A stretch of DNA of 34,441 nt from an uncultured Pelagibacteraceae bacterium (GTDB taxonomy: Bacteria > Pseudomonadota > Alphaproteobacteria > Pelagibacterales > Pelagibacteraceae). Position 1 is the stretch's first letter. Each line of letters opens with the position of its first letter. Below are positions 1 to 34,441 of this stretch, piece after piece. The DNA is taken from assembly GCA_902522955.1 (NCBI GenBank), contig CABYXR010000009.1:1-34441 (forward strand). The letters are read 5' to 3'. The notes beneath the pieces were generated by a model. The model searched no databases, was not told the origin of the DNA, and worked only from the letters and a program-made list of their open reading frames with translations. The translations under genes and the position numbers were made by a program.

Positions 1-370
1 ATTATTTAATAATAAATTAAAAATCGCAAAAGAAAAAGATTGGAAGACAGAGTATTTGGATGCGATAATTTCAATAAAAACTGTGAAGAATGTTCATGAA
101 GCTGTAAAACATATTTTAAAATATGGAACAATGCATACCGATAGTATAATTACTAGTAATTATAAAAATGCTGGAATATTTTTAGATAAAGTTAATAGTT
201 CTATAGCTATGCATAATGTTTCAACGCAATTTGCTGATGGAGGAGAATTTGGTTTCGGAGGTGAAATCGGAATTTCAACAAACAAACTTCCACCGAGAGG
301 ACCTGTGGGTATCAATCAATTAACATCTTATAAATATTTAGTCACAGGAAAAGGTGTAATACGACAGTAA
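1..370 (+). CDS. proA: Glutamate-5-semialdehyde dehydrogenase (gamma-glutamyl phosphate reductase), C-terminal part
   Basis: Second step of proline synthesis: NADPH-dependent reduction of gamma-glutamyl phosphate to glutamate-5-semialdehyde in the cytoplasm. The frame is open from base 2 to the TAA at 368-370, so the gene enters from the left edge and about 122 C-terminal residues are present; a TTG at 56 is internal, not a start. The visible part has the characteristic ProA end: the YLDAIISIKTV segment, the glycine-rich TQFADGGEFGFGGEIGIST stretch, and PRGPVGINQLTSYKYLV near the terminus. The catalytic cysteine region would lie outside the window. nadD starts 6 nt downstream, as in other alphaproteobacterial proA-nadD-rsfS operons. 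Confidence 0.95.
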   Translation, partial: LFNNKLKIAKEKDWKTEYLDAIISIKTVKNVHEAVKHILKYGTMHTDSIITSNYKNAGIFLDKVNSSIAMHNVSTQFADGGEFGFGGEIGISTNKLPPRGPVGINQLTSYKYLVTGKGVIRQ

Positions 371-376
371 ATTATA

Positions 377-907
377 ATGTCATTTAAAAAAAAAGGTATA
401 GGGATTTTTGGAGGCAGTTTTGATCCACCACATAAAGGACATGTAAAAATATCAAAAATAAGCTTGAAAAAATACGGCCTAAAAAAGATTTATTGGGTAA
501 TTACAAAACAAAACCCTTTTAAAAAAAAGCCTTTTTTTTCTTTAGAAAACAGAATCAAGAAATCTAGAAAAATTTTAGGCAAAAATGACAAAATAAAAGT
601 TTTGTATTTAGACAAGAAACTTAATTCTACAAGATCCGTCCATATTATAAATTATTTTATAAAAAAGAAAAATCAAAAGAAATTGTACTTAATTATAGGT
701 TCAGATTGCTTGATAAACTTTCATAAGTGGAAAAGCTGGAAAAAAATTGTTAAATTAACTAATTTAATTGTTTTTTCTAGAAGAGGATATGATAAAAAGA
801 GTAAGAATTCTACTGTGGTAAAATATTTAAACAAAAATAACATTATTTACGTTAATAACGAGTATTTCGATACATCTTCTTCAAAAATAAGAAAAAAAAT
901 TAAATGA
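377..907 (+). CDS. nadD: Nicotinate-nucleotide adenylyltransferase
   Basis: Transfers AMP from ATP to nicotinate mononucleotide to make deamido-NAD, in NAD synthesis. The 176-residue protein opens with the nucleotidyltransferase signature GIFGGSFDPPHKGH (residues 9-22, HxGH type). It has LIIGSDCLINFHKWKSWKKI in the middle (about 104-123) and ends with the family's SSSKIR motif (about 167-172). It is slightly shorter than the usual 190-210 residues because it stops soon after this motif. It is very lysine-rich, in keeping with the AT-rich genome. The start ATG lies 6 nt after the proA stop, and the end overlaps rsfS by ATGA. Confidence 0.94.
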   Translation: MSFKKKGIGIFGGSFDPPHKGHVKISKISLKKYGLKKIYWVITKQNPFKKKPFFSLENRIKKSRKILGKNDKIKVLYLDKKLNSTRSVHIINYFIKKKNQKKLYLIIGSDCLINFHKWKSWKKIVKLTNLIVFSRRGYDKKSKNSTVVKYLNKNNIIYVNNEYFDTSSSKIRKKIK

Positions 908-1251
908 GAATTGCAGATATTAAAAAAAATATTGAGAAAATATTAGATGACAATAAAGCTGTAGATATTAAGTCAATAAACTTAAAAAATAAATCATATA
1001 TAGCTGACTATATGATTATTGCCTCGGGCAATTCGTCAAGACATTTGCAGGCTCTCTCGGAAAACCTCGTTAGCGAATTAAAAAGAATTGGTTTAGGAGA
1101 ATTTCGTATAGAAGGTCGAGAGAGTAATGATTGGAAGTTAGTTGATGCACATGATATAATAGTTCATATTTTTCATCCTGAAAAAAGAGAATTTTATGAC
1201 CTAGAAAAGATGTGGTCTGAGGAAATTCCTAAAGAAAAGGCGGCTATATGA
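904..1251 (+). CDS. rsfS: Ribosomal silencing factor RsfS (RsfA/Iojap family)
   Basis: A 115-residue protein of the DUF143/Iojap family. Family members bind ribosomal protein L14 on the 50S subunit and block joining with 30S, damping translation when nutrients are scarce. Visible family features are ADYMIIASGNSSRH (about 34-47), RIEGRESNDWKLVD (about 68-81) and DIIVHIFHPEKREFYDLEKMW (about 84-104). Translational coupling is likely at both ends: its ATG overlaps the nadD stop (ATGA at 904-907) and its stop overlaps the ctpA start (ATGA at 1248-1251). In many alphaproteobacteria rlmH follows rsfS; here ctpA follows directly. Confidence 0.94.
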   Translation: MRIADIKKNIEKILDDNKAVDIKSINLKNKSYIADYMIIASGNSSRHLQALSENLVSELKRIGLGEFRIEGRESNDWKLVDAHDIIVHIFHPEKREFYDLEKMWSEEIPKEKAAI

Positions 1252-2384
1252 AAAAAATCATTCTTTTTATTTTTATACTATTTAATTCCACTATCACTTT
1301 TGGGAGTTCAAACAATGATCTTTTTGAAAAAATTGACATTTTTGGAGAAGTTCTTGAAAAAATTAAAACTGATTATGTAGATGATGTAAATCAATCTAAA
1401 ATAATAGACTCAGCAATAAATGGTGTTTTACAATCATTGGACCCATACTCAGCATATATGAGTCCAGAAATTTTTAAAGAAATGCAGACTGATACTCGAG
1501 GTGAGTTTGGTGGATTAGGGATTGAAATAGGTATGGAAGCTGGTGTTGTAAAAGTTATTTCTCCCATCGACGATACTCCAGCAGCCTTAGCTGGCATTAA
1601 AGCAGGGGATTACATTGTAAAAATTGGAGGAGAACAAGTTCAAGGAAAAACTCTCATGGAAGCAGTAAAATTAATGAGGGGTCCAGTTGGAACTTCTATT
1701 GAACTCACAATTAGAAGAAAGAATGTAAAAAAACCATTGGAATTTAAGATTGTAAGAAAAATTATTGAAATTAAGTCGGTGAACGCAGAAGTATTGGGTA
1801 AAGATAAAAACCTAGGCTATATAAGATTAAAATCATTTAACGAGAATAGCGATAAACAATTTTTAGATATAGTTAAAAAATATGAAAAGAATTTGAAAAT
1901 TAAAGGATATATTTTAGATCTCAGAAATAATCCTGGGGGACTTTTAAATCAAGCAATAAATATAACTGATTTTTTTTTAGATGATGGGCAAATTGTTTCA
2001 ACAAAAGGAAGAAAAATTTCTGAAACTAGAAAATTTTTTGCAAAGAAAGGCGACGAAATAAAAGGAAAACCAATAATTGTAATGATCAATAATGGTTCAG
2101 CCTCGGCTTCGGAAATTTTTGCAGGGGCTTTAAAGGATCACAAAAGAGCAATTATTTTAGGAGAAAACTCTTATGGGAAAGGATCTGTACAATCAATTAT
2201 TCCATTAAGGAATGGAGGAGGAATGAGACTTACAATCTCGAAGTATTACTTGCCATCTGGTAATTCTATATCTGAAGTTGGTGTTACTCCTGATATAGTT
2301 GTTGAAGAAAATGGAAATGATTTTAAAATTAATTCAGAGAAAGACAATCAACTAAATTACGCCCTTAAATTATTTAATTCCTAA
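1248..2384 (+). CDS. ctpA: Carboxyl-terminal processing protease, S41 family
   Basis: Periplasmic serine protease that trims or degrades proteins from their C termini. Residues 1-19 form a signal peptide (two lysines, then a hydrophobic stretch, with probable cleavage near TFGS). A PDZ domain spans about 85-165 (GGLGIEIGMEAGV, then PAALAGIKAGDYIVKI), followed by the S41 core. The Ser-Lys-Gln catalytic set fits S286 (GSASASEIF), K311 and Q315 (YGKGSVQ); the 25-residue Ser-Lys spacing agrees with E. coli Prc. Length 378 is typical or slightly short for alphaproteobacterial CtpA. rppH starts 4 nt downstream. The natural substrates cannot be told from sequence. Confidence 0.93.
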   Translation: MKKIILFIFILFNSTITFGSSNNDLFEKIDIFGEVLEKIKTDYVDDVNQSKIIDSAINGVLQSLDPYSAYMSPEIFKEMQTDTRGEFGGLGIEIGMEAGVVKVISPIDDTPAALAGIKAGDYIVKIGGEQVQGKTLMEAVKLMRGPVGTSIELTIRRKNVKKPLEFKIVRKIIEIKSVNAEVLGKDKNLGYIRLKSFNENSDKQFLDIVKKYEKNLKIKGYILDLRNNPGGLLNQAINITDFFLDDGQIVSTKGRKISETRKFFAKKGDEIKGKPIIVMINNGSASASEIFAGALKDHKRAIILGENSYGKGSVQSIIPLRNGGGMRLTISKYYLPSGNSISEVGVTPDIVVEENGNDFKINSEKDNQLNYALKLFNS

Positions 2385-2388
2385 GATA

Positions 2389-2868
2389 ATGGTAAAAAAA
2401 AATCTTCCTCTTAGAGTTGGTGTAGGCGTAATTATTTTAAATCATAACAATAAAATATTTGTTGGGAAAAGAAGAGATAATCCCATAGATAAGTGGCAAA
2501 TGCCGCAAGGAGGAGTAAATAAAAATGAAAATTTTTTATCAGCAATGAAAAGAGAACTTAAGGAAGAAACTAGCATTAAATCAATCGAAGTACTTAAAAT
2601 ACTGGAAAATTTTTACGTTTATGAATTACCTAAAGAGCTTTTAGGAATAATATGGAAGGGAAAATTTAGAGGACAAAAACAAAAATGGTTTATTGTAAGA
2701 TTTAAAGGGGAGGAAAGTGAAATCAACTTAAAAACTAAACATCCAGAGTTTATTGAATGGAAATGGATAGAAATGGAAGATTTACCAAAAGTTATTGTTG
2801 ATTTTAAAAAAAAAGTTTATGAAAATTTATTAATTGAATTAAAAAAATACTTTAATTCACACTTTTGA
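2389..2868 (+). CDS. rppH: RNA pyrophosphohydrolase (Nudix hydrolase)
   Basis: Removes pyrophosphate from the 5' triphosphate end of mRNA and so triggers decay. The Nudix box is clear: G41, E47, then REL-KEE at 55-60, with S62 in place of the last glycine of the consensus. The RppH-specific opening (LPLRVGVGVIILN) and KWQMPQGG (35-42) are present, as is EFIEWKWIEMEDLP near the end. At 159 residues it is of normal length. It ends the plus-strand operon and its last 17 bases overlap the end of atpC on the other strand, so no terminator can sit between the two convergent operons. Confidence 0.93.
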   Translation: MVKKNLPLRVGVGVIILNHNNKIFVGKRRDNPIDKWQMPQGGVNKNENFLSAMKRELKEETSIKSIEVLKILENFYVYELPKELLGIIWKGKFRGQKQKWFIVRFKGEESEINLKTKHPEFIEWKWIEMEDLPKVIVDFKKKVYENLLIELKKYFNSHF

Positions 2869-3240
2869 GCACATCGATTTTATGGGATAATAAATACTTT
2901 TCTTTGTCGTTGATGTCCTTTTGATCAATTTTTTCCTGGGACTTTTTAATTAAATCATTTAAATCATCTTTGCTTAGATTAGAAAGATTTTTAGCTGTTG
3001 ACGTTAATATCAACAAGTTATTTTTCGAAAACTCTACTGTACCTTCCTCTACAAAAAATTTTATTTCCTGATTATTTTTTTTTACAGTTATAATCCCAGG
3101 TCTTAGAAAAGTAATCAATGATACATGATCTTTTAATATTCCCATTTCACCTTCAAATGATGGCAAAATAACTTCTTCTGTTTCTGATTTTAAAACTGAT
3201 TGATTTGGGCTTATAATCTCTACTGCAAAATTTCCTGACA

Positions 3241-3241
<1 letters not shown>
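2852..3241 (-). CDS. atpC: ATP synthase F1 subunit epsilon
   Basis: Central-stalk subunit of F1 that couples rotation and can inhibit ATP hydrolysis. The 129-residue protein has the N-terminal beta-sandwich signature (VEIISPNQSVLKSETEEVILPSFEGEMGILKDHVSLIT, about residues 7-44, read in parts). A short helical C-terminal part follows (NDLIKKSQEKIDQKDINDKE). The ATG overlaps the atpD stop by one base (TAATG). It is the last gene of the long minus-strand run and converges on rppH with a 17-bp overlap. Confidence 0.95.
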
Positions 3242-5542
<2,301 letters not shown>

Positions 5543-5543
<1 letters not shown>

Positions 5544-7072
5544 TATTTTTTTTCTTTTTTATATTCATCGATAATTTGAGAAAGGAGTTTTTCAGTATTT
5601 TCCTCTAGTTTCCCAGATGACTCGATAGAATCAATTATTTCAGGTTTTTCTGATTTAATCTTTTCAATAATATCTTTTTCAAATTTTTTAATTTTATTTA
5701 GTTCAACATCATCAAGATAGCCTTTTACTCCTGTAAATACTGAAATTACCTGTTCGGCTACGGTCATAGGAGAATATTGATCTTGTTTTAAAAGTTCTGT
5801 TAATTTTGCTCCTCGATTTAGTAATTGTTGTGTTGAAGCATCTAAATCTGATCCGAACTGGGCAAAGGCAGCCATTTCTCTGTACTGAGCTAATTCTAAT
5901 TTTATAGACCCAGCTACTTTTTTCATCGCTTTGGTTTGTGCTGCAGAACCCACTCTAGACACAGAGAGTCCTACGTTTACTGCTGGTCGAATTCCTTGAT
6001 TAAATAACTCAGTTTCTAAAAATATTTGTCCATCGGTGATTGAAATTACATTTGTTGGTATATATGCGGAAACATCTCCAGCTTGAGTTTCAATTATAGG
6101 TAAGGCAGTTAATGAACCCCCACCACTTTTATCATTTAATTTTGATGCACGTTCAAGTAATCTACTGTGTAAATAAAAAACATCTCCTGGATATGCTTCT
6201 CTTCCTGGTGGTCTTCTTAATAATAAAGACATTTGTCTATATGCAACTGCTTGTTTTGATAAATCATCATAAACAATTAAAGCATGCATTCCGTTATCTC
6301 TAAAATATTCTCCAATAGTACAGCCTGTATAAGGTGCTAAAAATTGTAATGGAGCTGAATCTGATGCTGTTGCAGCTACTATAGTTGTATAATTAAGGGC
6401 ACCAGCTTCCTCTAAAGTTTTTGTTATTTGAGCTACGGTAGAACGCTTTTGACCAATTGCGACGTATACACAATACAATTTTTTTTTCTCGTCTGAAGAC
6501 TCATTAATTTTTTTTTGATTTATAATTGCGTCTATTGCAACCGCAGTTTTTCCAGTCTGTCTATCGCCAATAATTAATTCACGTTGTCCTCTTCCAATTG
6601 GTATAAGAGAGTCTATCGATTTTAAACCTGTTTGCATTGGCTCATTAACGGATTGTCTTGGAATTATACCTGGAGCTTTTACTTCAACTCGTTTTCTATT
6701 TTTAACAGCAAGTCCTCCCTTTCCATCTATCGGATTTCCCAATCCGTCAACCACTCTACCTAAAAGTTCTTTTCCGACTGGGACATCTACAATTGCATTT
6801 GTTCTTTTAATGGTGTCACCTTCTTTTATTTTTCTATCATCACCAAAAATAACTACGCCTACATTGTCGTTTTCTAAATTTAAAGCCATGCCTTTTGATC
6901 CATCTTCAAACTCAACCATTTCACCTGCTTGAACGTTATCTAGACCGAATACTCTTGCAATACCATCGCCTACGGATAGGACTTTTCCTATTTCTGAAAC
7001 TTCTGCTTTTTCACCAAAATTTTTAATTTGATCTTTTAATAACTTTGTAACTTCTGAGGGGTTTATTGTCAT
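5543..7072 (-). CDS. atpA: ATP synthase F1 subunit alpha
   Basis: Non-catalytic nucleotide-binding subunit that alternates with beta in F1. Length 509 is standard. The P-loop GDRQTGKT lies at 169-176. The C-terminal half carries [12 protein letters not shown] with the arginine that reaches into the beta active site. The N-terminal part (about residues 8-20) binds the delta subunit. One nucleotide separates it from atpH upstream and atpG overlaps its stop by one base, so translation is likely coupled. The last 40 residues are lysine- and glutamate-rich. Confidence 0.98.
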
Positions 7073-7073
7073 T

Positions 7074-7631
7074 TTAATCTTCCAACATTTCTTGTTCGAA
7101 CTTTTTTAATTTGTTTTTTATAGAAGTATCAATCATAAAGCTTCCTACTTGCAATTTTAACCCACCAATAAGTTCTTTGTCTACTTTATAGTCAAATATT
7201 ATTTTTGATCCCATAGATTGAGATAAATCTCTATTTATTTCATTAAGCTCAATTTGAGATAGTTCTTTTGATGAAATTAAGGATGCTTTTACTTCTCCTC
7301 TTTTCTTTGAACATAATTTTAAAAAACTTTCAGATATTTTTTTCACAAAAAAAATTCTTTTTTTTTCAATTAGCAGCAAAAAGAAATTTTTTAAATCTTT
7401 TGAAAACCCTAACTTCTCCACTAGAAGCTCAACAAAATCACGTTGCGTATTTTTACTTTGAGTAGGATTTTGAATAAAATTTTTGATTTCAGGGCTTGAA
7501 TTGAAAAGAGATTGAAAATTTCTTATACCATTTTCTACATTATCCAAATCACTTGACTCATTAGCCACCTCAAATAAAGCACGAGAATACCTTTCAGATG
7601 TTTCGGATGAGAAAGATTTATTTGTACTCAT
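7074..7631 (-). CDS. atpH: ATP synthase F1 subunit delta
   Basis: Peripheral-stalk subunit that ties F1 to the b subunits. The 185-residue protein shows the OSCP/delta signature: [19 protein letters not shown] (about 12-30) at the N terminus and the C-terminal strand region with [20 protein letters not shown] (about 156-175). First gene of the F1 cluster; F0 genes (atpB, E, F) are not in the window, as expected for alphaproteobacteria. It follows the largest gap of the minus-strand run (78 nt), which contains two inverted repeats and a possible -10 box, so the F1 operon may have its own promoter. Confidence 0.95.
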
Positions 7632-7669
7632 TTTTGTCTGATTTTATCCTGAAATAATGATGAGGTCGT

Positions 7670-7675
7670 ATCATA
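7670..7675 (-). promoter_or_regulatory. Possible -10 element for the atpHAGDC operon
   Basis: TATGAT on the minus strand, 38 nt before the atpH ATG, matches five of six bases of the sigma-70 -10 consensus. No well-spaced -35 box is present: TTGGTA lies 20 nt upstream and TTGATC 12 nt. The 16-bp palindrome sits directly upstream. In so AT-rich a genome such a hexamer is weak evidence. Confidence 0.3.
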
Positions 7676-7681
7676 TGCGTA

Positions 7682-7697
7682 TAACTTGATCAAGTTA
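7682..7697. promoter_or_regulatory. 16-bp perfect palindrome upstream of atpH, possible operator
   Basis: TAACTTGATCAAGTTA is perfectly self-complementary with no spacer, so it would favour a dimeric DNA-binding protein rather than an RNA hairpin. It lies in the 78-nt priA-atpH gap, 51 nt before the atpH start and just upstream of a -10-like TATGAT. I do not recognise it as a known alphaproteobacterial operator; it is not the FNR arrangement (TTGAT-N4-ATCAA). Function is inferred from position only. Confidence 0.4.
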
Positions 7698-7698
7698 C

Positions 7699-7722
7699 CA
7701 ATTTTGAACTTATGCAAAATTG
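7699..7722 (-). repeat. Inverted repeat across the priA stop codon
   Basis: CAATTTTG and CAAAATTG form 8-bp perfect arms around an 8-nt loop that contains the priA stop codon. In RNA it would make a hairpin at the end of the priA message. There is no run of U after it, so it is a poor intrinsic terminator; it could be a 3' end stabiliser or chance. Confidence 0.35.
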
Positions 7723-9653
7723 ATAGGATCTACATCAACCGTAAGTTTAATTTTTGGTGAGATTTTAAGCGCATTTAGTATTTTTGTTATTTTTTTTTGT
7801 AAGAAAATTTGATTATCAAACTTAATTAGTAATCTTGAACGGAAATTTTTTTTAATTTTTAATAAAGGAGAGTCAACTGGTCCTAAAATTTCAAGTTTAT
7901 TAATTTGCTCTAATTTTATTTTTATTTCTTTGGCGCCCTGTAAGCTAAGACCTCTATATTTGGATGATATAATAATAGCAACTAATCTTTTAAATGGAGG
8001 TAATTTATTTTTTTCTCTTAATAAAAGTTCATTTTGTAAAAGTTCCTCTGATTTATTTTTAATCAATTCATTTAGAGTGGAGTTATAGGGTGTTAATGTT
8101 TGATAAATTATTAAAGACTTGGAACTAAATCTTCCAGCTCGTCCACTCAATTGATGGTATAATTGAATATTTTTTTCTGTCGTCCTCAAATCATATCCTC
8201 TGCCAGTAAAATCAGCGTCTATAACTACTATACAGTTTAGTTTTGGGAAGTTAAAACCTTTTGAAATCATTTGAGTTCCTACTAAAATGTCAACTTTTTT
8301 ATCATTTATTTTTTTAAATAAATTTTTTATATCTTCTTTTTTTTTTAAATAATCGCTTGAAAATATATTAATTTTTTTATTTGGAAATACTTCAGTAATT
8401 TCCTCAAATATTTTTTCAACACCAGGTCCATACATCACAAAATCACAATCACCTTCTTTTTGACATTTTTTTTTAATTTTTTTTTCAAAAGAGCAATGAT
8501 GACATATCGCTCTATCTTTAATTTTATGGAAAGTAAGATATAAAGAACAATTAGAACAAGTATGTTTAAAACCACATTTCTTACAGATTAAATAAGGGGC
8601 AAAACCTCTTCTATTTAGAAAAAAAAGTACCTGATCTCCTCTATCTAAATATTCTTTTACTGTGTCTATTGTTTCTTTAGCTATAAACTTATTTTTGATT
8701 TTATTTAAATTTAAATTAATTATCTTTGCTTTAGGCAAAGGATAATTATCAAATCTTTTAAAAATTTTTATATGCCTATATCTTTTATTTATAATATTAT
8801 TGTATGTTTCTATTGATGGAACCGATGTTACTAGATGTATGGGAACTCCCTCAAAATTTGCTCTAGAAATTGCCATATCTCTTGCATTATAAATAACTCC
8901 CTCATCTTGTTTATAAGAAACGTCATGTTCTTCGTCCACAACTATAATTCCTAATTTTTTAAAAGGTAAAAGCAGTGCAGATCTAGCTCCAACTAATATT
9001 TTTATTTTATTACTAATAATTCCTTTCCAAATTAATCTTTTTTGTTTAGGTGTTATTTTAGAATGCCAAATTGCTGGCTCATAGCCAAAAAAATCTTCAA
9101 ACCTTGATTTAAAATCATTAGTCAAAAATATTTCAGGTAATAATACTAAAGCTTGTTTATTTTTTTCAATAATTTTTTTTATCCGTTCAAAATATACTAA
9201 AGTTTTTCCAGAACCAGTTGTGCCTTGTAAAACTGATACATCAAATTTGTTATTAACTTTTTCAAGGTATTTAAGAGCTAGAGACTGTTCATTATTTAAA
9301 ATGAAATTTTTTGACTCTGTTTTTTTTACAACATTTAAATGATCTTTAATTCTTATAAATTTATTAGAGTTTCCTATTGCCATCTTCAAAACTAGGCCAA
9401 TTGGCACCATATTATATGATGAAAACCATTCGATAAAATCAATTAATTTTTTATCAATAAAATATTCAGTTTTTTTACCAATATCTTTAATATTTATGTT
9501 TTGTGGCTCAGTATAATTGTTCTTCCAAATTACACCTATTTCATTTTTGGAGCCAAATGGAACTTCTACTAAATTTCCAATTTTACTTTGTATTTTAGAA
9601 TTATAAGTAAAAGGAAAATTAAAAACCTTTGGCAACAAAACTTGTGCTTTCAT
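7710..9653 (-). CDS. priA: Primosomal protein N' (replication restart helicase)
   Basis: 3'-5' DNA helicase that reloads the replisome at stalled forks. The 647-residue protein has an N-terminal DNA-binding part (1-110), then superfamily-2 helicase motifs: GTTGSGKT at 144-151, DEEH at 240-243, LFFLNRRGFAPYLICKKCG, and VGTQMISKGFNFPKLN, with QLSGRAGR as motif VI. Between them is the PriA zinc region with eight cysteines (CKKCG, CSNC, CHHC, CQKEGDC). It is shorter than E. coli PriA (732), mostly by shorter loops. Motif III reads SVPSIET where SATPSLES is usual. It is a foreign function inside a TCA/ATP synthase run; its start lies in a 15-bp palindrome. Confidence 0.94.
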   Translation of the reverse strand: MKAQVLLPKVFNFPFTYNSKIQSKIGNLVEVPFGSKNEIGVIWKNNYTEPQNINIKDIGKKTEYFIDKKLIDFIEWFSSYNMVPIGLVLKMAIGNSNKFIRIKDHLNVVKKTESKNFILNNEQSLALKYLEKVNNKFDVSVLQGTTGSGKTLVYFERIKKIIEKNKQALVLLPEIFLTNDFKSRFEDFFGYEPAIWHSKITPKQKRLIWKGIISNKIKILVGARSALLLPFKKLGIIVVDEEHDVSYKQDEGVIYNARDMAISRANFEGVPIHLVTSVPSIETYNNIINKRYRHIKIFKRFDNYPLPKAKIINLNLNKIKNKFIAKETIDTVKEYLDRGDQVLFFLNRRGFAPYLICKKCGFKHTCSNCSLYLTFHKIKDRAICHHCSFEKKIKKKCQKEGDCDFVMYGPGVEKIFEEITEVFPNKKINIFSSDYLKKKEDIKNLFKKINDKKVDILVGTQMISKGFNFPKLNCIVVIDADFTGRGYDLRTTEKNIQLYHQLSGRAGRFSSKSLIIYQTLTPYNSTLNELIKNKSEELLQNELLLREKNKLPPFKRLVAIIISSKYRGLSLQGAKEIKIKLEQINKLEILGPVDSPLLKIKKNFRSRLLIKFDNQIFLQKKITKILNALKISPKIKLTVDVDPINFA

Positions 9654-9666
9654 ACAATAATTGTAT
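9652..9666. repeat. 15-bp palindrome over the priA start codon
   Basis: ATACAATAATTGTAT has 7-bp perfect arms around one central base and covers the first two bases of the priA ATG, filling half of the 28-nt lpd-priA gap. It could be an operator or a weak RNA hairpin masking the start, but it is AT-rich and may be chance. Confidence 0.3.
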
Positions 9667-9681
9667 TAGAATTATTTTTAA

Positions 9682-11085
9682 TTAAAAATGAATTGGTCTT
9701 TTATCAACAGCTAATGCAGCTTCTTTTATTGCCTCAGTATGGGTTGGATGAGCATGGCAAGTTCTAGCTATATCTTCAGCACTTGCACCGAATTCCATCG
9801 CTAATGCCATCTCCGCGATCATATCTCCGCAATGTGGGCCAATGATATGCACACCTAAAACTTTATCAGATTTACTATCTGCTAAAATTTTTACAAACCC
9901 CTCTGTTTCATTATTAACTTTTGCTCTAGAGTTCGCTAAAAATGGAAATTTTCCAACTTTATAGTTTTTATTTTCACTTTTAAGTTGTTCTTCAGTTTTA
10001 CCAACTGTAGCTACTTCTGGTGAAGTATAAATTACTCCTGGAATAATATCATAATTTACATGCCCTGCTTGACCAGCTAAAATTTCTGCAACTGCTATAC
10101 CTTCTTCCTCAGCTTTGTGTGCTAACATAGGCCCTTTTATTACGTCTCCGATAGCGTAAATGTTTTGAACTGATGTTTGTAACTTTTCGTTAACTTCAAT
10201 TCTACCTTTGTTATCTTTTTTTATACCTAATTTTGTTAAATTAAGTCCCTCTGTATAAGGTTTTCGTCCAACAGAAACTAGAACTTTATCAACTTCAATA
10301 ATCTCATCTTTTGAATTTTTAATATCTGTATAATCTATTGAAACTTTTGTACCAACATTCTTTAATGAATTTACTTTTGATCCTAACTTAAATTTAATGC
10401 CTTGCTTAGTCAAAATTTTTTTAAATTCATTAGAGACTTCTCTATCCATCCCTGGAGTTATATAATCAAGATACTCGATAACTGTTACATCAGAGCCTAA
10501 TCTTGACCATACAGAACCCATTTCTAAACCAATATAACCTCCACCGATTACAGCTAGTTTTTTCGGTACTTTATTTAGTGACAAAGCACCAGTTGAGGAA
10601 ATTATATTTTTTTCATCAATTTTAATTCCTGGTATAGAGGCTACTTCTGAACCAGTAGCTATAACTATATTTTTAGTATTATAACTAGTTTTTTTATTAT
10701 TATCATAAACAACTACATCATTTTTTGAAAGTAATACACCTTTGCCTTTTATATAAGTGACTTTATTTTTTTTAAATAAAAATTCTACACCTTTGGTAAG
10801 GACCTGGACTGATTTGTTTTTATTAGACATCATCTTTTCAATATTAAGTTTAATACCCTCAATCTCTATACCTTGATGATTAAAGTCTTTTTTGGCTTTG
10901 TGAAAATTTTCTGATAAATTAAGTAAACTTTTTGAAGGAATACATCCTACATTCAAGCAAGTTCCACCTAAAGCTCCTCTGGACTCTACGCAAGCTGTCT
11001 TCAAGCCAAGCTGTGCAGATCTTATTGCGCAAACGTAACCTCCGGGGCCTCCACCAATTATAATTACATCAAAATTATTTTCCAT
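9682..11085 (-). CDS. lpd: Dihydrolipoyl dehydrogenase (E3)
   Basis: FAD enzyme that reoxidises dihydrolipoyl groups of 2-oxoacid dehydrogenase complexes and passes electrons to NAD. Visible are the FAD fold GGGPGG (11-16), the redox disulfide C43-LNVG-C48, a second Rossmann motif IGGGYIGLEMGSVW (about 180-193), the FAD-contacting YAIGDV, and the catalytic pair H446/E451 in HAHPTHTE. Length 467 is standard. It lies 2 nt after sucB, so it most likely serves the 2-oxoglutarate dehydrogenase complex, though E3 can be shared with pyruvate dehydrogenase and the glycine cleavage system. Confidence 0.97.
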   Translation of the reverse strand: MENNFDVIIIGGGPGGYVCAIRSAQLGLKTACVESRGALGGTCLNVGCIPSKSLLNLSENFHKAKKDFNHQGIEIEGIKLNIEKMMSNKNKSVQVLTKGVEFLFKKNKVTYIKGKGVLLSKNDVVVYDNNKKTSYNTKNIVIATGSEVASIPGIKIDEKNIISSTGALSLNKVPKKLAVIGGGYIGLEMGSVWSRLGSDVTVIEYLDYITPGMDREVSNEFKKILTKQGIKFKLGSKVNSLKNVGTKVSIDYTDIKNSKDEIIEVDKVLVSVGRKPYTEGLNLTKLGIKKDNKGRIEVNEKLQTSVQNIYAIGDVIKGPMLAHKAEEEGIAVAEILAGQAGHVNYDIIPGVIYTSPEVATVGKTEEQLKSENKNYKVGKFPFLANSRAKVNNETEGFVKILADSKSDKVLGVHIIGPHCGDMIAEMALAMEFGASAEDIARTCHAHPTHTEAIKEAALAVDKRPIHF

Positions 11086-11087
11086 TA

Positions 11088-12506
11088 TTAAATATTCAGA
11101 AAAAGCCTTTTTGGTTGCTCAAGGGAATCTTTTACAATCTTTAAGAATGATACTGCCTCTTTCCCATCTATTATTCTGTGATCATAGGATAAAGCTAAAT
11201 ACATAATTGGCCTTATCATTATATCTCCGTCAACAACAATAGGTCTTTCGACTATATTATGCATTCCTAGCACAGCTGATTGAGGAGGGTTTAATATAGG
11301 AGTAGATAACATTGAACCATATATTCCGCCGTTACTTATTGTGAAAGAACCACCTTGTAGATCCTCAATAGTAATTTTTCCGTTCCTTGCTTTTTCTCCT
11401 AAACTGTTGATGTTCTTCTCTATATCTGCAAATGACATTTCATCAGTCTCCCTAAGAACTGGGACCACTAAACCTCTATCAGTTCCAACCGCAATACTAA
11501 TATTATAGTAATTTTTATAAACTATTTCATCGCCTTGAATTTCAGCATTTATGGAAGGGAAATTCTTTAATCCTATTACGCAAGCCTTAACAAAAAAAGA
11601 CATAAAACCAAGTTTTACTTTATATTTGCTTTGGAAATCATCTTTATATTGGTTACGCATAGAAGTTATCTCGCTCATATCCACCTCATTGAAGGTTGTC
11701 AACATTGCAGCATTTTCTTGAGCTTCTTTAAGTCTTTTAGCTATGGTTAAGCGTAATCTAGTCATCTTAATTCTTTCTTCAGGACCATGCTTAATTTTTC
11801 TTTCTGAAGGTTTAGGCTTAACACCCATTAAACTCATAACGTCCTCTTTTAGAATTACACCATGTTTTCCCGAACCTTTAATTTTATCCAAATCTACTTT
11901 GGCTTCAGCTGCCATTTTTCTTGCAGCAGGGGAAACTGATGGTTTTTGACCTTTTGCTTTTTGATTTTCTTTTATCTTCCTAATTGTAGCCTCAGGTGGA
12001 GTAAAGTTCTCCGATTGACCCCAAATATGCAAGCCCCCAGTTATTTTTTCAGCTTCCTTTATAGACATTTTTTTTGATTGATCAGTTTTCGTTTCTTCAT
12101 GAACATTATTTAACACAAGTGCTTCTTCTTCCTCGATTTTAAGTGGACTAGTTTCTTTTTCTTCGAAAAGTCTAAGAGGTTCTTCTTCAGACACTTTTAA
12201 AATTTTATCTTTTTTCTTTGGAGGAGAATAGTTTTTAATCTCTTTAACACTTTTTGAAATTTCCTTAGTGGATCCATTTATTAGTCCAAGCAAAGCACCT
12301 ACATTAACGGTTTCACCTTCTTTAACAGATATACTTTCTAAAACACCATTGGACGGAGCTGGAACTTCAACGTTAACTTTATCAGTTTCTAATTCTACAA
12401 TAGGCTCATCGGCTGTAACTTTTTCTCCTTGGCTTTTTAACCATTTCGAAACTGTTGCCTCTGTTACAGACTCTCCTAATGTAGGTACTATTATTTTATC
12501 TGACAT
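11088..12506 (-). CDS. sucB: Dihydrolipoyl succinyltransferase (E2 of 2-oxoglutarate dehydrogenase)
   Basis: Core of the 2-oxoglutarate dehydrogenase complex; carries the succinyl group from E1 to CoA on a lipoyl lysine. Domain order: lipoyl domain 1-78 with K43 in [12 protein letters not shown]; a long charged linker about 80-187; E1/E3-binding domain about 190-227 ([29 protein letters not shown]); acyltransferase domain about 240-472 with catalytic H443 and D447 in SYDHRIIDG. At 472 residues it is longer than the usual 400-420 owing to the linker. It starts on the base after the sucA stop (no gap). Confidence 0.96.
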
Positions 12507-15383
12507 TTAGTTTCCTAATACCTTTTCTAATATTTCTTTTTGTTGTGCAAGATGTTTATTTAAGTTTCCAGTCGCAGTTGAGGATGAAGCTTTTCTACCT
12601 ATAAATTTTACTTTATCCCTAGTAAAGTATATTATTTCTAACGTTCTATCGATATAATTTCTGACAGTATTCCACGCACCCATGTTTTTAGGCTCCTCTT
12701 GACACCAAATAAATTCAGCCTTTTCATACTTTTTTAATAAGTTGGCCAATGTTTTTGCAGGGAAAGGGTATAATTGTTCTATACGAATGAAAACAACTTC
12801 GTTATTTTTATTTGTTTCTCTAGCTTGAATTAAATCATAGTATATTTTTCCTGAGCACATAACGACTTTTTTTATTTCGGCATTTTTTTTTAATCTTATT
12901 AGGCCACTATTCTCCAAATAAGCATCATCATTTAGAATACGATGAAATGTTTTTTTTGAAGTAAATTCATCAAGCTTAGACACACAGTTTTTGTGTCTCA
13001 ACAAAGACTTAGGTGTCATTATAATTAATGGCTTTCTAAAATCTCTATGCATTTGTCTTCTAAGGGCGTGGAAATAATTTGATGGAGTTGTGCAATTTAC
13101 AACTTGCATATTTTCACCAGCACATAGTTGCAAAAATCTTTCAAGTCTTGCTGATGAATGTTCAGGACCTTGACCTTCATAGCCATGGGGTAGCAACATA
13201 ACTAATCCACTAGCTCTTCCCCATTTTGACTCGCCGGATGAAATAAATTGGTCAATAATAATTTGGGCTCCATTTGCAAAATCACCAAATTGTGCCTCCC
13301 ATAGTACTAAAGTTTCAGGCTCAGATAGAGAATAACCAAATTCGAAACCAAGGACAGCTAGCTCAGATAAGAGGCTATCAATTATTTCAAATTTCTGTTG
13401 ATTAATATTAATATTATTTAAAGGAATATATCTTTCGTGGTCGTCTTGACTCCTTAATACAGCATGTCTCTGACTAAATGTTCCTCGTCCAGAGTCTTGT
13501 CCTGACAGTCGCACCGAAAAACCCTCAGTTAATAAAGTGCCAATTGCAAGATTTTCAGCAGTTGACCAATCAATTGGTTTATTTTTTTCAAACATTTCAA
13601 CCTTTAAATCAAATATCTTTTTTAGTGTTTTATGAACATTTAAATTTTTAGGTATAGTTGAAATTTTTTTTCCAACATTAATTAATATATCTTTTTTTAC
13701 TCCACTCACGCCTCTTTTATCTTTTCCTAATCCAGGCTTAAATCTAGACCAAGCTCCTTCGAACCATTTCAGTTCCGATTTATAATTTTTAGATAACTTA
13801 AGTTCTTTTTCTAAAAAATTTTTAAATTTATTTTTTTGGTTTTCAATTTCTTCAATTGAGGTTAATCCCTCCTCACTAAGTTTTTTGCCATAAATTTTTA
13901 GAGTTGTAGGATGAACTTTTATTTTTTTATACATAATTGGTTGTGTGAAAGATGGTTCATCACCTTCATTATGGCCAAAACGTCTATAGCAGACCATATC
14001 TATAACTACGTCTCTATTAAACTTTTGTCTGTATTCAGTTGCAATTTTTGCACAGTGAACCACAGCCTCTGGGTCGTCACCGTTCACATGAAAAATTGGA
14101 GCTTGAGCAATTTTAGCCACATCGGAAGGATAAGGCGATGACCTTGCAAATCTAGGAGCTGTAGTAAAACCTATTTGATTATTTACGATAATGTGAATGG
14201 TTCCTCCAATGTTATGACCTGGTAAGCCCGACATAGCAAAACATTCGGCTACTATACCTTGTCCAGCAAAAGCTGCATCACCATGCATCAAAACTGGTAT
14301 AACTTTTTTTCTTTTTGTATCTTTATGAAAGAATTGTTTTGCTCTTACTTGACCTAACACAACTGGATTAACAGCTTCTAAATGGGAAGGATTATCTGTT
14401 AAACTTATATGAACAGAATTTCCATCAAATTCTCTATTAGAAGATGCTCCTAAATGATATTTTACATCTCCGCCTATCTCTTGGTTAGAACTTTTTCCAA
14501 AAAATTCACTAAAAATTGCTTTGTAAGGTTTACCCATTACATTAGCTAAAACATTTAACCTGCCTCTATGAGGCATTCCTATTTTAATTTCTTTTGCTCC
14601 TAAATTTCCTCCTCGTTTTATAATTTGTTCTAATGCAGGAATTAAAGATTCTCCTCCATCTAAACCAAATCTTTTTGTTCCTACAAATTTTACAGCTAAA
14701 TATTTTTCAAATCCCTCTGCTTCAACCATTTTATTTAAAATCGCTCTCTTACCATTCTCGGTAAATTTAATTTCTTTTTCAGGTCCTTCTATTCTATTTC
14801 TAATCCAAGTTTTTTCATCGGGATCACCCATATGCATAAACTCATAACCAATATTTGAACAATAAGTTTTTTTTAAAATTTGTAAGATTTTATTAAGATC
14901 AGCGTACTGTAAGCCTAGAACACCATCTAAAAATATTTTTCTATTAAAGTCTTTTTTTGTAAAACCATAAGTTTCTGGTTTAAGTTCAGGATGTTTCTCT
15001 TTTTTTAAAAGGCCTAGTGGATCTAAAGTTGCAATAAGATGCCCTCTTATTCTGAATGCTCGAATTAACATTATTGCTCTGACAGAATCTTTAGTGGCTT
15101 GTCTAATTGAGTCTTCATTTAAATCTTCTTCCTCTTTTTTTATCTCAATTTTATTTAAATTAATTTTCTTTGTTTTTCTTGTCGGTGACCAACTAGGGCC
15201 TTTAAGATCGTCATAAATCAATTTTTGTTCTTCGCTCAAGCCCTCAAAAAATTGTCTCCAGCTAAGTGGTAATGATTTTGGATCAGAGAGATAATCAGCA
15301 TAGAATTCATTAATAAATTCTGAGTTATTGCCTGCTAAGAAGGAAGTCTTTTTATAAGTAGTGTTATCTTTAGATGACGACAT
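12507..15383 (-). CDS. sucA: 2-oxoglutarate dehydrogenase E1 (thiamine diphosphate-dependent)
   Basis: Decarboxylates 2-oxoglutarate and transfers the succinyl unit to the lipoyl group of SucB. The 958-residue protein has the E1o N-terminal E2-binding segment (NSEFINEFYADYLSDPKSLP), the GMPHRGRLNVLANVMGK motif with an active-site histidine, the diphosphate/Mg motif GDAAFAGQG followed by VNNQIGFTT, and a transketolase-like C-terminal half (RGTFSQRHAVL, LPHGYEGQGPEHSSAR, WCQEEPKNMGAW). The length is a little below the roughly 985 of many alphaproteobacterial E1o proteins. A 32-nt gap separates it from sucD, one of the larger gaps in the run, so a weak internal promoter is possible. Confidence 0.97.
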   Translation of the reverse strand: MSSSKDNTTYKKTSFLAGNNSEFINEFYADYLSDPKSLPLSWRQFFEGLSEEQKLIYDDLKGPSWSPTRKTKKINLNKIEIKKEEEDLNEDSIRQATKDSVRAIMLIRAFRIRGHLIATLDPLGLLKKEKHPELKPETYGFTKKDFNRKIFLDGVLGLQYADLNKILQILKKTYCSNIGYEFMHMGDPDEKTWIRNRIEGPEKEIKFTENGKRAILNKMVEAEGFEKYLAVKFVGTKRFGLDGGESLIPALEQIIKRGGNLGAKEIKIGMPHRGRLNVLANVMGKPYKAIFSEFFGKSSNQEIGGDVKYHLGASSNREFDGNSVHISLTDNPSHLEAVNPVVLGQVRAKQFFHKDTKRKKVIPVLMHGDAAFAGQGIVAECFAMSGLPGHNIGGTIHIIVNNQIGFTTAPRFARSSPYPSDVAKIAQAPIFHVNGDDPEAVVHCAKIATEYRQKFNRDVVIDMVCYRRFGHNEGDEPSFTQPIMYKKIKVHPTTLKIYGKKLSEEGLTSIEEIENQKNKFKNFLEKELKLSKNYKSELKWFEGAWSRFKPGLGKDKRGVSGVKKDILINVGKKISTIPKNLNVHKTLKKIFDLKVEMFEKNKPIDWSTAENLAIGTLLTEGFSVRLSGQDSGRGTFSQRHAVLRSQDDHERYIPLNNININQQKFEIIDSLLSELAVLGFEFGYSLSEPETLVLWEAQFGDFANGAQIIIDQFISSGESKWGRASGLVMLLPHGYEGQGPEHSSARLERFLQLCAGENMQVVNCTTPSNYFHALRRQMHRDFRKPLIIMTPKSLLRHKNCVSKLDEFTSKKTFHRILNDDAYLENSGLIRLKKNAEIKKVVMCSGKIYYDLIQARETNKNNEVVFIRIEQLYPFPAKTLANLLKKYEKAEFIWCQEEPKNMGAWNTVRNYIDRTLEIIYFTRDKVKFIGRKASSSTATGNLNKHLAQQKEILEKVLGN

Positions 15384-15415
15384 TTAAAACCTATTTTAAC
15401 ACAAATTGCCGAGAT

Positions 15416-16291
15416 TTAACCACTAAGTTTTTGCAATAGTGTCTCGCCGATATCTGCTGGTGATTTTGAAATAGTGATTCCTGCAGATTTCATAACCTCA
15501 ATTTTATCCTCGGCTCCACCTTTTCCGCCAGAAATGATTGCTCCAGCATGTCCCATTCTTCTTCCAGATGGAGCAGTTAATCCAGCAATAAACCCTACCA
15601 TAGGCTTTTTGATTTTTTCTCTTTTCAAAAACTCTGCGGCCTCTTCCTCGGCAGAACCTCCAATCTCTCCGATCATAACTATTGATTTCGTCTCATCATC
15701 TTTTAAGAATAATTCTAAGCAGTCAACAAAATTTGTTCCATTGATGGGATCTCCTCCAATACCAATACAAGTTGATTGTCCCATTCTACTATTTGACGTT
15801 TGTGCTACTGCTTCGTAAGTTAAAGTTCCAGATCTTGAAACAATCCCAACAGTACCTTTCTTATGAATATTACCAGGCATAATACCTATTTTACATTCTC
15901 CAGGTGTAATTATTCCTGGGCAGTTTGGTCCTATTAATCTAGAATTGCTATTGTTTAATATTTTTTTTACTCTAAGCATGTCTATAACTGGTATCCCCTC
16001 AGTTATACATACTATTAATTCAACTTTCGCTTCAACTGCTTCAATTATAGCTGCACCAGCAAATTTTGGAGGTACATAAATCATTGTAGCATTCGCATAT
16101 GTTTGATCTTTTGCCTCTTGTACAGAGTTAAAAACTGGAAGACCTAAATGTTTTTGACCTCCTTTCTTAGGAGTTACTCCCCCAACTAATTTAGTTCCAT
16201 ACTTTAAAGCTTGCTCTGAGTGAAAGGTGCCATGCTTGCCAGTAAAACCCTGACATATAACTTTAGTACTCTTATCTACAAGAACTGACAT
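15416..16291 (-). CDS. sucD: Succinyl-CoA synthetase alpha subunit
   Basis: With SucC converts succinyl-CoA, ADP (or GDP) and phosphate to succinate, CoA and ATP (GTP). The 291-residue protein has the CoA-binding N-terminal fold ([18 protein letters not shown]) and the phosphorylated histidine H248 in [14 protein letters not shown]. Length is normal. Its ATG begins directly after the sucC stop. Confidence 0.97.
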
Positions 16292-17455
16292 TTATTTTAT
16301 AGCCTCAACAATTTTCTTAGCGGCATCATTGAGGTCTGAAGCAGATAAGATTTTCAAGTTAGATTTATCTAAAATTTCTTTACCTTCTTTAAAATTGGTC
16401 CCAGCTAATCTTACAACCAATGGAACTGATAAATTTGTTTCTTTAGCAGCATCAACTACTCCTTGAGCGAGAACATCACATCTCATTATGCCACCAAATA
16501 TATTTATTAAAATACCCTTAACATTTTTATCAGACAAAATTAATTTAAATGCTGCAGATACTTTATCTTTTGAAGCGCCGCCACCTACGTCTAAAAAATT
16601 CGCAGGTTCTTCACCATAAAGTTTTATTATATCCATAGTTGCCATAGCTAGTCCTGCTCCATTCACCATGCATCCTATGGATCCATTTAATTTTATATAC
16701 GCTAAATCATGTTTACTTGCTTCAATTTCAGCAGGGTCCTCTTCGTTCAAATCTCTAAGTTTTAAGATTTCTGGTCTTCTAAAAATTGCATTATCGTCAA
16801 AATTCATTTTTGCATCTAAACAAATAATTTTGTTATTTTTTGTAAGAATTAATGGATTAATTTCTATTAAACTTGCATCTTTCTCTACCAATATTTTATA
16901 TAGCGACTTAATAAGCTTATAAGCAACTTTTTTTTGTTGATCGTTAAAATCAAATGTAGAAATTATACTTTCGATTTCTTTATCATCTGGGCCCTGATCT
17001 TTTAATTCAATCTTGTTAGTAATTATTTTTTCTGGATTTTCAGATGCAACTTTTTCTATATCCATACCACCTTCAGTACTGCTAATAAAAGCAATTTTTG
17101 AAGTTTCTCTATCGATTAAACAGGACAAATAATATTCTTTTGAAATTTCAGAAGCTTCTTCAATATAAAGTCTTTTAACTTCTTTTCCTTCTGGCCCTGT
17201 TTGATGTGTAACAAGTGTTTTCCCCATCATTTTCTTCGCCTCTGTCTCTAATTCGTTAATATTATTAATTAGTTTAACACCTCCAGCTTTTCCTCTTCCG
17301 CCAGCATGGATTTGTGCTTTTAAAACAAACTCTTTACCTTTTAACTTTGTTATCTCTTTTTTGATATCATCTGTAGATAAAATAACTACTCCATTTGAAA
17401 CAGGAGCCTCAAATTCTTTAAGAATTTCTTTGGCTTGGTGTTCGTGAATATTCAT
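16292..17455 (-). CDS. sucC: Succinyl-CoA synthetase beta subunit
   Basis: Nucleotide-binding ATP-grasp subunit of succinyl-CoA synthetase. Visible are MNIHEHQAKEILKEF at the N terminus, the ATP-grasp loop KAQIHAGGRGKAGGVKL (about 46-62), ALIEINPL-type SLIEINPLIL near 195-204, and the CoA-ligase end GCMVNGAGLAMATMDIIKLY with NIFGGIMRCDVLAQG. Length 387 is normal. It follows mdh with a 3-nt gap, the usual alphaproteobacterial mdh-sucC-sucD-sucA-sucB order. Confidence 0.97.
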   Translation of the reverse strand: MNIHEHQAKEILKEFEAPVSNGVVILSTDDIKKEITKLKGKEFVLKAQIHAGGRGKAGGVKLINNINELETEAKKMMGKTLVTHQTGPEGKEVKRLYIEEASEISKEYYLSCLIDRETSKIAFISSTEGGMDIEKVASENPEKIITNKIELKDQGPDDKEIESIISTFDFNDQQKKVAYKLIKSLYKILVEKDASLIEINPLILTKNNKIICLDAKMNFDDNAIFRRPEILKLRDLNEEDPAEIEASKHDLAYIKLNGSIGCMVNGAGLAMATMDIIKLYGEEPANFLDVGGGASKDKVSAAFKLILSDKNVKGILINIFGGIMRCDVLAQGVVDAAKETNLSVPLVVRLAGTNFKEGKEILDKSNLKILSASDLNDAAKKIVEAIK

Positions 17456-17458
17456 TGA

Positions 17459-18418
17459 TTATTTTAGATTTTCATCAATATTTTTAGCAGCATCGAATAA
17501 CTCCTTTACTGCGTCTATTGATTTTTGAAAATTTATTTTTTCCTCTTCAGATAAATTTATTTCAACTATCTTTTCGACCCCTTTAGAACCAATAATAGCT
17601 GGAACCCCAGCGTATATATCTTTTACTCCGTACTCTCCGTTTAAATACACTGCACACGGTAGTTGCCTTTTTAAATCGTTAATGTAACTTTCTGCCATTT
17701 GAACTCCTGATGCGGCAGGTGCATAGAAAGCAGATCCTTTTTCTAAATATTTCACTATTTCTGCCCCGCCTTTTTTAGTCCTATCCACTATTTGATTTAA
17801 TCTTTCTTTTTTTAATTTACCATCTTTGACTAAATCTTTTAATTTTTTCCCATCAACTTCTGTTGATCCCAACATTGCCACCATACTATCTCCATGCCCT
17901 CCAAGAACAAATGATTTAATTTGACTTACCGGCACATTTAATTCTTGAGACAAAAAATAAATAAATCTTGAAGAGTCTAAGATTCCAGCCATTCCTACTA
18001 CTTTATTCTTTGGTAGACCTGAGTATTTTTGTAAAGCCATAACAATTACATCTAAAGGATTAGTAATACAAATTACAAAAGCATTAGGGGATGTATTCTT
18101 AATTCCTTCAGCTACTTGTTTTATAATTTTTAAATTTATTCCAAGAAGATCATCTCTGGTCATGCCTGGTTTTCTTGGAACTCCTGCTGTAACAATGATT
18201 ACATCAGAGTTTTTTGTATCTTCATAATTATCAGTTCCAGATAAATTGATATTAAAATTATTAACTGGTGAAGATTGAGCAATATCTAAAGCCTTACCTT
18301 TAGCTAATCCTGCTGCCACGTCAAACATCACAACATCGCCTAGTTCTTTTAAAGCGATCAAGTGTGCTAATGTTCCTCCAATTTGACCAGAACCTATTAA
18401 AGTAATTTTTTTTCTCAT
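17459..18418 (-). CDS. mdh: Malate dehydrogenase (LDH-like type)
   Basis: Interconverts malate and oxaloacetate with NAD in the TCA cycle. The 319-residue protein belongs to the lactate-dehydrogenase-like MDH group of alphaproteobacteria. Visible are the NAD fold GSGQIGG (9-15), the substrate arginine R82 in [13 protein letters not shown] (arginine here marks MDH rather than LDH), D148 and R151 in LDSSRF, and the catalytic H175 in LGGHGDSMV. Gaps are 7 nt to mmsA upstream and 3 nt to sucC downstream. Confidence 0.97.
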
Positions 18419-18425
18419 TTATTTT

Positions 18426-19919
18426 TTATTTCATTGTTGGCATTACAAACTCAGGGTCTGACCTTGAACCTGAAGGCCATCTTGACGTAATTGTTTTTAG
18501 TTTTGTATAAAATCTGACTCCCTCTGGACCATGCATATGCTGATCTCCAAATAGTGATCTTTTCCAACCGCCAAAACTATGAAATGCGACTGGCACTGGA
18601 ATAGGGATATTGATACCAACCATCCCAATTTTTGCTTTATTCGAAAAAGCTCTTCCTGTATCTCCATCTCTTGTAAATATACTAACTCCGTTTCCAAATT
18701 CGTGATCATTTACTAGTTGTAATGACTCATTAAAATCTTTTGCTCTTACAACTGACAAAACTGGTCCAAAAATTTCCTCTTTATAAATTCTCATATCTTT
18801 CGTTACATGATCAAACAAACATCCTCCAATATAGTAACCGTTTTCATATCCTTGTAATTTGAAATTTCTTCCGTCAACTATTAATTTTGCACCTTCCTTT
18901 TCTCCTATATCGACATAGCCTTTTACTTTTGATAAATGCTCTTTTGTGACTAGTGGACCCATCTCAGATTGTTTGTCCATTCCTGGTCCAACTTTGAGAG
19001 CTTCAACTTTTCTAGCTAATCTGTCAATTAATTCGTCTCCAATATTGCCAACTGCTACCGCTACTGATTGCGCCATACATCTTTCACCTGCAGAACCATA
19101 AGCAGCTCCCATCAGACCATTTACTGCCTGATCTAAATCACAGTCAGGCATTACTACACAATGGTTTTTTGCTCCTCCTAAAGCCTGAACTCTTTTTTCA
19201 TTTTTAGCACAATTTTCATAAATATATTTGGCAATAGGTGTTGAACCTACAAAACTTATTGCAGTAACTTCTTTATTATTTATTAAAGCATCAACAGCTT
19301 CTTTGTCTCCATTAATTACATTCAAAACTCCTTCCGGCAAACCTGCTTCATTTAAAAGTTCAGCTAATTTTATCGAACATGATGGATCTTTTTCGGATGG
19401 TTTTAAAACAAATGTATTACCGCATGCAATTGCCATTGGAAACATCCACATTGGTACCATGGCAGGAAAATTAAAAGGGGTAATACCTGCACAAACACCT
19501 AAGGGCTGTCTTAAAGACCAGCTATCAATGTTGGATCCAACGTTTTCTGTAAATTCACCTTTTAACATTTGAGGTATACCGCATGCATACTCTACGACTT
19601 CTAGACCTCGAACTAAAGATCCTTTGGCATCCTCGTAAACTTTTCCGTGTTCAGAAACTATTATTTTTGTAAGTTCATCTGAGTTTTTTTCTATTAATTC
19701 CTTAAACTTGAACATTATTCTAGCCCTTTGAAGGGGAGGTTTATTAGCCCAATCAGGATAAGCTTTTTTAGCTGACGAAACTGCTTCATTCACGTCCTTG
19801 GTAGAAGCGAATTTAACTTCGGCGCTCTGCTCACCCGTTGCAGGATTAAAAACTTTACCTGTTCTTTTAGAGTCACCACTAAAAGACTTTCCGTTAACAA
19901 AGTGCTTAATAACTTTCAT
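18426..19919 (-). CDS. mmsA: Methylmalonate-semialdehyde dehydrogenase (CoA-acylating)
   Basis: Aldehyde dehydrogenase of the MmsA family, which converts methylmalonate semialdehyde to propionyl-CoA, or malonate semialdehyde to acetyl-CoA, with NAD, CoA and loss of CO2. The 497-residue protein has GVCAGITPFNFPAMVPMWMF (about 141-160), the NAD-site FVGSTPIAKYIY, and the catalytic C281 in SAGERCMAQS. MmsA enzymes lack the general-base glutamate of hydrolytic ALDHs; here the usual position reads ALGGAKNH, in agreement. Known family roles are valine, myo-inositol, beta-alanine and DMSP/3-hydroxypropionate breakdown; which applies here cannot be told. Its place between sdhB and mdh is unusual outside SAR11 as far as I know. 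Confidence 0.9.
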   Translation of the reverse strand: MKVIKHFVNGKSFSGDSKRTGKVFNPATGEQSAEVKFASTKDVNEAVSSAKKAYPDWANKPPLQRARIMFKFKELIEKNSDELTKIIVSEHGKVYEDAKGSLVRGLEVVEYACGIPQMLKGEFTENVGSNIDSWSLRQPLGVCAGITPFNFPAMVPMWMFPMAIACGNTFVLKPSEKDPSCSIKLAELLNEAGLPEGVLNVINGDKEAVDALINNKEVTAISFVGSTPIAKYIYENCAKNEKRVQALGGAKNHCVVMPDCDLDQAVNGLMGAAYGSAGERCMAQSVAVAVGNIGDELIDRLARKVEALKVGPGMDKQSEMGPLVTKEHLSKVKGYVDIGEKEGAKLIVDGRNFKLQGYENGYYIGGCLFDHVTKDMRIYKEEIFGPVLSVVRAKDFNESLQLVNDHEFGNGVSIFTRDGDTGRAFSNKAKIGMVGINIPIPVPVAFHSFGGWKRSLFGDQHMHGPEGVRFYTKLKTITSRWPSGSRSDPEFVMPTMK

Positions 19920-19942
19920 GAAGTAATTGAATAAATAAGGAT

Positions 19943-20719
19943 TTAGCTAGTTGCAAGCATTTTCTTGATGGATCCAATAGCTTTTGCAGGATTTAATCCC
20001 TTTGGACAAGAATTAGTACAATTCATTATAGTATGACATCTGTATAATTTAAGTTCATCAGCAACCTTTTTTAATCTTTCTTGTTTATCATTGTCTCGAC
20101 TATCGTTTATCCATCTATAAGCTTGAAGCAATACAGCTGGACCTAAATATTTATCTCCATTCCACCAATAACTTGGACATGAAGTAGAACAGCAAGCACA
20201 TAGAATACACTCATAATATCCATCGAGCTTTTCTCTGTCTTTTTGAGATTGTTTTATTTCCTCTTTTTCTTTACCAGTATGGCCAACTTTTAACCAAGGT
20301 TGTATAGACTCATACTGTTTATAAAGAGTACTTAAATCTCCAATTAGATCTTTTATTACTCTTAAATGAGGAAGCGGATAAATATTTAAATCCCCCTTAA
20401 TATCAGTATGAGATTTAATGCAGGCTAATGTGTTTATCCCTTCAATGTTCATTGCACAGGACCCGCATACTCCGTGAGCACATGATCTTCTGAAAGTGAC
20501 AGAAGGGTCAATCTCATTCTTAATTTTTATAAGGATATCTAAAACTTTAGGTCCACAATTATCCATGTCCACTTCAAAGGTGTCAACTCTTGGATTTTTT
20601 CCATCAGAAGGATCCCATCTGTATACATTTACTTTTCTTAAATTTTTAGAATTGGTTTTATCTTTAAAATATTTGCCTACTTCAATTTTAGAGTTTTGAG
20701 GTAAGTTAAATTGAGCCAT
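19943..20719 (-). CDS. sdhB: Succinate dehydrogenase iron-sulfur subunit
   Basis: Carries electrons from SdhA flavin to quinone through three Fe-S clusters. All ligands are visible in the 258-residue protein: [2Fe-2S] C80, C85, C88, C100; [4Fe-4S] C171, C174, C177 and C181; [3Fe-4S] C228, C234, C238. The quinone-site tryptophan region ([15 protein letters not shown]) is intact. Its ATG starts on the base after the sdhA stop. Confidence 0.98.
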
Positions 20720-22495
20720 CTAATAAACTCTCTCCTTCGGAGGAAAATACTGAACATCGTTGGTAAGGGTTCTAGAATGAACATCTCTATATTTTATATC
20801 AACCTTATTTTCTTTTTGCCATGCCAAAGTGTGTTTCATGAAGTTTTTATCGTCTCTTTTAGTAAAGTCTTCTCTCGCGTGAGCACCCCTACTTTCTTTT
20901 CTATGATAAGCAGAGTCCATTGTTGTTAGAGCTTGTCGTATTAAATTATCAAACTCTAAAGTTTCAACCAAATCAGTATTGAATAATAATGATTTATCTT
21001 TAACTGAAATATCGTTCATACCTTCGTAAGGTTTTCTTATTTGATCCACGCCTTCTTTTAAAGTTTTTTCAGTTCTAAAAACTGCACATTTAGATTGCAT
21101 TGTTTTTTGCATAGATAACCTTAGTTCTGAAGTTTTAGTTGAGCCATTTGAATTTCTGATTTTATCAAACCTTGTTAAACATTTATCTGTTTCACTATTT
21201 GATACTTCCTCATGAGGACTTCCTGGTTTCAATAATTCTTTTGCTCTTTTTGCGGCTGCTCTACCAAAAACTACAAGATCGATTAATGAATTAGATCCTA
21301 GACGATTGGCTCCATGCACAGATACACACGCAGCTTCTCCGATAGCCATTAAACCTGGAACAGTTTTTTCAGAACCATTTAAAGTTAGAACTTCAGCTTT
21401 ATAATTTGTGGGAATTCCTCCCATATTATAATGAACTGTCGGAACAACTGGTATAGGTTCCTTGCTTACATCAACATTAGCAAAAGTTTTAGCTGCTTCG
21501 GCAATACCTGGAAGTCTTTCTTCAATAACAGAATTATCTAAATGATCTAGATGAAGATTAATATGATCTTTATTTTTTCCTACGCCTCTACCTTCATTAA
21601 TTTCCATTTCCATGGACCTACTGACAACATCTCTAGATGCTAAATCTTTAGCATTAGGAGCATATCTTTCCATAAATCTCTCACCTTTACCGTTAACTAA
21701 AAATCCACCTTCACCTCTAACTCCCTCTGTAATTAAACATCCTACTCCATAAATTCCTGTAGGGTGAAATTGGACGAACTCCATATCTTGTAGAGGAAGT
21801 CCTGCCCTTAGTACCATCGCATTACCATCTCCTGTGCAAGTATGCGCAGAGGTAGCAGAGTAATAAACCTTTCCATATCCTCCTGTAGCCAAAATAGTTA
21901 TGTGTGATCTGAATCTGTGAATAGTACCATCTGTTAAGTTCCAAGCAATTACACCTTTGCATTCTCCATTTTTCATTATTAGATCTAATGCAAAATATTC
22001 AATAAAAAATTCTGTATTTTGTTTTAGTGCTTGCCCGTATAAAGTGTGCAAAATAGCGTGACCTGTTCTATCTGCAGCTGCACAAGTTCTTTGAACTATT
22101 CCATTTCCATAATTTTTAGTCATACCTCCAAAAGGTCTCTGGTAAATTTTTCCGTCGTCTGTTCTGCTAAATGGTACACCGTACCTCTCTAGTTCTACAA
22201 CTGCTCTGGGTGCTTCCTTGCATAAATATTCAATCGCATCTTGATCGCCTAACCAATCTGAACCTTTGACTGTGTCATACATGTGCCATCTCCAGTCGTC
22301 TTCACCCATGTTTCCTAAAGCAGCAGAGATTCCTCCTTGGGCTGCTGAAGTGTGACTCCTCGTCGGGAAGACTTTGGATATACATGCAGTTTTTAATCCA
22401 GCTTCTGACAATCCTACCGCTGCTCTTAGACCGGATCCTCCAGCGCCTAGCACTACGACATCGTATTCATGGTCAATAATTTTGTACTTACTCAT
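20720..22495 (-). CDS. sdhA: Succinate dehydrogenase flavoprotein subunit
   Basis: Oxidises succinate to fumarate. The 591-residue protein has the FAD fold [16 protein letters not shown] (14-29), the histidine that binds FAD covalently (H48 in [11 protein letters not shown]), and the active-site stretches QFHPTGIYG and [18 protein letters not shown]. The C-terminal [19 protein letters not shown] is also typical. The start overlaps the sdhD stop by one base. Confidence 0.98.
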
Positions 22496-22821
22496 TATGA
22501 AAGATTATATATTCCTATAATAGTTAATAAAGGAATTATTATAGCAAAAATATTAAGCAATTTATTTGCGACATTTTTGATTTTTTCGTCTCTTATATAG
22601 TCTTCAAAAATCTCACTTATTGTCAAAGCTGAAAAAAAGTATGCAACAACAATAAAAACCGAGAAAAAAATCCTAGTTGGCTGAGATATAAAAAAATTTA
22701 CTATATCTACATAATCTTTATCGTAAATTGACGTTAGATTCATTATGAACCAAATCATTAATGGAATTAACAAGACTGAACTGTATTTCGTAAAAAGCCA
22801 TTTTTTGGTAGATGTATGCAT
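22495..22821 (-). CDS. sdhD: Succinate dehydrogenase membrane anchor SdhD, lacking the usual heme histidine
   Basis: Membrane anchor of complex II. The 108-residue protein has three hydrophobic segments (about 14-30, 50-69, 87-105) and keeps the D74-Y75 pair that matches E. coli D82-Y83 at the quinone site. Counting 11 residues back from this aspartate, where E. coli has heme ligand H71, gives F63; the only histidine in the whole protein is H2. The flanking consensus glycine is also replaced (T67). Identity rests on position between sdhC and sdhA, size, membrane pattern and the EDY motif. Gap to sdhC is 1 nt. Confidence 0.9.
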
Positions 22822-22822
22822 T

Positions 22823-23209
22823 TCAAAAAATATTTTTTCCTATTAAATAAAAAAGAATAGTTAAAATAAAAGATCCAAAAAAAGTTAATATCCCAGTGAT
22901 TTTTGCTATTTTCAGATCAAAGCCGTAACCCAAATCCCAAAACAAATGTCTTACTTCATTTAAAATATGAAAACTAAATGACCAGCATAAAAAAATTATT
23001 AAAAATTTTCCAAAAAAAGAATTTAAAAAAAAATAAAATAATTCGTAATTATTCTCACCTAAAAGTAAGAACATTGTCCAGAAACAAATTAAAGTTAAAG
23101 CAATGATATTAATTACTCCAACTATTCTATGTGTTATAGAAAGTAGAGAGGAGACATGCCACCTATATATCTGCAAGTGTGGACTAAGTGGATTATTTTT
23201 ATATTCCAT
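22823..23209 (-). CDS. sdhC: Succinate dehydrogenase cytochrome b556 subunit
   Basis: Second membrane anchor of complex II; binds heme b and quinone. The 128-residue protein has the family opening PLSPHLQIYRW (7-17), S24 and R28 in the SITHRIVG segment (quinone site), and HILNEVRHLFWDLGYGF, where H81 matches the E. coli heme ligand H84 and H88 matches H91. Three membrane segments are evident (about 29-50, 59-80, 103-124). A 21-nt gap follows asd, after which the sdhCDAB genes are packed without spacers. Confidence 0.95.
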   Translation of the reverse strand: MEYKNNPLSPHLQIYRWHVSSLLSITHRIVGVINIIALTLICFWTMFLLLGENNYELFYFFLNSFFGKFLIIFLCWSFSFHILNEVRHLFWDLGYGFDLKIAKITGILTFFGSFILTILFYLIGKNIF

Positions 23210-23230
23210 TGTTTTAAATTTATTACTTTA

Positions 23231-24220
23231 CTATTTATTTATCAAATGTTCTGCAATTTGAACTGTATTTAGTGCAGCACCCTTTACAAGATTATCTGAA
23301 ACTACCCACAAATTTACAGCTTTTACATTTGAATTGTCTTTTCTTATTCTTGATATAAACGTTGTATGATTATCTTCTACCTCTAGCGGAGTAACATATC
23401 CACCGTCTTTGTGTTCATCCAAAACTTTACATCCAGGAGAGTTTCTTAAGATTTTTTTAATGTTTGCAAAGTCAAATAAATTTTCAAATTCTATATTTAT
23501 TGACTCTGAATGCCCTGTTTTAACCGGAACTCTTACACAAGTAGCTGTTAAATCTATATCATCGTCTAATATTTTTTTCGTTTCATTTATCATCTTTAGT
23601 TCCTCTTTCGTATATCCATCTTTACCAAAAGAATCTATATGAGGTATTAAGTTAAAAGCTATTTGCTTAGTAAAATTCTTTGAGGTTATTTTTTTGTTCT
23701 TTAGATAATCTTCTGTTTGTTGAAATAATTCATCAACAGACGCTTTTCCTGCGCCTGATACTGCTTGATAAGTTGAGACTACAACTCTTTTAATTTTGTA
23801 CTCATCATGTAAAGGCTTTAAAGCCAAGACCATCTGTATTGTTGAACAATTTGGATTTGAGATAATGTTTTTATGTTTGCTTAAACTTTTAGAATTTACT
23901 TCTGGAACCACTAAGGGAACATCATCTTGCATTCTGAAAAAACTGGAATTATCTATTACAATAGTTTTTTTAGAGGCCTCAGGTATCCATTTTTTAGCTA
24001 TTTCAACACCAGCAGCAAAAATTGTTATTTCTGCTTTTGTAAAATCATATTTTTCTAATTGCTCGATTACAATTTCTTTTTTTTTAAATAATAATTTTTT
24101 TCCAGCACTTTTTTCTGAAGCTATCAAAAAAATTTTGTTAATTTTTATTGAGGACTTCTCTAATACTTCAATTGTTTTTCTACCAACGTTGCCTGTAGCA
24201 CCGATTATAGCCAAATTCAT
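23231..24220 (-). CDS. asd: Aspartate-semialdehyde dehydrogenase
   Basis: Reduces aspartyl phosphate to aspartate semialdehyde, the branch point to lysine/diaminopimelate, threonine and methionine. The 329-residue protein has NADP fold IGATGNVGRKTIEVL (6-20), the catalytic C125 in SNPNCSTIQM, and the RVPVKTGHSE motif with the active-site histidine. Its product feeds the pathway in which dapF (30617-31447) acts. It follows leuB by 13 nt, the leuCDB-asd arrangement of many alphaproteobacteria. Confidence 0.96.
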   Translation of the reverse strand: MNLAIIGATGNVGRKTIEVLEKSSIKINKIFLIASEKSAGKKLLFKKKEIVIEQLEKYDFTKAEITIFAAGVEIAKKWIPEASKKTIVIDNSSFFRMQDDVPLVVPEVNSKSLSKHKNIISNPNCSTIQMVLALKPLHDEYKIKRVVVSTYQAVSGAGKASVDELFQQTEDYLKNKKITSKNFTKQIAFNLIPHIDSFGKDGYTKEELKMINETKKILDDDIDLTATCVRVPVKTGHSESINIEFENLFDFANIKKILRNSPGCKVLDEHKDGGYVTPLEVEDNHTTFISRIRKDNSNVKAVNLWVVSDNLVKGAALNTVQIAEHLINK

Positions 24221-24233
24221 ATAGATCTTTATT

Positions 24234-25340
24234 TTATTTCAATTTTGAGATAATTGCATCACCCATATCAGTTGTAGTGACCTCTTTATTACCTTTAGAC
24301 ATTATATCTTTTGTTCTAAAACCCTCATCTAAGACTTTTTGAACTGCTGTATCTAATAAATCCGCCTCTTTTTCCAAATCAAGAGAATAACGCAAAGCCA
24401 TAGATAAACTTAAAATCGTTGCAATTGGATTGGCTATATTTTTTCCTGCAATATCTGGGGCAGACCCATGCACAGGTTCATATAAAGACCTAATTTTACC
24501 ATTTTTATTTTTTGCTCCAAGTGAAGCAGATGGGAGCAAACCTAGGGAACCAGTTAGCATAGCAGCCTCATCTGATAACATATCTCCGAAGAGATTATCT
24601 GCAAGTATTACGTCAAACTGTTTTGGGTTACGCAAAAGTTGCATTGCGCAATTATCAGCTAACATATGATTTAATTCTACACTTTTATATTCCTTATCTT
24701 TTAAGGTTTGAACTTCTTCTCTCCACAAAACACCAGCTTCCATAACGTTAGATTTCTCACAAGAAGTAACAACATTTTTTCTTTTTTTTGCTAAATCAAA
24801 AGCTACTCTTGCTATTCTTTGTATTTCATTAGTAGTATAAGTATGGGTATTTACACCTTTTCGCTGATTATTTTCTATTGGTTCAATTCCTCTGGGTTCA
24901 CCAAAATAAATTCCTCCGGTTAATTCTCTTACAATCATTATATCTAGACCTGAAACTATCTCAGGTTTTAATGTTGAAGAGTCAACTAATTGTTTAAAGC
25001 ATATTGCTGGTCTTAAGTTTGCAAACAATTTCAATTCTTTTCTTAGTTTTAAAAGAGCTCTTTCTGGCTTTTTAGAAAACTCTAAGTTATCCCATTTAGG
25101 ACCTCCACATGCACCTAATATGACCGCATCAGCCTGTAGTGACTTATAAAAAACTTCATCAGTAATTGGAATTTTGTTAACGTCAATAGAAGCACCGCCT
25201 ATAAGTTCCTCATCAAAACTAAAATCCAAAGATTTATTTTTATTAAACCATTCTAGAATCTTTTTAACTTCTTTTACAACTTCAGGACCAATACCGTCCC
25301 CTGGCAATAACAAAATCTTTCTTTCTTTGTTTTTACTCAT
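24234..25340 (-). CDS. leuB: 3-isopropylmalate dehydrogenase
   Basis: Oxidative decarboxylation of 3-isopropylmalate in leucine synthesis. The 368-residue protein shows [15 protein letters not shown] (11-25), the family-defining [14 protein letters not shown], a [13 protein letters not shown] stretch and the metal-binding [26 protein letters not shown] distinguishes it from isocitrate and tartrate dehydrogenases. The start overlaps the leuD end by 8 bp. Confidence 0.97.
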
Positions 25341-25941
25341 TTAAAAGTATCCAAGGTTTGTCAGAACTCATTTTTTTTTCAAAATTATCAACATGATTAA
25401 TTTTTTGCATAGAAAGATCAATATCATCAAGTCCTTCGATTAAACATTTTTTCTTAAAATTATCTAATTCAAATTTCACAGTCTTATTTCCAAAGAAAAT
25501 TTCTTGCTTTTTTAAATCAACTTTAATTTCTTCTTTTCTTTTCGAATATTCTGATAATTCTGAAATTATTTGTTCGCTTATTTTAATTGGTAAAATACCA
25601 TTTTTAAAACAATTGTTATAAAAAATATCTGCAAAACTAGAACTAATTATGCATTTGATTCCAAAATCAGATAACGCCCATGGCGCATGCTCTCTTGATG
25701 AGCCACAGCCAAAATTTTTTCCAGCTAATAGAATTTTTGACTTGTTGAATGGTTCTTTATTTAAAATAAAATCTTTCAATAGTTTACCATTTTCGTCATA
25801 TCTCATTTCGTAAAACAAGCTTTTACCTAATCCGGTTCTTTTAATTGTTTTTAAGAACTGTTTTGGAATTATCATATCCGTATCAATATTTTGTAGCGGC
25901 AGATATGATGGTATACTAGTTAAATTTGAAAATTTATCCAT
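25333..25941 (-). CDS. leuD: 3-isopropylmalate dehydratase small subunit
   Basis: With LeuC isomerises 2- to 3-isopropylmalate. The 202-residue protein carries [18 protein letters not shown] near the N terminus and the swivel-domain motif [17 protein letters not shown] (about 73-89). Length is standard. Its ATG overlaps the leuC stop by one base (TAATG) and it overlaps leuB by 8 bp. Confidence 0.97.
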
Positions 25942-27341
25942 TATTGTATCTCTCTTACATCGGATAAGTGACCTTTAATTGCAGCTGCAATTGCCATTCC
26001 AGGACTAACTAAATGTGTTCTTCCACCTCTACCTTGTCTTCCTTCAAAATTTCTATTTGATGTTGATGCACATCTCTCTTTTGGTTTTAATTGATCAGGG
26101 TTCATCCCTAAACACATGGAGCAACCTGGTTCTCTCCATTCGAAACCAGCTTCAATAAATATTTTATGTAAACCCTCTTTCTCTGCTTGAGCTTTAACTA
26201 GGCCTGATCCAGGAACTACCATAGCGCTTACATTGCTTGCGATTTTTTTCCCTTTCAACAAACTTGCTGCTAATCTTAAATCCTCTATTCTACCATTGGT
26301 ACAGCTACCTATAAAAATTTTATCAATTTTTATATCAGAAATTTTCGTATTAGCTTTTAGGCCCATATATTCTAAAGATCTTTTCATAGCCATTTTTCTA
26401 TCTTCGTTAATTTCATTATTTGGATCCGGAACTACTCCTGTTACTGGAGATATATCTTGAGGTGAAGTTCCCCATGTAACAAGAGGTTCTATTTGTTTTC
26501 CATCAATATTTATTTCTTTATCAAATTTACAATCTTTGTCTGAATACAATGATCTCCAAAACTTTACTGCATCTTCCCAATTTTTTTCTTTAGGAGACAT
26601 TGTTTTTCCTTTTAAATATTCAAATGTTTTATTATCAGGAGCAATTAACCCAGCTCTAGCTCCGGCTTCTATGGTCATATTGCATACTGTCATTCTTTCT
26701 TCCATTGTAAGGTTCTTGATAACTTCACCAGCAAACTCAATTACATATCCGGTGCCCCCAGCAGTTCCTATTGTGCCGATAATCTTTAAAATAACGTCTT
26801 TTGCTGTAACACCTATTGGTAATTTTCCGTTTACATTAATTCTTAAATTTTTTGATTTTTTTTGAATTAATGTTTGTGTAGCAAGAACATGTTCGACCTC
26901 GGAAGTTCCTATTCCAAAAGCTAATGATCCAAAAGCGCCATGAGTAGCTGTATGACTATCTCCACAAACAATTACTGTTCCCGGTTGAGTAAATCCTTGT
27001 TCAGGTCCAATAATATGAACTATTCCTTGTCTTTTATCATTGACGTCAAAAAGTTTTACTCCAAACTCTTTACAGTTTTCTCTTAGTGTATCAACTTGTA
27101 TTTTGGACTCCGTATCATTAATTCCTTTTGATCTATCAGTAGTTGGTACGTTATGATCAGGAACCGCTAAAGTTAATTCAGGTCGTCTTACTTTTCTTTT
27201 TTGTATTCTTAATCCTTCGAAAGCTTGGGGACTTGTAACCTCATGAACTAAATGACGATCAACATATATTAATGAAGTACCATCATCCTGCTGGTGAACA
27301 AGATGATTATCCCATATTTTATCATATAGAGTTTTAGACAT
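25941..27341 (-). CDS. leuC: 3-isopropylmalate dehydratase large subunit
   Basis: Aconitase-family [4Fe-4S] enzyme of leucine synthesis. The three cluster cysteines are C347 (IGSCTNGR), C407 and C410 ([10 protein letters not shown]). The 466-residue protein also has the LeuC-type [28 protein letters not shown] (about 125-152, in parts) and [16 protein letters not shown]. The start follows rplS by 11 nt, so the leucine genes may be read with the ribosomal genes. leuA is not in the window. Confidence 0.97.
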
Positions 27342-27352
27342 CGAAAATTTAA

Positions 27353-27862
27353 TTATTTTTTATCTTCAGCTTTTAATTTAGTTTTTTCTTTAACAACATC
27401 AGCCTCTTTTTTTTTATCTTCAGTTTGTATTTGCTCATTAGAGGCAGTAGCTTTTTTTGTTTCAGGTATATCCGGCTGAGTAGAAACATCTATTCCAATT
27501 TTCTTTTTTATTTTCTCAGCAATTCTAGCTGACTTACCTTTCCTACTTCTCAGATAGTATAATTTTGCTCTTCTAACTTTTCCTGTTCTTATAACTTTTA
27601 TAGAATCTACATTTGGACTATAAAGAGCAAAAGTTCTCTCTACTCCCTCTCCAAATGAGATCTTTCTAACTGTAAATGATGAATTTAAATCTCTGTTTTT
27701 TTTCGCAATACAAACCCCTTCAAAGTACTGAATTCTCTCTCTTTTGCCCTCAATTATTTTTACACCCACTTTTATGGTGTCGCCTGGCGAAAATTCAGTG
27801 ATTTTCTTATTGGCAACAATCTTTTTAATTGCCTCTTTATTTATGTCTTCAATGTTTTTCAT
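27353..27862 (-). CDS. rplS: Ribosomal protein L19 with charged C-terminal extension
   Basis: 50S protein at the 30S-50S interface. Residues 1-119 match L19 ([70 protein letters not shown]). About 50 extra residues follow, rich in K, E, T and D without a repeat period, making 169 against the usual 115-125. Alphaproteobacterial L19 often has a tail, so this is a moderate extension. The start overlaps the trmD end by 14 bp, suggesting coupled translation. Confidence 0.96.
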
Positions 27863-28550
27863 TTTTTTTGTTTAAATATTTTTTCCAAAGATCAGGTCTC
27901 TGGCGACGTGTTATAGCCTCTGATTGTGACAAACGCCAGCTTTTAATTTTGGCATGATCGCCTGATAATAGTACATCAGGAGTGTCTTTTCCTTCCCAAT
28001 TCTGAGGTTTCGTATACTGTGGATATTCCAAAAGGTCATCTTTGAAACTTTCCTCTTTTAAAGAATTTTCATTTCCTAGAACTCCTGGCAATAAACGAAT
28101 AATTGAGTCAATAAAAACATATGAAGCTGTTTCACCACCAGATAAAATAAAATCACCAATACTATATTCTTGAATATTTCTTGTTTCCAAAAGTCTTTGA
28201 TCTATTCCTTCAAAATGACCACATAAAATATTTAATTTTTTTTTCTTACTAAATTCTTGTACAGTCGTCTGGTCTAATTTTTTCCCTTTTGGGGATAAAT
28301 AAATAATTTGATCTTTCTTATTTAAATTTTGGTCAAGTGCTGAAGCTACAACATCTGGCCTTAGCAACATTCCACTCCCACCGCCAAAAGGAGTATCATC
28401 TACTGTTCGATGTTTATCAGTTGCATAATCTCTAATATCAATTACTTTTAAATTCCAAAGTTTTTTTTCCCGAGCCTTTTTGTAAATTCTAGTATTTAAA
28501 GGTCCAGGATACAAATCTGGATATAGAGTAAAGATTTTTACCTCAAACAT
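27849..28550 (-). CDS. trmD: tRNA (guanine-N1-)-methyltransferase
   Basis: Methylates G37 of tRNAs with S-adenosylmethionine, preventing +1 frameshifting. The SPOUT-fold motifs are present: [15 protein letters not shown] (47-61), [10 protein letters not shown] (83-92), CGHFEGID (110-117), [12 protein letters not shown] (129-140) and [15 protein letters not shown] (168-182, with the catalytic aspartate D171). Length 233 is typical. It follows rpsP by 11 nt; rimM, usually between them, is absent here. Confidence 0.96.
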
Positions 28551-28561
28551 AAATATTTTCC

Positions 28562-29086
28562 TTACTTAGTTTTAGGTTGTTCCTTCTTCGCTTCTGCTTT
28601 AGGTTGTTCCTTCTTCGCTTCTGCTTTAGGTTGTTCCTTCTTCGCTTCTGCTTTAGGTTCTTCCTTCTTCGCTTCTGCTTTAGGTTGTTCCTTCTTCGCT
28701 TCTGCTTTAGGTTGTTCCTTCTTCGCTTCTGCTTTAGGTTCTTCCTTCTTCGCTTCTGCTTTAGGTTGTTCCTTACTTTCCTTTTTTCTATCTTTTTTAG
28801 GAATAGCTTTTAAAGGATTATTGCCAGGTTTAGGCATCGGCATTAATTGCATTTCTCCTAATATTCTTGAAACTCTTAAAGTCGGTTGTGCACCTCGGCT
28901 GATCCAGTATTTAACTCTTTCAAATTCAACTTTAATTCTTTCTTTCTTATCTTTCGGTAATAGTGGATTATAAGATCCAAGTTTCTCAATAAATTTTCCA
29001 TCTCTTGGATATCTTCCGTCAGCTACTACTATTTTGTAAATAGGTCTTTTTCTTACTCCCCCCATTGATAATCTTATCCTTAACAT
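28562..29086 (-). CDS. rpsP: Ribosomal protein S16 with a repeat-encoded C-terminal tail
   Basis: 30S assembly protein. Residues 1-82 are the S16 core (MLRIRLSMGGVRKRPIYKIV, RDGKFIEKLGSYNPLLP, RVKYWISRGAQPTLRVSRIL). A proline/lysine hinge follows, then about 70 residues built from the nine-residue unit EQPKAEAKK (or EEPKAEAKK), seven full copies and a partial one, ending PKTK. The protein is therefore 174 residues against about 80-90 for the plain family. The tail is low complexity, alternating K and E/A, and likely unstructured or a helix of charged repeats. Some other alphaproteobacteria have Ala/Lys/Glu-rich S16 tails, so a tail is not unique, but the near-perfect repeat is striking. Confidence 0.95.
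   Translation of the reverse strand: MLRIRLSMGGVRKRPIYKIVVADGRYPRDGKFIEKLGSYNPLLPKDKKERIKVEFERVKYWISRGAQPTLRVSRILGEMQLMPMPKPGNNPLKAIPKKDRKKESKEQPKAEAKKEEPKAEAKKEQPKAEAKKEQPKAEAKKEEPKAEAKKEQPKAEAKKEQPKAEAKKEQPKTK
28572..28760. repeat. rpsP: 27-bp tandem repeat, seven copies, inside rpsP
   Basis: Seven consecutive 27-bp units (plus-strand unit starting TTAGGTTGTTCC and ending GCTTCTGCT) that differ at one base only, G or C at unit position 8, which switches Gln to Glu. In plus-strand order the units read Q, Q, Q, E, Q, Q, E and a partial eighth Q unit begins at 28761. The Q-Q-E pattern repeats with an 81-bp period, suggesting duplication of a three-unit block. The copies are in frame, so gain or loss of units keeps rpsP open. 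Confidence 0.97.
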
Positions 29087-29096
29087 ATTATACCTT

Positions 29097-30449
29097 TCAT
29101 TTTAGTTGATTGAGCATTTCATCTGGTATCATTCCAGATGGAATTTTTTTTCCTTGAGACATTTTTTTCATCATGTCTGACATCATTTTAAATTGTTTTA
29201 GTAGTTTATTTATCTTTGAGACATCTACTCCTGCACCTTTAGAAATTCTTTTACGTCTAGATCCGCTAATAATTTTTGGATTTTCTCTTTCATTTTTTGT
29301 CATTGATAAAATAATTGCCTCGTTTTCTACTAGCATTTTTTCATCTATATTTGCTTGATCCATCTTTGCTTTCATTTTGTTTACTCCTGGTAACATAGAC
29401 ATTACTCCTTCCATGCCTCCCATCTTTTTCATTTGTCTTAACTGAGCAAGATATGAGTCCATAGTGAATATCCCTTTTTTTAATTCATCTTCTGTTTCTT
29501 TAATTTTTTCTTCACTTAAATCTTGTTGTGCTTTCTCTACTAAAGTAACTACATCGCCCATTCCTAAAATTCTATTAGCTAGTCTGTCAGGATGGAAAAG
29601 CTCAAGATCAGTAATTTTTTCTCCTACACCGATATATTTAATTGGTTTTCCAGTGACATGTTTCATGCTTAGTGCTGCACCACCTCGCGCATCACCATCA
29701 ATCCTTGTAAGAATTATTCCAGAAAGATTAACTGCAGTATCAAACTCTTTTGCAACATTAACAGCTATTTGTCCTGTCAATGAGTCAGCTACTAAAATTG
29801 TTTCTGCTGGTTTTGTAATGTCTTTAATTTGCTTAATCTCAGACATCATAGGTAAATCTATCTGAGTTCTTCCTGCAGTATCGAAAATTATTAAGTCTGA
29901 ACCATTAAGATTAGCAGCATTTAATGCTCTTTTAGTAATGTCAATTGGTTGTTGCTTTTCAACTATCGGCAAACATTGAATCCCATTTGCTTCGGCAAGT
30001 AGTTTTAGTTGTTCTTGGGCAGCAGGCCTATAAACGTCTAAACTAACCACCATTACTTTTTTTTTGTAATTTGTCTCAATATTTTTAGCTAGCTTAGCTG
30101 CAGATGTAGTTTTTCCTGAACCTTGTAATCCAACTAATAAAATTGAGACTGGAGGTACAGCTTTAAAGTTTAACTCCTCATTTTTGGAACCTAAAATATT
30201 AACTAGTTCATCATAAACAATTTTTACTATCATCTGGCCAGCAGATGTTGATTTAATAATTTCTTGACCAATAGCTTTTGGTTTTACATTCGCGATGAAT
30301 TCTTTTGTGACTGGTAAAGCTACATCAGCCTCTAATAAAGCTAATCGTATCTCTTTTAAGCCAGAGTCAACTTGTTCCTCGGTTAATGAGGGAGCACTTT
30401 TTAACTTAGAAAAAATACTTTCTAATTTATTTGTTAAATTTTCAAACAT
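29097..30449 (-). CDS. ffh: Signal recognition particle protein (SRP54 GTPase)
   Basis: SRP GTPase that binds signal sequences of nascent membrane proteins and docks with FtsY. From the chosen ATG (30449) the protein is 450 residues: N domain 1-90 (MFENLTNKLESIFSKLKS is the usual N terminus), G domain with P-loop GLQGSGKT (107-114), DVYRPAAQEQL, DTAGRTQIDLPMM and TRIDGDARGGAALS, then a methionine-rich M domain (about 295-450, for example MKKMGGMEGVMSMLPGVNKMK). A GTG six codons upstream is in frame but would run into the structured leader and add nonstandard residues, so I reject it. No clear Shine-Dalgarno precedes the ATG. Confidence 0.96.
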   Translation of the reverse strand: MFENLTNKLESIFSKLKSAPSLTEEQVDSGLKEIRLALLEADVALPVTKEFIANVKPKAIGQEIIKSTSAGQMIVKIVYDELVNILGSKNEELNFKAVPPVSILLVGLQGSGKTTSAAKLAKNIETNYKKKVMVVSLDVYRPAAQEQLKLLAEANGIQCLPIVEKQQPIDITKRALNAANLNGSDLIIFDTAGRTQIDLPMMSEIKQIKDITKPAETILVADSLTGQIAVNVAKEFDTAVNLSGIILTRIDGDARGGAALSMKHVTGKPIKYIGVGEKITDLELFHPDRLANRILGMGDVVTLVEKAQQDLSEEKIKETEDELKKGIFTMDSYLAQLRQMKKMGGMEGVMSMLPGVNKMKAKMDQANIDEKMLVENEAIILSMTKNERENPKIISGSRRKRISKGAGVDVSKINKLLKQFKMMSDMMKKMSQGKKIPSGMIPDEMLNQLK

Positions 30450-30556
30450 TTTTATTACACCCAACACCTATCGCACTAGTGGGCGAACCCTCGCTGACTA
30501 GTGTCGACACCCTTGTTTTCAAGAGCACCGCAAAAACATGTGTATTTGCGGAAAGT
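30450..30556 (-). ncRNA. Structured 5' leader of ffh, likely cis-regulatory RNA
   Basis: The region before ffh is more GC-rich than its surroundings and folds well. On the transcript, the first hairpin (30551-30528) has CCGCAAA pairing with TTTGCGG around a 10-nt loop. The second (30507-30471) has TCG-A-CACTAGT pairing with ACTAGTGCGA: ten base pairs with one bulged A, capped by a small GGG-TTCG-CCC hairpin (30490-30481). It ends 21 nt before the ATG. A candidate cis-regulatory RNA upstream of ffh was reported in Ca. Pelagibacter ubique by Meyer and colleagues (2009, from memory); position and host type agree. Ligand or mechanism is unknown. Exact ends are inferred from the candidate promoter. 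Confidence 0.7.
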
Positions 30557-30562
30557 TTGTGA

Positions 30563-30591
30563 AAACTACAATTTGGGGTTTTAAAAGTCAA
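30563..30591 (-). promoter_or_regulatory. Candidate sigma-70 promoter for ffh and the minus-strand run
   Basis: TTGACT at 30591-30586 matches five of six bases of the -35 consensus and is followed after 17 nt by TAGTTT at 30568-30563, a weak -10. Transcription would start near 30556, just before the first leader hairpin. The good -35 and correct spacing support it; the -10 is poor. Confidence 0.45.
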
Positions 30592-30599
30592 TGAATAAT

Positions 30600-30605
30600 T
30601 ATACT
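30600..30605 (+). promoter_or_regulatory. Candidate -10 box for dapF-ftsY
   Basis: TATACT matches five of six bases of the -10 consensus and lies 11 nt before the dapF ATG, so transcription would begin within a few bases of the start codon. A matching -35 is not clear; TTGGGG at 30573-30578 is 21 nt away. AT-rich background makes this tentative. Confidence 0.35.
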
Positions 30606-30616
30606 AATCTACTATT

Positions 30617-31447
30617 ATGCCTTTGATTAATGCTTTTAGAATGCACGGTTTAGGTAATAGGTTTATTATTGTGGATAGAAGAAAAAACTCTATAGACATA
30701 CCTAGAGAAAAAATAATTCATTTAGGAAATCTAAAGTCTTTTCACCGAAATATTGAATTTGACCAAATAATATTTGTTGAAAAAGAAATTAATAACACAT
30801 TTCCAATAACCATTTTTAATTCAGATGGAGGTGAAGTAAGTGCGTGTGGAAATGGAAGTAGGTGCGTAGCTTACTTATTAAGTAAAGATTTAAATAATAA
30901 AGAAATTAAATTAAAAACAAATAATAGATTGCTTAATGCGAAAATTGTTGGAGATTCTGATGTTCAGCTAGAAATGGGAAAACCTATATTTGAATGGAAA
31001 AAGATTCCATTAAAAGAAAAATTAGATCATAAAAATATAACTTTAAATATTGATGATAGAGAATTTGCTAATGGATTTTGCCTTAATGTAGGAAATCCAC
31101 ATATAGTTTTTTTTGTTAAAGATTGTTTTGAATATGATCTTAAAATATTAGGACCTAAAATAGAGAATCATGAATTATTTCCTGAAAGAATAAATATTAC
31201 ATTTGCTCAAATAGATAATAAAAACAATATTACAGTAAATGTTTGGGAGCGTGGTGCTGGATTAACAAAAGCATGCGGAACAGCTGCTTGTGCTACTGCT
31301 GTGGCGGCATTTATAAAAAAATTAGCTAAAAATGATATCAATATTAAATTTGCAGAAGGAAGTTTAAATATTAAAATAGATGAAAGTCTTAATATATTTA
31401 TGAGAGGTCCAGTTTCAGAAATAAAACATACTAAACTAGAAATCTGA
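30617..31447 (+). CDS. dapF: Diaminopimelate epimerase
   Basis: Interconverts LL- and meso-diaminopimelate for lysine and peptidoglycan synthesis. The 276-residue protein is a cofactor-free two-cysteine racemase: C77 in SACGNGSRC and C220 in KACGTAACATA. N-terminal MHGLGNRFIIVD replaces the common GNDF by GNRF; variation here (for example GNEI) occurs in other alphaproteobacteria. NVGNPHIVFFV and ERGAGLTKACG are also typical. The start is the first ATG of the transcript region and gives the normal N-terminal strand. The stop TGA abuts the ftsY ATG. Confidence 0.95.
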   Translation: MPLINAFRMHGLGNRFIIVDRRKNSIDIPREKIIHLGNLKSFHRNIEFDQIIFVEKEINNTFPITIFNSDGGEVSACGNGSRCVAYLLSKDLNNKEIKLKTNNRLLNAKIVGDSDVQLEMGKPIFEWKKIPLKEKLDHKNITLNIDDREFANGFCLNVGNPHIVFFVKDCFEYDLKILGPKIENHELFPERINITFAQIDNKNNITVNVWERGAGLTKACGTAACATAVAAFIKKLAKNDINIKFAEGSLNIKIDESLNIFMRGPVSEIKHTKLEI

Positions 31448-32368
31448 ATGGGTTTATTTGATAAATTTAAAATAGGGCTAGGTAAAAGTTCAGATGGACT
31501 ATCTGCAGGATTTGAAAATATATTTTCTAAAAAAAAAATTGATAAAAACGTTCTCACAGAATTCGAAGAATTAATTATTTCGTCTGATGCTGGTGTTGAT
31601 GTTGCAAAAGAACTTAGAAAAGACTTTGAAAACTTTAAAGTTGATAAAAAATTAGATGACCACAAAGAAATTCTAAAACTTTTAGCGGATAAATTAGCAA
31701 TAAATCTTCAAAAATACGAAAAAGATTTAAGTCTTATGGGGAATGCAAAATCTGCTGTAATTGTTGTATCAGGCGTAAACGGAGTAGGAAAAACAACTAG
31801 TATCGGGAAACTTGGAAAGTATTTTAAAGACAATAATAGATCAGTTGTCTTTGGAGCTGCAGACACTTTTAGAGCAGCAGCAATAGATCAACTACAAGTT
31901 TGGGCGGCAAAGGTAAAAGTAGATATAATTAAGTCAGAAATTAACAGTGATCCAGCCTCAGTCGCTTATAAAACTGCAGAATTTGCAAAAAAAAATCAGA
32001 TTGATGTTGCTTTGATAGATACAGCAGGAAGGTTGCAAAATAAAAAAAATTTAATGGAAGAATATAAAAAAATTATTAATGTTCTTAAAAAAATTGATGA
32101 GAATTTTCCTAATGAAGTAATTTTAGTTTTAGATGCAACTACTGGACAGAATGCTTTAAATCAAGTTGAAGAATTTAGTAAAATTCATAACATTACAGGC
32201 TTGATAGTGACGAAACTCGATAGCACTGCCAAAGGAGGTATAATCTTAGCAATTTGTAAAAAATATAATTTACCTATCGTAGCTGTTGGAATGGGTGAGA
32301 AAGATACCGACTTACACCCATTTAAGGCAGAATATTTTGCTAAGGCTTTGCTAGGGTTAAATTCTTAA
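31448..32368 (+). CDS. ftsY: Signal recognition particle receptor FtsY
   Basis: Membrane-associated GTPase that receives the Ffh-ribosome complex at the translocon. The 306-residue protein is an NG domain only: N-terminal helices 1-90, P-loop GVNGVGKT (109-116), DTFRAAA (139-145), DTAGR (191-195), TKLD (255-258) and GMGEKDTDLHPF near the end. The long acidic A domain of E. coli FtsY (497 residues) is absent; a short FDKFKIGLGKSS segment may form the lipid-binding helix. It starts on the base after the dapF stop and its end overlaps the opposing hydrolase gene by 4 bp. Confidence 0.96.
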   Translation: MGLFDKFKIGLGKSSDGLSAGFENIFSKKKIDKNVLTEFEELIISSDAGVDVAKELRKDFENFKVDKKLDDHKEILKLLADKLAINLQKYEKDLSLMGNAKSAVIVVSGVNGVGKTTSIGKLGKYFKDNNRSVVFGAADTFRAAAIDQLQVWAAKVKVDIIKSEINSDPASVAYKTAEFAKKNQIDVALIDTAGRLQNKKNLMEEYKKIINVLKKIDENFPNEVILVLDATTGQNALNQVEEFSKIHNITGLIVTKLDSTAKGGIILAICKKYNLPIVAVGMGEKDTDLHPFKAEYFAKALLGLNS

Positions 32369-33165
32369 TATTTTTTTATAAAATTTTCAATTTCAATTAA
32401 TAAATTTAAGTTAAATTCCATCATATGATCGTCTTCTTTTGTGAAATATGAATGTTTAGGATTGTTCGCTTTTTCAAAAAGTTCCCTTCCCATCGAAATT
32501 GGTACAACGTCATCTTTCGCCCCATGCATTATTAAAATCGGTGTAGAAATCGATGTAATCTTGCTTATTGAGTCATATCTATCTTTTAAAAGTAATCTTA
32601 TAGGTAAATAAGGATAATAAATTTTTGCAGAGTTTTCTATCGAAGTAAAAGGGGACTCTAATATAATACTATTAAAATCATTTGTTTTACCTAGTTCCAC
32701 TGCAACACCGCTACCTAGGGACTCACCATACAAAATTATTTTATTGTTACTAATTCTTTGCCCATTAAGCCATTTTATAGATGCTTCAGCATCTTTATAT
32801 AAATTTTGCTCTGTTGGAAATCCTTTGTTGCCACTAAATCCTCTCCAAGAAATTAGTAAAATATTAATATTTAATTTAGATAACTCATTAAGTTTATAAA
32901 TTCTATTTGATAGATCACCAGCATTTCCATGAAAAATTACTAATGTTTTAAATTTATCAAAATCTTTTTTGATAAGCCATGATTTGAGTTTTATTTCTTC
33001 ATCAACTTTAATAAAAATTTCTTCATAATCAAATTGAATCTTGCTATTTTGATAATTATTTTCTGAAGGATGGTATAATAAATTTCTTTGATAAAAATAC
33101 ATAAAAATTAATACAGCTAAATAAGCGACGACAAAAGATGAGAGTGTTATGTATAAATATTTCAT
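32365..33165 (-). CDS. Membrane-anchored alpha/beta hydrolase (BEM46/ABHD13-like)
   Basis: Serine hydrolase of unknown substrate. Residues 4-24 form one N-terminal membrane segment, after which the catalytic domain probably faces the periplasm. The 266-residue protein shows the oxyanion-hole motif HGNAGDLSNR (79-88), nucleophile S149 in YGESLGSG, acid D218 in HGAKDDVVP, and H247. HGNAG and GESLGSGVAVEL are typical of the BEM46/YfhR group. The start overlaps the end of the EamA transporter gene by 4 bp, so it is the last gene of the minus-strand operon. Thioesterase, lipase or peptidase activity are all possible. Confidence 0.85.
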   Translation of the reverse strand: MKYLYITLSSFVVAYLAVLIFMYFYQRNLLYHPSENNYQNSKIQFDYEEIFIKVDEEIKLKSWLIKKDFDKFKTLVIFHGNAGDLSNRIYKLNELSKLNINILLISWRGFSGNKGFPTEQNLYKDAEASIKWLNGQRISNNKIILYGESLGSGVAVELGKTNDFNSIILESPFTSIENSAKIYYPYLPIRLLLKDRYDSISKITSISTPILIMHGAKDDVVPISMGRELFEKANNPKHSYFTKEDDHMMEFNLNLLIEIENFIKKY

Positions 33166-34067
33166 TTTATAATTTTTCTAGCTAAATAAACTCCAATGAA
33201 TACAAACGCAGCTCCATAATAATGAAAACTTAAAAGCATTTCATCAAATAAAATAATCCCATAAATTGCAGAATATATTGAGAATATATAAAGTGTAAAT
33301 CCTGCTAAAGATGCGCCTACATATTTTTGAACTTTTGTATACAGAGTAAAAGCTATTATCCCTGGAGAAATAGCGGCAAATAAAACCCAAAATAAAAAAT
33401 TATCATTAAAAGAAGTATTAAAAAAAAATGACTCCTCTATTAAATAAAAAGGAAATAAGGAAATTGCTCCGAAAAAAGCTATTAAAGTAAACCTAGCCAT
33501 TAGGCTATAGCTACTTTTCCAATTAATAAGAAAGATAGAATATACAGCCCAACCTATCGCTGCACCTAACATCCATAAGTCACCTGAGGTAAACTTAAAA
33601 TTAATTAAATATGTTAAATCTCCTTTACAAATTATAGTTAAAACTCCTAAGAGACATATAATTAAACCCAAAATTCTGGATAAATTTATTTTATCTTTAA
33701 AAAATAAAACTGAAAGTAATATAATAAAAATTGGTGAAGAAGTATAAATTATTCCCATGTTAGCCATTGTAGTTGACATGCCTGCGATAAATGGAAATGC
33801 CCCGCAAACTCCGCAGCCTGTGAATCCTAAGAAAAAAAGTTTTAAAGACTCTTTTTTAAATTGTTTCTTCTTTTTGATAATTTCTTCAAAAAAGAATGGT
33901 ACTAAAATCAAAAATACAGTTAACCATCTCCAAAATGCTAATGAAACTGGTGGAACATACTCCACTCCGCCTCTTGCAACAATAATGTTTGAGGCCATAA
34001 AAATTGGCTGAACAAACAATAATAAATATGGATATAAATTATTTCTTTTTGTCACCAAAGGCTTCAT
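33162..34067 (-). CDS. EamA-family (drug/metabolite transporter superfamily) permease
   Basis: Ten-segment inner-membrane transporter made of two EamA repeats. The 301-residue protein begins with a short positive N terminus, then FVQPIFMASNIIVARGG and PVSLAFWRWLTVFLILVPFF; the second half repeats the pattern from GDLWMLGAAIGWAVYSIFLI. Substrates in this superfamily range from amino acids to nucleotide sugars and cannot be assigned. The start overlaps the end of the upstream small membrane protein gene by 29 bp and the end overlaps the hydrolase gene by 4 bp. Confidence 0.88.
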   Translation of the reverse strand: MKPLVTKRNNLYPYLLLFVQPIFMASNIIVARGGVEYVPPVSLAFWRWLTVFLILVPFFFEEIIKKKKQFKKESLKLFFLGFTGCGVCGAFPFIAGMSTTMANMGIIYTSSPIFIILLSVLFFKDKINLSRILGLIICLLGVLTIICKGDLTYLINFKFTSGDLWMLGAAIGWAVYSIFLINWKSSYSLMARFTLIAFFGAISLFPFYLIEESFFFNTSFNDNFLFWVLFAAISPGIIAFTLYTKVQKYVGASLAGFTLYIFSIYSAIYGIILFDEMLLSFHYYGAAFVFIGVYLARKIIK

Positions 34068-34218
34068 ATAACATCATTACTATTACCAAGCCCATTAGAA
34101 TATAAACTGGCAGAACATCTGTAAAACCAATCATCATTGATCTTGTTAAGGTTGTTGCCAAACCAATTAAAAACGCGATACAAAATACACAGCCTAATAT
34201 TGATGTTATTTTATTCAT
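34039..34218 (-). CDS. Small two-segment membrane protein (59 residues), hypothetical
   Basis: I do not recognise this protein. It starts at an ATG overlapping the amidase stop by 8 bp and ends with TAA inside the first codons of the EamA gene. It begins MNKITSILGCVFCIAFLIG, with a first membrane segment about 4-24 holding C10 and C13 (CVFC). A charged turn (TRSMMIGFTD) and a second segment about 36-51 (LPVYILMGLVIVMMLY) follow, with a basic end GDKKK. Without it there would be an unexplained 143-nt gap in a region where all other genes overlap, which supports it being real. It may be an accessory subunit of the transporter, but that is inference. Confidence 0.65.
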   Translation of the reverse strand: MNKITSILGCVFCIAFLIGLATTLTRSMMIGFTDVLPVYILMGLVIVMMLYEAFGDKKK

Positions 34219-34441
34219 CTTTACAATTCTTCTCTAACCAGTTAGCTGTACCTAAAAATCTTAAGTCATCGAGTTTATTTCCAACTAATTGTACACCTAA
34301 AGGTAAATTATTTTCTCCAGATAGTAAAGGTAATGAAATTGTTGGCAAACCTAAGTATGTCCAAATTTTTTGAAAATCTGCACTTCCAGTTGATTTTAAG
34401 CCTTTATCTGCCACACCACTAGAGGAGGGGGTAATAACTCC
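34211..34441 (-). CDS. Amidase (amidase signature family), C-terminal fragment
   Basis: The frame is open from the right window edge to the TAA at 34213-34211, giving about 76 C-terminal residues. GVITPSSSGVADKGL, then the near-C-terminal STGSADFQKIWTYLGLPTIS and NLPLGVQLVGNKLDD are typical of the amidase signature family (GatA, allophanate hydrolase, indoleacetamide hydrolase). In these proteins the GLP-S-P and P-GVQ-VG motifs sit near the end. The Ser-Ser-Lys catalytic part is outside the window, so the substrate cannot be told. It is the first visible gene of the overlapping operon with the small membrane protein, EamA permease and hydrolase. Confidence 0.85.
   Translation of the reverse strand, partial: GVITPSSSGVADKGLKSTGSADFQKIWTYLGLPTISLPLLSGENNLPLGVQLVGNKLDDLRFLGTANWLEKNCKDE

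Follow-up and report, generated by a model that had tools for sequence, protein, structure and literature searches.

The stretch of DNA analyzed here (the window; 34,441 nt, contig CABYXR010000009.1 of GCA_902522955.1, from an uncultured Pelagibacteraceae bacterium of SAR11) raises the question of what a structured leader RNA upstream of ffh responds to, and of which gene in the operon it serves. The leader lies on the minus strand, as does the operon behind it. The first gene is ffh, which encodes the protein of the signal recognition particle (SRP) (29097..30449, ATG at 30449; TIGR00959, 565.5 bits). It is followed by rpsP (28562..29086; TIGR00002, 93.2 bits), which starts 10 nt past the end of ffh and encodes bS16, the ligand that we propose below, by trmD (27849..28550; NF000648), which adjoins rpsP with no RimM match in between, by rplS for bL19 (27353..27862; TIGR01024), and by further genes, all on the minus strand. 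The original prediction had placed ffh at the head of a 25-gene run, and 25 consecutive minus-strand ORFs do extend from 30449 down to 2852 when ORFs of at least 90 aa are counted and nested plus-strand ORFs are omitted. The plus strand carries the divergent dapF-ftsY pair, such that both SRP GTPase genes flank the leader (30449-32368), with ffh on one side and dapF, then the SRP54-GTPase gene ftsY, on the other. We note that the C-terminal part of rpsP (28577-28813) encodes a long Lys/Glu/Ala/Pro repeat; a number of SAR11 contigs stop approximately 1.65-1.75 kb from the motif, at about the position of this repeat, in a manner that resembles assembly breaks. The rimM gene is missing between rpsP and trmD (28550-28562), as it is in two genomes of the same family (G262 and G557); unlike these three, G121, from another family of the order, has rimM.

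A promoter can be read from the sequence at 30563..30591 on the minus strand, with a -35 box TTGACT (30591-30586), a 17-bp spacer, and a -10 box TAGTTT (30568-30563), from which we infer a transcription start near 30556. Among 47 distinct SAR11 upstream stretches, 37 share this layout of a TTGAC box and a TA...T box, with a spacer of 17 bp in 35 of them and of 16 bp in the other 2. The predicted fold of the leader has an energy of -37.5 kcal/mol (z -3.67), and none of 200 shuffled sequences was equally stable. The structured leader with its own promoter upstream of ffh, as originally predicted, is confirmed by these data, and its reported richness in GC holds as well: G+C reaches 46.7% in the leader (about 30556 to 30450) and 55.4% in P2-P3, the two hairpins nearest to ffh, as opposed to 31.6% in the window. 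The leader contains a match to Rfam RF01793 (ffh) at 30518-30466 on the minus strand, with 47.9 bits against a gathering score of 35, which bears out the suggested identity with the ffh motif published from Ca. P. ubique. The element itself is already catalogued and is not new. At the gathering score, RF01793 is the sole match in the window, with none to 4.5S SRP RNA (RF00169), and the 4.5S RNA of the same genome sits elsewhere (G000:C1:134865-134959). In Ca. P. ubique, Meyer et al. 2009 (PMC2704228) found the motif in this same intergenic region, with ffh on one side and dapF on the other, and presented it as a single bulged hairpin that shows covariation, is widespread in Alphaproteobacteria, and possibly regulates ffh.

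The architecture of the element was drawn from a comparison of 153 sequences, made up of 140 loci (a subset of all RF01793 hits, with the window included) and 13 loci found with a DNA pattern in the PS1 clade, of which 102 remain after an 88% identity filter. The first alignment used 39 of these 102 and omitted P2 regions that differed by eye, a choice that favors P2; given no structure, RNAalifold returned two hairpins from it, P3 and, just upstream, P2. A model from the 39 sequences served to align 100 sequences (99 distinct rows), including those left out before. In this structure-fitted alignment, which leans towards the structure, 96.7% of cells pair, both partners have changed in 15 of the 17 pairs (mean of 12.1 in shuffles), and the covariation score is 0.514, compared with 0.182 in shuffles and at most 0.073 with the partners slid. 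Covariation in the stems, the test that the original prediction had named for itself, is thus strong.

P3 (30474..30503, minus strand) is the bulged hairpin of the published motif. In the window it consists of a 7-bp outer and a 4-bp inner helix, a 2x2 internal loop between them with a C.C mismatch, and a GGGU loop. No TTCG tetraloop is present, contrary to the TTCG-capped inner hairpin described originally, and additional pairing at the base of P3 accounts for the stem noted earlier at 30471-30507. Across 99 distinct rows, 100% of the P3 cells are paired, 9 of the 11 pairs change on both sides, and the C.C mismatch is present in 98; the position beside it is A.C in 59 rows, C-G in 17, A.A in 10, G.U in 5, U-A in 4, and otherwise in 4. 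Because the 11 pairs hold 32 G.U and 0 A.C cells, the RNA strand is the ffh strand, and we reject an RNA from the opposite strand, serving dapF. Two points do favor the opposite strand, namely that the A.C beside the mismatch would read G.U there and that P2 has 103 G.U and 19 A.C cells.

P2 (GGUGCUCUUG-AAAA-CAAGGGUGUC; 30506..30529, minus strand) has 90.1% of its cells paired, and all six tested pairs change on both sides. Only its 3′ half is included in the RF01793 model, as unpaired sequence, with the 5′ arm outside the model. A third hairpin, P1 (CCGCAAA...UUUGCGG; 30528..30551, minus strand), was looked at in SAR11, in 28 distinct rows, where its support is modest: 94.4% of cells are paired versus 92.2% in shuffles, and 3 of 7 pairs are changed on both sides, in 4 cells. 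The GG at 30528-30529 is common to the 3′ end of P1 and the 5′ end of P2 in SAR11, so that the two hairpins compete and may form a switch. Two hairpins were counted originally; the comparative data favor three in SAR11. In the alignments, P2 and a UU(U)G tail downstream of P3 belong to the conserved core beyond the published hairpin, with P1 added in SAR11. The element shares with RF01793 a P3 hairpin that precedes ffh, in SAR11 as in other Alphaproteobacteria, and the two conserved C residues in the internal loop; it departs from the single bulged hairpin of the published text, in the portions available to us, by P2 and the tail in its core, by P1 in SAR11, and by its association with rpsP.

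The tail is represented in the window by UUGG at +10 to +13 after P3 (30461..30464, minus strand), a candidate RNA polymerase pause. Its statistics were taken from 76 representatives left by a 75% identity filter and aligned at the end of P3. A tail element of the UUG, UUUG, or CUG type begins exactly at +10 in 63 of them, against 1 to 30 at 23 other offsets; the higher shifted counts (30 at -6, 25 at +1) are owed, at least in part, to U-rich spacers and to overlap with the element itself. After P3, the favored letters are C at +1 (61 of 76); U at +4, +10, and +11 (65, 65, and 70); G or U at +12 (75); and G at +13 (53). From +15 onward, no position exceeds an information content of roughly 0.2 bits. 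P3 and the ffh start are separated by 24 nt in the window, by 22-42 nt in SAR11 (median 24, n = 55), and by 17-292 nt in the others (median 51, n = 79), and this variation indicates that the tail follows the hairpin rather than the gene. It also speaks against start-site control through masking by the hairpin, another of the original possibilities: P3 does not overlap the start region, from which it is separated by the 24-nt gap here and by up to 292 nt elsewhere, so masking is not a general mechanism. By eye, no consistent partner for pairing with the tail was seen in the upstream sequence.

The sequence past P3 does not have the form of an intrinsic terminator in SAR11, where TTTT occurs within 10 nt of P3 in none of 55 loci, the window included. 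Outside SAR11, 32 of 85 loci have TTTT in the first 10 nt after P3; the count falls to 14 of 85 for the following 10 nt and ranges from 1 to 8 of 85 in eight additional windows. Weak termination is possible at the loci with TTTT close to P3. Together, P3 and its tail look like the layout of a hairpin-stabilized polymerase pause. In the his pause, a hairpin is followed at 11-12 nt by a pyrimidine-G. The ffh motif is like this type in its hairpin and in the spacing and sequence of the pyrimidine-G; unlike it, the motif lacks an invariant G at the hybrid's upstream end (+2 is G in 32 of 76), and the likeness is one of spacing and sequence. Class I hairpin-stabilized pauses of RNA polymerase are described in PMC11087558 and PMC6336406.

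A search with RF01793 matched 141 of 200 relatives and 112 of 387 genomes of the class, two sets that overlap, with one match in each matching genome. The extended model that includes P2 (R1) matched 108 of the 387 sampled Alphaproteobacteria versus the 112 found with Rfam's model; some genomes were gained and others lost, and the inclusion of P2 did not widen the range. Among 397 genomes of the phylum, R1 matched 97, of which 96 are Alphaproteobacteria. The sole match outside the class (G875) falls within a cytidylyltransferase gene, in antisense orientation, and we regard it as a chance match. An RF01793 entry listed for the Mesorhizobium huakuii plasmid pMHb (PMC5596092) was not reproduced; CP006583 26000-30500 (L239) gave neither an RF01793 match at the gathering score nor an R1 match, with coordinates that may differ between record versions.

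The gene that follows the motif is ffh in 134 of the 140 loci. One of the remaining six ends 92 nt past the motif, and the other five are the genomes of a single family (f46, of the PS1/OCS116 clade; 93-97% complete), in all of which the motif stands directly before rpsP. The f46 locus with 3 kb of downstream sequence has the order rpsP-rimM-trmD-rplS. A DNA pattern for the PS1 form returned 14 named records, 13 of which have the motif and then rpsP; the fourteenth, from a MAG labeled Gammaproteobacteria (L160), lacks a downstream rpsP and appears to be fortuitous. The 13 records are labeled PS1 clade, OCS116 cluster, Rhodobiaceae, Hyphomicrobiales, MED-G09, or Alphaproteobacteria, and 5 of these loci are the f46 genomes again. 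In the five f46 genomes, we detected neither Ffh (TIGR00959, 0 of 5) nor an SRP54-type GTPase (PF00448, 0 of 5, against four hits for the SAR11 control) nor 4.5S RNA (RF00169, 0 of 5 up to an E value of 10, with a positive control). Ten of 11 named records searched with PF00448 likewise gave no match; the match in the eleventh has 20.5 bits (below the cutoff of 22.7), spans 41 residues, and lies inside an APS kinase. The PF00448 result thus covers 13 distinct PS1 genomes, as three of the 11 records are f46 genomes again, and completeness figures apply to five of them. The PS1/OCS116 genomes (L100, L155-L159, L161-L168; G405, G535, G473, G324, G218) apparently have no SRP system, and a literature search pairing the PS1 clade with the signal recognition particle returned no paper; the apparent absence of the whole system from this marine clade would be a notable finding by itself. 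In the 11 distinct PS1 rows, P3 pairs are standard in 121 of 121 cases and two pairs have changed on both sides, which argues that the motif is still under selection there. The tail is kept as well, as a GUUGG or GCUGA type.

Unlike ffh, rpsP accompanies the motif in PS1 as elsewhere. It lies downstream on the same strand in 65 of the 66 loci with at least 2.5 kb of downstream sequence, and in all of a set comprising 40 loci of 3.8-14 kb and the window, with one and the same exception. This is a contig taken as chimeric (G372; L086, L208), in which ffh breaks off, RecF-like and dnaN sequence follows, and rpsP was not found. The operon is without rimM in the window, G262, and G557, all Pelagibacteraceae, and in G417 bestrophin-like and methyltransferase genes on the opposite strand split rimM from trmD, with rplS 2.0 Mb away. 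Taken together, PS1 without ffh, these Pelagibacteraceae without rimM, and G417 without trmD and rplS leave rpsP as the intersection, under the assumptions that one ligand serves all lineages and that gene layout mirrors the transcripts; the third lineage is one genome, and PS1 is one clade in which the loss of ffh may have been a single event. In four genomes of family f24 (taken as Rhodobacterales), rpsP is on the same strand 3.3-5.1 kb past the motif, which is far for a leader, and in annotated Paracoccus, genes for an N-acetyltransferase and a chorismate mutase lie between ffh and rpsP. A natural split of the operon is seen on a plasmid of Sphingomonas parapaucimobilis (L243), where rimM and rplS are separated by an oxidoreductase gene on the opposite strand and by an AbrB-type/VapC pair.

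These gene orders bear directly on what the leader could sense. Under SRP feedback, which the original prediction had raised, Ffh, alone or with 4.5S RNA, would bind the leader and lower ffh expression, as might be expected of a motif that has ffh as the first gene behind it at 134 of 140 loci. The PS1 genomes, however, keep the motif before rpsP with no detectable Ffh, FtsY, or 4.5S RNA, so the motif is not confined to genomes with an SRP; sensing of the SRP protein or its RNA is near refuted as a general mechanism, and we give it very little credence. The G417 and Pelagibacteraceae arrangements weigh in the same way on other products of the operon. If the ligand were bL19 or TrmD, its gene would be off the transcript in G417, and the operons of the three Pelagibacteraceae have no gene for RimM; a role for any of these, or for a ribosomal protein encoded elsewhere, strikes us as improbable. 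The arms of the hairpins are palindromic and dapF is divergent in the window, PS1, Rhizobium, and Sinorhizobium, as would suit inverted repeats that act in DNA as operators between dapF and ffh and have no role as RNA. This reading is scarcely credible in view of the G.U and A.C counts in P3, which fix the RNA strand, of the different gene on the other side in Paracoccus and Sphingomonas, and of the SAR11 promoter, which lies upstream of the repeats.

In an explanation that needs no protein sensor, P2-P3 and the tail stand at the head of a translation operon and govern polymerase pausing or the stability or processing of the transcript. The fixed distance of the UU(U)G tail fits well with it, as do the enrichment of TTTT within 10 nt of P3 outside SAR11 (32 of 85 loci versus 1 to 14 of 85 in nine control windows) and an "ffH leader RNA" among the expressed small RNAs of Bartonella bacilliformis (PMC7717549). 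The nearly invariant C.C mismatch (98 of 99 rows) and the conserved base of P2 nevertheless resemble a recognition site, for which a plain pause hairpin would presumably have no need, and we consider a ligand-free leader rather unlikely.

We propose instead that the element is probably an autogenous bS16 leader of the ffh-rpsP-(rimM)-trmD-rplS operon, a reading that we hold with some confidence from comparative data. The gene orders suggest that the motif belongs to rpsP and not to ffh, after which it was named. Like the leader of a ribosomal protein operon, it is a covarying structured RNA at the 5′ end, and it stays with rpsP through rearrangement of the operon. How repression might work is a more tentative matter. 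Free bS16, when in excess over 16S rRNA, would bind P2-P3 during transcription of the leader, while P3 and the UU(U)G tail would hold RNA polymerase 11-12 nt beyond the hairpin; bound bS16 could then lengthen the pause or favor release at this point. Where U-rich sequence follows P3, this could end the transcript. In SAR11, where only some 24 nt separate P3 from the ffh start, the complex might impede access of ribosomes as well, and expression of rpsP, 10 nt past ffh in the window, would be lowered through coupling. The earlier guess that the leader affects downstream genes is in our judgment right. The reading in its fullest form, in which the ffh motif is a bS16 sensor whose pause at P3 and the tail is turned into repression by bS16 bound to nascent P2-P3, is possible but doubtful. 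A search for rRNA mimicry, with R1 run without filters on a SAR11 16S locus (L214), gave 7 matches up to an E value of 10, the best with 8.4 bits and E 0.2, and nothing convincing among them; as the 16S search had matched one of four genomes, this is a comparison with one 16S at the level of sequence, which leaves room for tertiary mimicry.

An S16 leader has a precedent in another lineage. Eckert and Weinberg 2020 (PMC7247131) proposed one in Flavobacteria, following the rule that the regulated genes encode the ligand. The element described here is like it as the leader of an rpsP-containing operon with bS16 as the proposed ligand; the likeness is one of gene and ligand, and the lineages differ. 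The term ffh does not occur in the text of PMC7247131, and the Flavobacteria proposal is the only S16 leader found in the searched portions of the literature. Likewise, no paper linking the ffh motif to bS16 was found in the parts of the open-license literature that the search covered. The E. coli trmD operon (rpsP-rimM-trmD-rplS) has the same downstream gene set as the operon studied here; ffh is not named as a member of it, unlike in our case. According to a 2024 review (PMC10931766), how the rpsP/trmD operon is regulated is not known.

With P2 and the tail included, the extended model indicates the RNA suited to a binding assay. If the element is a bS16 leader, an orphan motif from 2009 gains a testable ligand and the rpsP/trmD operon gains a candidate mechanism, and the supply of SRP protein would be linked with ribosome assembly, in SAR11 as well as in other Alphaproteobacteria. 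Should the leader indeed sense bS16 through a polymerase pause, it would control the rpsP/trmD operon across a large part of the Alphaproteobacteria, and production of the SRP protein would be a passenger in most lineages, shed in PS1, where the SRP is apparently absent.
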